From: Sphingopyxis sp. FD7
Lineage (GTDB): Bacteria; Pseudomonadota; Alphaproteobacteria; Sphingomonadales; Sphingomonadaceae
Length of the DNA stretch: 64,000 nucleotides
Reading direction: 5' to 3'
Assembly: GCF_003609835.1 (NCBI RefSeq)
Contig: NZ_AP017898.1
Span: 868,001-932,000 of the forward strand
In this document: piece by piece, positions 1 to 64,000 of the stretch
Numbering within the stretch: the stretch's first letter is position 1
Layout of the letters: each line of letters begins with the position of its first letter
Made by a program: the position numbers and the translations under genes
The notes under the pieces: model-generated
Database searches by the model: none
What the model saw: the letters and a program-made list of their open reading frames with translations, nothing else
What the model was told of the DNA's origin: nothing

Positions 1-778
1 GCTGCTCGTCGCGTTCGTCACGCGGATCAGCCGCAATTTGCGCGAGAGCGACGCCGCGCTCGCCGCGAGCCGCCAGCGCGCGGCGGAGGAGGATCATATC
101 GTGCGCATGGGGCTGCTCGCATCGGGCGCGGCGCACGAGCTTGGCACGCCGCTCTCGACGCTGTCGGTGCTGATCGGCGACTGGAAGGCGGCGGCGCGGC
201 TGAAGGACGACCGCGAGTTGCAGGAGGATCTTTCCGACATGGATGCCGCGGTGCAGCGGTGCAAGGCGATCGTCAGCGGCATTTTGATGTCGGCGGGCGA
301 GGCGCGCGGCGAGGCGCCGCAACTCACCACGATGCGCGCGGCGTTCGGTGAGATTGTCGCCCACGCGCGCGCCGCGCGCCGCCCCGACACGCTGGAGTTC
401 CACGACCGTTTCGGCGCCGATGTCGCGATCGTGTCGGACCCCGCGCTGCGGCAGGTGATCGGCAATGTGCTCGACAACGCCGCCGAAGTGTCGCCCGACT
501 GGACCAGCTTCACCGCGTCGCGTGACGGTGAGATGCTGGTGATCGAAATCGCCGACCGCGGCCCCGGCTTCAGCGACGAGATGCTGGAGGGGTTCGGCCA
601 GCCCTATCGCTCGACCAAGGGGCGCCCTGGCGGCGGGCTGGGGCTGTTCCTGCTCGTCAATGTGCTGCGCAAGCTCGGCGGCGGGGCGACGGTGGCAAAC
701 CGCGACGAGGGCGGGGCACTCGTGCGTATCTGGCTGCCGGTCGCGGCGCTCGCGCGGCCGGAGGGAGAAACGCAATGA
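1..778 (+). CDS. regB: Sensor histidine kinase, RegB/PrrB/ActS type (C-terminal part, cut by left edge)
   Basis: This is the cytoplasmic kinase half of a redox-sensing histidine kinase. The reading frame is open from base 2, so the gene starts outside the window. The first residues (LLVAFVTRIS) look like the end of the last membrane helix. The H-box GAAHELGTPLST is the RegB-family form. N-box NVLDNAAE, G1 DRGPGFSD and G2 GGGLGLFLL follow. A Cys in VQRCKAIV (codon 260-262) sits where the redox-active Cys of RegB lies, which suggests quinone/oxygen sensing; this is inferred by family comparison. Its stop overlaps the start of the response regulator (ATGA), so the two are translated together. 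Confidence 0.9.
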   Translation, partial: LLVAFVTRISRNLRESDAALAASRQRAAEEDHIVRMGLLASGAAHELGTPLSTLSVLIGDWKAAARLKDDRELQEDLSDMDAAVQRCKAIVSGILMSAGEARGEAPQLTTMRAAFGEIVAHARAARRPDTLEFHDRFGADVAIVSDPALRQVIGNVLDNAAEVSPDWTSFTASRDGEMLVIEIADRGPGFSDEMLEGFGQPYRSTKGRPGGGLGLFLLVNVLRKLGGGATVANRDEGGALVRIWLPVAALARPEGETQ

Positions 779-1308
779 GCGACAAGCGACAACTGCTGAT
801 CGTCGAGGATGACGAGGCGTTCGCGCGGACGCTGAAACGCTCGTTCGAGCGGCGCGGCTATGCGGTCGAGGTTGCGCACAGTCCCGACGAGATGGACGCG
901 CTGCTCGCGACATTCCATCCCGGCTATGCGGTGGTCGACCTGAAACTGGGCAGCGCGTCGGGGCTGGCGTGCGTTCAGGCGCTGCGCGCCGCCGACCCGA
1001 TGATGCGGATCGTCGTGCTGACGGGCTTTGCGAGCATCGCGACCGCGGTGGAGGCGATCAAGCTCGGCGCCTCCTATTATCTCGCCAAGCCGTCGAACAC
1101 CGACGACATCGAGGCGGCATTCGAGCGCGCCGAGGGCAATCCCGACGCCGCGCTCGACGCGCGCCCCTCGTCGATCAAGACCGTCGAGTGGGAGCATATC
1201 CACCAGACGCTCGTCGAAACGGGCTTCAACATCTCCGAAACCGCGCGTCGGCTGGGGATGCACCGGCGGACCCTGGCGCGAAAGCTGGAGAAACGGCAGG
1301 TTCGCTGA
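775..1308 (+). CDS. regA: Response regulator, RegA/PrrA/ActR type
   Basis: 177-residue partner of the upstream kinase. Residues 1-120 form the receiver domain, with acidic pocket EDDE (11-14), phosphoacceptor Asp55 in VVDLKL, Thr in LTGFAS and Lys in LAKPS. A short linker leads to a Fis-type helix-turn-helix at the C-terminus (ISETARRLGMHRRTLARKL), nearly invariant in the RegA family. RegA proteins control respiration, redox balance and related operons; which targets apply here cannot be told. The start ATG overlaps the kinase stop by 4 bases. A palindromic repeat follows and may end the transcript. Confidence 0.93.
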   Translation: MSDKRQLLIVEDDEAFARTLKRSFERRGYAVEVAHSPDEMDALLATFHPGYAVVDLKLGSASGLACVQALRAADPMMRIVVLTGFASIATAVEAIKLGASYYLAKPSNTDDIEAAFERAEGNPDAALDARPSSIKTVEWEHIHQTLVETGFNISETARRLGMHRRTLARKLEKRQVR

Positions 1309-1330
1309 AGGGGGCGGGACAACCACCTGC

Positions 1331-1408
1331 CGTCATCCTGGCGAAGGCCGGGATCTCACCGGTGCGTCAGGCCCAGACGGTGAGATCCCGGCCTTCGCCG
1401 GGATGACG
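1331..1408. repeat. Palindromic intergenic repeat, family A
   Basis: Two near-complementary arms (about 31 bases each) around a short spacer. The left arm contains GGCGAAGGCCGGGATCTCAC and the right arm is its complement. It lies between the convergent regA and prolyl oligopeptidase genes and would form a strong hairpin in either transcript. Other copies are at 16676-16753 and 48737-48814, with a half-copy at 17681-17707. Confidence 0.85.
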
Positions 1409-1425
1409 GAGGGGAAAGGTTGGGG

Positions 1426-3531
1426 TTATTTCCCTTCAACCAGCTCGCGTTGCAGGAACCCGTGCAGCATCGCCGCGCGGACCGCGTCCTCGGCATGGTC
1501 GGCGCCGACCGAATGGCCGCCCTCCAGATATTCGTGATAATAGACGCGGTTGCCATTCTCCATCAGCCGCGCGGCATATTTGCGCGCGTGGCCGGGGTGG
1601 ACGCGGTCGTCCTTGGTCGAAAGATAGAGGAAAATCGGCGGATAGGTCACGCCCTTGCGGATGTTGTGATAGGGCGAATATTTCGACAGGAACGCCCAGT
1701 CGCCCGGCTCGTCGGGGTCGCCATATTCGGCGACCCACGAGGCGCCCGCGAGCATCTTGTCATAGCGCCACATATCCTTGATCGGCGAACCCGAGATCAC
1801 CGCGCCATAGAGGTCCGGCCGCTGCGTCATCGCCGCGCCGACGAGCACGCCGCCGTTCGAGCGGCCCGAAATCGCGATCCGGCCCTTGGCGCTGATGCCC
1901 GCCCTGACCAGATCCTCGGCGACCGCGTGCAGATCGTCGAAGCTGTTCTGGCGCTTTTCGCGGAGCGCCGCCTGATGCCAGGCGGGGCCATATTCGCCGC
2001 CGCCGCGGATGTTCGCGAGGACATAGGCGTTGCCGCCCTCGACCCAGAAAAGGCCGAGCGGCCCGGCGCGATAGGGCTGGCCGGTGAGGTATCCCGGCGT
2101 CTGCGCGGCGCGGAACCCGCCATAGGCGTGGATCAGCGCCGGAACGGGGCCGCTCGCGCCCTTTTTGCGGACGAGGAAATAGGGGATTTTCGTCCCGTCT
2201 TTGGAGGTCGCGAAACGCTTTTCGGCGGTCATGTCGTCGGCGTCGAAGGTCGCGGGCAGGCTCTGCACCGCCTTTGCCGCCTGACCGTCGGCGACGGCAT
2301 AGAGCGTCGGCGGGGTCAGCATCGTCTCGGCGGTGGCCAGCAGCGTATCGCGCTTGCCGATTGTCCCGGCGATGCCGACGGTGGCATTGGCGGCGAGCGG
2401 CACCGCCTTGCGGCTCCATACGCCGGTCGCCGTGTCGCGGCGCAGCGCGAACAGCTTGCCCTCGACATCGTCCAGCGCCTTGACCCAAAGGATGTTGTCG
2501 GTCGCCGACACCTCCTCGATCGCCTGCGCCTTCGTCGGCGTCATCGCCGGGACGATGGCGACCTTGCGGTTCGCCGACATGTCGGCGAGCGACAGCGAGA
2601 CGAGCGAGCCGGCAGGATTGTCGCCCCAGTCGCGGTTCAGAAAAACGATCAGCTGGCCGTCCAGCACATCGCGCACGCTGGCGGTTTCGGGCACGATTGT
2701 TGGGATGTAACGTGACCGGTCGCTGTTCGGCAGCAAGAGGTCGGCAGTGTAGAAGGTCTTGCCGCGGCTGATCATCGGCCAGCGCGTGTCGCCGTCGGTC
2801 AGCGCGAACACATTCATGCCGACGTCGTCGGGCGCGCCCTCGGCGACTATCGTGGCGGACGACAGCGGCGTCCCGCGTTTCCAGCGCTTGACGATGCGCG
2901 GATAACCCGACGCGGTCATGCTCCCCTCGCCATAGTCGGTCGCGACGAGCAACGTGTCGGCATCCTCCCACGTCACGCTGCTTTTCGCCAGCGGCAGCGT
3001 GAAGCCGCCGTCGACGAAACTTCGCGTCGTGCGGTCCCATTCGCGGACGATGTCGGCGTCGGTGCCGCCGGGGCTCAGCGAGACGAGGCAGCGCGTGTAA
3101 TCGGGCGCAAGACAGTCGGCGCCGTGCCAGACCCAGCTCTGCCCCTCCGCCTTGCCGAGCGCGTCGACGTCGATCAGCGTGCGCCATTCGGGCTTGCCGG
3201 CCAGCCAGGCGTCGAGCGGGCTTTGGCGCCACAGGCCGCGCGGATTGGTGGCGTCGCGCCAGAAATTGGTGATCGTATCGCCCATCACCTCGCCGGGCAT
3301 CGCGATCTGGCGATCGTCGTCGAGGATTTCGCGCGCACGCTTGCGGTCGGCCTCGAAGTCGGGGCGACTCCTGAGCAGCGCGTCGGCCTTGGCGTTTTCC
3401 TTCTTGACCCAGTCGAGCGCCTTCGGACCCTCGATGTCTTCGAGCCAGAGGTAAGGGTCGGCTTCCGGCGGCGCGGCCACGGCGGCAATGGAACAGCTGA
3501 GGGCAAGCGCGGCGAGGCTGGCGCGGATCAT
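1426..3531 (-). CDS. Prolyl oligopeptidase family serine peptidase (S9A), secreted
   Basis: About 701 residues, exported. An N-terminal signal peptide (MIRASLAALALSCSIAAVAA) is followed by the S9A propeller opening PYLWLEDIEG and a C-terminal alpha/beta-hydrolase domain. The catalytic set is visible: Ser558 in GRSNGG, Asp641/642 in KDDRVHP and His673 in EGGHS. A longer reading begins three codons upstream at 3540, but AGGGGAG abuts that ATG and lies 9 bases before the ATG at 3531, so 3531 is preferred. The enzyme should cleave proline-containing oligopeptides in the periplasm. It is monocistronic, convergent with regA. Confidence 0.92.
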   Translation of the reverse strand: MIRASLAALALSCSIAAVAAPPEADPYLWLEDIEGPKALDWVKKENAKADALLRSRPDFEADRKRAREILDDDRQIAMPGEVMGDTITNFWRDATNPRGLWRQSPLDAWLAGKPEWRTLIDVDALGKAEGQSWVWHGADCLAPDYTRCLVSLSPGGTDADIVREWDRTTRSFVDGGFTLPLAKSSVTWEDADTLLVATDYGEGSMTASGYPRIVKRWKRGTPLSSATIVAEGAPDDVGMNVFALTDGDTRWPMISRGKTFYTADLLLPNSDRSRYIPTIVPETASVRDVLDGQLIVFLNRDWGDNPAGSLVSLSLADMSANRKVAIVPAMTPTKAQAIEEVSATDNILWVKALDDVEGKLFALRRDTATGVWSRKAVPLAANATVGIAGTIGKRDTLLATAETMLTPPTLYAVADGQAAKAVQSLPATFDADDMTAEKRFATSKDGTKIPYFLVRKKGASGPVPALIHAYGGFRAAQTPGYLTGQPYRAGPLGLFWVEGGNAYVLANIRGGGEYGPAWHQAALREKRQNSFDDLHAVAEDLVRAGISAKGRIAISGRSNGGVLVGAAMTQRPDLYGAVISGSPIKDMWRYDKMLAGASWVAEYGDPDEPGDWAFLSKYSPYHNIRKGVTYPPIFLYLSTKDDRVHPGHARKYAARLMENGNRVYYHEYLEGGHSVGADHAEDAVRAAMLHGFLQRELVEGK

Positions 3532-3661
3532 TCGGAACATCTCCCCTGGGGTTGGTGGCGCTGTGCTAGCAGCATCACACAGTACAGGGAAGCATCTGTC
3601 ATACCGGGTAGGGGTCAGCCTGAATTTCCACCTGTGCGCGGTCCGCGTATGCTTCTTTTCT

Positions 3662-3764
3662 CGTCACCCTGAACTTGTTTCAGGGTCCATGGCCCGACCT
3701 CTCGACCAACGCAGCGTCGGACGAGGGAGCAGGCCATGGATGCTGAAACAAGTTCAGCATGACG
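3662..3764. repeat. Palindromic intergenic repeat, family B
   Basis: Arms CCTGAACTTGTTTCAGGGTC and GATGCTGAAACAAGTTCAGC face each other across about 40 bases. Each arm is itself a small hairpin (TGAAC-TTG-TTTCA). It lies between the divergent-side end of the peptidase gene and the DUF4112 gene. Further copies are at 43224-43326 and 52402-52483. Confidence 0.8.
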
Positions 3765-3790
3765 AAGGAATGGAGTGACCCACGACAGGC

Positions 3791-4213
3791 TCACTGGTCG
3801 ATGATGATCGTCCCCGGATGATGCTTGTCGAGATGCTTCTTGATGATGCGAAGGTTGCGCGTGTTCGAGCGGAAGAAAAAGTCGAACGCATCGCCGACCA
3901 GCGGGACCGCGCCGAGCGCGGTGTCGACACCCAGATTGCCGACCATCCGCCAGATCTTCCATTTCGGCATTCCCAGGTTACGCGCTTCCCAGATCAGGTA
4001 AGCGCCCATCGTCGCGGCGATGACGTCGCCGACGACGGGGACCAGCCCGACGATCGCGTCAAGGCCGACGGGGCGGCCCAGGCCCGGAATGACAAAGCTG
4101 CGTTCGAGCAGGGTTTCGAGCATTTCGACGCGCTTGCGCAGCGCGGCCGGGTTGGTGCGGTCCTGGATTAGCGCGTCGAAGATCGCGTCGGGATTGGGCG
4201 GCGCAGGGGCCAT
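3791..4213 (-). CDS. DUF4112 domain membrane protein
   Basis: 140 residues. The family core is clear: LDAIVGLVPVVGDVIAA, then a second half ending GAVPLVGDAFDFFFRSN. The repeated 'VPxVGD' motif and the two hydrophobic stretches (about 55-75 and 95-112) match DUF4112. A short charged tail rich in His and Lys closes it. Function of the family is not established; it is probably a small inner-membrane protein. It is preceded by another minus-strand gene at 42 bases' distance but shows no sign of functional linkage to it. Confidence 0.85.
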   Translation of the reverse strand: MAPAPPNPDAIFDALIQDRTNPAALRKRVEMLETLLERSFVIPGLGRPVGLDAIVGLVPVVGDVIAATMGAYLIWEARNLGMPKWKIWRMVGNLGVDTALGAVPLVGDAFDFFFRSNTRNLRIIKKHLDKHHPGTIIIDQ

Positions 4214-4254
4214 CGGCGTCCTTTCAAAAGCGCTCCGAGGCGAGCGTCACCGTA

Positions 4255-5754
4255 TTAGTTGGGTATGGCAATCAGATGATTCAATGGATGCTGCGCACGG
4301 CCGTTCGCGCGCAGTCCCGTCAGGCGCTGCGACGCGACCGACCATCGCAGCGGCGTCGCGAGCGGGATGAAGGGGGCATAGCGCGCGAGCACCGCCTCCG
4401 CCTCGCCGATCTGCCGCGCGCGCTGACCGGCATCGACATTGGCGGTCGCCTGGTCGATCAGATCCTGCGCCTCGCGGTTGCAGAGCGTGTCGCGGCGGCA
4501 CGACAGGCGGCGCAGCGCCCAGATCGGATCGTCGCTCGGCGCCACCTCGTCGATCAGCCGCAGATCGGCGCTCGACGCCATTTTGACGCGGCGGCTGGGC
4601 ACGCCGATCGCCGCCAGATCGGCGGCGACATAGGCATAGAGGATGCGGCCGCCGGGCGAGTCGGGAACGGCGATGCGCAGTGGTTCGATTTCGCGTCCGG
4701 CGGCGCGCCAGGCGTCGACGACGCGGCGCGCCTGAGCGAGCCGCGACGTCGCGTCATAATCGGCCCACGCGGGCTGCAAGGGTGCAGGGCCACCGTCGCG
4801 CGTATAGAGCGCGGGGCGGAGCGTCACCTGCGGCTGCCATTCGGTCAGCCCGAAGGCTTCGATCAATCGTTCGCGTCGGATCGCGCGCAACAGCGCGTCG
4901 CGATTGGTGTCGGTCGCGAGGAAGCCTTCGGCGCGGACGAAGGCCAGCCCGAACAGGCCGGGCACGGGATCGACCACCAGCCGCGACCGGCCGATGTTCG
5001 AGGCGACGAAATAGGGCAGGGTGGAAAAGCGCCCGCCGATCACGCCGTCGGCATAGCCATTCTTGAACCGCGCGAGCGCGCCCTGCGGCGTCGTGCCGAC
5101 GAGTTCGATCGACGCGGCGGGGTCATTCGCCGCGGCTTCGGCGGCTTCGGGATCTTCGGCGAGCGGATCGGGGACGGGGGAGAGCAGCAGCGCCTGACCA
5201 ACCTTGCGCGCGCGCATCGGCCCCCAGCCCATGCCTCGGTTAACGATCGCCATCGACGGCTGCGCGAGCAGTTCGAGCAGCGCGGGTTGCGGCACTGACA
5301 GGCGGATTTCGATGACGGTATCGGTCATCGCCTTGATCGTCTCGACCTCGGGAAAATCATCCTTCAGCACATGGCGGCTGGCGGGGGCGAGGTAGGACCG
5401 CAGGATGGCGGCGACGGTCTCGGCGGTTACCTTGCTGCCATTGGTCCATTTCGCCTCGGCGATGCGAAAAATATAGCTGCGCCCGTCGGCGGTGACGGTC
5501 CAGCGGTTGGCCAGCCCGGTGTCGATCTGGCCTTCGCCGTCATAGCTGACCAGCCCCTGCGACGTCGCGTCGAGCAGCGCCGCATTGGCGGTGGAAAGCT
5601 CGCCCCGCGCCGGGTTCGCCATCGGGTTGAGCTCGCTCATCGCGGCGACGCGTACCGGCCCGCGCTCGCCGAACAGGTCGCAACCGGACAGCGTCAGCAT
5701 CAGGCCGGCCGCGATAGCGATCGCGCGGCATATGGTGCGGCCCGTTGCTGTCAT
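4255..5754 (-). CDS. ABC transporter substrate-binding lipoprotein (peptide/oligopeptide class, SBP_bac_5)
   Basis: 499 residues from the ATG at 5754, chosen because it places a lipoprotein signal at the N-terminus with lipobox LTLSGC (Cys25). The upstream in-frame start at 5805 would bury this signal. The body has the features of solute-binding family 5: SELNPMANPA near the mature start, then WTVTADGRSYIFRIAEAKW ('W..S.DG..Y.F.LR'). It would bind peptides or related solutes at the outer face of the inner membrane. No permease or ATPase gene lies beside it, so its transporter partner, if any, is elsewhere. It diverges from the GNAT gene. Confidence 0.82.
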   Translation of the reverse strand: MTATGRTICRAIAIAAGLMLTLSGCDLFGERGPVRVAAMSELNPMANPARGELSTANAALLDATSQGLVSYDGEGQIDTGLANRWTVTADGRSYIFRIAEAKWTNGSKVTAETVAAILRSYLAPASRHVLKDDFPEVETIKAMTDTVIEIRLSVPQPALLELLAQPSMAIVNRGMGWGPMRARKVGQALLLSPVPDPLAEDPEAAEAAANDPAASIELVGTTPQGALARFKNGYADGVIGGRFSTLPYFVASNIGRSRLVVDPVPGLFGLAFVRAEGFLATDTNRDALLRAIRRERLIEAFGLTEWQPQVTLRPALYTRDGGPAPLQPAWADYDATSRLAQARRVVDAWRAAGREIEPLRIAVPDSPGGRILYAYVAADLAAIGVPSRRVKMASSADLRLIDEVAPSDDPIWALRRLSCRRDTLCNREAQDLIDQATANVDAGQRARQIGEAEAVLARYAPFIPLATPLRWSVASQRLTGLRANGRAQHPLNHLIAIPN

Positions 5755-5840
5755 TCCGAAGCGTCCCTCAAATCGTGTAAGCCAATCATAACCATGTGCT
5801 GCCAAAGCTGGCTAGGGGTGTCGCGACGATTGGGCAGAGG

Positions 5841-6773
5841 ATGACCGGCAGCGGGAACGGAGATGCGGGCGAGCGCGTCGCGCTGCGCATCGAAATCGCG
5901 GGGCGGACGCTCGGCCATATCCGGCGCGAGCTGGCCGTGGTGCCGCATGGCCTCGACGATATATTGACGCCGACGGCGCGCACGATGCCGCCCGCGGGCC
6001 GCGACGGCTGGCTGCTCCGGTCGCTGCCGCGCGATCGGCTGCCCGCGCTGAGGGCCGAACTGGACGGCTGGCTGGTCGTCGAGCGTCAGGCCTATCCGCG
6101 CCATTATGTGCCGATGGCGGGGCAGGGCTTCGACGACTGGTGGCAGGGCTTTTCGTCCAAAACGCGCTCGACCTTGTCGCGCAAGGCGCGGCGGCTCGCC
6201 GATCAGTTCGCGGGCGGCACGGCGGTGCGCGCCTATCGCACGGCGGACGAGATCGACGAGTTCATGGACATTGCCGCGATATTGTCGGCGCAGACCTATC
6301 AGTCGCGGCTGATGCAGGCTGGGTTGCCGGTGAGCGATGCCGACTGCGCGCGCGCCGTCGCTGCGGCGGCCGAGGACAAGGTCCGCGCCTTCCTGCTGTT
6401 CGCCGGCGATCGCGCGATCGCCTATCTCTATCTGCCCGTCGAACGCGACGTGCTGATTTATGCCTATCTGGGCTATGATCCCGCCTTTGCCGCGCTGTCG
6501 CCGGGAACCGTCCTGCATGTCGAGGCGATGCGCGCGCTGTTCGCCGAGGGGCGGTTTCGCGCCTTCGATTTCACCGAAGGCGACGGCGCACACAAGGCGC
6601 AGTTCGGGCGAGCTTCGGTCGATTGCGCCGACATATTGGTGCTGCGGCCGACGCTGCGCAATCGCGCGGCGCTGGGGCTGATGAGCGGCGTCGACCGGCT
6701 GGCGGGTGCGGGCAAGTCCCTGCTCGAACGGCTGGGTCTGCGCGCGAAAGCGAAGGCGCTGATTCGTCGCTGA
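5841..6773 (+). CDS. GNAT-superfamily acyltransferase (BioF2/CelD-like)
   Basis: About 310 residues from the ATG at 5841; a GTG at 5796 would add 15 residues but would start within the promoter space shared with the divergent lipoprotein gene. The C-terminal half has a GNAT fold signature: a helical region FSSKTRSTLSRKARRL, then AFLLFAGDRAIAYLYLP, a strand ending YDPAFAALSPGTVLHVEAM and FDFTEGDGAHKAQFG. This pattern matches the BioF2-like/CelD acetyltransferase family associated with polysaccharide or peptidoglycan modification. Substrate unknown. It ends just before tRNA-Leu, which is on the other strand. Confidence 0.75.
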   Translation: MTGSGNGDAGERVALRIEIAGRTLGHIRRELAVVPHGLDDILTPTARTMPPAGRDGWLLRSLPRDRLPALRAELDGWLVVERQAYPRHYVPMAGQGFDDWWQGFSSKTRSTLSRKARRLADQFAGGTAVRAYRTADEIDEFMDIAAILSAQTYQSRLMQAGLPVSDADCARAVAAAAEDKVRAFLLFAGDRAIAYLYLPVERDVLIYAYLGYDPAFAALSPGTVLHVEAMRALFAEGRFRAFDFTEGDGAHKAQFGRASVDCADILVLRPTLRNRAALGLMSGVDRLAGAGKSLLERLGLRAKAKALIRR

Positions 6774-6798
6774 TTCGGCCCCGATCGGGGGGCGTATT

Positions 6799-6884
6799 TG
6801 GTGCGGACGGCGGGACTTGAACCCGCATGACACTAGGCCGGCAGATTTTAAGTCTGCTGCGTCTACCGATTTCGCCACGTCCGC
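6799..6884 (-). tRNA. tRNA-Leu (anticodon UAA)
   Basis: The minus strand folds as a class II tRNA. The acceptor stem is GCGGACG paired with CGTCCGC, followed by discriminator A and an encoded CCA (6801-6799). The anticodon arm is CAGACTTAAAATCTG with loop anticodon TAA. There is a variable arm and a T arm with GGTTCAAGTCC. Total about 86 nt including CCA, as expected for Leu. Confidence 0.95.
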
Positions 6885-6974
6885 ACGCGCGGTGACGGTC
6901 AAGCCGACGGGCCGGGGGAGGTCAAGCAAGTTTCGCGCTTTGCGCCGGGCGCCGCGTCGGCTAGACCGCCTGCC

Positions 6975-7934
6975 ATGACAGCCGTTCTCCAGCTCTCCGG
7001 CCTCGGAAAAACCTATAAAAGCGGTCACATAGCGCTCAGCAATGTCGATCTTGAAATCAACAAGGGCGAAATCTTCGCGCTGCTCGGGCCGAATGGCGCT
7101 GGCAAGACGACGCTGATCAGCATCGTCTGCGGAATCGTCACCGCGAGCAGCGGAACGGTGACCGTCGGCGGGCACGACCACGCCCGCGATTACCGCGCCG
7201 CGCGGTCGATGATCGGGCTGGTGCCGCAGGAATTGCACACCGACGCCTTTGAAACGGTGCTTGCGACGGTCAGTTTTTCGCGCGGGCTGTTCGGCAAGCC
7301 CAAGAACCCCGCCTATATCGAACAATTGCTCCGTGACCTGTCGCTGTGGGACAAGCGTGGCAGCAAGATCATGGAATTGTCAGGCGGCATGAAACGCCGC
7401 GTGATGATCGCCAAGGCGCTGAGCCATGAGCCCGAAATCCTGTTCCTCGACGAACCGACCGCGGGGGTCGATGTCGAACTGCGCCGGGATATGTGGGCGA
7501 TGGTACACGGGCTGCGCGAGCGCGGCGTGACGATCATCCTGACGACGCATTATATCGAGGAGGCCGAGGAAATGGCCGACCGCGTCGGCGTCATCAGCAA
7601 GGGGCAGATCATTCTCGTCGAAGAAAAACATGCGCTCATCAAGAAGCTCGGGCGCAAGACGCTGACGCTGAACCTCGCCGAACCGCTCGGCGCGGTGCCG
7701 ACCGAACTGGCCGACTGGAAGCTTGAACTGGCGGGCGACGGGCACGAGCTTGTCTATGAGTTCGACAGTCAGGCCGAGGCGACGGGCGTGCCCTCGCTGC
7801 TCCGCCGGATGAGCGACATCGGCGTCGGTTTCAAGGATCTGCACACCAGGCAAAGCTCGCTCGAGGATATTTTCGTCGGGCTGGTGCACGAAGACAAGCA
7901 CGAGGGCAGGGGCGCGAGGGAGCCGGTCGCATGA
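6975..7934 (+). CDS. ABC-2 type transporter ATP-binding protein
   Basis: 319-residue ATPase of an exporter. Walker A is [10 protein letters not shown] (about 38-47), the Q-loop LVPQE, the signature LSGGMKRR, Walker [11 protein letters not shown] and the H-loop TTHYIEE. A C-terminal extension after about residue 225 carries the usual regulatory domain of DrrA/CcmA-like exporters. Its stop overlaps the ATG of the permease (ATGA), so the pair is one unit. The substrate is not evident; such pairs commonly export drugs, lipids or polysaccharide. Confidence 0.92.
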
Positions 7935-8698
7935 TTTCCAACGTCCGTGGCATCCGTGCCATCTATCTGTTCGAAATGGCGCGGTTCGGCCGCACCTTCT
8001 GGACCAGCCTGATGCTGCCCGTCATCACGACGGCGCTCTATTTCGTCGTCTTCGGCTCGGCGATCGGCGGCCGCATGGCCGAGGTCGGCGGCGTTCCCTA
8101 TGGCGCGTTCATCGTGCCGGGGCTGATGATGCTGACGATGTTCACCGAAAGCATCAGCAACGCCTCCTTCGGCATCTATATGCCCAAATGGACGGGCACG
8201 ATCTATGAAATGCTGTCGGCGCCGCTGTCGCCGCTGGAAACGGTGGTCGCTTATGTCGGCGCCGCAGCGACCAAATCGGTCATCATCGGATCGATCATCT
8301 TCGCGACCGCGCATCTGTTTGTCGATGTCCAGGTCGCGCATCCGCTGCTGATGGCCCTCTTCATGATCCTGATGGCGGTGACCTTTTGCCTCTTCGGTTT
8401 CATCATCGGCGTCTGGGCGCAAAGTTTCGAGCAGTTGCAGGTCATCCCGCTGCTCATCGTCTATCCGCTGACCTTCCTCGGCGGCGCCTTCTATTCGCTC
8501 GACATGCTCCCCGCCGCGTGGCGGACGGTGACCTTGTTCAACCCCGTCGTCTATCTCATCAGCGGCTTTCGCTGGACCTTCTTCGGGCAGGGCGACGTCG
8601 CGATCGAGGTGAGCATGGGCGCGGTCGCATTCTTCTTCGCGCTGTGCCTGGGCGTCATCTTCTGGGTGTTCAGGACCGGCTACCGGCTGAAAAACTGA
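7931..8698 (+). CDS. ABC-2 type transporter permease
   Basis: 255 residues with about six hydrophobic segments (for example [49 protein letters not shown]). The motif [17 protein letters not shown] before the fifth segment is characteristic of the ABC2_membrane family (YadH/NodJ-like). It forms the membrane channel for the ATPase encoded just upstream, with which it overlaps by 4 bases. The transcript probably ends at the palindromic repeat at 8710-8781. Confidence 0.92.
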
Positions 8699-8709
8699 GG
8701 TTCCGATAA

Positions 8710-8781
8710 CGTCATTGCGAGCGCAGCGAAGCAATCTCCAGTTCGATAGCTGGAGATTGCTTCGCTGCGCTTGCAATGACG
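8710..8781. repeat. Palindromic intergenic repeat, family C (compact copy)
   Basis: Almost perfect inverted repeat: CGTCATTGCGAGCGCAGCGA on the left and its near complement ending TTGCAATGACG on the right, with about 8 bases between. It sits between the convergent permease and ihfB genes. It probably acts as a two-way hairpin terminator. Longer copies occur at 40013, 52885 and 55603. Confidence 0.88.
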
Positions 8782-8797
8782 ATGTTTGGATCGTCGC

Positions 8798-9076
8798 TCA
8801 GCTGTTCAGCCGCTCGCGCATTTCCTTGCCGGGTTTGAAATAGGGCACCTTTTTCGCCTTCACTTCGACAGCCGCGCCGGTGCGCGGGTTGCGGCCGGTG
8901 CGCGACTCGCGCGCGCGTGTCGAAAAGGCGCCGAAGCCGCGCAGTTCCACACGACCGCCGACCGCGAGCTGGTCGACGATGGAATCGAAGAAAGTGTCGA
9001 TGATACGCTCGACCTCCTCGAGCCTCAAATCGCTGTTTTCGTTCGCGATCTTCTGAACCAGTTCTGACCGGATCAT
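8798..9076 (-). CDS. ihfB: Integration host factor subunit beta
   Basis: 92 residues, the normal length. The sequence [11 protein letters not shown] starts the typical dimerisation helix. The DNA-binding arm carries [20 protein letters not shown] with the intercalating-Pro region NPRTG, and ends [15 protein letters not shown]. It works as a heterodimer with IHF-alpha, bending DNA at promoters and recombination sites. An SD (ATAGGGGAAG) lies just before the ATG. It follows rpsA as in enterobacteria, but a terminator separates them, so it probably has its own promoter in 9077-9214. Confidence 0.96.
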
Positions 9077-9214
9077 GTGCTTCCCCTATCTCGCATAGCC
9101 ACGCTTTGCCCGCAAATGCAGGCGCATCGATCGTTGCCGTCGATTGTGCGTGAGACCCCTCCCAACGCGCGGACAGGGTATCATGAATCACTGTTCGGTC
9201 AAAATATATCACTG

Positions 9215-9248
9215 AAAGAAAAAGCCCGCAGAGGGACACTCTGCGGGC
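9215..9248 (-). terminator. Rho-independent terminator after rpsA
   Basis: On the minus strand, a perfect 10-bp stem GCCCGCAGAG / CTCTGCGGGC (9248-9239 with 9233-9224) with a 5-base loop is followed by TTTTTCTTT. It lies 36 bases past the rpsA stop and before ihfB. Confidence 0.9.
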
Positions 9249-9283
9249 CTTTTCGATTGCCTTGCGGCGGACCGAAGAAATTA

Positions 9284-10996
9284 TCAGTCCTTCTTGCCGG
9301 CCTTCAGCGCTTCGCCGAGGATGTCACCAAGCGACGCGCCGGAATCCGACGAGCCGTACTGTGCAACGGCTTCCTTCTCCTCCGCGATCTGCATCGCCTT
9401 GACGGAGAAGTTCGGCTTTTTCGAACGATCGAAACCGACAACCATCGCGTCGAACTTCTGACCGACCTGATAACGCTCGGGGCGCTGTTCGTCGCGGTCG
9501 CGGCCAAGGTCGGCGCGCTTGATGAAGCCGGTGGCGCCGTCTTCGCCGGCCTGCACTTCGAGGCCGTTGTCGCGGACTTCGAGGACCGAAACGGTGACGA
9601 TGTCGTTCTTCTTCAGCGAGCCTGCAGCAGCGGCGCCGCCGCCAACAGCGGGAGCGCCCTTTTCAAGCTGCTTGATGCCGAGGCTGATGCGTTCCTTCTC
9701 GACATCGACGTCGAGAACCACAACCTGCACCTGCTCGCCCTTGCGGTGGAGGTGCAGCGCTTCTTCGCCCGAGATGCCCCATGCGATGTCCGACATGTGA
9801 ACCATGCCGTCGACGTCGCCCGGCAGGCCGACGAACAGACCGAATTCGGTCGCGTTCTTGACCTCGCCTTCGACGACCGAGCCGACCGGATGCGCCTCGG
9901 CAAAGGCGCCCCAGGGGTTCGACTGCGCCTGCTTGAGGCCCAGCGAGATGCGGCGCTTGTCGCTGTCGACCTCGAGGACGATGACGTCGACTTCCTGGCT
10001 GGTCGAAACGATCTTGCCGGGGTGGACGTTCTTCTTGACCCACGACATTTCGCTGACGTGAACCAGGCCTTCGATGCCGGGTTCGAGTTCGACGAACGCA
10101 CCGTAATCGGTGATGTTGGTGACCGTGCCCGACAGCTTCGCCCCGACCGGATATTTGGCGGCGACGCCTTCCCACGGATCGCTTTCGAGCTGCTTCATGC
10201 CCAGGCTGATACGCTGCGTGTCGCGGTTGATGCGGATGATCTGCACCTTGACCGTGTCGCCGATGTTGATGATTTCGCTCGGGTGGTTGACGCGCTTGTA
10301 GCTCATGTCGGTGACGTGGAGCAGGCCGTCGATGCCGCCGAGGTCGACGAAGGCGCCATAATCGGTGATGTTCTTCACCGCGCCTTCGATGATCTGGCCT
10401 TCTTCGAGGTTCTGGATCAGGCCGCTGCGCTGTTCGGCGCGCGTTTCTTCGAGGATCGCGCGGCGCGACACGACGATGTTGCCGCGGCGGCGATCCATCT
10501 TCAGGATCTGGAAGGGCTGCGGCAGGTCCATGAGCGGACCGACGTCGCGCACCGGGCGGATGTCGACCTGGCTACCCGGAAGGAAGGCCACGGCGCCGCC
10601 GAGGTCGACGGTGAAGCCGCCCTTGACGCGGCCGAAGATGACGCCTTCGACACGGGCTTCCTTGTTGAACTCCTCTTCGAGGCGATCCCAGGCGGCTTCG
10701 CGGCGGGCGCGGTCGCGCGACAGCATCGTTTCGCCATTGGCGTTTTCGACGCGGTCGACATAGACTTCGACTTCGTCGCCGACCTTGAGGTCGGCCTTCT
10801 GGCCGGGCATCGCGAACTCGCGAAGCGGCACACGGCCTTCGCTCTTCAGGCCGATGTCGATCACTGCCAGGTCATTTTCGATCGCGGTCACGGTGCCCTT
10901 GACGACGCGGCCTTCAAAGCCGCCGTCGGCGCCGCCGAGCGATTCGTCGAGCATCGCGGCGAAATCGTCGCGCGTCGGAAAAGCCGTAGAGGCCAT
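9284..10996 (-). CDS. rpsA: 30S ribosomal protein S1
   Basis: 570 residues, normal for alphaproteobacteria. Several S1 RNA-binding repeats are visible. Three carry the DYGAF(V/I)(D/E)L signature (ITDYGAFVDLGG, ITDYGAFVELEP) or its variant FGLFVGLPG, each ending with RISLG(L/M/I)KQ. S1 brings mRNA to the 30S subunit during initiation. The start MASTAFPTRDDF is preceded by TAAGGAAT at a good distance. It lies downstream of cmk in the conserved aroA-cmk-rpsA-ihfB order. A hairpin at 11126-11161 lies in the gap before it. Confidence 0.97.
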   Translation of the reverse strand: MASTAFPTRDDFAAMLDESLGGADGGFEGRVVKGTVTAIENDLAVIDIGLKSEGRVPLREFAMPGQKADLKVGDEVEVYVDRVENANGETMLSRDRARREAAWDRLEEEFNKEARVEGVIFGRVKGGFTVDLGGAVAFLPGSQVDIRPVRDVGPLMDLPQPFQILKMDRRRGNIVVSRRAILEETRAEQRSGLIQNLEEGQIIEGAVKNITDYGAFVDLGGIDGLLHVTDMSYKRVNHPSEIINIGDTVKVQIIRINRDTQRISLGMKQLESDPWEGVAAKYPVGAKLSGTVTNITDYGAFVELEPGIEGLVHVSEMSWVKKNVHPGKIVSTSQEVDVIVLEVDSDKRRISLGLKQAQSNPWGAFAEAHPVGSVVEGEVKNATEFGLFVGLPGDVDGMVHMSDIAWGISGEEALHLHRKGEQVQVVVLDVDVEKERISLGIKQLEKGAPAVGGGAAAAGSLKKNDIVTVSVLEVRDNGLEVQAGEDGATGFIKRADLGRDRDEQRPERYQVGQKFDAMVVGFDRSKKPNFSVKAMQIAEEKEAVAQYGSSDSGASLGDILGEALKAGKKD

Positions 10997-11125
10997 AGAG
11001 TGTATTCCTTACTTCATTGTTCCGGCCAAGCGGTTGGTTCCGCTGGTCTTGTGGCCGATCCGTCCCGTCCGCCGGATGCGAAACGAAACATCGTCGGAGC
11101 GCTTCAAGGGCGAGACACGGGCAAA

Positions 11126-11161
11126 GCAAAAAGGGCGCGACGGGTGCGTCCCGTCACGCCC
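11126..11161 (-). terminator. Terminator-like hairpin between cmk and rpsA
   Basis: On the minus strand GGGCGTGACGGG (11161-11150) pairs with CCCGTCGCGCCC (11144-11133), 12 bp with one G-U, then TTTTTG. It has the form of an intrinsic terminator and would separate aroA-cmk transcription from rpsA, or act as an attenuator for readthrough into rpsA. Confidence 0.75.
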
Positions 11162-11306
11162 GGCGCTCGACATGCAAGCGACGGTTCATCCGTGCCTCGA
11201 CCGGCAGAACGCCCGTCGGACGGCGCGCATATAGGCGGGGAAGGGGTTTTCGGCAAGGAAAAAGCCATGCCGACCAACGATGCCTCCGAACAGCGGAGCG
11301 GATGAG

Positions 11307-11442
11307 GATTCACGCGGAGACGCGGAGATTATGGCTCGGGCCGATAGGCCCCTTCATGCTTCACCGTCGCGGTTCCAGACAGGTTGCAGGAGAACGCCGC
11401 TTCGCGGCAGGCGCCATCTCTCCCCGCGTTTCCGCGTGAACC
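11307..11442. repeat. Inverted repeat, 'cacgcggagacgcgg' type (family G)
   Basis: The left arm GATTCACGCGGAGACGCGGA faces the right arm TCCCCGCGTTTCCGCGTGAA across about 90 bases. It lies downstream of cmk on the minus strand. No other copy was seen in the window. Confidence 0.65.
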
Positions 11443-11484
11443 AAAATCCCCTGCGATCTCTGCGGCCCTGCGCGAATATATCTT

Positions 11485-13505
<2,021 letters not shown>

Positions 13506-13564
13506 TCAGGCGCCGCCGCTCTTCCGATATTTTTATCCTGTTTCCAAAGGATTATGAGGCGTTT

Positions 13565-13891
13565 ATGATCAAGGCTGAATGGGGCACGAAACGCAGCTGC
13601 CCGAAATGCGCCACGCGATTCTATGATTTGACCAAGGACGATCCGGTCACCTGCATCAATTGCGGTTACGCCTGGATTCCGGAATCGGTGCTGAAATCGA
13701 AGCAGCCGATGCCGTTCGAGGAAGCCGAAAAGCCGGGCAAGGCCGCAAAGGACGATGTGGCGGCCGACGAGGATCTGGATCTGGACGTCGATGTTGACGA
13801 GGACAGCGATTCGCCCGACAATGACGTCGATCTGGGCGGCGACGACGATCTGGGCGTCGCGACCGGCGACGACGAGGACGACGAAAGCTGA
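13565..13891 (+). CDS. TIGR02300/FYDLN-acid family zinc-ribbon protein
   Basis: 108 residues. Opens MIKAEWGTKRSC with two CxxC pairs (CPKC, CINC) about 20 residues apart around RFYDLTKDD, which defines the FYDLN_acid family. The second half (from about residue 60) is an almost purely acidic tail of Asp and Glu. The family is widespread in alphaproteobacteria; its role is not established. The pattern suggests a small zinc-ribbon protein with a charge-mimicking tail. It stands alone, divergent from aroA and upstream of tRNA-Ala. Confidence 0.88.
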   Translation: MIKAEWGTKRSCPKCATRFYDLTKDDPVTCINCGYAWIPESVLKSKQPMPFEEAEKPGKAAKDDVAADEDLDLDVDVDEDSDSPDNDVDLGGDDDLGVATGDDEDDES

Positions 13892-14009
13892 TCGGTTTTT
13901 CGCGAGGGGCAAAAACTTCGTCGAAAGACGATTTCGCCCCTTGCATCACCCGGCGGCGCTGCTAAAGGCGGCGTCCCGGTCGCGCCGCCCAGGCGCGACG
14001 AAATGGCAC

Positions 14010-14085
14010 GGGGCCTTAGCTCAGCTGGGAGAGCGCCTGCATGGCATGCAGGAGGTCAGCGGTTCGATCCCGCTAGGCTCCACCA
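14010..14085 (+). tRNA. tRNA-Ala (anticodon GGC)
   Basis: 76 nt including an encoded CCA. Acceptor GGGGCCT with AGGCTCC. D arm TAGCTCAGCTGGGAGAGC. Anticodon stem CCTGC/GCAGG around loop ATGGCAT, giving GGC. T arm GCGGTTCGATCCCGC. Confidence 0.96.
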
Positions 14086-14091
14086 TTCTTC

Positions 14092-14121
14092 AAAAAGGGC
14101 CCGCGCAAGCGGGCCTTTTTG
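14092..14121. terminator. Bidirectional intrinsic terminator
   Basis: A run of A (14092-14096), stem GGCCCGC-GCAA-GCGGGCC (14098-14115), then TTTTT. It can end tRNA-Ala transcription on the plus strand and the Rrf2 gene (stop at 14143) on the minus strand. Confidence 0.9.
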
Positions 14122-14142
14122 TTGTCCGGCGGCGGCCGCCTC

Positions 14143-14586
14143 TCAGGCCGCTTCGTCGGTCTCGAAAACGGGTTCCAGTTCGATCGGGTCGGCGAGCGTG
14201 ATGCGGTCGAGGATCGACGCGGTGTCGTCGCGCACCTTCAGCATCAGGCTGCGGAGTCGGCATTCGGCTTCGGGAAGGCAATTCTTGCAATGTTCGTGCG
14301 CGTTGCGCGCGGCGCAGGGGACGAGCGCCAGCGACCCGCGCGTCAGGCGGACCAGATCGCCATAGCTGATGTCGACCGGCGGCAGGGCGAGCTGGTAACC
14401 GCCGTCGCGGCCACGCTGCGAAATCAGCAGCCCCTCGCGCGCCATTTCGGAGAGGATCACGGTCAGGAACTTCGGCGGGATATTCTGCGCCTCGGCAATG
14501 TCCGCAAGCTGCACCTGGCCCTTGCCCCAATGATCGGCAAGATGCTGGAACGCGCGGATCGTATAGCGGGTCTTTTGCGAGAGCAT
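14143..14586 (-). CDS. Rrf2-family transcriptional regulator with four cysteines
   Basis: 147 residues. The N-terminal winged helix MLSQKTRYTIRAFQHLA and GRDGGYQLA are typical of Rrf2/IscR proteins. The C-terminal half carries Cys91, Cys100, Cys103 and Cys109 in the segment from VPCAARNAHEHC to AECR, plus nearby His residues. This fits iron-sulfur cluster binding as in IscR, NsrR or RirA, but spacing does not assign it clearly to one of them. It should sense iron-sulfur, NO or redox state. It diverges from the secreted-protein pair that follows, a possible target. Confidence 0.88.
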   Translation of the reverse strand: MLSQKTRYTIRAFQHLADHWGKGQVQLADIAEAQNIPPKFLTVILSEMAREGLLISQRGRDGGYQLALPPVDISYGDLVRLTRGSLALVPCAARNAHEHCKNCLPEAECRLRSLMLKVRDDTASILDRITLADPIELEPVFETDEAA

Positions 14587-14734
14587 GGCGGCGTTACTGT
14601 GACATTATTCTCCCTAATTCAACCTGTCTGGATGAGATAAGTTGCATGGTTGATGAAAATCACAGCGGGTGGCATGATTCGTCGATAGGGGGTTGCGTGA
14701 CGGCCCGGTTGCGGGCGTGGAACAGGTGAAACAG

Positions 14735-15295
14735 ATGATGGGTAAAATCCTGACGACCCCGGCGGTTTTGGCGGCCTGTCTGCTCGCGATCAGCCCCGCA
14801 CAGGCGCAATTCGGCAGCCTCTTGCGCAAGGTGACCACGCCCGCGCCCGCGCCGAGCGAGGAGGGCAATGGCGGCTGTCCCAAGGGCAAGAAGGGCAGCA
14901 GCATCGGCCGCAACATCCTGGGCAATGTCATCAGCGATGCGGTCGGCGACGCGGCGAGCAAGGCGGGCGTTTATTCCTATGTCCCGATTGCGGAGGTGAG
15001 CGGGACGCTGACCGATGCGATCGCCTGCCGCCTTGATCCCGCCGAACAGGTACAGGCGGCCGCAGCGACCGAGGAGGTGACGCGCGGCGAAGAGGTCGGT
15101 GCGACCGCGAACTGGACGAGCGAAACGCGCCCCAACGTCAGCGGGTCGTCGACCGTGGCGTCGATCAACGACGAGCGTGGGGGGCGCAAATGTATGAACG
15201 TCAACGACTTCATCATTGTCGAGGGTGAGGAAACGCGCGTCACCAAACGTATGTGCAAGGGACCGGGCGAGTCGCGTTATGTCCTGGCGGCATAA
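14735..15295 (+). CDS. Secreted protein with 17-kDa surface antigen-like C-terminus
   Basis: 186 residues from the ATG at 14735 (AGGTG 7 bases before it); a second ATG follows directly. Signal peptide ILTTPAVLAACLLAISPAQAQ. The middle is rich in Gly, Ala and Lys with NILGNVISDAVGDAASKAG, which looks like a glycine-zipper segment. The C-terminus has two Cys in KCMNVNDFIIVEGEE and RMCKGPGESRY, the pattern of the 17-kDa antigen/RT0821 family tail. Probably periplasmic or outer-membrane associated. Its 3' end overlaps the next gene by 17 bases, so the two are likely co-translated. Confidence 0.65.
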   Translation: MMGKILTTPAVLAACLLAISPAQAQFGSLLRKVTTPAPAPSEEGNGGCPKGKKGSSIGRNILGNVISDAVGDAASKAGVYSYVPIAEVSGTLTDAIACRLDPAEQVQAAAATEEVTRGEEVGATANWTSETRPNVSGSSTVASINDERGGRKCMNVNDFIIVEGEETRVTKRMCKGPGESRYVLAA

Positions 15296-15989
15296 GACCG
15301 CGCGGCTGGGACTCGCGGCCGCGGCGCTCGTCGGGGCGACCGGGGCGACCGGGATGGATCCGGTCAATCCGACCTGTCCGCTGAACCCCAACTGGTCGGA
15401 CAATCCCACGATGAAGCTGACGATCGAAAAGCGCGGCGGCATGAAGGTGATGCTGGCGGAGGGGCGCGTCGATCCTGGTCTGCCCGACCGTCTTGCGGCC
15501 GCGCTCAAGGCAAACCCCGACGTAGGCGAAATCTGGCTGCGCTCGCCGGGCGGCGATGCGCGCGCCGGCAATGCCGCGGGGCGAATTATCCGGTCGAACA
15601 TGGGGCTGACGACGCGCATTCCGAGCGGCTGGGCCTGTTTCAGCGCGTGCAATTTCGTTTTTATGGGGGGACAACCGCGCGTGATCGATCCCGGCGGCGT
15701 CTTCATGGTGCATATGTTCACTCGAACCGGTGATCGAGCGGCCATCGACATGAGCGTCGCGCTGGGCACCGACGCGACGCGCGAGCTTATCGGCGATATC
15801 GAACAGGACTCGGCCCTGCTCGCCAGCGAGGATAATGATTTTCTCATCCGAATGGGAATCTCCCGCAAATTGCTGACCGAGATCATGTATCGCCAGCAGG
15901 CGGTTGCCAGCGAGGACAATAAGTCGACGCGGCGGTGCCTGACGCTGGACGAAGCGCTGAAATATGGTGTGACCTACGCTCCCGAATGA
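15279..15989 (+). CDS. Periplasmic ClpP/crotonase-fold protein (COG3904-like)
   Basis: 236 residues from the ATG at 15279, which overlaps the previous gene; the longer frame from 15216 would lack an N-terminal signal. The hydrophobic stretch LGLAAAALVGATGATG is a signal or anchor. The core EIWLRSPGGDARAGNAAGR (strand, SPGG turn, helix) followed by GWACFSACNFVFMGG matches the ClpP-like family COG3904, where the Ser in CxSAC sits at the nucleophile position. Whether it is an active protease is unknown. Neighbour and overlap suggest a joint envelope function with the preceding secreted protein. Confidence 0.7.
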   Translation: MSWRHKTARLGLAAAALVGATGATGMDPVNPTCPLNPNWSDNPTMKLTIEKRGGMKVMLAEGRVDPGLPDRLAAALKANPDVGEIWLRSPGGDARAGNAAGRIIRSNMGLTTRIPSGWACFSACNFVFMGGQPRVIDPGGVFMVHMFTRTGDRAAIDMSVALGTDATRELIGDIEQDSALLASEDNDFLIRMGISRKLLTEIMYRQQAVASEDNKSTRRCLTLDEALKYGVTYAPE

Positions 15990-16057
15990 GGAGCGCGGCA
16001 TAGCGTTGCAAACCGAAACGAATGTCGTAGACTGGCGGTCGACAAGGAGAGGCTGCC

Positions 16058-16660
16058 ATGACCGACATGACGCATGACCATGCGACCTTCCGTTCGATGA
16101 TCGACGGGACGCAGGAGGATTGGGACATCATCGCGCGCGAGCAGAAGCTGTTCGCGCCGCAGAATGGCAGGCGCATCCTCGATCATCTGAAGCTGCTCGG
16201 CGGTGATTATGGGGGGTTTCCCGTGGACCGGCTCGAGCATTGTCTGCAAACCGCGACGCGCGCGCATCGGGACGGCCGCGACGAGGAATATGTCGTGATG
16301 GCGCTGCTCCACGACATCGGCGACACGCTGGGCGCGTTCAATCATCCCGACGTCGCGGCGGCGATCCTGAAACCCTTTCTGTCCGAGGAAAATCTGTGGA
16401 TCGTGCAGCACCACGGCATCTTCCAGGGCCATTATTTCTTTCATTACATCGGCCTGGATCGCGACATGCGCGACCAGTTCAGGGATCACCCCTATTATGA
16501 TGCCTGCGCCGAATTCTGCGAAAAATATGACGCGCCGGCGTTCGACCCCGATTATGACAGCGAGCCACTGGAGTTTTTCGAGCCGATGGTAGTGCGGCTG
16601 TGCTCCTATCCGCGCACGAGCATCTACAAGAAGGTGATGGCCGGGGAAGCGGCGGCGTAG
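16058..16660 (+). CDS. HD-domain protein, PhnZ-like
   Basis: 200 residues, SD AAGGAG 9 bases before the ATG. Metal ligands of an HD fold are visible: RLEHCLQTA, ALLHDIGD (the HD pair), FNHPDVAAAIL and VQHHGIFQG. The order LEHxLQTA ... LLHDIGD ... NHxEVAA ... HHGxFQG resembles the subset of HD proteins that act as di-iron oxygenases (PhnZ and relatives) rather than nucleotide phosphohydrolases. No phosphonate genes are nearby, so the substrate is not predicted. It is a single gene followed by a family A repeat. Confidence 0.75.
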   Translation: MTDMTHDHATFRSMIDGTQEDWDIIAREQKLFAPQNGRRILDHLKLLGGDYGGFPVDRLEHCLQTATRAHRDGRDEEYVVMALLHDIGDTLGAFNHPDVAAAILKPFLSEENLWIVQHHGIFQGHYFFHYIGLDRDMRDQFRDHPYYDACAEFCEKYDAPAFDPDYDSEPLEFFEPMVVRLCSYPRTSIYKKVMAGEAAA

Positions 16661-16675
16661 GCCTCTATCCTCAAC

Positions 16676-16753
16676 CGTCATCCCGGCGAAGGCCGGGATC
16701 TCACCCTATCGGTTTGCCGCACCGGCGAGATCCCTGCCTTCGCCGGTATGGCG
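16676..16753. repeat. Palindromic intergenic repeat, family A
   Basis: Copy of the element at 1331. Left arm CGTCATCCCGGCGAAGGCCG, right arm ending CCTTCGCCGGTATGGCG, with a few substitutions in the right arm. It lies between the convergent HD gene and the crotonase gene. Confidence 0.85.
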
Positions 16754-16768
16754 ACCAACGGGTCAGGC

Positions 16769-17572
16769 TTACTTCCCCTTGAACTCGGTCTTGCGCTTCT
16801 GCTGGAACGCCATGATGCCCTCCATCGCGTCGGCGGTGCCGCCGGCGATGAACTGGCCCCTGGCCTCGGCGTCGAGCGTGGTCGCGAAATCCTGTGACAG
16901 TCCGTCGCGCAAGACCTTGCGCATCGTGCCCAGCGCGATCGTCGGACCGTTCGCGAGGCGGGTGGCCAGGCCCCTGGCCTCGGCCATCAACTCGCCATCA
17001 TCGACACATTTATAGATCATGCCCCAGTCGGCCGCCTGTTCGGCGCCGATCTTCTCGCCCAGCATCATCATCTGCAACGCGCGCGGCACGCCGATCAGGC
17101 GCGGCAGCAGCCAGGACGACCCGCCGTCGGGCACCAGACCGATATTGACGAAAGCCTGAAGGAAATAGGCGCTCGTGCCCGCGATGGTGAAGTCGCCCGA
17201 CAGCGCGAAGCTGCACCCCACTCCTGCAGCGGGGCCGTTGACCGCAACGACGACGGGAATATCGAGGTTCGCGAGCGCCAGCAGCATCGGGTTGTAATGA
17301 CCGCGCAGCGCATTGCGGCTCCGTGCCCCACCGCCGACCGTGCCGCCCGAACGATCGCCCGCCAGGTCGGCGCCCGAACAGAAACCGCGTCCTTCCCCGG
17401 TGATCAGCAGCGCGCGCGCGCCAAGCCCCGGCAAATGATCGAGCGCCGCGCGGATGTCGTCCGCCATCGCGGGCGGCATCGAATTGAGCCGATCGGGGCG
17501 ATTGAGCGTGATCGTCGCGACGGCATCGGCGAAATCGAGCTTGATCGTGTCGAAAGCGGGCAGATCGGTCAT
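16769..17572 (-). CDS. Enoyl-CoA hydratase/isomerase, PaaG-like
   Basis: 267 residues from the ATG at 17572 (GAGAGGAT 8 bases upstream). A longer frame to 17782 has no family support. Oxyanion-hole segments are GRGFCSGADLAG and NGPAAGVGCSFAL. The active-site stretch GLVPDGGSSWLLPRLIG has Asp where PaaG-type Delta3-Delta2 isomerases have their acid, rather than the hydratase Glu pair. It probably isomerises or hydrates an acyl-CoA in the breakdown of fatty, aromatic or branched-chain acids. A palindrome of LiuR type lies upstream (17599-17618), hinting at control with branched-chain amino acid catabolism. Confidence 0.9.
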   Translation of the reverse strand: MTDLPAFDTIKLDFADAVATITLNRPDRLNSMPPAMADDIRAALDHLPGLGARALLITGEGRGFCSGADLAGDRSGGTVGGGARSRNALRGHYNPMLLALANLDIPVVVAVNGPAAGVGCSFALSGDFTIAGTSAYFLQAFVNIGLVPDGGSSWLLPRLIGVPRALQMMMLGEKIGAEQAADWGMIYKCVDDGELMAEARGLATRLANGPTIALGTMRKVLRDGLSQDFATTLDAEARGQFIAGGTADAMEGIMAFQQKRKTEFKGK

Positions 17573-17598
17573 GGAAATATCCTCTCGCTGGGGCTTTA

Positions 17599-17618
17599 CC
17601 TTTACGTTCACGTAAAGG
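17599..17618. promoter_or_regulatory. Palindromic operator, LiuR-like, upstream of the crotonase gene
   Basis: The sequence CCTTTACGTTCACGTAAAGG is a near-perfect palindrome, 27 bases before the crotonase ATG. It matches the consensus reported for the MerR-family regulator LiuR (TTTACG-TWWA-CGTAAA type), which represses leucine/isovalerate degradation genes in many proteobacteria. The assignment is by motif memory, not by search. Confidence 0.6.
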
Positions 17619-17680
17619 TGTGACGCATTTGGGGTGCGAGTGCAAGGGGCCGTGGGGGAGGGGCCCGAACCCGTTCGCAT

Positions 17681-17707
17681 GTCATCCCGGCCTTCGCCGG
17701 GATGGCG
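17681..17707. repeat. Half-copy of family A repeat
   Basis: Short hairpin GTCATCCCGG-CCTTCG-CCGGGATGGC made of just the outer parts of family A. It lies upstream of the rpoB promoter. Confidence 0.6.
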
Positions 17708-17763
17708 ACGGGGAGGGGCCGCAAACTGCTCGGCGCTGACCATCAACACCCAACCCCCGGCCG

Positions 17764-17792
17764 TTGACTCGGCGTGCGCCAAATCCTATATG
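17764..17792 (+). promoter_or_regulatory. Predicted sigma-70 promoter of rpoBC
   Basis: TTGACT (17764-17769), a 17-base spacer and TATATG (17787-17792), close to the consensus. A start near 17799 would give a leader of about 170 bases before rpoB. The leader contains an inverted repeat followed by T residues (about 17893-17920) that might act in attenuation. The stretch 17573-17970 holds no gene. Confidence 0.6.
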
Positions 17793-17970
17793 GCGCCCAT
17801 ACCTCATCGTCCGAGATAGAGCCTGACTTTGCGCGGCGGGCTGTACGGATAGGGCGGCGGGGATTTCGAGATGCGTCAAGAAGCTGCGGTAAACCGGCAA
17901 CGGTTGCCTGCGGCCTTTTTGCGTCTCTTCTGCGCTCGCGAGTCATTTTATCAAGGCGAGACAATCTCTT

Positions 17971-22149
<4,179 letters not shown>

Positions 22150-22154
22150 AATAG

Positions 22155-22260
22155 CTCCCTCTCCCCTTCAGGGGAGAGGGCTGGGGAGAGGGGCAGTCAC
22201 TGCGCTGTCCCCGTGACCCCGCCCCCTCTCCCAACCCTCTCTCCCAAAGGGGAGAGGGCT
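22155..22260. repeat. Palindromic repeat between rpoB and rpoC (family D)
   Basis: Left part CTCCCTCTCCCCTTCAGGGG, right part AAAGGGGAGAGGGCT with CCCCTCTCCCAACCCTCTCT before it. The two halves are complementary and each holds its own small hairpin (CCCCT-TCA-GGGG). It fills nearly all of the rpoB-rpoC spacer, ending 16 bases before the rpoC ATG and next to its SD. Confidence 0.85.
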
Positions 22261-22276
22261 AACGAGGAACCAGATT

Positions 22277-26554
<4,278 letters not shown>

Positions 26555-26581
26555 GCCCCTCGCGGCCATCGGCCACAGAAA

Positions 26582-26615
26582 AGCCCCGCCGGAGCGATCC
26601 GGCGGGGCTTTTTTT
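26582..26615 (+). terminator. Rho-independent terminator after rpoC
   Basis: Perfect 12-bp stem AGCCCCGCCGGA / TCCGGCGGGGCT with GCGA loop, followed by six T residues, 27 bases past the rpoC stop. Confidence 0.95.
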
Positions 26616-26704
26616 CGGCACCCCTGGCGACGCTTCGCGGGCGACCGGAGCACGTCTCCGCGATCGAGGAGGAGCGCAGGCCGGCTGGACCCCTCTCTTG
26701 CGGA

Positions 26705-27532
26705 TCAGCTGTTGATGAAATCCAGAAGGTCGGCGTTGAACCGGTCCTGGTGGGTGACGGTCAGGCCATGGTCGGCGCCTTCATAGATTTTGAGCACCGC
26801 CTGCTTGACGATCTTCACCGTGGCGCGGGCCGAGGCATCGATGGGCACGATCTGGTCGTCGTCGCCGTGGAGGACGAGCGTCGGAACGTCGAACTTCTTC
26901 AGATCGTCGTTGAAGTCGCTTTCCGAAAAGGCGCGGATGCTGTCGAGCTGGCCCTTGAGCCCGCCCATCATGCCCTGCCGCACAAAATCGTCGCGCACCG
27001 CTTCGCTGATCGCCGCGCCGTCGCGGTTGTAGCCGTAGAAGGGGATGGTCAGATCCTTGAAGAACTGCGGCCGGTTGTCGAACGTCCCCTTGCGGATGCC
27101 GTCGAAGACGTCGAGCGGCAGCCCGCCCGGATTGGCTTCGGTCCTGAGCATCAACGGGGGGACCGCGCCGATCAGCGCGACCTTGGCAACCCGCACCGTG
27201 CCGTGACGACCGATATAGCGGGTGACTTCGCCGCCGCCGGTCGAGTGGCCGACGAGGATGACGTCTTTCAGGTCCAGCTGTTCGATCAGCTCGGCGAGGT
27301 CGTCGCCATATTGGTCCATATTATTGTTATCCCAAACCTGGTCCGAACGGCCATGGCTGCGGCGATCGTGGGCGATGGTGCGGAAACCCTGGTCCGCAAA
27401 GAAGACCATCTGGGCGTCCCAGGCGTCGGCGCTGAGCGGCCAGCCGTGCGAAAAGACGATCGGCTGTCCATCCTTCGGCCCCCAATCCTTGAAGAAGATG
27501 TTGGTGCCGTCCTTGGTGGTGATGCGGGTCAT
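26705..27532 (-). CDS. Alpha/beta hydrolase, non-heme chloroperoxidase/arylesterase type
   Basis: 275 residues from the ATG at 27532 (AAGGAAC at correct distance). The oxyanion region [11 protein letters not shown], the family motif [16 protein letters not shown], the nucleophile Ser in VGHSTGGGE, Asp in [12 protein letters not shown] and His in EGADHGLT form a full set. This matches the cofactor-free haloperoxidase/esterase family, whose natural reaction is ester or peracid hydrolysis. It diverges from a GlxA-type regulator with about 127 bases between, which may control it. Confidence 0.9.
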
Positions 27533-27659
27533 GTCGTGGTTCCTTTCAGTCTGGAGGGGCGGGATGTCCGTCTCGATGCACGGGAGATAGGGCGGACCGT
27601 CCTTGCGCGGGATTGGCGGACACGACATTATGCGGGCCGATTCCGACAAAGGAGCCGAT

Positions 27660-28673
27660 ATGCCCACGCCGACGCTGCCCGACGCGGCCATTGTGCCGCT
27701 GATCGAAGTCGGATTGATGATCTATCCCGACTGTCAGATGGGGATGGTCCACGGCATCACCGACCTGTTCGACGTCGCGGGCCGCTTTGCGGTGGACAAT
27801 GGTCGGCGTCCGGTGCGCGTCAGCCACTGGCGGTTGCAGGAGGGCGGGGGCTTTGCGCGTTGCCGCGACAGCCATCCGGACGAAGCGGCGGGCAATTCGC
27901 CGACCGTGCTCGTCGTGCCAGGCAGCCTCCACAAGCTGATCGAGCCCGGCGAGGCCGAACCCTATGCGCGCTGGCTGCTCGACCGGCACGCGCAGGGTGC
28001 GGTGCTGGCGTCGAACTGCGGCGGCGCCTTCTTTCTTGCGGCAACGGGGCTGCTCGCGGGGCGGCCCGCGACGACCCACTGGTATTTTGCCGAGGAGTTC
28101 CGGCGCCGCTTTCCCGACGTCCGCATGGAGGCCGACCGGATGGTGATCGACGATGGCGACATCGTCACCGCGGGCGGCATGATGGCGTGGACCGACCTCG
28201 GCCTGCGTATCGTCGAGCGCCTGCTCGGTCCGACGGTGATGATCGAGACTGCGCGCTTCCTGCTGCTGGACCCCGCGGGGCGCGAACAGAAAAATTATGC
28301 GAGCTTTGCACCGAGGCTGACGCATGGCGACGAGCCGATCCTGAAGGTCCAGCACTGGTTGCAGGCGCGCCGCGCGGGTCCGGTCACGGTCGCCGAAATG
28401 GCGCGTGAGGCCGGGATGGAAGAGCGGACCTTTCAGCGGCGCTTCAAGGCGGCGACGGGGATGACGCCGGTCGAATATGTCCAGCATCTGCGCGTCGGCA
28501 AGGCGCGCGAGCTGCTGGAGTTCACGCGGCGCCCGGTCGATCAGATCGCCTGGAGCGTCGGCTATGAGGATGCGGCGGCGTTCCGCAAGCTGTTCCACCG
28601 CCTGATCGGCCTGTCGCCGCACGGCTATCGCCAGCGCTTTTCGACGCCGGGATCGCTGACCGAAGCGGCATGA
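27660..28673 (+). CDS. GlxA-family transcriptional regulator (DJ-1/PfpI plus AraC HTH)
   Basis: 337 residues from the ATG at 27660, chosen for AGGAG 6-7 bases upstream. The N-terminal half is an amidotransferase-like DJ-1/PfpI domain with the 'nucleophile elbow' [14 protein letters not shown]. The C-terminal third holds two AraC helix-turn-helix motifs, with [21 protein letters not shown] and [20 protein letters not shown]. Such proteins activate genes in response to small metabolites. The divergent esterase is the obvious candidate target. Confidence 0.9.
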
Positions 28674-28836
28674 TCGGCGGCGACTATCCGGCAGGTAATC
28701 GCCGAGGCGGCGAAGGTTCGCGATAACGGCCAGTGAAGCGCCGACAATTTTTTTCGCCCATGTGTCGATTCCGGTTGGGCTCGTTCGTCGTCAGCATAGG
28801 AGGCCGCTGTTGGCCCCGCTAACAAGGAGATGACCA

Positions 28837-29268
28837 ATGCGTGTGATGGTGTTCGTAAAGGCGACCGAGGACAGCGAAAAGGGCCTGCCGCCGACCGAAG
28901 AAATGACCGCGATGTTCGAGGCGATGGGCAAGTTCAACGAAGAACTGGTCAACGCCGGGGTGATGGTGTCGGGCGACGGGTTGAAGCCGTCGTCGCACGG
29001 CAAGCGGATCCACTTCGACGGCCCGAGCCGCACGGTGATCGACGGTCCTTTCGCCGAAGCGCGCGAACTGGTTGCCGGTTACTGGATCTGGGAGGTCAAG
29101 GACATGGACGAGGCGGTCGCCTGGGCCAAGCGCTGCCCCAATCCGATGATGGGGCCGAGCGACCTCGAGATCCGCCCCTTCTATGAAATGGAGGATTTCG
29201 GTGACGCGGTGACCCCCGAGATCGCCGAGCAGGAACAGCGCCTGCGCGAAAGGCTCGCCGGCGAATGA
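28837..29268 (+). CDS. DGPF/YCII-domain protein
   Basis: 143 residues, SD AAGGAG before the ATG. The domain is marked by RVMVFVKATEDSE at the start, DGPFAEARELVAGYWIWEVK in the middle and AVAWAKRCPNP after it. Function of DGPF proteins is uncertain (a dimeric alpha-beta fold related to YciI). It overlaps the ECF sigma gene that follows by 4 bases; DGPF genes are known partners of ECF42 sigma factors. Confidence 0.9.
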   Translation: MRVMVFVKATEDSEKGLPPTEEMTAMFEAMGKFNEELVNAGVMVSGDGLKPSSHGKRIHFDGPSRTVIDGPFAEARELVAGYWIWEVKDMDEAVAWAKRCPNPMMGPSDLEIRPFYEMEDFGDAVTPEIAEQEQRLRERLAGE

Positions 29269-30584
29269 CGCCTGTGTCCGCTGCCAGGCTTGCCTCGTCG
29301 GCGAGTTTCCCGGACAAGGCGGGCATGGCAGTGGACGATACCCACCGGGCAATCGAGGCGGTTTTCCGGATCGAACGGGCCAGGCTGATCGCCCGTCTTG
29401 CCCGCCTGACCCGCGACGTCGACCGCGCCGAGGAGCTGGCGCAGGATGCGCTGCTCGTCGCGCTGACCGAATGGCCGAAAAGCGGCGTTCCGGCCAATCC
29501 CGGCGCCTGGCTGATGGCCGCGGCGAAGCGGCGCGCGATCGACGGCATCCGGCATACCGCGATGCAGGGACGCAAGCATGCCGAGATCGCCCGCGAACTC
29601 GACGAGGAGCAGGGCATGAGTGCGGAGGCCATGGAAGCGGCGCTGGACGATCCGCTGGGCGACGAGTTGCTCGGCCTCATCTTCGCCGCCTGTCATCCGG
29701 TGATTTCGCGCGAAGCGCGCGCCGCGCTGACGCTGCGGCTGGTCGGCGGGCTGACGGTCGAGGAGATTGCGCGCGCCTTCCTGTCGAACGAGGCCGCGAT
29801 TGCGGCGCGGATCACCCGCGCCAAGAAGGCGATCGCCAGGGCGGGCGTGGCGTTCGAGGTGCCGCGCGGCGCCGAGCTGGCGGCGCGGCTGCCCTCGGTG
29901 CTGGAGGTCGTCTATCTGATCTTCAACGAAGGCTATGCTGCGACCAGCGGGCCGTCGCTGGTGCGGCCCCCGCTGTGCGCCGAGGCGCAGCGGCTGGGAC
30001 GTATCCTGGCGGCGCTGATGCCGGGCGAACCGGAGGTGCTGGGGCTGCTGGCGCTGATGGAGATTCAGGCGTCGCGGCTGGCGGCGCGCGCCGCGCCGGA
30101 CGGCAGGTTCGTGCCGCTGACCGAGCAGAACCGCGCCCGCTGGGACCAGCTCCTGATCCGCCGCGGCCTCAATGCGCTGGCGCGGGTCGAGGCGCTGGGC
30201 GGCGCCGACGGACCCTATGCGTTGCAGGCGGCGCTTGCGGCGTGTCACGCAAGGGCGCTACGCGCCGAGGACACCGACTGGCGGCGCATCGCCGCACTTT
30301 ACGACCGGCTGGGGCAGGTGACGCCATCGCCGGTGGTCGAGCTCAACCGTGCGGTCGCGCACAGCATGGCGTTCGGTCCCGAAGCGGGACTGAAGCTGGT
30401 CGACGCGATCGCCGACGAAGCGGCGCTGCGCAACTATGCCCCGCTGCCCGCGGCGCGCGGCGATTTCCTGCTGCGGGCCGGGCGAAAGGCCGAAGCGCGC
30501 GGCGCATTCGAGGCGGCGGCGGCGCTGTCGACCAATGAACGCGAACGCGAATGGCTGCTCGCCCGCGCCGCGGAATGCGGCTGA
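29265..30584 (+). CDS. ECF sigma factor, ECF42/SigJ-like with C-terminal extension
   Basis: 439 residues from the ATG that overlaps the previous stop; an ATG at 29325 (MAVDDTHRAIEAVFR) is also possible and fits the sigma-2 domain better. Region 2 is IERARLIARLARLTRDVDRAEELAQDA-like (about 40-80). Region 4 helices include LTVEEIARAFLSNEAAIAARI. A long C-terminal part (from about 200) is the DUF6596/TPR-like extension that replaces an anti-sigma factor in ECF42. Paired with its DGPF protein. Target promoters are unknown. Confidence 0.9.
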   Translation: MTPVSAARLASSASFPDKAGMAVDDTHRAIEAVFRIERARLIARLARLTRDVDRAEELAQDALLVALTEWPKSGVPANPGAWLMAAAKRRAIDGIRHTAMQGRKHAEIARELDEEQGMSAEAMEAALDDPLGDELLGLIFAACHPVISREARAALTLRLVGGLTVEEIARAFLSNEAAIAARITRAKKAIARAGVAFEVPRGAELAARLPSVLEVVYLIFNEGYAATSGPSLVRPPLCAEAQRLGRILAALMPGEPEVLGLLALMEIQASRLAARAAPDGRFVPLTEQNRARWDQLLIRRGLNALARVEALGGADGPYALQAALAACHARALRAEDTDWRRIAALYDRLGQVTPSPVVELNRAVAHSMAFGPEAGLKLVDAIADEAALRNYAPLPAARGDFLLRAGRKAEARGAFEAAAALSTNEREREWLLARAAECG

Positions 30585-30860
30585 GGCGCGAGACAGGACA
30601 GCACTGACCGATGCGCTAACTATCGGTAATTGTGTCGTAACATTTCGCCTGTCGCCCCGTCGCTCGTCGACGATAGAAGGCCGCCGGTCGAAACAATACC
30701 TAGAATGCTTTGTTTCTGCGCCATGGTCGTGGTGGCTTTTCGCGGTGCCGCGAACGCCGCCTTTCAGTTCAGGAGTTTATCGCTTCGCCCGGCTGCTTTC
30801 ACGGTGGACCAGATCGTGCCGGTTGCCCCTTCGCTTCCTCCCCCACGAAGGTGATCGGAA

Positions 30861-31160
30861 ATGACCATTCCCCTCGACGCGGCCGCTGGCGGCTGCGAAT
30901 GCCTGCCTTCGCGGCGGCGCTTCGAACGCGACGATCCGCCCGCCGAGCGGTCGGTAAACGCCTTTGTCCTGCGATATGAGGATCGCTGGTTCGGCATCGA
31001 AAAGCAGGTTGCGTTCGAGGCCCCCGATCTGGCTACCGCGCTGGCGATGGTCGAGCATGAGCCGATCGGGCGTTGGGCCGAATTGTCGCTGGACGGCAGG
31101 ACGCTCTGCCGCTGCGGCGGCGAGCCTGATGGCGCGGCGCGTTATTGGGTCGTCGATTGA
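30861..31160 (+). CDS. Small hypothetical protein
   Basis: 99 residues. Not recognised as a named family. Content looks coding: a helix DLATALAMVEHEPIG, a short C-terminal beta region around LSLDGRTLCRCGG with Cys pairs, and ending ARYWVVD. GAAGGTGATCGGAA lies directly before the ATG. It has 3 Cys clustered near the C-terminus plus 2 at the start (CECL), so metal binding is possible. The 276 bases upstream (30585-30860) hold no gene. Confidence 0.55.
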   Translation: MTIPLDAAAGGCECLPSRRRFERDDPPAERSVNAFVLRYEDRWFGIEKQVAFEAPDLATALAMVEHEPIGRWAELSLDGRTLCRCGGEPDGAARYWVVD

Positions 31161-31191
31161 TGGGCCAGGTCGCGGCGGCCTTGCCGCGCGA

Positions 31192-31386
31192 TCATTCGGC
31201 CGTTTGAGCGGCGATCCGAACCTTCTCGGCGCGCAGTTTTTCGGTGTGGAGCAGCTTGTCGGCCATCGCCTGCCACGCCGCCGCGGCGCGCAGGTTGCGC
31301 TCGCGAACCTGGGTCAGCGCCGAGGCATCGGCCTCAGCGGTGCATTTTTCGGCTTGGGCAAGATAAAATTCGGTGGTGGCCGACAC
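31192..31386 (-). CDS. Small hypothetical protein, last gene of the csp-infA operon
   Basis: 64 residues starting at GTG (AGGAG nine bases upstream). The sequence is one helical stretch with ATTEFYLAQAEKCTAEAD and a conserved-looking ERNLRAAAAWQAMADKLLHTEKL. Proteins of this shape are common next to small regulators in sphingomonads, but no function is known to me. It lies 27 bases after the 50-residue gene, in the same direction as csp and infA. Confidence 0.65.
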   Translation of the reverse strand: MSATTEFYLAQAEKCTAEADASALTQVRERNLRAAAAWQAMADKLLHTEKLRAEKVRIAAQTAE

Positions 31387-31413
31387 GGGGCTTTGCTCCT
31401 GTAAGGTGGCGGG

Positions 31414-31566
31414 TCAGTCGACCATATCGGCGATCAGGCGCCGGAGTTCGCGCCGCGACAGCGTCGGGCGGCGGCGCGGCGCATTCGCCGTCATGGCCTT
31501 TCCGGCCAGCGACAGCGCAGGCAGCGCGGGGATGATCGAGGGATTGGTCTGGAATAGAGTCATCAT
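31414..31566 (-). CDS. 50-residue small protein
   Basis: Found by hand because it is very short. It reads from ATGATG at 31566, with N-terminus MMTLFQTNPSIIPALPALS and C-terminal half RRRPTLSRRELRRLIADMVD, ending TGA at 31414. The C-terminal helix is strongly basic, then acidic, like other small sphingomonad proteins of the 'TLSRxELRxxIAxMxD' form. It lies 38 bases after the infA stop and 27 before the next gene. The SD is weak. Role unknown; it could be a small RNA- or protein-binding helix. Confidence 0.55.
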   Translation of the reverse strand: MMTLFQTNPSIIPALPALSLAGKAMTANAPRRRPTLSRRELRRLIADMVD

Positions 31567-31604
31567 CTTTATCTTTGATTTCTGCGTTATGTGAATATGC
31601 CCGG

Positions 31605-31862
31605 TCAGCGCGAACGGCGCTGTCCGGGAGTGGCCGGCCCGCCGCCGCGTTCGCGGTAGACGAGGCGCCCCTTGCTGAGGTCATAGGGCGTCATTTCGAC
31701 GCGGACCGCGTCGCCAACGACCGTCCGGATGCGGAAACGCCGCATCCGGCCGGCCGTATAGACGACGACCCGATGACCATTTTCGAGCAGGACGCCGAAG
31801 CGCCCGTCGGGCAGGACTTCGTCGACCTGCCCGTCGAAGGTCATCAGCTCCTCCTTGGCCAA
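31605..31862 (-). CDS. infA: Translation initiation factor IF-1 homologue
   Basis: 85 residues. It has the IF-1 layout of one S1/OB fold: [33 protein letters not shown] and [16 protein letters not shown]. It differs from the usual IF-1 in the middle (VVYTAG for AHISGKM) and has a basic tail of about 14 residues. That, with its place 2 bases after a cold shock gene, suggests it is a paralogue rather than the housekeeping IF-1, which I would expect elsewhere. It binds the 30S A-site or acts as an RNA chaperone. Confidence 0.85.
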
Positions 31863-31864
31863 GA

Positions 31865-32071
31865 TCAGGCCGACTGGAGGTTGATCGCCGAAACCTTGCC
31901 GTTGCGGCCGGTTTCGAGCTCGTAGGAGACGCGCTGCTCCTTATTGAGCGTGTCCATGCCCGCGGCCTGGACCGCGGTGATGTGGACGAAGCTGTCGCCC
32001 GAGCCGTCTTCATTTTCGATGAAGCCATAGCCCTTGTCATTGTTGAAGAATTTTACGGTGCCGATCGGCAT
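31865..32071 (-). CDS. cspA: Cold shock domain protein
   Basis: 68 residues from the ATG at 32071 with AAGGAAA upstream. One cold shock domain with RNP motifs KGYGFIEN and DSFVHI, ending GKVSAINLQ. Binds single-stranded RNA/DNA and melts mRNA structure. It heads a compact minus-strand unit with infA, a 50-residue gene and a 64-residue gene. A longer in-frame start at 32170 is unlikely since the domain begins at 32071. The long 5' region (32072-32612) has space for a temperature-responsive leader. Confidence 0.93.
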
Positions 32072-32383
32072 GAGAGTGTTTCCTTTCACGAAAACGGGAA
32101 ATCCTCCGGCAAAAGCACCGGCGGAGCTGGCAGCATGTGAAGGGAAAAGTCTGCCCCGAAAGGCCGTCAAATTCCGTCGCAGGCGACGTTAGCGAGGCCG
32201 ATATGGAGGATTTTTCCCGAAAAGTCAAGGTGGCGTCCAAAATTGCGGCGGATGGATGCGGGATCGGCGCGGCGATTTTGCTGGGTGTGCGATGATGAAG
32301 TTGATGCGGGGGCCGGGAATTATTTTGGCGGGAGGCCGCGATAAAGGCGGATTATTTGGGACTTTATCTTTCGGGCAAATATC

Positions 32384-32471
32384 CGTGCCCCGGTGAAAGC
32401 CGGGGTCCAGGGGCGCGGTGCGCAACGCGCGGCTTTTGCCCGCCCTGGGCCCCGGCTTTCGCCGGGGTACG
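32384..32471. repeat. Palindromic intergenic repeat (family F1)
   Basis: Arms TGCCCCGGTGAAAGCCGGGG and CCCCGGCTTTCGCCGGGGTA face each other. Central bases GGCGCGGTGCGCAACGCGCG also form a small palindrome. It lies in the csp upstream region. Confidence 0.75.
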
Positions 32472-32550
32472 GGTGGCACTGGCATCGAGCGAGGCCGGGG
32501 TGGCCGCGAGGGAAAGGTGGCCGCAAGCGCAGACGAGCGCTGCGCGCTCG

Positions 32551-32610
32551 GCCCCTCCGTCAGCCGCTTTGCGGCTGCCACCTCCCCATGGCTTCGCCAC
32601 AGGGAGGATT
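32551..32610. repeat. Repeat of the 'CCCCTCC' type (family F2)
   Basis: The sequence GCCCCTCCGTCAGCCGCTTT and CCACAGGGAGGATT is close to that at 60421-60480 (CCCCTCCGTCAGCGGCTACG...CACAGGGAGGAT). It abuts the leuA stop codon. Each holds a small internal hairpin (AGCCGC-TTT-GCGGCT). Confidence 0.75.
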
Positions 32611-32612
32611 GG

Positions 32613-34322
32613 TCAGGCGCCGTTGGCGGCGCTGAGGATCGCGCGGACGCTGGCCGTCGCGACGTCGGTGTCGAGGCCGCAGCCGAACAGGCTCTTCCCG
32701 TCGGCGGTGCGGCATTCGACGTAAGCGGCCGCCTGAACATTGCTGCCCTGGCCGATCGCGTGCTCGCTGTAATCGACGATGTCCATGACCGGGCCGCCCG
32801 ATTCGGCGAGCGCGGCGATGACGCTCGACATCAGGCCGTTGCCGCGGCCGCTGACGCTGCGTTCCTGGCCGTCGATGCGGAGGACTCCAGCAAAGATGCG
32901 ACTGGCCGTGGGTGCCCCTCCACCACTTCGTGGCCCCCCTCCCCGTTCCGGGGAGGAATGGCTTTCGGACCAGTCGACGAGCTGGAAGCGTTTGGCGTCG
33001 GTGGTCAGATAGGCGCGCTCGAAGGCGTGCCAGATGTCCTCGGCGCCGAGTTCGCGGCTCGTTTCGTCTGCCAATGCCTGTACGATGTGGCTGAAGCTCG
33101 CCTGCATTTTCTTGGGCAGTTTCAGCCCCTTGTCCTGTTCGAGCACCCAGGCGACGCCGCCCTTGCCCGACTGGCTGTTGACGCGGATCACCGCTTCATA
33201 GCTGCGCCCCAGGTCGGCGGGGTCGATGGGGAGATAAGGGACTTCCCAGCGTTCGTCATTCTGGCGCTCGCGCGCGGCGAAGCCCTTTTTGATCGCGTCC
33301 TGATGGCTGCCCGAAAAGGCGGTGTAGACGAGCGCGCCGCCATAGGGGTGGCGCGGGTGGACGGGGAGCTGGTTGCAATATTCGACCGTCGCGATGACCT
33401 CGTCGATATTCGAGAAGTCGAGGCCGGGGTCGACCCCCTGCGTGTACATGTTGAGCGCGATGGTGACGAGGCAGGTGTTGCCGGTGCGCTCGCCATTGCC
33501 GAACAGGCAGCCCTCGACGCGGTCGGCGCCCGCAAGCAGGCCGAGTTCGGCCGCCGCGACGCCGGTGCCGCGGTCGTTGTGGGTGTGCAGCGAGATGATC
33601 GCGCGGTCGCGGTTCGGCAGGTTCTTGGCGAAATACTCGATCTGGTCGGCGTAGATGTTGGGCGTCGCCGCCTCGACCGTCGCGGGGAGGTTGAGGATTA
33701 TCGGGTTGTCGGGGGTGGGGGCGAGGATGCCCATCACCGCTTCGCACACCTCGATGCTGAAATCGAGCTCGGTGGTCGAGAAGCATTCGGGGCTGTACTG
33801 GAAACGCCAGTCGGTGCCGGGGAGGCGCGCGGCATTGTCGCGCAGCTGCTTCGCGCCGTCGATGGCGATCGCCTTGATGTCGGCCTTGTCCATGCCGAAG
33901 ACGATCTTGCGCCACGCCGGTGCGAGCGCATTATAGACGTGGACGATCGCGGCGCGGGCGCCCGCGAGGCTGTCGAAGCTGGTGCGGATGAGGTCGGCGC
34001 GGCTTTGCGTCAGCACCTGCGGCGTGACATCGTCGGGGATGCGGCCCGAGCGGACGAGGCCCTGGATATAGTCGAAATCGGTCGCGCCGCTGGCGGGAAA
34101 GCCGACCTCGATCTCCTTGAACCCGGCCTTCACCAGCAGGTCGAAGAAGCGCGTTTTTTTCTCGGCATCCATCGGGTCGATCAACGACTGGTTGCCGTCG
34201 CGCAGGTCGGTCGACAGCCAGATGGGGGCGCGGGTGATCGTGCGCGCGGGCCATTCGCGGTGGGCGAGCGGAACCTGCGGAAAGGCGCTATATTTGACCG
34301 AGGGGTCAGGGAGCATGGTCAT
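32613..34322 (-). CDS. leuA: 2-Isopropylmalate synthase
   Basis: 569 residues. It condenses 2-oxoisovalerate and acetyl-CoA, the first step of leucine synthesis. The catalytic TIM barrel has LSTDLRDGNQSL near residue 36, GFPASGATDFDY and the metal motif HTHNDRGTG. The C-terminal regulatory LeuA domain (allosteric leucine binding) follows from about 430, with SGRGNGLMSSV. Inside it, residues 456-470 are encoded by an inserted palindromic repeat (32913-32958). Two ATGs (34322 and 34316) are possible; neither has a clear SD. A leucine-rich leader peptide precedes it. Confidence 0.95.
   Translation of the reverse strand: MTMLPDPSVKYSAFPQVPLAHREWPARTITRAPIWLSTDLRDGNQSLIDPMDAEKKTRFFDLLVKAGFKEIEVGFPASGATDFDYIQGLVRSGRIPDDVTPQVLTQSRADLIRTSFDSLAGARAAIVHVYNALAPAWRKIVFGMDKADIKAIAIDGAKQLRDNAARLPGTDWRFQYSPECFSTTELDFSIEVCEAVMGILAPTPDNPIILNLPATVEAATPNIYADQIEYFAKNLPNRDRAIISLHTHNDRGTGVAAAELGLLAGADRVEGCLFGNGERTGNTCLVTIALNMYTQGVDPGLDFSNIDEVIATVEYCNQLPVHPRHPYGGALVYTAFSGSHQDAIKKGFAARERQNDERWEVPYLPIDPADLGRSYEAVIRVNSQSGKGGVAWVLEQDKGLKLPKKMQASFSHIVQALADETSRELGAEDIWHAFERAYLTTDAKRFQLVDWSESHSSPERGGGPRSGGGAPTASRIFAGVLRIDGQERSVSGRGNGLMSSVIAALAESGGPVMDIVDYSEHAIGQGSNVQAAAYVECRTADGKSLFGCGLDTDVATASVRAILSAANGA
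32913..32958. repeat. Palindromic repeat inserted in the leuA coding sequence
   Basis: The bases CCCTCCACCACTTCGTGG and CCCCGTTCCGGGGAGG are those of the sphingomonad 'cccctccaccac' repeat (compare 60362-60480). Here they are read in frame as a Pro/Gly/Ser-rich insert (SSPERGGGPRSGGGAP) in the regulatory domain of LeuA. Confidence 0.75.
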
Positions 34323-34457
34323 GGGATGAAAACTTCTTCTTCGGGTGGTTGCGTCAGTGTCGATCGGACCCTTGAGCGGGTGGCCGCGACAGCTGCGCAG
34401 CCAGTGTCACGCCCAAGGGCGTGTAAGTCGCAGAAGAAGAAGAGCGGCGGTGCGCAT
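34323..34457 (-). promoter_or_regulatory. leuA leader with possible attenuator structure
   Basis: The minus-strand RNA between the leader peptide and leuA can fold on itself. CUUCUUCUUC (the Leu codons, 34442-34433) is fully complementary to GAAGAAGAAG (34342-34333), which ends 10 bases before the leuA AUG. Inside that loop CCCUUGGGC (34418-34410) pairs with GCUCAAGGG (34376-34368), 9 bp with one G-U. No GC stem with a long U run is seen, so regulation of translation start seems more likely than termination. Confidence 0.6.
34407..34457 (-). CDS. leuL: leu leader peptide (leucine-rich, 16 residues)
   Basis: Reads MRTAALLLLRLTRPWA and stops at TGA (34407). Four adjacent Leu codons (CTT CTT CTT CTG) and a fifth CTT follow within three residues. 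CTT is rare in this genome (CTG and CTC dominate), as expected of a stalling sensor. AGGG lies 7 bases before the ATG. It lies 84 bases before leuA, in the same direction. It is too short for gene finders and was found by reading the sequence. Confidence 0.75.
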   Translation of the reverse strand: MRTAALLLLRLTRPWA

Positions 34458-34530
34458 CGGCGCCCTAGTGATGCAAAATGTCGTGCTTGGCAAGGGGGGA
34501 GTGCGAAAATTGCGTGGGTGGCCACCCTTT

Positions 34531-34621
34531 CGTCATCCCGGGCTTGACCCGGGATCCCGCTTCTTGAGGCTCGCGCTGCTTTCGACATCAAGCGGGACCC
34601 CGGATCAAGTCCGGGGTGACG
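34531..34621. repeat. Palindromic intergenic repeat (family E)
   Basis: Left arm CGTCATCCCGGGCTTGACCC, right arm CCCCGGATCAAGTCCGGGGT. About 50 bases lie between. It stands between leuA's leader and the rhodanese gene. The arms share 'GGATCAAGTCCGGGG' with the end of the repeat at 52885-52994. Confidence 0.8.
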
Positions 34622-34633
34622 AGCAGAAGGATC

Positions 34634-35122
34634 TTACCCCGTCACCCACTCGACCTTCGGGTCATTGAAATCCACCACGTCGGCCAGCTCGCGGACATTG
34701 GGATAACCATAGCCGACGAGGTTGATGAAGGTCTGGATGTTGAGCGCGAGCGCGGCGGCTTTGACCGGCACCGGGCTTTGATCGTTCGAGAAATTATTGT
34801 TGCAATAGATAAGGATCGGACGGTTCGTGTCGGGGCCGATCACCGCGGCGAGGCTGTCGGCGGTGAAATCGGTGAGCGGCAGGTTGACGGCGCCCTTGAT
34901 ATGGCCGCGCGCAAAGGCATCCTTCGAGCGCGCGTCGAGCAGCAGCGCGCCGGGCCGCGCCGCCTCGGCCTTGAAGGCGTCGAAGGCGAGCAGGCGCGCT
35001 GCGCGCTGCGGCGCGACGCGGGCGGCGAGCGCCTCGAACGCGGGATAGTCGATCTGGGGGTTCGCCTGCGCGAAGGCGGGCGTGGCGATGGTGAGGGCGA
35101 GGGCGAGAAGCAGCGGGCGCAT
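34634..35122 (-). CDS. Periplasmic rhodanese-like protein
   Basis: 162 residues. A signal peptide (LLLALALTIATPAFA) is followed by one rhodanese domain with LLLDARSKDAFARGHIKGAVNLPL and the active-site loop ILIYCNNNF (Cys about 106). A rhodanese of this sort may carry persulfide sulfur in the periplasm. The frame is single and ends 12 bases beyond the repeat at 34531-34621. No operon partner. Confidence 0.85.
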   Translation of the reverse strand: MRPLLLALALTIATPAFAQANPQIDYPAFEALAARVAPQRAARLLAFDAFKAEAARPGALLLDARSKDAFARGHIKGAVNLPLTDFTADSLAAVIGPDTNRPILIYCNNNFSNDQSPVPVKAAALALNIQTFINLVGYGYPNVRELADVVDFNDPKVEWVTG

Positions 35123-35249
35123 GATGATCCTCCCTTGAGTGGCGGGACGCTACGCCGCGCATGCTGGCCCTGCGATGAACCGGAAAAATGCCGCCGGGCC
35201 GCGCGGGAGGCGAGCGGCCCGGCGCAGTGCAGGGGAGCATTGCGGGAGG

Positions 35250-35603
35250 TCAGGCGGCTTCGCTGGCGTCCTCGTCTTCGTCCCAGGGCTCGAACAGCTC
35301 ATCCTCGATCATATTGTCGACGGCGTGAACGCGCACGCCGATGCACCAGTCGGCGAGCGGGCCTTCCCATGCAGCCTCGACCTCGGTGAGCGCCTCGGCG
35401 GCGTCCGTGGGGCGGTCGCCGACAAGGTCGAAATCCTGCACGCCGTCCTCGGGCGGGGTGATATAGACATGGGGGTCCAGCCGGACGTTGCTCCAGCCCG
35501 CGGTGGGGGCAAGCCCTTCGGCCTCGACGGTCAGCTGCGGATTTTCCTCGTCACCCGCGATCCAGGCGGTGACCTCGACGATCTCGCGTATCAGTTCGCT
35601 CAT
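35250..35603 (-). CDS. Conserved hypothetical acidic protein
   Basis: 117 residues starting at ATG 35603, with AAGGAG 7 bases upstream (a GTG just before is less likely). The sequence is acidic throughout, with an aromatic-rich start SELIREIVEVTAWIAGDEEN and a long Asp/Glu tail (EDELFEPWDEDEDASEAA). No named family recognised. Cytoplasmic, as there is no signal or membrane segment. Confidence 0.65.
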   Translation of the reverse strand: MSELIREIVEVTAWIAGDEENPQLTVEAEGLAPTAGWSNVRLDPHVYITPPEDGVQDFDLVGDRPTDAAEALTEVEAAWEGPLADWCIGVRVHAVDNMIEDELFEPWDEDEDASEAA

Positions 35604-35691
35604 CACGCGCGCTCCTTGTGCGAAAAGGGGCGGGGCCGCGTGGGCCCCATCCCTTCATAGGCGGCACGTGTGACAGATTGAGGTGCGCGCG

Positions 35692-36336
35692 TTACTGTTT
35701 CTCGAAAGCCGCGTGGATTTCGAGTTCGACCTCGTCGCTGACCATCGGGATGCCATAGGTAATGCCGAAATCGCTGCGGCGAATCGTGCCTTCGGCCTTG
35801 AATCCGACGGTCGCCTTCTTGTTGTACGGATTGGTGCCGGCACCGTGGAAATCGACGTCGAGCGTGACGGGTCTGGTCACGCCGTTCAGCGTCAGATTGC
35901 CCGTAACCCTGGCCTCATCGCCGTCGGCGTCGACGACAACGCTGGTTGAAACAAACCGGGCGTCGGCGGGGGACGCGCCGAAAAAGTCAGGCTTGCCGCC
36001 ATCCTTGCCCGCGCGCAGCAGGTGATCGGTGAGCCCACTGCTCGCGGTCGTCACCTTGGCGACGGGGATCATCACATCGACCTTGGCGGCGGCGGGGTTG
36101 GCCGGGTCGATCACCAGCGTCCCGGTCACGTCGCCGAACAGGCCCGTGTATCGGCTGAAGCCGAAATGATCGACTTCCCAGACGACCATCGTGTGGCCGG
36201 GATCGGCGACGTAGGTGCCGGCGGCGACGCGCGCCTTGTCGGGAGTGCCGGGAAGGGCCGGTGCATTCTGTGCGACGACGACGGGCACGGCGACAACGGC
36301 AAGGGCGAGAGCGGCGAAGGGGGCGATACGGCGCAT
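35692..36336 (-). CDS. YceI family periplasmic protein
   Basis: 214 residues. Signal peptide PFAALALAVVAVPVVVAQ, then the YceI core: GTYVADPGHTMVVWEVDHFGFSR, FGDVTGTLVIDPANP, LTLNGVTRPVTLDVDFHG and SDFGITYGIPMVSDEVEL. YceI proteins form a lipocalin-like barrel that binds isoprenoid quinones or amides. SD GGAGG before the ATG. It belongs to a run of minus-strand genes for exported proteins. Confidence 0.93.
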   Translation of the reverse strand: MRRIAPFAALALAVVAVPVVVAQNAPALPGTPDKARVAAGTYVADPGHTMVVWEVDHFGFSRYTGLFGDVTGTLVIDPANPAAAKVDVMIPVAKVTTASSGLTDHLLRAGKDGGKPDFFGASPADARFVSTSVVVDADGDEARVTGNLTLNGVTRPVTLDVDFHGAGTNPYNKKATVGFKAEGTIRRSDFGITYGIPMVSDEVELEIHAAFEKQ

Positions 36337-36421
36337 GAAAACCTCCTGCTGTGGGGGAGGGCATAGCTAGGCGAACGCGCCGCCCGCCGTCAACAAGGGC
36401 TGGTGAAACGCTGCATTTCCA

Positions 36422-36835
36422 TCAGCGTGTCGATGTGCGGCGCGCCTCGAACCATTGGCGGAGCGCCAGCGCGGCGCAGCCGGTGAAGCCATAGCTGCCG
36501 ACGGGCGAGCAGCTGTCGGGGCGGGTCTGGCGGGCGATATTGTCATAACCCTCGACCGCCGACGCCCAGCTGCCGCCACCCGCCGGTGCGTCGTCCTTGA
36601 GCTCCTCGCGCAGTTCCCTTGGCACGCGGTAACGGTCGGCTTCGGGACGCTGCGCGCAAACGATGATCTCGTCGCCCTGCGGTTCGGGGCAGGGGTCGTC
36701 GCCGAAGGTGTAGAGCACCGAGGTGCGCTGCGGCGGCTCGCCCGATTGCGCGAGCCTCTCGCCGTCCTGCGCCAGCGCGGGCGCCGCGGCCAGCGCAAGC
36801 AGGGAAAGGAGGAGGGCGGCGGTTCTGGTCATCAT
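36422..36835 (-). CDS. Hypothetical secreted protein
   Basis: 137 residues from the ATG pair at 36835/36832 (AGGGGA upstream). Signal TAALLLSLLALAAAPALAQ. Mature part has DDPCPEPQGDEIIVCAQRPEADRYRVPRELRE and a Cys-containing tail (TRPDSCSPVGSYGFTGCAAL). This 'EIIVCAQRPE' form is typical of a small family seen in sphingomonads; its function is not known. Four Cys could make two disulfides. Confidence 0.65.
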   Translation of the reverse strand: MMTRTAALLLSLLALAAAPALAQDGERLAQSGEPPQRTSVLYTFGDDPCPEPQGDEIIVCAQRPEADRYRVPRELREELKDDAPAGGGSWASAVEGYDNIARQTRPDSCSPVGSYGFTGCAALALRQWFEARRTSTR

Positions 36836-37001
36836 TATCGCATTCCCCTGGCCCCGCTGCCCCGCGCACATCATGGGCGGCGAAGATGAACCTGAGCCGA
36901 ACCGGCGGCGCAACCGGCTGGTTTTGCGATACAATGGGACGAGCGGGGCGCACGGGCGACGGCGCTGGAGCCCGGCGGGCGGCCCTGATTTCCTCGGATC
37001 G

Positions 37002-38573
37002 TCAGGGTTCGATGCCGGCCCGGTAGGTCGGCGCCACCCTCATCCTGCTCGCCTGCTCATAGGCATGGCCCGCGGCCAGCACGTCGGCGTCGCTCCATTG
37101 GGGACCGATCAGCGACAGTCCGACCGGCAGCCCCTCGATCGTGCCCATCGGGACGGTCAGATGCGGATAGCCGGCGACGGCGGGAAGCTGACTCGCGCTG
37201 GGGCCGCTGTAGTGATCGCCGTTGACGAGGTCGCTCGTCCACGCGGGGCCGTTGGTCACGCCGACGAGCAGGTCGACGCGATGCGCCTTCATCAGCCGGT
37301 CGATGCCGTCGGCGCCGGCGAGCCGCGCGGCCCTGGCCTTTGCCTCCCGATAGGCTTCGCTGTCCAGGTCGCCCTTGCTTTCGGCCAACTCGAACAGCGA
37401 CTGGTCGAACCAGCGCAATTCCTGGGGATGCGCCTTGTTGAAGGCGATGAGGTCGGCGAGGGTCCGTGGCCCGCCGGTGCCGGGCAGGCTGGCGAGATAG
37501 GCGGCCATGTCGGCCTTGAGCTCGGTCATCAGCACCTCGAACTCGGCCTCGCCCAGCGATTCCAGCCCCGTGCGGCTGTCGGCGATCTCGACGATCGTTG
37601 CGCCTGCGGTCGCCATCACGCGCAGGGCCGCGTCGAAAAGGGCGGCGATGTCGGCGCGGTCGCCGATGCGGTCGCGCAGGACGCCGATGCGCTTGCCTCG
37701 AAGCGCGTCCGCCGACAGCGCGGCCGCATAATCGACCTTGCGCGCATCGGCTTCGGCGGTCGCCGGATCGGCGGGGTCGCTGCCCGCGATCACGCCGAGC
37801 AGCACCGCGGCGTCGCGCACGGTCAGCGCCATCGGACCCGGGGTGTCCTGGCTGTGGCTGATCGGCACGATATGGGTGCGGCTGACCAGCCCGAGCGTGG
37901 GCTTGAATCCGACGACCCCGTTCACCCCGGCGGGACAGGTGATCGAGCCGTCGGTTTCGGTGCCGATCGCGAGCGGCGCAAGGCTTGCCGCGACCGCCGC
38001 GCCGCTACCCGACGAGGAGCCGCAGCTGTTGCGGTCGAGCGCATGGGGGTTGCGTGTCAGCCCGCCAACCGCGCTCCAACCGCTCGTCGAATCGTTCGAC
38101 CGGATATTGGCCCATTCGCTGAGGTTCGCCTTGCCGAGAATCACCGCGCCGGCGGCGCGCAGCCGCGCAACGATCGGCGCGTCGCGGTCGGTTACATTAT
38201 CCTTCAGCGCCAGCGACCCGGCGGTCGTCGGCAGCGGCCCGGCGGCCTCGATATTGTCCTTCAGCAGCACCGGAATCCCGTGGAGCGGGCCGCGCGCCGA
38301 CCCCGCCTCGCGCTCCCGGTCGCGTCGGTACGCCTGAACCGTCGCATCGGGAAAGGTCGCGATCACCGCGTTCAAGACCGGGCCATTGTCGTCGATCCGG
38401 CGAATGCGGTCGAGGTAGGCGGCGGTGATAATGTCGCTGCTGATCCGCCCTGCCTCCATCTCGGCCTGCAACGTCGCCGCATCCTTGCCCTCCATGTCGG
38501 GAAGCGGCGGCGGCATCGCCGCGGCGGCGAACGGGAACAGCAAGGCGAGCGCGGCCAGGAAATTTTTTTGCAT
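37002..38573 (-). CDS. Amidase, amidase-signature family, secreted
   Basis: 523 residues from the ATG at 38573, which places a signal peptide (FLAALALLFPFAAAA) at the start. Amidase signature: the catalytic Lys in GIPVLLKDNI, the cis-Ser pair in the GSSSGSGAAVAASLAPLAIGTETDGSI-type segment and the nucleophilic Ser in TDGSI. It hydrolyses an amide in the periplasm; substrate not predicted. No SD is visible, so a TTG at 38615 cannot be excluded. It diverges from the MFS gene. Confidence 0.88.
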   Translation of the reverse strand: MQKNFLAALALLFPFAAAAMPPPLPDMEGKDAATLQAEMEAGRISSDIITAAYLDRIRRIDDNGPVLNAVIATFPDATVQAYRRDREREAGSARGPLHGIPVLLKDNIEAAGPLPTTAGSLALKDNVTDRDAPIVARLRAAGAVILGKANLSEWANIRSNDSTSGWSAVGGLTRNPHALDRNSCGSSSGSGAAVAASLAPLAIGTETDGSITCPAGVNGVVGFKPTLGLVSRTHIVPISHSQDTPGPMALTVRDAAVLLGVIAGSDPADPATAEADARKVDYAAALSADALRGKRIGVLRDRIGDRADIAALFDAALRVMATAGATIVEIADSRTGLESLGEAEFEVLMTELKADMAAYLASLPGTGGPRTLADLIAFNKAHPQELRWFDQSLFELAESKGDLDSEAYREAKARAARLAGADGIDRLMKAHRVDLLVGVTNGPAWTSDLVNGDHYSGPSASQLPAVAGYPHLTVPMGTIEGLPVGLSLIGPQWSDADVLAAGHAYEQASRMRVAPTYRAGIEP

Positions 38574-38684
38574 GGGAGGAAGGCTGGCAGCCGTAGCGGC
38601 AATTGCAAGCGGCAATTTTCATCGCGTCGCAGCGGCATTGACAGGGGCAGGCGCCCCCTGCACCTTTTTTGCCTTCGGGAGAGA

Positions 38685-40004
38685 ATGATGAACGAAAAAG
38701 CTGCGCTTGCCGTGGGGGCTGGGTCGCCCGCCGCCGACAGTGCCGCCGCGAGCACGCGGACGATGCTGTGGATCCTGCTGATCGTCTATATCTTCAATTT
38801 CCTCGACCGGCAGATCGTCAATATCCTCGCCGAACCGATCAAGGCCGACCTCGGCCTCTCCGACACCGAGCTGGGGCTGCTCGCGGGCCCCGCCTTTGCG
38901 GTTTTCTATGCGCTGCTCGGCATTCCGATCGCGCGCTATGCCGACAAGGACGGGACCAACCGCGTCCGGCTGATCGCCGCCGCGCTCGCCATCTGGTCGG
39001 CGATGACCGCGGTGTGCGGTCTAGCGCAGAACTTTGTGCAGCTGCTCTTTGCGCGCATCGGCGTCGGCGTCGGCGAGGCGGGCTGCACCCCCGCCGCGCA
39101 CTCGCTCATCACCGACAGCGTGCCGGCGGAGAAGCGCTCGTCAGCCATCGCCTTTTACGGCATGGGCGTGCCGATCGGTTCGCTGCTCGGGCTCATCATC
39201 GGCGGCATCGTCAACGACCTCTACGGCTGGCGCATCGCGCTGATGCTCGTCGGCGCGCCGGGCCTGCTCCTCGCGCTGATCGTGCTGCTGGTGATGCGCG
39301 AACCTCGGCACCGCCGCACTGCCGAGGCTGCGGCGACTGCCGCGGCGATGACGCAGCTTTCGACCCGCGAGGCGATGAAGGAAATCTTCGCCTCGCGCGC
39401 TTTCGTCTACATTCTGATCGCCGCCTCGGTCACCGCCTTCCTCGGCTATGGCAAGGCGCTGTGGACGATCAGCTATTTCATCCGCAGCCACGGCCTCTCG
39501 ACGACCGAGGCGGGGTTGTCGATGGCGGTCGTGCTCGGCCTCGCCGGGGTGTTCGGCACCTGGCTCGGCGGCAAGATGGCCGATATGTTCGGCAAGCGCG
39601 ACAGGAAGCATATCCTGACTTTCCCCGCCTATGGCATGGCGGTGGCCGCGCCGATCCTGTTCCTTGGCTATTATATGGAAAACTGGCTGATCGCGGTCGC
39701 GCTGCTCATCGTGCCGACGATCCTCAATTCGGCCTATTACGGTCCCGCCTATGGCTGTGTGCAGGGGCTGGTGCGCCCGCAGGCGCGCGCGGTCGCGGCG
39801 TCGATCATGCTTTTCGGCCAGAATCTGATCGGGCTGGGCTTCGGCCCCTTCCTCTTCGGGGTGTTGTCCGACCTGCTCGCGCCCGCCTATGGGCAGGAAA
39901 GCGTGCGCTATGTCCTCTATGGCGCGGCGTGGCTCGGGCTGATCCCTGCCTTTTTCTTCTGGCGCGCCAGCCTGCGGCTGAAGGCCGAGCTGAAGTCGGG
40001 GTAG
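38685..40004 (+). CDS. MFS transporter, spinster (Spns)-like
   Basis: 439 residues, 12 hydrophobic segments. The sequence IFNFLDRQIVNILAEPIKADL and YADKDGTNRVRLIAAALAIWSAMTAVCG match the spinster-like MFS group of alphaproteobacteria. GEAGCTPAAHSLITDSVPAEKR is the diagnostic loop. Exports or imports small organic molecules; substrate unknown. Two adjacent ATGs at 38685 and 38688; GGGAGAG is very near, so the second may be used. It diverges from the amidase, which might process a transported compound. Confidence 0.88.
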   Translation: MMNEKAALAVGAGSPAADSAAASTRTMLWILLIVYIFNFLDRQIVNILAEPIKADLGLSDTELGLLAGPAFAVFYALLGIPIARYADKDGTNRVRLIAAALAIWSAMTAVCGLAQNFVQLLFARIGVGVGEAGCTPAAHSLITDSVPAEKRSSAIAFYGMGVPIGSLLGLIIGGIVNDLYGWRIALMLVGAPGLLLALIVLLVMREPRHRRTAEAAATAAAMTQLSTREAMKEIFASRAFVYILIAASVTAFLGYGKALWTISYFIRSHGLSTTEAGLSMAVVLGLAGVFGTWLGGKMADMFGKRDRKHILTFPAYGMAVAAPILFLGYYMENWLIAVALLIVPTILNSAYYGPAYGCVQGLVRPQARAVAASIMLFGQNLIGLGFGPFLFGVLSDLLAPAYGQESVRYVLYGAAWLGLIPAFFFWRASLRLKAELKSG

Positions 40005-40012
40005 GCGTTTAT

Positions 40013-40110
40013 CGTCATTGCGAGCGGAGCGAAGCAATCTCCAGCCATCGGACTTGCGCAAAGCCGACAGCTGGAGATCGCCGCGTCGCCTTCGGCTCCT
40101 CGCGATGGCG
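40013..40110. repeat. Palindromic intergenic repeat, family C
   Basis: Begins CGTCATTGCGAGCGGAGCGA and ends TCCTCGCGATGGCG. It lies between the convergent MFS and FMN reductase genes, like the copy at 8710. Confidence 0.78.
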
Positions 40111-40114
40111 AAGC

Positions 40115-40705
40115 CTAATAGGGCGGCGCTTGCCTGGCACGCTGCGTCTTCGCCGCGTCGATCCACCAATTGAGGTCGTCGGCGAAGCGCGGGAACGCCT
40201 TTTCCAGCCGCGCGCCGTCCTCGCCCGCGGGTTTTCCCTCGCCGTCGAAGGCATGGCCGATCCGCCCGACCGTCAGGATCGACGAGATCACCGCCATCCC
40301 CATTTCGCCCAATATGTCGCGCCATCCCATCATCGCGCGCACGCCCGCAAAGGGACCGGCCGAATAACAGGCGATCGCCGCGGGGCGCCAGAACCATTCC
40401 TCGAGGAAATGGTCGGTCAGATTCTTCAGTCCCGGCTGCGGCCCCCAATTATATTCGCCGGTGACGAAGACGAAGCCGTCGGCGGCGACAATCTTCTCCG
40501 CCAGTGCCGCCATCGCGGGCGGCGCCTCGCCCTTCGGATATTCCTTGTACATGCGGTCGAGCATGGGGAGGCCGATCGCCCTGGCGTCGATCAGTTCGGC
40601 ACGGTCGCCGCGCGCGCCGATCGCATCGACCAGCCAGTTCGCCAGCTTGATGCCCTGCCGGTCGCGGCGGTAGCTGCCATAAAGGACGAGGATCGAGCGG
40701 GCCAT
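40115..40705 (-). CDS. NADPH-dependent FMN reductase family protein
   Basis: 196 residues with flavodoxin-like fold. The FMN-binding loop GSYRRDRQGIKLANW is at the start, VTGEYNWGPQPGLKNLTDH follows in the middle and the conserved SAGPFAGVRA comes next. Reduces FMN, quinones or azo-type compounds. It is 7 bases from purA's end and shares its direction, so it may be read through from purA. Confidence 0.9.
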   Translation of the reverse strand: MARSILVLYGSYRRDRQGIKLANWLVDAIGARGDRAELIDARAIGLPMLDRMYKEYPKGEAPPAMAALAEKIVAADGFVFVTGEYNWGPQPGLKNLTDHFLEEWFWRPAAIACYSAGPFAGVRAMMGWRDILGEMGMAVISSILTVGRIGHAFDGEGKPAGEDGARLEKAFPRFADDLNWWIDAAKTQRARQAPPY

Positions 40706-40712
40706 GTGCCGC

Positions 40713-42002
40713 TCAGTCGCTGAACGGATCGCGGATCAGGATCGTGTCCTCGCGCTCGGGGCTGGTCGACACCAGCGCGATCGGCGTTTCAATGAGTTCC
40801 TGCACGCGCTGGATATATTTGATCGCCTGCGCGGGCAGGTCGGCATAGCTGCGCGCGCCCGCGGTCGATTCGCTCCACCCGTCCATTTCCTCATAGATCG
40901 GCTCGACCGCCGCCTGATCGGCGGCGTGCGCGGGGAAATAGTCGAGGATCTTGCCGCGCAGCCGGTATCCGGTGCAGATGCGGACCTTGTCGAAGCCGTC
41001 GAGCACGTCGAGCTTGGTCAGCGCGATGCCGGTGACGCCCGACACCGCGCAGCTCTGCCGCACCAGCACCGCGTCGAACCAGCCGCAGCGGCGCTTGCGC
41101 CCGGTGACGGTGCCGAACTCGTGCCCGCGCTCGCCCAAACGCTGGCCGACCTCGTCCTCCAGCTCGGTGGGGAAGGGGCCGCTGCCGACGCGCGTGGTAT
41201 AGGCCTTGGCGATGCCGAGCACGAAGCCGACCGCGCCGGGGCCGAGGCCCGATCCCGACGCCGCGGTGCCGCTCACCGTGTTCGAGCTGGTGACAAAGGG
41301 ATAGGTGCCATGGTCGATGTCGAGCAGCACGCCCTGCGCGCCCTCGAACAGGATGCGCGCACCGGCCTTGCGGACCTTTTTCAGCCGCTTCCACACCGGC
41401 TGCGCATATTCGAGCACATAGTCGGCGATTTCGCGCAGGTCGGCGAGCAATTGTTCGCGGTCGATCGGGGGCTGGCCGAAACCGGCGCGCAACGCGTCGT
41501 GGTGCGCGGTGAGGCGGTCGATCTGGGGTTCGAGATGGTCGAGATGCGCAAGGTCGCAGACGCGGATCGCGCGGCGCCCGACCTTGTCCTCATAGGCGGG
41601 GCCGATACCGCGCCCGGTGGTGCCGATCTTGCCCGCGCCCGCCGCGGTTTCGCGCAAGGCGTCAAGGTCGCGGTGAAAGGGCAGGATCAGCGCGCAATTG
41701 TCGGCGATCGCGAAATTGTCGGCGTTGATCTCGACCCCCTGGCCGCGCAGCTTGGCGATCTCGTCCCTGAGCGCCCAGGGATCGAGCACGACGCCATTGC
41801 CGATGATCGACAGCGTGCCGGTGACGATGCCGGAGGGCAGCAGCGACAGCTTGTACACCTGATCGCCGACGACGAGCGTATGGCCGGCGTTGTGACCGCC
41901 CTGGAACCGGACCACGGCGTCGGCGCGGCTCGCGAGCCAGTCGACGATCTTGCCCTTGCCCTCGTCGCCCCATTGCGACCCGATGACGGTAACATTTGCC
42001 AT
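40713..42002 (-). CDS. purA: Adenylosuccinate synthetase
   Basis: 429 residues. Converts IMP, GTP and Asp to adenylosuccinate. Starts [17 protein letters not shown] (P-loop), GHNAGHT, then [26 protein letters not shown] (substrate lid) and [10 protein letters not shown]. The end lies against the FMN reductase. It is the sole purine gene in the window. No leader structure was noticed. Confidence 0.97.
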
Positions 42003-42239
42003 GATGCTGTCCTGCTGGATGCGGCCCTTTCGGCCCGGCGCGGCCTTAGCGGATTTGGCCGGAGAGGCAAGCGCGGAGCGGGATGATTTTGCGACAATTG
42101 GGCGTCACGCATTCGCGCGGACATGGTTCGATTTCTCATATCCCCATGAAGGCGCGAACCCGTCTCCGCTCGGCTCCATATGGCGGCGACGCGAGATGGC
42201 GCCCTGCCTTCGCAGGGGCATGGCAGAGGAGAAGCGGCG

Positions 42240-43184
42240 ATGAAAAGACGGATTGGTGCGGGTGTTGTGATCGTGGCGGCCTTCGCGGCGGCCAGCGTGC
42301 TGGCGCCCGCCCCCTTTGCCGACGCGCGCGAGACCCTGCGCGAGCGGCTGCGCGACCGGATGGCCGAGCGGATGGGCGCCGACGAGGGGCCGAAGGCGCC
42401 GGGCGGCGAAACGATTTCCTACGGAAACAACGCGCTGCAAACCCTTGATGTTTGGCGCGCGAAAGGCGCGGAGGGACCGGCGCCGCTGATCGTCTTTGTC
42501 CATGGCGGCGGGTGGAAACGCGGCGACAAGGACAATGCGACGGGGCGTTTCAAGGCCGTGCATTATCCGGGGCAGGGCTATGCCTTTGCCTCGATCAACT
42601 ATCGCCTCGTGCCCGCCGCGACGGTCGAGCAGCAGGCCGCCGATGTCGCGGGCGCGGTCAGGGCGCTGATCGACCGCGCGGGAAGCCTTGGCATCGACCG
42701 GCGGCGCATCGTGCTGATGGGGCACAGCGCGGGCGCGCATCTGGTCGCGCTCGTCGGCACCGATCCGCGCTATCTGCGCGGCGCGGGGCTGTCCTTCGCC
42801 GACATTGCCGGAGTGATCCCGATCGACGGCGCTGCCTATGACGTCGCGGCGCAGATGCAGGATGGGCCGCCGATCATGCAGAAAACCTATGCCCAGGCGT
42901 TCGGCGCCGACCCTGTGCGGCAGAAAGCCTTGTCACCGACGCAGCAGGCCGCTGCGCCCAATGCGCGCGAGTTCCTGCTGCTCTATGTTCAGCGCGCCGA
43001 CGGGGTGCGGCAGGCAAAGGCGCTCGGCGCCGCGCTCGAACGGGGCGGCAGCCGCGTCGAGCATGGCAGCTTTCCCGGCGAGGGGCTGAAAGGCCATGCG
43101 GAGATCAATCGCAGCCTCGGCGATCCGGCCTATGCGCCGACGGGGTTCGTCGATGACTGGTTGAGGCGGGTGTTCGCGCGATAG
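42240..43184 (+). CDS. Alpha/beta hydrolase (HSL/BD-FAE-like carboxylesterase), exported
   Basis: 314 residues from the ATG at 42240 (GAGGAG upstream). A hydrophobic N-terminus (VVIVAAFAAASVLAPAPFA) suggests export. VFVHGGGWKRGDKD is the HGGGW oxyanion motif; GHSAGAHL carries the nucleophile Ser; FPGEGLKGHAEINR supplies the His. Likely hydrolyses esters of lipids, drugs or polysaccharide acetyl groups. It diverges from purA. Confidence 0.88.
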   Translation: MKRRIGAGVVIVAAFAAASVLAPAPFADARETLRERLRDRMAERMGADEGPKAPGGETISYGNNALQTLDVWRAKGAEGPAPLIVFVHGGGWKRGDKDNATGRFKAVHYPGQGYAFASINYRLVPAATVEQQAADVAGAVRALIDRAGSLGIDRRRIVLMGHSAGAHLVALVGTDPRYLRGAGLSFADIAGVIPIDGAAYDVAAQMQDGPPIMQKTYAQAFGADPVRQKALSPTQQAAAPNAREFLLLYVQRADGVRQAKALGAALERGGSRVEHGSFPGEGLKGHAEINRSLGDPAYAPTGFVDDWLRRVFAR

Positions 43185-43223
43185 GGGCGGCAAGGGCGAT
43201 TATGGAGACGCGCCGTCAAAACT

Positions 43224-43326
43224 CGTCATGCTGAACTTGTTTCAGCATCCATGGCCTGATCTCTGATCCAGCGCCGCATCGAAGGAAACGCCGGGCCATG
43301 GACCCTGAAACAAGTTCAGGGTGACG
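43224..43326. repeat. Palindromic intergenic repeat, family B
   Basis: Copy of the element at 3662: left arm CATGCTGAACTTGTTTCAGC, right arm CCCTGAAACAAGTTCAGGGT. Between the convergent hydrolase and GST genes. Confidence 0.8.
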
Positions 43327-43363
43327 GTGATGGAGATCGAGGCTCTTGGTTCAACCCCCGCCC

Positions 43364-44059
43364 TCAACCCGCCGTAACCTCCAGCCCGCGCCGCACGCCC
43401 GGCCGCGCCAGTCCGGCGTCCAGCCAGCGCTGGACGTGCGCGAAACGCTCAAACCCGACGATGTCGGCGGCGCCGTAAAAGCCGATCAGATTGCGCACCC
43501 AGCCGAGCAGCGAAATATCGGCGATGCTGTAATCGTCGCCCATCACCCAGGGCCGCGCCGCGAGCCGGTCGTCGAGCACGCCGAGCAGCCGCGCCGATTC
43601 GGCGGCGTAGCGATCGCGCGGCCGCTTGTCCGCATAGTCCCGCCCCGCGAACTTATGGAAAAAGCCGAGCTGGCCGAACATCGGGCCGACGCCGCCCATC
43701 TGCCACATCACCCACTGAATCGTTTCGTAGCGCGTCGCCGGATCGGGCGAGAGAAATTGCCCGCTCTTGTCGGCGAGATAGATCAGGATCGCGCCCGATT
43801 CGAACAGCGCGAGCGGCTTGCCACCCGGTCCCTGCGGGTCATAGATCGCCGGAATCTTGCCATTGGGGTTGAGCGCGAGGAAGGCGGGGTCATGGCTTTC
43901 ATTCGCCATGATGTCGATGCGGTGCGGCTCATAGGCAAGGCCGCTTTCCTCCAGCATGATCCCCACCTTCACCCCGTTGGGCGTCGGCGCGGAGAAAAGC
44001 TGGAGCCGGTCGGGATATTGGGCGGGCCAGCGTGTGAAGACGGGATGGTTCATGCTCAT
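43364..44059 (-). CDS. Glutathione S-transferase, YfcG/YghU (Nu) type
   Basis: 231 residues from the ATG at 44059. N-terminal thioredoxin fold with SAPTPNGVKVGIMLEESGL, the 'TPNG' glutathione-disulfide binding motif of Nu-class GSTs, and NPNGKIPAI. The C-terminal helical domain has the IADISLLGW motif. Nu-class enzymes act as disulfide-bond oxidoreductases using two glutathiones. Its ATG overlaps the stop of the chorismate mutase gene, so both are co-translated. A longer frame to 45808 has no meaning. Confidence 0.9.
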   Translation of the reverse strand: MSMNHPVFTRWPAQYPDRLQLFSAPTPNGVKVGIMLEESGLAYEPHRIDIMANESHDPAFLALNPNGKIPAIYDPQGPGGKPLALFESGAILIYLADKSGQFLSPDPATRYETIQWVMWQMGGVGPMFGQLGFFHKFAGRDYADKRPRDRYAAESARLLGVLDDRLAARPWVMGDDYSIADISLLGWVRNLIGFYGAADIVGFERFAHVQRWLDAGLARPGVRRGLEVTAG

Positions 44060-44343
44060 GCGCCCTGCTCGCGTTTCGCCTGCCGGTGGTGGCGGATCAC
44101 TTCGTCGATGATGAAGCGCAGGAACTTCTCGCTGAACTCGGGGTCGAGGTCGGCGTCGCGCGCGAGCGCGCGCAGCCGTTCGATCTGCCGCTCCTCGCGG
44201 CCGGGGTCGGCGGGGGGCAGGCCTTCGCGCGCCTTCAGCTCGCCGACCGCCTTGGTCACCTTGAAGCGCTCGGCGAGCATATAGACGAGCGCCGCGTCGA
44301 TATTGTCGATGCTCTGGCGGTAACGGCTCAGCTGGTCGTCCAT
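44056..44343 (-). CDS. Chorismate mutase, AroQ class
   Basis: 95 residues from the ATG at 44343 (GAGGAG 8 bases upstream). Helical domain with YRQSIDNIDAALVYMLAERFKVTKAVGELKA, EERQIERLRALA and FLRFIIDEVIRHHR, the AroQ pattern with active-site Arg, Lys and Glu. It makes prephenate for Phe and Tyr synthesis. Monofunctional, as it ends at the GST start (ATGA overlap). Confidence 0.93.
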   Translation of the reverse strand: MDDQLSRYRQSIDNIDAALVYMLAERFKVTKAVGELKAREGLPPADPGREERQIERLRALARDADLDPEFSEKFLRFIIDEVIRHHRQAKREQGA

Positions 44344-44449
44344 GCGCGGGGCTCCTCTGTTGCGGGGCACGCTTGGCACCGGCGAGGGGGCGGTGGCAAG
44401 CCGAAAGTCGTTGCAAAATTGCGGTCGCGCCGCCAAGGGTCGCGGCGAT

Positions 44450-45463
44450 ATGACTGCCGAAATCCATCAGCTTCACGGGGCTGTGCCGCCCTCGCTCGAC
44501 CCGATGATGGCGCTCGTCGCCGCCGATATGAACGAGGTGAATGCCGTCATCCTCGACCGGATGCAGTCCGAAGTGCCGCTGATCCCCGAACTCGCGGGGC
44601 ATCTGATCGCGGGTGGCGGCAAACGGATGCGGCCGATGCTGACCTTGGCGTGCGGGCGCCTGCTCGACTATCCGGGGCGCCGCCATTGCAAGCTGGCGGC
44701 GGCGGTCGAGTTCATCCACACCGCGACCCTGCTCCACGACGATGTCGTCGACAAATCGGACCTGCGCCGCGGCCGCAAGACCGCGAACGTCATCTGGGGC
44801 AACAGTGCGTCGGTGCTCGTCGGCGATTTCCTGTTCAGCCGCGCCTTCGAGGTGATGGTCGAGGACGGCTCGCTGAAGGTGCTGAAAATCCTCAGTCGCG
44901 CCTCGGCGGTGATCGCCGAGGGCGAGGTCAGCCAGCTGTCGGCGCAGCGGCGCATCGAAACGAGCGAGGACCAGTATCTCGCGATCATCAACGCCAAGAC
45001 CGCCGAACTGTTCGCCGCGGCGTGCAAGATCGCCGCGGTCGTCGCCGAACGCGACGAAGCGACCGAAGCCGCGCTCGACGCCTATGGCCGAAATCTGGGC
45101 ATCGCCTTCCAGCTCGTCGACGACGCCATCGACTATGTCTCCGACACTCAGACAATGGGCAAAGGCGTCGGCGACGATTTCCGCGACGGCAAGGTCACAT
45201 TGCCGGTCATCCTCGCCTATGCGCGCGGGTCGGCGGCGGAGCGCGACTTCTGGAAGCAGGCGATCACCGGGCACAAGACGTCGGACGAGGACCTCGCCCA
45301 CGCCACCGGCCTGTTGCGCAAGCATGACGCCATCGCCGACACGCTGGCGCGCGCGCGCCACTATGGCCAGCGGGCGGTCGATGCGATCGGCGGTTTTCGC
45401 GCCAGCCAGGCGAAAGCGGCGCTGACCGAAGCGGTCGCCTTCGCGGTCGCGCGGGCGTATTGA
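44450..45463 (+). CDS. ispB: Polyprenyl (octa/decaprenyl) diphosphate synthase
   Basis: 337 residues from the ATG at 44450 (AAGGGT 9 bases upstream). Two Asp-rich motifs, HDDVVD in the first and QLVDDAIDY in the second, bracket the substrate pocket. GGGKRMRP at about 50 binds the diphosphate. It builds the polyprenyl tail of ubiquinone; sphingomonads make Q-10, so decaprenyl is likely, inferred from the taxon. It diverges from chorismate mutase. Confidence 0.93.
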   Translation: MTAEIHQLHGAVPPSLDPMMALVAADMNEVNAVILDRMQSEVPLIPELAGHLIAGGGKRMRPMLTLACGRLLDYPGRRHCKLAAAVEFIHTATLLHDDVVDKSDLRRGRKTANVIWGNSASVLVGDFLFSRAFEVMVEDGSLKVLKILSRASAVIAEGEVSQLSAQRRIETSEDQYLAIINAKTAELFAAACKIAAVVAERDEATEAALDAYGRNLGIAFQLVDDAIDYVSDTQTMGKGVGDDFRDGKVTLPVILAYARGSAAERDFWKQAITGHKTSDEDLAHATGLLRKHDAIADTLARARHYGQRAVDAIGGFRASQAKAALTEAVAFAVARAY

Positions 45464-45500
45464 GACAGCTTTTCCATCGTCACCATATCGGGAACGACGA

Positions 45501-45887
45501 ATGCCGATGATGGGTCCAGCCGCCGAAACGCCCGACGCGTACATCGCCGCGCTGTCGGGCTGGCAGCTGGAGCGCTGCCGGATGATGCGCACCGCGATCC
45601 TGGGCGCGGCGCCGTTTGACGAAACGATCAAATGGACCAATCTGGTGTTCATGGCCAATGGACCGTGCATATTGATCCGCGCCGAGGCGCAGCGCGTGCT
45701 GCTCGGCTTCTGGCGCGGCAAAAGGCTGCGCGCGCTCGATCCCCGGATCAAGGCGAGCGGCAAATATGAACTCGGCAATCTGGTGCTTACGGAAGCAACC
45801 GAGGTCACGGCAAAGCAGGTCGCGACGCTCGCTGCCGAGGCCTATCGGCTCAACATCGAACTGGGCAACCCCGCGGCGCGCGCATGA
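45501..45887 (+). CDS. DUF1801 family protein
   Basis: 128 residues. MGPAAETPDAYIAALSGWQLE begins the alpha-helical part; ETIKWTNLVFMANGPCILI and GFWRGKRLRALDPRIKASGKYELGNL are typical of DUF1801. The last residues overlap hrpB (ATGA). The fold is known from structural genomics, the function is not. Confidence 0.88.
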   Translation: MPMMGPAAETPDAYIAALSGWQLERCRMMRTAILGAAPFDETIKWTNLVFMANGPCILIRAEAQRVLLGFWRGKRLRALDPRIKASGKYELGNLVLTEATEVTAKQVATLAAEAYRLNIELGNPAARA

Positions 45888-48352
45888 GTAACACCCAGCT
45901 GCCGATCGACGCCGCGCTGCCCGACATCATGGCGGCGCTGCTGTTGAAACCCAATGCCGTCGTCGTGGCGCCGCCGGGCGCGGGCAAGACGACGCGCGTT
46001 GCGCCGGCGATCCTGGGCCAGCCGTGGTGCAAGGGCGCGGTGTGGCTGCTTTCGCCGCGCCGACTCGCGGCGCGCGGCGCGGCCGAGCGGATATCGGAAG
46101 AGATGGGCGAGGCGGTCGGCGGCACGGTCGGTTATGCGACGCGGCTCGACAGCAAGCAGTCGGCGGCGACGCGCCTGCTGGTGATGACGCCCGGCCTGTT
46201 CCGCAACCGCATCCTGGCCGACCCCGAACTGTCGGGCGTGTCGGCGGTGCTGTTCGACGAGGTGCACGAGCGCAGCCTCGACGGCGATTTCGCGCTCGCG
46301 CTCGCCATCGACGCGCAACAAGGGCTGCGCGACGATTTGCGCCTGGTCGCCATGTCGGCGACGCTCGACGGCGCGCGTTTCGGCGCGCTGCTCGGCGACG
46401 CGCCGGTGGTGAAGAGCGAAGGCAAGATTTTCCCGCTCGAGCTGCGCCATGTCGGTCGCCGCGCCGAGGATCGGCTGGAGGCGTCGGTGCTGGCGGCGGT
46501 GCGGCAGGCGATGGCCGACGAGGCGGACGGCGACATGCTCGCATTTCTGCCCGGCGCCGCCGACATCGAGCGCGCCGCGAATGCGGTGGAGGAGGCGCGC
46601 CTGCCGCTCGCCGTCCATCGCCTGCACGGCCAGATCGACCCGGCGCTCCAGCGCAGAGCGCTCGTCCGCGATCCCGACGGGGGGCGCAAGCTGATCCTCG
46701 CGACGAGCATCGCCGAAACCAGCCTGACGATCGACGGCGTGCGCATCGTGATCGACGCGGGCCTGTCGCGCCGCCCGCGCTTCGACAAGGCGGCGGGCAT
46801 ATCGCGCCTCGTCACCGAACGCGCGAGCCAGGCGTCGGCGACGCAGCGCGCCGGTCGCGCGGCGCGGCAGGGGCCGGGGGTCGCCTATCGTCTTTGGGAG
46901 GCCGCGGCGACGGCGGGGATGCCGCCCTTCGACCCGCCCGAAATCCATGAGAGCGACCTGATGCCCGTCGTGCTCGACTGCGCGAGCTGGGGCATCATCG
47001 ACCCGCGACAATTGGGCTGGCTCGATCCGCCGTCGCCCGCCGCGGTCGCCGAAGCCAAGACGCGGCTGCAAGCGATCGGCGCGCTCGGTGATGACGGGCG
47101 GATCACGGCGCATGGCAAGGCGCTTGCGGCGATCCCGCTTCCCGTGCCGCTCGCGCACATGCTGCTCGACGCAGCGCGCGCGGGCGAGGGCGAGCTGGCG
47201 GGCCGTCTTGCGGTGCTGCTCACCGAACCGGGGCTCGGCGGGCGCGGCGTCGATGTCGAGACGCGGCTGGCGCGCTGGCGCGGGCAGCGCGACGGGCGGT
47301 CCGAAGGGGCGTTTCGCCTCGCCCGGCGGCTGTCGGGCATTGCCGAGAAGCTCGCGGCGGACGCGGGCGATACCGCGCCGCGCTCGATCGGCGGCTGGGT
47401 CGCGACCGCCTGGCCCGAGCGCGTCGCGCGTAGGCGCGCCGGGCAGCGCGGCGATTATCTGAGCGTCGGCGGGCGCGCCTATCGCATCGATCCGGTCGAT
47501 CCGCTGAGCAACCATGAATGGCTCGCGATTGCCGACGCGCAGGGCCATGCCGCGGGCGTACGTATCCTTGCTGCGGCGCCGATCGAAGCGGCCGAGGTCG
47601 AAGCCTTGTTCGCGGACCGTATCCTGTCCCATTCGACGAGCCGCTTTGACAGCGCGACCGACCGCGTCGATCATCGCCGCGAGCGGCGGCTGGGCGCGAT
47701 CGCGCTGACGAGCGGGCAGGCGCCACGCGGCGACCATGCGGAGAGCGACATAGCCGTGCGCATGGCGGCGGTGCGCGAGAAGGGGCTGGGTCTGATCGGC
47801 TGGGGCCCGGCGGCGCAGGCGCTGCGCCAGCGTGCCTCCTTTGCGGGGATCGACGCGCTGTCGGCCGATGCGCTGGGCGACAGCCTCGAAATCTGGCTCG
47901 AACCCTTACTTGCCGGTTGCCGGGGGCTGCGCGACATCGGCGACCGCAGGCTCGCCGATGCGCTGATGGTGATGCTCGACTGGCCGGCGCGGCAGCTGCT
48001 CGAAAAACATGCGCCCGCCGACTACACGACCCCGGCGGGCAGTCGCCATCCGATCGACTATGGCGCCGACGGCGGCCCGACGGTCAGCGTGCGGGTGCAG
48101 GAGATGTTCGGGCTGTCGCGCCATCCGACCATCGGCGATCCGCCGGTGCCGCTGATTCTCGCGCTGACCTCGCCTGCCCACCGGCCGATTCAGACGACGC
48201 GCGACCTCGCCTCCTTCTGGGCGGGCAGCTGGCACGATGTGGCGCGCGAGATGCGCGGCCGCTATCCCAGGCACAGCTGGCCCGACGACCCCGCCAACGC
48301 GCGACCGACGCTGATGACCAAGGCGGCGCAGGCGCGGCGCGATGCGCAATAG
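45884..48352 (+). CDS. hrpB: ATP-dependent RNA helicase HrpB
   Basis: 822 residues, full length. Walker A PPGAGKTT at about 28, DEVHERSLDGDF for the DEAH box, SATLDG, TSIAETSLTIDG and QRAGRAARQGPG for the second RecA domain. Winged-helix, ratchet and the HrpB-specific C-terminal region follow (to TPAGSRHPIDY). HrpB is a DEAH helicase of uncertain physiological role. Overlaps DUF1801 by 4 bases. Confidence 0.95.
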   Translation: MSNTQLPIDAALPDIMAALLLKPNAVVVAPPGAGKTTRVAPAILGQPWCKGAVWLLSPRRLAARGAAERISEEMGEAVGGTVGYATRLDSKQSAATRLLVMTPGLFRNRILADPELSGVSAVLFDEVHERSLDGDFALALAIDAQQGLRDDLRLVAMSATLDGARFGALLGDAPVVKSEGKIFPLELRHVGRRAEDRLEASVLAAVRQAMADEADGDMLAFLPGAADIERAANAVEEARLPLAVHRLHGQIDPALQRRALVRDPDGGRKLILATSIAETSLTIDGVRIVIDAGLSRRPRFDKAAGISRLVTERASQASATQRAGRAARQGPGVAYRLWEAAATAGMPPFDPPEIHESDLMPVVLDCASWGIIDPRQLGWLDPPSPAAVAEAKTRLQAIGALGDDGRITAHGKALAAIPLPVPLAHMLLDAARAGEGELAGRLAVLLTEPGLGGRGVDVETRLARWRGQRDGRSEGAFRLARRLSGIAEKLAADAGDTAPRSIGGWVATAWPERVARRRAGQRGDYLSVGGRAYRIDPVDPLSNHEWLAIADAQGHAAGVRILAAAPIEAAEVEALFADRILSHSTSRFDSATDRVDHRRERRLGAIALTSGQAPRGDHAESDIAVRMAAVREKGLGLIGWGPAAQALRQRASFAGIDALSADALGDSLEIWLEPLLAGCRGLRDIGDRRLADALMVMLDWPARQLLEKHAPADYTTPAGSRHPIDYGADGGPTVSVRVQEMFGLSRHPTIGDPPVPLILALTSPAHRPIQTTRDLASFWAGSWHDVAREMRGRYPRHSWPDDPANARPTLMTKAAQARRDAQ

Positions 48353-48418
48353 GCCCCTTTTCGCCCGCGCCGCTTGCGGCTAAGGCGGCGGCAGAATAAT
48401 CCGGTCAGGGACTCTCCG

Positions 48419-48697
48419 ATGAAAGCGCGTATCTTCCAGAAGCCCAAAAATGCGATGCAGTCGGGGCGTGCGGGCACCGATCGCTGGATGCTGGAGTTTG
48501 CCCCCGCCGAGGCGCGCAAGCCCGACCCGCTGATGGGCTGGGCGGGCAGCGGCGACACACAACGCCAGCTGCGGCTGAGCTTTACGAGCCGCGAGGCGGC
48601 GGTCGCCTACGCCGAAAAATATGGGATCGACGCCGAGGTGATGCCGACGCCCGCGCGCAAGCTGAAGATCCAGGCCTACGCCGACAATTTCCGCTAA
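48419..48697 (+). CDS. Complex I NDUFS4-like subunit (ETC complex I)
   Basis: 92 residues starting at 48419. AEARKPDPLMGWAGSGDTQRQLRLSF and SREAAVAYAEKYGIDAEV match the ETC_C1_NDUFA4/NDUFS4 family of alphaproteobacteria, an accessory subunit that stabilises the NADH-dehydrogenase arm. Soluble. It stands alone near no nuo gene. CAGGGAC lies 8 bases upstream. Confidence 0.92.
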   Translation: MKARIFQKPKNAMQSGRAGTDRWMLEFAPAEARKPDPLMGWAGSGDTQRQLRLSFTSREAAVAYAEKYGIDAEVMPTPARKLKIQAYADNFR

Positions 48698-48736
48698 CGA
48701 TCGCGCGACCGGATTCGACTGAGTCGCCCCTTGTGT

Positions 48737-48814
48737 CGTCATCGCGGCGAAGGCCGGGATCTCGCCGTTGCGGCAGGATGCGAGGGCGAGATTCCGGCCT
48801 TCGCCGGAATGACG
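48737..48814. repeat. Palindromic intergenic repeat, family A
   Basis: CGTCATCGCGGCGAAGGCCG on the left, CCGGCCTTCGCCGGAATGAC on the right. Third full copy of the family; follows the NDUFS4-like gene. Confidence 0.85.
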
Positions 48815-48893
48815 ATTCAGACAGCTGGATTATAGTCCGACCGTTGTACCGTCATCGCGCGGGGACGACGCGAATTATTCGCCCTGTCGGCGA

Positions 48894-49109
48894 TTATTCC
48901 GCGTCGGGCTGCAACAGCTTGTGCAGGTGGACGACGACATATTTCATTTCGGCATCGTCGACGGTGCGCTGCGCGGCGCTGCGCCACGCCTTTTCCGCCG
49001 ATTTATAATCGGGATAGAGGCCGACGACATCGAGATTGTTGAGGTCGACGAAGTCGAGGCCCTGCGGATCGCTGACCCGGCCGCCGAACACGAGGTGCAA
49101 TTTGCTCAT
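48894..49109 (-). CDS. DUF4170 family small protein
   Basis: 71 residues. LHLVFGGRVSDPQGLDFVDLNNLDVVGLYPDYKSAEKAWRSAAQRTVDDAEMKYV is nearly the whole family consensus. Function unknown; widely found in alphaproteobacteria. It is a single gene between the NDUFS4-like gene (plus) and a set of four minus-strand genes. Confidence 0.9.
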   Translation of the reverse strand: MSKLHLVFGGRVSDPQGLDFVDLNNLDVVGLYPDYKSAEKAWRSAAQRTVDDAEMKYVVVHLHKLLQPDAE

Positions 49110-49189
49110 CGCTGCTTTCCTTGCGGAGTACCGCTGGTTGGGGAGAAGCGGCGCCCCCTACCAGCGCTTCTCTTGTCCCGCAAGCGGGC

Positions 49190-49549
49190 TCATTCCTCGC
49201 CCGAGCGTCCCTTGGGCAGCAGCGAGCCGATGAGCGCGCCAACGGCGACCGCGCCGGCGACCAGCGCCAGCGGCTGCTTTTCGGCGACCTCCTTGAGCTT
49301 GCTGTTCGCGCGCTTCGCCTGCACCTTGCCCTTGGCATAGGCTTCGCTTGCCGCCTCGCGCGCGGCGCCCGCCTGTTCGCTGGCGCGCGCTGCGATCTCT
49401 TCGGTCGCGGCGCGGGCGCGGCCATAGCCTTCCTGGATGCGCGCCTTTGCCGCCTCGGCGGTCAGGCGAGCGTTCTCGGCGGTTTTCTCCGCAAGTTCAC
49501 TCGCTTTCGCACGTGTTTCGCGCGCGGTTTCACTGAACGGCTTCATCAT
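49190..49549 (-). CDS. DUF883-like small membrane-anchored protein
   Basis: 119 residues from ATG 49549 or 49546. Long Ala/Glu/Lys helix (FSETARETRAKASELAEKTA and on), then QPLALVAGAVAVGALIGSLLPKG at the C-terminus: a single membrane anchor of the ElaB/YqjD (DUF883) type, which tethers ribosomes in E. coli. Its 5' end overlaps the previous gene by 20 bases, so it belongs to a four-gene minus-strand operon. Confidence 0.75.
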   Translation of the reverse strand: MMKPFSETARETRAKASELAEKTAENARLTAEAAKARIQEGYGRARAATEEIAARASEQAGAAREAASEAYAKGKVQAKRANSKLKEVAEKQPLALVAGAVAVGALIGSLLPKGRSGEE

Positions 49550-49913
49550 CTTCCTCCACTTGTCCGGTGTCATCTTCGTCGGCCGTGTCGGCACGAAAAT
49601 GATCGGCGACACCCGCCGCCATATCCTGCACCTTGCGCGCCAGTCTGGGCGCATGTTCCCTGATCGGTTCGCGCAGCAGCCAGGCGATGCCCGCCGCGGC
49701 GGCGATCGCGATCGGCCAGCGATTGTCGCGAAACTCCTGCCGCATCGCGTGCGCGGCATCATCGACCTTGGTTCGCACGCGATATTTGCCGCGGTCGAGC
49801 AGCGCCGCCGGGTGCAGCGCCGCCTTGGCGACATCGAGCCGCCGGTAAAGCTCGGCGCGCTGGAGCATCGAGCGGCGCGCGGCGGCGATCAGGCGGTTGC
49901 GCGTGCGCGGCAT
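49530..49913 (-). CDS. Hypothetical membrane-associated protein in DUF883/holin operon
   Basis: 127 residues. Basic N-terminus MPRTRNRLIAAARRSMLQ, an amphipathic helix AAHAMRQEFRDNRW and one hydrophobic segment WPIAIAAAAGIAWLL about the centre. Acidic C-terminal end EDDTGQVEEDDEAVQ. It resembles DUF3618-type companions of holin-like genes. Starts one base inside the preceding holin-like gene's stop (TGATG). Confidence 0.65.
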   Translation of the reverse strand: MPRTRNRLIAAARRSMLQRAELYRRLDVAKAALHPAALLDRGKYRVRTKVDDAAHAMRQEFRDNRWPIAIAAAAGIAWLLREPIREHAPRLARKVQDMAAGVADHFRADTADEDDTGQVEEDDEAVQ

Positions 49914-50362
49914 CAGTCGTCCACCCCTTCATTCACCAGGTCGCGCCGCAGCGCGGTGCGAATGTCGCCATAGGCCCGCCGCGCGCGCCAGCCGGCGAGC
50001 GCCGCGATCAGCAGCAGCACCGCCACCACGATGATCGTCGCGAGCAACGGCCCCGTGTGCGGCGCGAGCGCAAGGATCGCGCCGAACGCCAGCGCAAGCA
50101 TCGCGACGCCGAGCGCGCAGGCGGCGACGGCGCCCCACGCGGCACTCCACGTCGCGCCGTGCAGGGCGAGTTCGCCGCGCGCCTCGATCAGCGCCAGCTC
50201 GGCCTTTGCCGTCGCCGACAGATTTTCGACGACGTCGCCGACAATCTTGTCGAGCGGGACGGGTTCGCTGGTCGCCGGGCGACCATCGGGCGCATAGCCG
50301 TGGCTTATGCCGTCAAAGCTGCGCCCGGCGGGCGCGGGGGTTTCGGGGTCGGAGGATGCCAA
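49913..50362 (-). CDS. Phage-holin-family (Phage_holin_3_6) membrane protein
   Basis: 149 residues. Two hydrophobic helices (AWGAVAACALGVAMLALAFG and PLLATIIVVAVLLLIAALAGW) follow a soluble lead with ENLSATAKAELALIEARGELAL, the pattern of the Phage_holin_3_6/YqjE family. Not a real phage gene: it lies in a chromosomal operon with DUF883-like partners, as yqjD-yqjE-yqjK do in E. coli. Gap to the upstream gene 7 bases. Confidence 0.85.
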   Translation of the reverse strand: MASSDPETPAPAGRSFDGISHGYAPDGRPATSEPVPLDKIVGDVVENLSATAKAELALIEARGELALHGATWSAAWGAVAACALGVAMLALAFGAILALAPHTGPLLATIIVVAVLLLIAALAGWRARRAYGDIRTALRRDLVNEGVDD

Positions 50363-50369
50363 GGCCCGA

Positions 50370-50918
50370 TCAATCGTTCGAGCCGCCCTTGAGCATCCGG
50401 GCGAGCACGAAGCCGATCACCGTCGCGGCGCCGACCGCGATCGCGGGGTTCTTCTTGACCATGTCGCGCGTCGAAGCCGCAAGTTCGTCGAGATCCTTCT
50501 TGTCGAGCGTCGAGGCGAGGCCGGCGACGGTCGATGCCGCCGAGCGCGCATAGTCGCCGTACTGCTTGCCGAACTTGGCATCGACAGTGCCCGCGCTGTC
50601 CTCGAGCAGCCTGGCGAGGCTGCCCACGGCTTCGGCGGCCTTGTCCTTGCCCCTGGTCGCGGCATCGCGCGCCGACGCGGTGGCCTGTTTCTTGAGCGCA
50701 GCGGCTTCCTGCTTCAGCGATGCCGCCTTCTTCGACGCTTCGGACTTGATCGTGTCGCGCGTCACCGCCAGCTGATCGCGGATCGGATGCTCCCTGGCGG
50801 TCTTTGTCGACGCGGGCTTGCGAGCTGGCGCCGCCTTGGTGGCTGCGGCCTTCGCGGGGGCCTTGGGACGGGGCGCGGCGACTTTCTTGGTCGCGGGCGT
50901 AGCGGCTTTTGCCATCAT
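50370..50918 (-). CDS. Ala/Lys-rich, membrane-anchored DUF883-like protein
   Basis: 182 residues from the ATG at 50918 (AGAGGACAAG). The first 50 residues are a histone H1-like Lys-Ala-Pro stretch (AKAATPATKKVAAPRPKAPA), then a helical region with SKKAASLKQEAAALKKQATA and a C-terminal membrane helix (PAIAVGAATVIGFVLARML). First gene of the four-gene unit. It probably binds nucleic acid or ribosomes with the basic tail while anchored to the membrane; inferred from composition. Confidence 0.75.
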   Translation of the reverse strand: MMAKAATPATKKVAAPRPKAPAKAAATKAAPARKPASTKTAREHPIRDQLAVTRDTIKSEASKKAASLKQEAAALKKQATASARDAATRGKDKAAEAVGSLARLLEDSAGTVDAKFGKQYGDYARSAASTVAGLASTLDKKDLDELAASTRDMVKKNPAIAVGAATVIGFVLARMLKGGSND

Positions 50919-51060
50919 CTTGTCCTCTTCTGTCGTATCGGGCGCCGCGCGGGCGGGCATCCTTTCTGGTCCTGTCCCAATATATAGCAAGCGGCGCCCT
51001 TTGGTTCCATAGCCGCGCAAAAATCCTATGCATATTGCGTCGGCGCGCAGCCGCCGATAA

Positions 51061-52389
<1,329 letters not shown>

Positions 52390-52401
52390 GCCCTTTTACC
52401 T

Positions 52402-52483
52402 CGTCATGCTGCACTTGTTTCAGCATCCACGGCCTGAACTCGCGAACCTGGGCCATGGATCCTGAAACAAGTTCAGGGTGACG
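52402..52483. repeat. Palindromic intergenic repeat, family B
   Basis: CGTCATGCTGCACTTGTTTC on the left; TCCTGAAACAAGTTCAGGGT on the right. Between eno and ftsB, which run in the same direction, so it could separate their transcripts. Confidence 0.78.
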
Positions 52484-52549
52484 ATTAAGAATGCATAACC
52501 CGCACCCGACGCCTTGACGCCATGAATCGCCTGTGATTCAAGGGCGGCG

Positions 52550-52873
52550 ATGATGCAGCGCCACAAGTTCCGCAAGTCGATGAGCCGCGCGACCGGGCCG
52601 GCGCTCGCCGTGATCGCGGTGCTGGCCATGCTGGGCTATGCGATCTTCGGCCCGACCGGGCTTTACGCCTGGGGCGAATATAGCCAGTCGGTCGAAAAGA
52701 AGCGCGTCGTGCTGAGCGAGTTGACCAAGAAAGAGCGCGAGCTTCAGAACCGCGTCAATTTGCTCGACCAGCGGCGCGTCGATCCCGATCTGGCGGAGGA
52801 ATATGTGCGCTCGAAACTTGGCGCCTATCACCCCGACGAGGTGATCATTCCGATGGAGCCCGAGGCGAAGTAA
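52550..52873 (+). CDS. ftsB: Septum formation initiator FtsB/DivIC
   Basis: 107 residues. Short basic lead, one membrane helix (GPALAVIAVLAMLGYAIFG), then a coiled coil KRVVLSELTKKERELQNRVNLLD and ARG-rich tail VDPDLAEEYVRSKLGAYHPDEV, the FtsB/DivIC pattern. With FtsL and FtsQ it brings the divisome together. Its place after enolase is conserved in many proteobacteria (eno-ftsB). Two ATGs at 52550 and 52553. Confidence 0.92.
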   Translation: MMQRHKFRKSMSRATGPALAVIAVLAMLGYAIFGPTGLYAWGEYSQSVEKKRVVLSELTKKERELQNRVNLLDQRRVDPDLAEEYVRSKLGAYHPDEVIIPMEPEAK

Positions 52874-52884
52874 CGCTTCCATGC

Positions 52885-52994
52885 CGTCATTGCGAGCGGA
52901 GCGAAGCAATCCCCAGCTATCGACCTCGCGCCATGCTGAAAGCTGGCGACTGCCGCGTCGCCCCGGATCAAGTCCGGGGCTCGTCGCAATGACG
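52885..52994. repeat. Palindromic intergenic repeat, family C/E chimera
   Basis: Left end CGTCATTGCGAGCGGAGCGA and right end TCGTCGCAATGACG are family C; the segment CCCCGGATCAAGTCCGGGGC before the right end is that of family E (34531-34621). Lies between ftsB and pdhA. Confidence 0.75.
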
Positions 52995-53128
52995 CCGACA
53001 AGGTTTGCGGTGCCGAAGCTGCATACGTAAGTCGGCCCTGTGCGCGATCATGGCAGGCGTTGCCAAACCCGTCGCGCCGCTCCTATAGGGGGCCTTGCCG
53101 TAACGGCTAATCGCAAAGGAAATCCGCC

Positions 53129-54199
53129 TTGGCCAAAGCACCCGCGCGTAAGACTGCCGCGCCAAAAAAAGTCGCCTCCACCCCAGCTCCCTCGTCCAAT
53201 CGCGAGCAGCCGCGCGACCCCGTCCCCTATGAGGCGACGCCGGAGGAGCTTGAGAAATTCTATCGCGACATGCTGCTCATCCGCCGTTTCGAGGAAAAGG
53301 CGGGGCAGCTTTATGGATTGGGCCTGATCGGCGGCTTCTGCCATCTCTATATCGGGCAGGAAGCGGTTGCGGTGGGGCTCCAGTCGGCGCTCGACGGCGA
53401 GAAGGATAGTGTCATCACCGGATACCGCGACCATGGCCACATGCTCGCTTACGGCATCGACCCCAAGGTCATCATGGCCGAGCTGACCGGCCGCGCCGCG
53501 GGCATCTCGAAGGGCAAGGGCGGCTCGATGCACATGTTCAGCGTCGAGCATAAGTTTTACGGTGGCCACGGGATCGTCGGCGCGCAGGTGTCGCTCGGCA
53601 CCGGGCTTGCCTTTGCGCACAAATATCGCGGCGACGGCGGGGTGGCGATGGCCTATTTCGGCGACGGCGCCGCGAACCAGGGCCAGGTTTACGAGAGCTT
53701 CAACATGGCCGAGCTGTGGAAGCTGCCGATCATCTTCGTGATCGAGAATAATCAATATGCGATGGGCACGTCGGTCAACCGCGCGTCGGCCGAGGACCAG
53801 CTCTATCGCCGCGGCGAAAGCTTCCGCATTCCGGGGATGCAGGTCGACGGCATGGACGTTCTGGCGGTGCGCGGCGCGGCCGAGGCGGCGCTCGAATGGG
53901 TGCGCGCGGGCAAGGGGCCGGTGCTGATGGAACTCAAGACCTATCGCTATCGCGGCCATTCGATGTCCGACCCCGCCAAATATCGCAGCCGCGAGGAAGT
54001 GCAGGCGGTCCGCGACAAGTCGGACGCGATCGAGCATCTCAAGAAATTGATGACCGACGCCGGGATCGGCGAGGACCGGATCAAGGACATCGACAAGGAG
54101 ATTCGTGCAATCGTTGCCGAATCGGCCGACTTTGCCGAAAGCGCGCCCGAACCCGACCTGTCCGAACTTTATACCGACGTGCTGGTGGAGCAGTATTGA
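53129..54199 (+). CDS. pdhA: Pyruvate dehydrogenase E1 subunit alpha
   Basis: 356 residues, starting at TTG (AAAGGA 8 bases upstream). A basic Ala/Pro/Lys N-terminal tail (about 35 residues) is followed by the E1-alpha fold: [40 protein letters not shown] and the ThDP motif GDGAANQGQ...ENNQYAMGT. The regulatory loop region [13 protein letters not shown] is also present. With PdhB it decarboxylates pyruvate and loads the acetyl group on E2. The stop is followed after 1 base by pdhB's ATG. Confidence 0.96.
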
Positions 54200-54200
54200 G

Positions 54201-55595
54201 ATGGCCATCGAACTGAAGATGCCGGCGCTGTCGCCGACGATGGAAGAAGGCACGCTCGCCAAGTGGCTCGTCAAGGAAGGCGACGCGGTGAAGTCGGGCG
54301 ACATCCTGGCCGAGATCGAGACCGACAAGGCGACGATGGAGTTTGAAGCAGTCGACGAGGGCACGATCGCTCAGATCCTCGTTCCCGAAGGTACCGACAA
54401 TGTGAAGGTCGGCACGGTGATCGCGACGATCGCGGGTGAGGGCGAGGATGCGGCGACGCCTGCCAAAGCCGTCGCCCCGGCGGAAGCTGGGGCCGCTATC
54501 GAAGCCACTCCTGCGCCAGCGGTCCCAGCTTCCGCCGGGACGACGGAGAAGGTCGAAAAACCCGCCGCGGTAGAACGGGCCGATGATCCCGCCATCCCCG
54601 AAGGCACCGCGATGGTGAAGCTCACCGTCCGCGAAGCGCTGCGCGACGCGATGGCCGAGGAGATGCGCGCCGACGACCGCGTGTTCGTGATGGGCGAGGA
54701 AGTCGCCGAATATCAGGGCGCCTACAAGGTCACGCAGGGCTTGCTCCAGGAGTTCGGCGCCAGCCGTGTGGTCGACACGCCGATCACCGAATATGGCTTC
54801 GCGGGTCTCGGCGCGGGCGCGGCGATGGGCGGCCTCAAGCCGATCATCGAGTTCATGACCTTCAACTTCGCGATGCAGGCGATCGACCACATCATCAACT
54901 CGGCGGCGAAGACCAACTATATGTCGGGCGGCCAGATGCGCTGTCCGATCGTGTTCCGCGGGCCCAACGGCGCGGCAGCGCGCGTCGGGGCGCAGCACAG
55001 CCAGAATTACGCGCCCTGGTATGCCAGCGTCCCCGGCCTGATCGTCATCGCGCCTTATGACGCCGCCGACGCCAAGGGGCTGCTGAAGGCCGCGATCCGC
55101 ACCGAAGACCCGGTCGTCTTCCTCGAAAACGAGCTGCTCTATGGCCGCAGCTTCGAGGTTCCCGATATCGAGGATTTCGTCCTGCCGATCGGCAAGGCGC
55201 GCACCATGCGCGAAGGCAGCGACGTCACGATCGTCAGCTATTCGATCGGCGTCGGGCTCGCGCTCGAAGCCGCCGACAGCCTTGCGGGCGAGGGCATCGA
55301 CGCCGAGGTGATCGACCTGCGCACCTTGCGTCCGCTCGACACCGCGACGGTGCTGGCGAGCCTCAAGAAGACGAACCGCCTCGTCGTCGTCGAGGAAGGC
55401 TGGCCGGTCTGCTCGATCGCCAGCGAACTCGCGATGGTCGCGATGGAGCAGGGCTTCGACGACCTCGACGCGCCCGTGATGCGCGTGTGCAACGAGGATG
55501 TGCCGCTGCCCTATGCCAACAATCTCGAAAAGGCCGCGCTGATCGACACGCCGCGGGTGGTGAAGGCGGTGAAGGCGGTCCTCCATCGCGCCTAG
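54201..55595 (+). CDS. pdhB: Pyruvate dehydrogenase E1 subunit beta, lipoyl-domain type
   Basis: 464 residues. Residues 1-80 are a lipoyl domain with lipoylated Lys43 in ETDKATM. The linker 81-135 is Ala/Pro/Glu-rich. From about 135 is the transketolase-like E1-beta ([47 protein letters not shown], then C-terminal half). Lipoyl-E1-beta fusions are typical of alphaproteobacteria. Residues about 90-116 of the linker are encoded by an in-frame palindromic repeat (54469-54546). Confidence 0.96.
54469..54546. repeat. Palindromic repeat within the pdhB linker
   Basis: Two 29-base arms, 54469-54497 and 54518-54546, match as inverted complements at 27 of 29 positions (left core CCGGCGGAAGCTGGGGCC, right core GGTCCCAGCTTCCGCCGG). 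Total 78 bases, 26 codons, no stop and no frame shift. Encodes part of the Ala/Pro linker. Confidence 0.8.
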
Positions 55596-55602
55596 TCTCC
55601 CT

Positions 55603-55706
55603 CGTCATTGCGAGGAGCGAAGCCACGAAGCAATCTCCGGCGGGCGATTCATGGGGCCGCGGGCTGAAGATTGCTTCCCCCGGCCTTCGCCGGGGTCGCA
55701 ATGACG
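55603..55706. repeat. Palindromic intergenic repeat, family C
   Basis: Starts CGTCATTGCGAGGAGCGAAG and ends GGGGTCGCAATGACG. It lies between pdhB and the squalene synthase-like gene, whose ATG is 26 bases from its end. Confidence 0.78.
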
Positions 55707-55731
55707 ATGCTGTGCTGGTAGCGCCGCGACG

Positions 55732-56370
55732 ATGGATGACGCTGCTCCAGAAATTTCCTTCTGCCCCGACATGCGCGATCCGCGCGTCATGGTCGCGGTG
55801 CCGCGGGCGCGGCGCGCGGCGATGGCGGCGCTGTGGGGCCTCGCCGCACGGTTGACCAAATTGCTGCTCGATGCACGCGAGCCGCTGATCGGACAGATCA
55901 AGCTTGCGTGGTGGCGCGACATGATGGCGCTGCTCGCAAGCGATCCCGCCGCCTTGCCCAAGGGCGAACCCCTGCTCGCCGACCTTGCGGCAAGCTGGGC
56001 CGGGCAGGGCGGGCTCGATGCGCTGGTCGATGCGGCCGAAGCGATGCTGCTGGCCGAGAATGATGCCGAGCGGTGCGCGGCGGCCGCAAGCTTCGGCGCA
56101 GAGCTTTTCGCGCTGTCGGGAGGCGGAGCTGCGGCCGGGAAACGCTGGGGCCTGCTTTGGGGCGCCGGCGTCGTCGAGGCGAAGGATATGGCGCGCCGCC
56201 TTCTAGCCGATGCCAGGAACGCCGAGGCGCCCGCGCGCGGGGATTTCGCCGGCAGCCGCGCGCTGCGGATGCTCGACCACTGGGCCGCGGCGATCGCGCG
56301 CCGCGATGGCGCGCGCCATTTGCGGCGCGAGGGATTGCTGCTTTTGCGTATCGGGCTGTTCGGCCGCTGA
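55732..56370 (+). CDS. Squalene/phytoene synthase-like protein (NDUFAF6 group)
   Basis: 212 residues. DAREPLIGQIKLAWWRDMM is the mark of the squalene/phytoene synthase fold; RHLRREGLLLLRIGLFG ends the gene. It is shorter than true synthases (about 280-300) and has only one Asp-rich segment, so it is probably the non-enzymatic form related to complex I assembly factor NDUFAF6. It follows pdhB, perhaps by chance. Confidence 0.7.
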   Translation: MDDAAPEISFCPDMRDPRVMVAVPRARRAAMAALWGLAARLTKLLLDAREPLIGQIKLAWWRDMMALLASDPAALPKGEPLLADLAASWAGQGGLDALVDAAEAMLLAENDAERCAAAASFGAELFALSGGGAAAGKRWGLLWGAGVVEAKDMARRLLADARNAEAPARGDFAGSRALRMLDHWAAAIARRDGARHLRREGLLLLRIGLFGR

Positions 56371-56720
56371 TCGAATAAATGCCGCCGGGGGTGGAAATGC
56401 GCCGGGCGAACATCTATCTTGCGCGGTACAGAATAGGGTCAGGACCCATTCATTGCGCGATCGAGGTTTGAGGCGATTTTGTTCAGTGTGAGGAGGCAAG
56501 GCGAAGGAATATGCCGATATTTCAAGACTTGCCGACGAAACAATGGACAAAATCGGTCAAATCCCGAAGGGACGTCGAAATGGCTTCGATCTCGGGCCCG
56601 CGCGGCCTTGCGGGTAGCGATGCTACCCGCTGCACCCGCCCGAACCCGATATCTTCGCCATTTCGACGCCTCGATCGCGCAATGAATGGGTCCTGACCCC
56701 AGGGTCGCAGGGGACAGTTT
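56371..56720. other. Intergenic region upstream of cysE, mostly a MITE
   Basis: 350 bases without a gene. Nearly all of it is the 264-bp element at 56436-56699. Short open frames inside are not coding. Confidence 0.75.
56436..56699. mobile_element. MITE-like element with 31-bp perfect terminal inverted repeats
   Basis: The left end 56436-56466 (GGGTCAGGACCCATTCATTG...) and the right end 56669-56699 (...CAATGAATGGGTCCTGACCC) are perfect inverted complements over 31 bases. Another inner palindrome (GCGGGTAGCGATGCTACCCGC) lies near the middle. The whole is 264 bp with no transposase gene. The terminal GGGTCAGGACCC is itself a palindrome. No target duplication was recognised. It resembles a REP-doublet or a MITE moved by a transposase elsewhere in the genome. 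Confidence 0.75.
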
Positions 56721-57446
56721 ATGTTCAACGGGCTGATCGCCTATCTCGATTCGATCAAGGCGCGCGACCCCGCGCCGCGGTCGCGCTGGGAAATCCTGCT
56801 CTATCCGGGCCTGCTCGCGGTCGGGATGCACCGCGTCGCGCACTGGCTGTTCGAGGCGCGGCTGTTCTTCCTCGCGCGCTTCGTCAATCATCTGTCGCGC
56901 TTCCTGACCGCGATCGACATCCATCCGGGCGCGACGATCGGTCGGCACCTGTTCATCGACCATGGCTTCGGCGTTGTCATCGGGGAGACGGCGGAGATTG
57001 GCGACAATGTGTCGATCTATCAGGGGGTGACGCTCGGCGGCACGGACCCGGCGAACGGCATCGGCGGCAAGCGCCATCCGACGCTCGCCGACGACGTCAT
57101 CGTCGGATCGGGCGCGCAGATACTGGGCCCGATCACGGTCAATGCGCGCGCGCGCGTCGGAGCCAATGCCGTGGTGACCAGGGATGTGCCCGAAGGTGCG
57201 GTGATGGTGGGCATACCCGCGCGTTCGACCTTGCTGGACGCAACCGAATATGCGCGCGAGTTCGTGCCTTACGGGACGCCGTGCAGCGAAACCTTCGATC
57301 CCGCGACACAAAAGGTCGAACTGTTGCAGTGCCAACTCGAGCAGATGCAGAAGCAGCTCGCGGCGCTGATCGCCGAACGCGACGCGGCGCGCGGCACCGA
57401 AGTCGAAGAGGCGCCGCGGCGCAGAGGGAGCCGGAAAAGCGCCTGA
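56721..57446 (+). CDS. cysE: Serine O-acetyltransferase
   Basis: 241 residues, about 30 shorter than the E. coli enzyme at the N-terminus. Left-handed beta-helix with hexapeptide repeats and the catalytic segment IDIHPGATIGRHLFIDHGFGVVIGETAEIGDN, YQGVTLGGT, GKRHPTLADDVIVGSGA. A C-terminal coiled tail (VELLQCQLEQMQKQLAALIAERDA) follows. It makes O-acetylserine for cysteine. The stop overlaps the next ATG by one base (TGATG). The MITE lies directly upstream and may supply or disturb its promoter. Confidence 0.95.
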   Translation: MFNGLIAYLDSIKARDPAPRSRWEILLYPGLLAVGMHRVAHWLFEARLFFLARFVNHLSRFLTAIDIHPGATIGRHLFIDHGFGVVIGETAEIGDNVSIYQGVTLGGTDPANGIGGKRHPTLADDVIVGSGAQILGPITVNARARVGANAVVTRDVPEGAVMVGIPARSTLLDATEYAREFVPYGTPCSETFDPATQKVELLQCQLEQMQKQLAALIAERDAARGTEVEEAPRRRGSRKSA

Positions 57447-57793
57447 TGGGAACGGTCACCCCCCTGCCGTTCCATGGCCGGACGGCGCCGCTTCAGACCG
57501 GTTTTGAACGCCCCGAACTCATGCGCATCCTTGATCTTTACGGCCGGATGGTCGCGGCGGGGCACTGGCGCGACTATGCAATGGATTTCCATCGCGACGC
57601 CGCGATCTTCTCCGCCTTTCGCCGCGCTGCCGAGCGCCCCGAATATCGCATCGAAAAACGTCCCGCGCTGCGGAACCGCCAGGGCATGTGGGCCCTGGTC
57701 TCCGAAGCGGGGGCGATTTTGAAACGCGGGGACGAATTGTCGAACATCCTCGCGCCCGTCGAACGCAAGCTGATGAAACTGGTCGGCGACTGA
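57446..57793 (+). CDS. DUF2794 family protein
   Basis: 115 residues. RPELMRILDLYGRMVAAGHWRDYAMDF and RPEYRIEKRPALRNRQGMWALVSEAG are the family core. Function unknown; the family is restricted to alphaproteobacteria. Translationally coupled to cysE (TGATG). Confidence 0.9.
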   Translation: MGTVTPLPFHGRTAPLQTGFERPELMRILDLYGRMVAAGHWRDYAMDFHRDAAIFSAFRRAAERPEYRIEKRPALRNRQGMWALVSEAGAILKRGDELSNILAPVERKLMKLVGD

Positions 57794-57796
57794 CCG

Positions 57797-58234
57797 TCAG
57801 CCAGCGGCGGCGCGATGCGCCGCAAGGACCGCGTCGTAATTTCCGAGCACCCGTTCCTCCAGGTCGGTGTCGCCATATTCGATGACTTCGACGATCCTGC
57901 CGTCCGAAAAGCGGAACAGGAAGCAATAGTCATTATTATATCGCTCGCCGCGCCTCGTCGTCACGTCGCCGCGGACCTCCGCGACGACGGTGTCGCCCTC
58001 GGCGATCAGGTTGATCGCGCGCGCGGTATAGGTCGTCGCGAACAGCCCGAACAGCGGCGCGAGCAGGTCGCGACGCACCGCCTCCTGCCCCTCGAAGCGG
58101 CGCGACCAGCTTGAATGACCCGGAAGGCGCCAGACATAATCGGGGTGGACCGCCGCGCCAAAGGGCGCGCGGTCGCCGGTTTCGAGCGCGGCATAGATGC
58201 GGCGGATCGTTTCTTTGTTGGCCTGTGCGGTCAT
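57797..58234 (-). CDS. SnoaL/NTF2-like protein
   Basis: 145 residues, a cone-shaped NTF2 fold: NKETIRRIYAALETGDRAPF, HPDYVWRLPGHSSW, GQEAVRRDLLAPLFGLFA, NNDYCFLFRFSDGRIVEVIEYGDTDLEE. This belongs to the SnoaL-like/ketosteroid-isomerase group; substrate unknown. It diverges from a LysR regulator with 72 bases between (AT-rich, contains TGGATATTGG), the typical arrangement of a LysR and its target. Confidence 0.85.
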   Translation of the reverse strand: MTAQANKETIRRIYAALETGDRAPFGAAVHPDYVWRLPGHSSWSRRFEGQEAVRRDLLAPLFGLFATTYTARAINLIAEGDTVVAEVRGDVTTRRGERYNNDYCFLFRFSDGRIVEVIEYGDTDLEERVLGNYDAVLAAHRAAAG

Positions 58235-58306
58235 CGAATTTTCCTTTCGACGCCGATCATGCCCGCGGCTAGATCATAACAAAAATGAATATAGTGGATA
58301 TTGGTT

Positions 58307-59212
58307 ATGCGTGAACCGGATTTCGATCGCTGTGACCTCAATCTGCTGCGCCTGTTGCTCGCGTTGCTCGAAACGCGCGGGGTATCGGCGGCGGCGGAGC
58401 GCGTCGGATTGTCGCAGCCGGCGGTCAGCCGCGCGCTGGCGCGCCTCCGCCGCGATTTCGGCGATCCGCTGCTCGTTCGCACGGGCGGCGGCATGGCGCC
58501 CACGCCGCGCGCGGTCGCGCTGCTCGATCCGCTGCGCGCGCTGCTCGCGAAGACGGCGGCGCTCTATCGCGCCGAAGCGTTCGACCCGGCGTCGGCGCGG
58601 CAGGTCTTTCGCGCCGCCATGCCCGACGTGATCGCGGCGACGATCCTGCCGCGGTTCGCGGCGTTGCTGCTGGACGAAGCGCCATCGTGCCGTATCGAGA
58701 TCGTCCCCTGGGCGATCGGCGCAATGCCCGGCGCGGGGGTAGAGATCGATTTTGCCATCAGTTGCGAGCCGCATCTCTATCGTTCGATGCGGATGGAGCC
58801 GCTGTTCGACGATGACGACCGGCTGGCGGTGCGCGCCGACCGCGCCGCGGCGATCGCCGCGATGGGACTGGCGGAGATCGCCGCCCTGCCGCACGTCGGC
58901 GTCGCGACCGCGGCGATGCCGCACGATCCGGTTGACCGCTGGTGGCGCGACGAGGGGCTGGAGCGCAATATCGCCGTGGTGGTGCCGCATTATCTTCAGG
59001 CGTTGCACCTGGTTGCGGGCAGCGATCTGGTCGCGGTGCTGCCGTCGCGTTTCTGCGCCGGGCCGGGCGCGGCGCTGGGCGTGGCGGCGGTGGACTTGCC
59101 GCTGGCCCCGTCGCCGGACCGGCAATGGCTGTTCACGCCCGTGACAGCCGAGGCCGATCCGGCATCGATCTGGCTGCGCGCGCTCGTCCGGCGCGCGGCA
59201 GCGGAGGTTTAG
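58307..59212 (+). CDS. LysR-family transcriptional regulator
   Basis: 301 residues from the ATG at 58307 (the TTG at 58301 is weaker). HTH DLNLLRLLLALLETRGVSAAAERVGLSQPAVSRALARLRRDFGDPLLVR, then the effector domain. It probably controls the divergent SnoaL-like gene. Its 3' end overlaps the stop of the convergent membrane-protein gene by 4 bases. Confidence 0.92.
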   Translation: MREPDFDRCDLNLLRLLLALLETRGVSAAAERVGLSQPAVSRALARLRRDFGDPLLVRTGGGMAPTPRAVALLDPLRALLAKTAALYRAEAFDPASARQVFRAAMPDVIAATILPRFAALLLDEAPSCRIEIVPWAIGAMPGAGVEIDFAISCEPHLYRSMRMEPLFDDDDRLAVRADRAAAIAAMGLAEIAALPHVGVATAAMPHDPVDRWWRDEGLERNIAVVVPHYLQALHLVAGSDLVAVLPSRFCAGPGAALGVAAVDLPLAPSPDRQWLFTPVTAEADPASIWLRALVRRAAAEV

Positions 59213-60255
59213 GCGGCCGCGGGCAATTGCCCGGCGACTTGCGCGGGCAACAGGCCGACGACGGCGCGGCGCGCATTCTGCCAGAAGGCCGACAACAGCA
59301 GCAGCGCCGAGCCGATCACGAAAGCGGTCAGCGCGACGTTGAGTTCGACCGCGCCGAACTGGTTGAACAGCTGCGTCAGCGCGAACAGCACATAGGCGAG
59401 CGCCGAGACGAGCAGCGCGCGGCGGTCGATCGCGAGCGCGATCAGCCCGAACAGCACATAGATGGCGACGACCATCAACGCCGCGCCGCTGCCGATATTG
59501 TCGCCCTCGGTGACGCCGAGCAGGTGAAAGATCGGATGCGCGATCATCGGTGCGGCGAGCAGGTGGAGCCAGAAGGCGACGTCGCTGCGCCGCGTCTGGC
59601 GTGCGCGGTCGCTCTTGTCCCACCACATGGCGAGCGCGAAGACGCCGAGTCCGGCGATAAGGACCAGCGCCATCACCAGCGTCGGATTATGATCGGGAAC
59701 CCCGGTCAGCGACAGGATCAGCGCGATTGCGGTCGCGGCGAGGGCAGCCGTGCCCGCCGCGACGGTGATCGGCACCATGAAGCGTTTCCAGTGCAGCCAG
59801 GTCGCGCCCGCGGTCACCGCGGCGATCGTGCCGACGAGCAGCGCGCCGACGGTGTCGCCCGGACTGCTTCCGAAAATGGCCTCGCCATGTTCGACGAGGA
59901 AACCCGCCATTGTTGCAAAAACGCCGCCGGCGAAGGCGAGGACAAGGATGATGCTGGGCAGCGCCATGCGGCGGCGGCGCGTGAAATACTCCGCCAGAAG
60001 CCAGGCCGAACTCGCGACGAACGCGCCCGCCAACGCGCTGTGGATCGATTCGCCGATCCACGCCACCGCGACGAGCAGGATCACCGCCGCGATGCTGACG
60101 AAAATATCGTTGAAGCCGGTGATGAGGCGGAAGGATTCTTCATCCGCTCCGGGGGCGGCGCGCACCGATGCGATATGGCCGCGAAAAGCCGCGGCGGCCT
60201 CCGGCGTCAATATCTTTGCATCGACCGCGGCTTGCAGGTCGCTTTCACTATACAT
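59209..60255 (-). CDS. Polytopic membrane protein (DUF2157-like)
   Basis: 348 residues. A soluble lead (YSESDLQAAVDAKILTPEAAAAFRGHI, then EESFRLITGFNDIF) resembles the start of DUF2157 proteins, followed by about nine or ten hydrophobic segments (such as LVAVAWIGESIHSALAGAFVAS, LVMALVLIAGLGVFALAMW). Function unknown. Start at ATG 60255. It is a monocistronic gene. Confidence 0.7.
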   Translation of the reverse strand: MYSESDLQAAVDAKILTPEAAAAFRGHIASVRAAPGADEESFRLITGFNDIFVSIAAVILLVAVAWIGESIHSALAGAFVASSAWLLAEYFTRRRRMALPSIILVLAFAGGVFATMAGFLVEHGEAIFGSSPGDTVGALLVGTIAAVTAGATWLHWKRFMVPITVAAGTAALAATAIALILSLTGVPDHNPTLVMALVLIAGLGVFALAMWWDKSDRARQTRRSDVAFWLHLLAAPMIAHPIFHLLGVTEGDNIGSGAALMVVAIYVLFGLIALAIDRRALLVSALAYVLFALTQLFNQFGAVELNVALTAFVIGSALLLLSAFWQNARRAVVGLLPAQVAGQLPAAA

Positions 60256-60361
60256 CGGGGTCGTCCTTCCTAGACCGATCCCCTTGCCCCGCCGAGACTA
60301 TTCCAGAACTGTGTTGCTGTGTCAATACGGCATGGCGCCGTGATCCGCCCTGTCGCGCAGC

Positions 60362-60480
60362 GATGGGGAGGGGGACCGCTCGCGAAGCGAGTGGTGGAGG
60401 GGCGGCGACGTCTGCGCCAAGGCCCCTCCGTCAGCGGCTACGCCGCTGCCACCTCCCCATGCCTGCGGCACAGGGAGGAT
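60362..60480. repeat. Palindromic intergenic repeat, family F2 (long)
   Basis: Left half GATGGGGAGGGGGACCGCTC...GTGGTGGAGGGGC, right half GGCCCCTCCGTCAGCGGCTA...CACAGGGAGGAT. The left half is the complement of the 'cccctccaccac...cccctcccc' form seen inside leuA. Between the membrane-protein and SDR genes. Confidence 0.78.
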
Positions 60481-60489
60481 CGAAATGCC

Positions 60490-61392
60490 TCAACCCAGCG
60501 CCATCAGCGCCTTCATCACATTCATCGACTGTTCGCTGCCCGATTGCGGAACGGTGTCGCCGGTGCGGTCGATGATCTTGTCCCACGCGGCGGCGACGCC
60601 TTCGGGGGTGCGCTCGCCTTCGGGCAGCGCGACGCCGGGGGTCATGGTGACATAGGCGGCGTGATAGGCGCCCGCGCCCGCGCCGACGATCATGTTGGTC
60701 GGCGCGTCTTCGCTGACGAGATAGAGCGCGGCGGGAACGACATTTTCCGGCGTGAACTTCTCGAACAGCTCGGCGGGGAAAATATCCTCGGTCATCCGCG
60801 TGCCCGCAACCGGTGCGATGGTGTTGCAGCGGATATTATATTTTGCGCCTTCGAGGTGGAGCGTCTTGGTGAGGCCGGCGAGGCCCAGCTTCGCCGCGCC
60901 ATAATTGGCCTGCCCGAAATTGCCGTAGAGGCCGGTCGACGATGCGGTCATCAGGATGCGGCCATAGGCCTGGTCGCGCATGATGTCCCAGCACGCCTTG
61001 GTGACATAGGCGCTGCCGAGCAGGTGAACCTTGACCACCAGGTCGAAATCGGCGGGCTCCATCTTGGCGAAGCTCTTGTCGCGCAGGATGCCGGCGTTGT
61101 TGATGAGAATGTGGACGCCGCCCCATTCCTCCTTCGCCTTTGCGACCATTTCGACCATCTGTTCATATTCGGTGACGCTGCCACCGTCGGGCATGGCGGT
61201 GCCGCCCGCGGCGCGAATCTCCTCGACCACCTGCAATGCCGCGTCCGAATGGCCGGTGCCGTCGCGCGCGCCGCCGAGGTCGTTGACCACGACCTTTGCG
61301 CCGCGCCGCGCAAGTTCGAGCGCATAGGCGCGGCCAAGCCCGCCGCCCGCGCCAGTGACAATGGCAACGCGGCCGTCAAAATTGATCGTCAT
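60490..61392 (-). CDS. SDR-family (3R)-hydroxyacyl-CoA dehydrogenase-like
   Basis: 300 residues from ATG 61392 (GGGAGA 7 bases upstream). [15 protein letters not shown] for NAD(P), NNAGILRD, Ser-Tyr-Lys as [20 protein letters not shown] and [12 protein letters not shown]. The size and 'NTIAP.AGTRM' match the SDR domain of peroxisomal MFE-2, acting on 3-hydroxyacyl-CoA. Probably fatty-acid or steroid side-chain oxidation. Divergent from a porin gene. Confidence 0.9.
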
Positions 61393-61506
61393 GATGGTCT
61401 CCCGCAAAAGGCCCTTCGCCTGAAAGGTTGCCCGAAAAAACTGGAACGTCCTTAGCCGCTGGCGCCTCGCTGGCAAGGGGTCAGGAAAAATGGCGATGCA
61501 ACAAAA

Positions 61507-61541
61507 ATGTCATGCAATTGACGCGTAACGGTCACTTATAC
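61507..61541 (+). promoter_or_regulatory. Possible Pho box and -10 upstream of porin gene
   Basis: Three 7-base units spaced by 4 (period 11): ATGTCAT, TTGACGC, CGGTCAC (61507-61535). They resemble degenerate PhoB repeats (CTGTCAT). After the second unit, 11 bases downstream, TTATAC (61536-61541) could be the -10. This is the usual Pho-promoter geometry. The match is weak in units two and three. Confidence 0.4.
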
Positions 61542-61594
61542 GCCATAACAGCGCCGCCAGTTTGTAACCCTTTCGTCACGGAGCTTTCCCTTCC

Positions 61595-62959
61595 ATGCGC
61601 TATTCGCTGACCGCCGCCCTGCTGGCGACCTCGATCCTTTGCCTGCCGACGGCGGCGCGGGCGCAGGCGATGACGGCCGAGGAAGCTGCCGCGCTTCGCG
61701 CCGAGCTCGCGGCATTGAAGGCGCAGGTCGCGACGCTCGAATCGCGGCTCGACGCCGCGACCGTGCAGCCGACGCCGACAACTGCGCCCGCGCCAACGCC
61801 AGCGGCGCCGTCGGTCACCGCCAGGCCCGCGAGCGAGATCGCCTGGAAGGGCGCGCCCGAGATCAGGACCGCCGACGGCTGGAGCTTCAAGCCGCGTGGG
61901 CGGATGCAGCTTGATTTGGCCGCAGTCGATGCGCCGGTCGGTGCGACCGGCGTGCGGGGCGGCCTTAAAACCGAGTTCCGCCGCATCTATCTGGGTGTCG
62001 ACGGCAAGATTCCCGGCGGTTTCGCCTATCGCGTCGAGGCTGATGTGGCGAACAGCTCGGTCGAGCTCACCGACGTTTACCTGACTTATGGCACCGGCCC
62101 GCTGTCGATCACTGCGGGGCAGATCAAACCCTTCTGGTCGCTCGACGAGATGACAAGCGACCTCTTCACCAGCTTCATGGAGCGTGCAGCCTTTGCGCAG
62201 GCCTTTGGTTTCGAGCGGCGCGTCGGCCTGTCAGCGCAATATAAGCGCGGCGACCTGCTGCTTCAGGCGGGGGTGTTCGGCGACAATGCCGAGGATCTGC
62301 TCGATGACACGAACAATGCGGTCAGCCTCGACGGTCGCGTCGTGTGGATGCCGAAGCTCGGCGATACGCAGCTGCACCTTGCCGCGTCGGGCCACTGGCG
62401 CGACCCCAATGACCCGGCGGCGCTGGGCCGTTATCGCGCCCGGCCCTTCGTTCACACGACCGACGTGCGGCTGGTCGATACCGGACAGATCGATGTGGCG
62501 AGCGAGCGCGGCGTCGGGCTGGAGGGCGCAGTGATCGCGGGGCCGTTCCACGCCGCGGGCGAAGCCTATTGGCACCGGGTCAACCGAACCGGCTCGGCCG
62601 ATCCGACCTTCTTCGGCGGCTATGCCGAGGTCGGGATGGTGCTGACGCCGGGTGACCGCCGCGGATATAAGGACGGCGGTTTCGACCGGCTGAAGCCCTC
62701 GAAGCCGATCACCGCCGGCGGCATCGGCGCGTTTCAGGTGAACGCCCGTTACGATCATCTCGATCTCAACGACGGTGGAATCGTCGGCGGACGCCAGCAG
62801 GCGGCGCTGATCGGCCTTGTCTGGGCGCCGATCGACTATATCCGCATTTCTGCCAATTACGGCAAATTGTGGATCGACGATGCGCGCGTGGCGACGGCAA
62901 CGGGCGATCGCGATTATACGGCGGACACTTTCGGACTGCGAACGCAGGTCGATTTCTGA
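61595..62959 (+). CDS. Phosphate-selective porin (OprO/OprP family)
   Basis: 454 residues. Signal SLTAALLATSILCLPTAARAQ. Coiled region TAEEAAALRAELAALKAQVATLESRL and Pro/Ala linker, then the beta-barrel with KPRGRMQLDLAAVD, KTEFRRIYLGVDGKIPGG and LTAGQIKPFWSLDE-like segments, ending with aromatic RTQVDF. This is the OprO/P family; members pass phosphate or other anions. It may be controlled by phosphate if the Pho box is real. Confidence 0.88.
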   Translation: MRYSLTAALLATSILCLPTAARAQAMTAEEAAALRAELAALKAQVATLESRLDAATVQPTPTTAPAPTPAAPSVTARPASEIAWKGAPEIRTADGWSFKPRGRMQLDLAAVDAPVGATGVRGGLKTEFRRIYLGVDGKIPGGFAYRVEADVANSSVELTDVYLTYGTGPLSITAGQIKPFWSLDEMTSDLFTSFMERAAFAQAFGFERRVGLSAQYKRGDLLLQAGVFGDNAEDLLDDTNNAVSLDGRVVWMPKLGDTQLHLAASGHWRDPNDPAALGRYRARPFVHTTDVRLVDTGQIDVASERGVGLEGAVIAGPFHAAGEAYWHRVNRTGSADPTFFGGYAEVGMVLTPGDRRGYKDGGFDRLKPSKPITAGGIGAFQVNARYDHLDLNDGGIVGGRQQAALIGLVWAPIDYIRISANYGKLWIDDARVATATGDRDYTADTFGLRTQVDF

Positions 62960-62973
62960 CGCGGATCGGCGGG

Positions 62974-64000
62974 CTATTTCGGCTTCTTGATGCCTGCCGC
63001 CGCCTCCAGTTCGACCAGAGCATCCTCCAGATAGTCGATCATCCGCTGTGCATGGGGCACGCTGCGGCGACAGGCGGTGATGCCGAAATCGATGTTTCTG
63101 AAGTTCGACACCTGGGTGATGTTCATCGCCATGCCGTCGACAGGGATGCTCGCGGGATACATGCCGTCAAGGCGCGCGCCGTTCCAGTACATCTGCTCGC
63201 GCGGGCCGGGGACGTTGGAAATGGTCGCCGAATAGGCGGGAAACCTGTCGGCGGTGCGGGTGAGCGCGGTGAGCATCATCGGGAAGCTGGTGATCGCGGT
63301 GTAAAGCTGAATCTGCTGCGCGGTCATCGCGCGCAGCTGCGCCTTCGCCGAGTTCATCGATTCCTGGATCGCCGCCATGCGGCTTGCCGGATCGTCGATA
63401 TGCGTCGCAAGGTTCGCGGTGACCGATGCGACCGAATTGCCCGAATCGACGTCGTCCTTGGGCCGGATCGACACCGGCGCCATGGCCTTCAGGGGCTTGT
63501 CGGGCAGTTCGTTCAGCGACTGGAGATATTTGCGCATCGCGCCCGCGCACATGCCGAGCACCGCGTCGTTGATCGTGCCGTCATAGGCCTTGCCCATCGC
63601 GCGCACGCGTTCCAGCGACCAGCTTTGCGCGACAAAGCGCCGCGCGCCCGTGATGTTGCGGTTGAAGCTGGTGCGCGGCACCCCGGCAAAGGGGGTGACG
63701 AGGCCGTCGCCGCCGATGCCGAACATCGCCGCAAGATATTGGTTCATCGCCTTGGTCACCCCGACGCTGTTGCCCCATTGTTCCTTGAGGAAATCGCCGA
63801 TCGCCCTGATGTCGGTGAGGTCGGGGCGCGGCGGTTTTTTGGGGGCGGGGAACTTGCGCTTATAGGCCTCATAGGCCTCGACCGACAGCGGCGAGGCGGT
63901 ACGGCGCTCGTCGGGGTCGGGCGAGAACATCGAGTTGTAGAAATGGATGCTCGCCGCGCCATCCATCAGCGCGTGGTGGATTTTCTTGAAGGTCGCGATC
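62974..64000 (-). CDS. Wax ester synthase/diacylglycerol acyltransferase (WS/DGAT), N-terminus off the right edge
   Basis: C-terminal 342 residues. The frame is open through the last base. The catalytic motif HHALMDG is encoded at 63976-63959, near the edge, so the real start is beyond 64000 (an ATG at 63966 is inside the motif). Later WS/DGAT signatures are present: TKAMNQYLAAMFGIGG, VLGMCAGAMRKYL, APVSIRPKDD and the ATISNVPGPREQMYWNG segment. It esterifies fatty alcohols or diacylglycerol with acyl-CoA for storage lipid. About 120-140 residues of the family's N-terminus are missing. Confidence 0.9.
   Translation of the reverse strand, partial: IATFKKIHHALMDGAASIHFYNSMFSPDPDERRTASPLSVEAYEAYKRKFPAPKKPPRPDLTDIRAIGDFLKEQWGNSVGVTKAMNQYLAAMFGIGGDGLVTPFAGVPRTSFNRNITGARRFVAQSWSLERVRAMGKAYDGTINDAVLGMCAGAMRKYLQSLNELPDKPLKAMAPVSIRPKDDVDSGNSVASVTANLATHIDDPASRMAAIQESMNSAKAQLRAMTAQQIQLYTAITSFPMMLTALTRTADRFPAYSATISNVPGPREQMYWNGARLDGMYPASIPVDGMAMNITQVSNFRNIDFGITACRRSVPHAQRMIDYLEDALVELEAAAGIKKPK

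Follow-up and report, generated by a model that had tools for sequence, protein, structure and literature searches.

A conserved leader element upstream of leuA in Sphingopyxis and other Alphaproteobacteria, probably a translational leucine attenuator

The window analysed here is a stretch of 64,000 nucleotides from the genome of Sphingopyxis sp. FD7, in which leuA lies on the minus strand (32613..34322) and encodes a type-2 2-isopropylmalate synthase of 569 aa that scores above the cut-off for both TIGR00970 (771 bits) and NF002991. Upstream of leuA and on the same strand, a leader peptide ORF, MRTAALLLLRLTRPWA with its stop included, occupies 34407..34457. Its ATG is at 34457 and its TGA stop at 34409-34407, leaving exactly 84 nt between the stop and the leuA ATG at 34322. 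The initial annotation of this DNA had placed a 16-codon leader 84 bases upstream of leuA and proposed two pairings of its RNA, and the coordinates of the leader on the minus strand and of both pairings proved right to the base. It had also called the CTT codons of the leader rare. Codon use in 29 genes of the window showed that CTT is indeed uncommon, with 8.5% of Leu codons, but that CTA (4/1356) and TTA (1/1356) are far rarer; CGA, a codon on which the annotation did not comment, makes up 3.6% of Arg codons. Within leuA itself, about 45 nt are inserted in frame (window 32912-32960, minus strand); the insert resembles a palindromic repeat, CATTCCTCCCCGGAACGGGGAGGGGGGCCACGAAGTGGTGGAGGGGCACC, and is read as SHSSPERGGGPRSGGGAP. 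The longer match (1707 versus 1662 nt) is common to only a few close relatives.

A promoter for the leader is predicted on the minus strand, with a -35 element TTGCCA at 34488..34493 and, 17 nt after it, a -10 element CACTAG at 34465..34470 whose first base is 13 nt upstream of the leader AUG. Among 75 distinct Sphingomonadales leaders, 43 have TTGxCA-like hexamers that start 36-38 nt upstream of the AUG, 35 of 39 that have a CATAGG-like hexamer carry it 12-16 nt upstream of the AUG, and an SD-like sequence upstream of the leader is found in only 2/75. Judging by this promoter spacing, transcription throughout the order probably begins at the leader AUG or next to it, which would make the leader itself leaderless. 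Farther upstream, between a rhodanese-like gene and the leuA leader, are two inverted GC-rich palindromes, CCCCGGACTTGATCCGGGGTCCCGC ... GCGGGATCCCGGGTCAAGCCCGGGATGACG (window 34538-34621), of a type that recurs between sphingomonad genes, and one like them is located near 52978.

A lack of conservation of the leader or of its pairing in close relatives had been named in advance as the outcome that would speak against the proposal. We collected the DNA upstream of leuA at 159 loci from Sphingopyxis, Novosphingobium, Sphingomonas, Erythrobacter and their relatives, and found both the leader and the pairing to be conserved, the leader in 135 distinct upstream regions. Nearly all 159 loci have a Leu-rich leader upstream of leuA. 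The encoded peptide varies with genus: Sphingopyxis has LLLLRLTRPWA, Novosphingobium LGLTLRLIRPWA, Erythrobacter LLRLMRPWA and Sphingomonas LLLRLTRP-stop. Two loci, L051 (titled Arthrobacter sp. TPD3018) and L079 (titled Actinobacteria bacterium 21-64-8), have a sphingomonad-type leuA, 71-72% identical to that of the window, together with a sphingomonad leader, and their organism names look wrong.

A near-invariant part of the leader is the core CTG-CGA-CTT-A (in general form CTN-CGA-CTT-A; 34424..34433, minus strand), which presumably provides the sensor codons nearest to the inner helix described below. By motif, CGACTTA followed by CGCCC is present in 157/159 Sphingomonadales loci, and the remaining two have one base changed. 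The synonymous positions of the core are fixed as well, which implies a constraint on the RNA or on codon identity beyond that on the peptide alone. No obvious pairing partner for CGACTTA was found. We considered that it might be a genome-wide binding site and rejected the idea because CTNCGACTTA occurs only twice in the genome, the second time by chance in an unrelated place. Two leaders carry more than one such motif: the very short leader MAFRLTALRLS (L187) has CGA-CTT-A twice, and MLRLTTLRLIG (L161) has CGA-CTG-A as well as CGA-CTT-A. This arrangement suggests that the CGA-CTT-A dicodon may itself be functional.

The outer pairing, which we call P1, consists of 10 bp of perfect complementarity, CUUCUUCUUC : GAAGAAGAAG, between the Leu codons of the leader and the ribosome-binding region of leuA. 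Its 5' (anti-SD) strand, CTTCTTCTTC, lies in the Leu codons at 34433..34442, and its 3' strand, GAAGAAGAAG, at 34333..34342 (both minus strand), with its last base 10 nt upstream of the leuA ATG at the position of the ribosome binding site. In the 146 sequences compared, the 3' (leuA) strand of P1 is most often found at -18 to -11 relative to the AUG, the SD position, and the leader strand centres on the codons just upstream of CTT. P1 differs in sequence between genera: most Sphingopyxis have CUUCUUCUGC : GCAGAAGAAG, a Novosphingobium has CUCGACUGG : CCAGUCGAG, Altererythrobacter-like genomes have CGUAACG : CGUUACG and some Sphingomonas have CUUCUCGG : CCGAGAGAG. The initial annotation had taken the Leu codons to be the blocking strand. 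The presumed blocking strand lies in these codons at the present locus but is not always the Leu run in the class as a whole, where only about 41% of P1 leader nucleotides are inside Leu codons.

The coevolution of the two P1 strands was assessed by an alignment-free test in which each leader was duplexed with its own leuA start and with the starts of other species, using 20,000 permutations. In Sphingomonadales (n=55 after dereplication) own duplexes averaged -15.7 kcal/mol against -12.6 kcal/mol for swapped ones (z=-8.1), and in other Alphaproteobacteria (n=65 after dereplication) -17.5 against -15.0 kcal/mol (z=-6.5), with 0/20,000 permutations attaining the observed mean in both cases; phylogeny is not modelled explicitly in this test, and dereplication and negative windows serve as the guard. 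These control windows, placed just upstream of the SD and in the first coding bases, showed no effect (z -0.5 to -1.5). Folding gave a consistent picture, with P1 present in the MFE structure of 65/75 sphingomonads and 47/69 other sequences; P2 accompanied it in 59 and 46 of them, respectively. For the window RNA from the leader AUG to leuA, P1 appears in both the MFE and the centroid structure (z=-3.65 versus shuffles).

Nested inside P1 is a second helix, P2, of 9 bp, in which CCCTTGGGC (34419-34411) pairs with GCTCAAGGG (34377-34369), exactly as had been described. Its extended strands are CCCTTGGGCG, within the leader ORF at 34410..34419, and CGCTCAAGGG at 34369..34378, both on the minus strand, and the 5' strand begins 6 nt past CTT in the layout CTT-ACA-CG|CCC.... 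Within Sphingomonadales P2 pairs at 9/9 positions in 123/133 distinct sequences and at 8/9 in nine more, with compensatory changes such as UUGGGC/GCCCAA, UUAGGC/GCCUAA and UUAGGG/CCCUAA. RNAalifold chose P2 unprompted from a 74-sequence alignment, with 10 pairs of which four are changed on both sides. The cells of P2 are paired at 98.0% and double-change cells number 27 as against 5.5 in shuffles, and slid versions of the helix pair at 20-62%. The conservation test that the initial annotation had set was thus clearly passed, with a near-invariant core, coevolution of leader and leuA start in P1 and compensatory changes in P2. In the window sequence itself P2 is absent from the MFE structure; forcing it costs 4.9 kcal/mol and it loses to a hairpin H1 and other pairings. 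H1 (CACGCC-CUUG-GGCGUG; 34408..34423, minus strand) belongs to the MFE structure of the window RNA, excludes P2 and leaves P1 intact. We rejected H1 as the main alternative structure because its outer pairs are broken in many sequences (79% of its cells are paired), and we retain it as a possible feature of Sphingopyxis, outside which its support is weak. Inside P2 lies a further hairpin, P3 (GGCTGCG...CGCGGCC in Sphingopyxis; 34382..34402, minus strand), which is variable in sequence and length, the loop between the P2 strands measuring 21-45 nt within the order.

To see how far the element extends we used R1, a covariance model of P2, and R2, a broader covariance model. With strict filters, which make the figure a lower bound, R1 matched at least 97/201 Sphingomonadales genomes with one match each. 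Outside the order 20/22 R1 matches with E below 0.01 lie directly upstream of type-1 leuA (FDTTLRDGEQSPG) in other families. R2 found the element in 81/289 alphaproteobacterial genomes, with a single match in all but one, and its matches in a phylum sample were confined to Alphaproteobacteria (17/150). A LeuA motif follows within 420 nt in 71/72 non-redundant matches outside the initial set, and the window genome has no significant match besides the leuA leader. Two weak matches (L253 and L254) were discarded as they fall within coding DNA. Across the class the element is mostly found upstream of the other, bacterial-type (type-1) LeuA. The core there is usually CTT-CGA-CTT-ANN-CGC-CCC-TGA with P2 as CCCCUGARCG : CGUUCAGGGG, and some lineages have a plain Leu run instead, such as CTTCTTCTCCTTCTTAGCTGCCCCTAG. 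Transfer of the element together with type-2 leuA from Actinobacteria is unlikely since most of the class-wide matches precede type-1 leuA. Six loci from other Alphaproteobacteria with type-2 leuA (L162, L169, L170, L173, L175 and L178) have two tandem Leu-rich ORFs upstream of leuA, one about 300 nt upstream (..LLLRLTSPVL-stop, with a strong hairpin over the stop) and one about 150 nt upstream (..LRLIGGPRA-stop), several of them with CGACTTA in both ORFs; this is possibly a two-stage version of the same control. The conservation of the leader, P1 and P2 across the order and the class shows that the element is not due to chance, and these three features and their tie to leuA are well supported. 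The element is real, had been described correctly, and is far wider than the single sequence could reveal.

How might such an element work? We think it probable that it acts in cis to attenuate the translation of leuA in response to charged tRNA-Leu. Transcription would begin at the leader AUG. When leucine is plentiful, which would be the default state, a ribosome would complete the short ORF and leave at the stop in or just after the 5' strand of P2. On the free leader the 5' strand of P1 could then pair with the leuA ribosome binding site and block leuA translation, with P2 holding both P1 strands near each other. When leucine is poor the ribosome would pause on the Leu codons, chiefly at the CTN-CGA-CTT-A core, where its footprint would cover much of the P1 5' strand and abut P2. 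P1 would thus be prevented, the leuA SD exposed and LeuA made. P2, just downstream of CTT, may also slow the ribosome there; the spacing between CTT and P2 is the distance at which a helix meets the mRNA entrance of the ribosome. We infer the stall, the response to leucine and the control of translation initiation. The prediction of leuA start accessibility adds a constraint, in that it rises from 0.45 with a free leader to 0.57 with a ribosome on the leader and shows no difference between a ribosome stalled at Leu and one at the stop (0.574 versus 0.575). The latter values agree because both states keep the ribosome on or past the leader, so that the switch must rest on the duration of leader occupancy. 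Against the attenuator model are its requirement that the leader, once translated, be free of ribosomes for most of the time, the energetic cost of P2 in the window sequence itself, the finding that only 61% of the P1 leader strand is within the footprint of a ribosome with CTT in its A site, and the Streptomyces coelicolor mutants discussed below. Sequestration of the SD by the C strand of P2 alone was also considered and rejected, as the unchanged predicted accessibility between stall and stop indicates that this is not the blocking strand.

Several other mechanisms could be imagined for a Leu-rich leader in this position. Transcription attenuation of the classical kind, which ends at an intrinsic terminator like that of the E. 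coli leu leader, would agree with the Leu-rich peptide and with the mutually exclusive hairpins H1 and P2. No intrinsic terminator or terminator-like site was found in the leader region of the window, however, in agreement with the initial annotation, which had seen no GC stem with a U run. Only 3/146 sequences show a U-run downstream of P2, counted as 5 or more T within 8 nt, and a search of Rfam at gathering and relaxed thresholds gave no relevant match, including to Leu_leader RF00512. The missing U-run fits a translational rather than an intrinsic-terminator mechanism and largely refutes classical attenuation at this locus, making it the least credible of the readings we weighed, with hardly any chance of being correct. 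The main rival is Rho-dependent transcription attenuation, where leader translation and P2 would decide on Rho loading between P2 and leuA and P1 would be minor. In Sphingomonadales the spacer from P2 to the SD is rich in C (0.38) and poor in G (0.18), and the terminator-less leader peptide of actinobacterial cys operons has been interpreted in this way (PMC1262725). Yet other members of the class show only a slight bias of this kind (C 0.30, G 0.24), the spacer is short, with a median of 47-51 nt to the AUG, and the coevolution of the leader codons with the leuA ribosome binding site would be left unexplained; we regard this mechanism as unlikely, while granting it more weight than any other rival.

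Two further possibilities concern what is recognized in the leader. The RNA could be a structure bound by a regulatory protein with the peptide being incidental, as was put forward by the authors of the LEU element (PMC1262725), and the conservation of CGACTTA at synonymous positions with no obvious pairing partner would agree with this. An ORF that stays open, in frame and Leu-rich across the order and beyond is harder to reconcile with it, the core shares the reading frame of the Leu run, a feature that binding of a protein would not by itself require, and P1 is conserved in complementarity only and not in sequence, so we consider such a protein improbable. Arrest by the nascent peptide, in which a conserved C-terminus (RLTRPWA in Sphingopyxis) would stall the ribosome on leucine or another signal, draws on the near-fixed RLTRPWA of Sphingopyxis and its close relatives. 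But the Sphingomonas leader ends at RP, other Alphaproteobacteria have LRL-x-R-P or LLLLSCP, the Arg is missing in several lineages, and P2 and the core account for the peptide end at the RNA level; its likelihood appears slighter still than that of protein binding. Translational leucine attenuation, as the initial annotation had proposed, is thus the reading that we favour, on the basis of the conservation of leader, P1 and P2, the coevolution and the absence of a U-run. The principle itself is not new (PMC1262725).

These results bear on the control of leuA, the first committed enzyme of leucine synthesis, which has been largely undescribed in Alphaproteobacteria, whose members include symbionts, pathogens, phototrophs and degraders. 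They point to one RNA element, open to testing and with no Rfam family, that precedes leuA in at least 81 of the 289 genomes sampled. A literature search, with Vitreschak 2004 outside its reach, returned no description of the element in Alphaproteobacteria. From an evolutionary point of view one may speculate that this is an ancient translational leucine attenuator of Alphaproteobacteria and Actinobacteria, where the sensor codons are the anti-SD strand and CGA-CUU-A, an Arg codon decoded by I-A wobble before Leu and 6-8 nt upstream of a stable helix, would form a built-in pause that is hypersensitive to low Leu-tRNA. We hold this wider idea to be possible but somewhat doubtful.

Among known systems, Leu_leader RF00512 is a transcription attenuator of gammaproteobacterial leu operons. 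The element shares with it the Leu codons of a leader peptide as sensor and mutually exclusive RNA pairings, and differs in that there is no intrinsic terminator, the leuA SD itself is sequestered, and the covariance model does not match. In the drug-inducible ermC and cat leaders a stalled leader ribosome frees the SD of the downstream gene. By prediction and coevolution, pairing of the leuA leader likewise sequesters a downstream SD, but the presumed signal is leucine shortage at the codons and not a drug with the nascent peptide, and it is the coding sequence of the leader that serves as anti-SD strand. Within the same class, leader peptides control amino acid genes in the alphaproteobacterial ilvB and trpE attenuators (Vitreschak 2004, as cited in PMC1273637), which in contrast are transcription attenuators of other operons, and the S. 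meliloti trpL is leaderless (PMC10117765).

The closest relative in design is the LEU element upstream of actinobacterial leuA described by Seliverstov, Putzer, Gelfand and Lyubetsky in 2005 (PMC1262725), whose Leu-rich leader forms a base stem with the leuA SD through its Leu codons and which lacks a terminator. An ORF with a Leu codon run upstream of leuA, the same base stem and no obvious terminator are all found here, and the leader is probably leaderless, as is S. lividans LeuL1, MRFGLLLLSCRGEGL, which is also without terminator (PMC8079986). Its 2005 description was confined to Actinobacteria and gave the LEU element a conserved pseudoknot within the base stem, with a protein suggested as the effector (PMC1262725). 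The covarying part here is a nested inner helix, P2. The leuA leader of a Microbacterium (L191) folds into a 10-bp P1 enclosing an 11-bp P2, the same topology, with the inner helix starting a few nt past CUUA. Rhodobacterales-like leaders share CTTCTTAGCTGC with actinobacterial leaders, which as a sign of homology between some Alphaproteobacteria and Actinobacteria is suggestive only. The alphaproteobacterial element differs in having the core CTN-CGA-CTT-A in most genomes, a P2 of CCCUUNGGC : GCCNAAGGG or CCCCUGARCG : CGUUCAGGGG, and a place before both LeuA types, and the R1 covariance search gave no match to the actinobacterial leuA loci L189-L192.

The comparison revives the question of 2005 as to whether leucine is sensed through the codons of the LEU element or by way of a protein. 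Mutations of the leuA leader codons in Streptomyces coelicolor behaved unlike the prediction of classical attenuation (as cited in PMC1262725), and because of these mutants the 2005 authors doubted codon sensing (PMC1262725). Since the Leu codons are also the anti-SD strand, replacing them alters sensor and structure together, which makes such mutants hard to interpret and may explain their behaviour; the compensatory pairs listed above allow the two roles to be separated. Taken together, the principle was known from the actinobacterial LEU element (2005), which has the same base stem, and the alphaproteobacterial form is a class-wide variant of this little-studied kind. What is new is the coevolution test, the presence before both LeuA types, the near-fixed CTN-CGA-CTT-A core 6 nt before P2 and the probably leaderless leader. 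In its leader, base stem and topology, the alphaproteobacterial element works like the LEU element.
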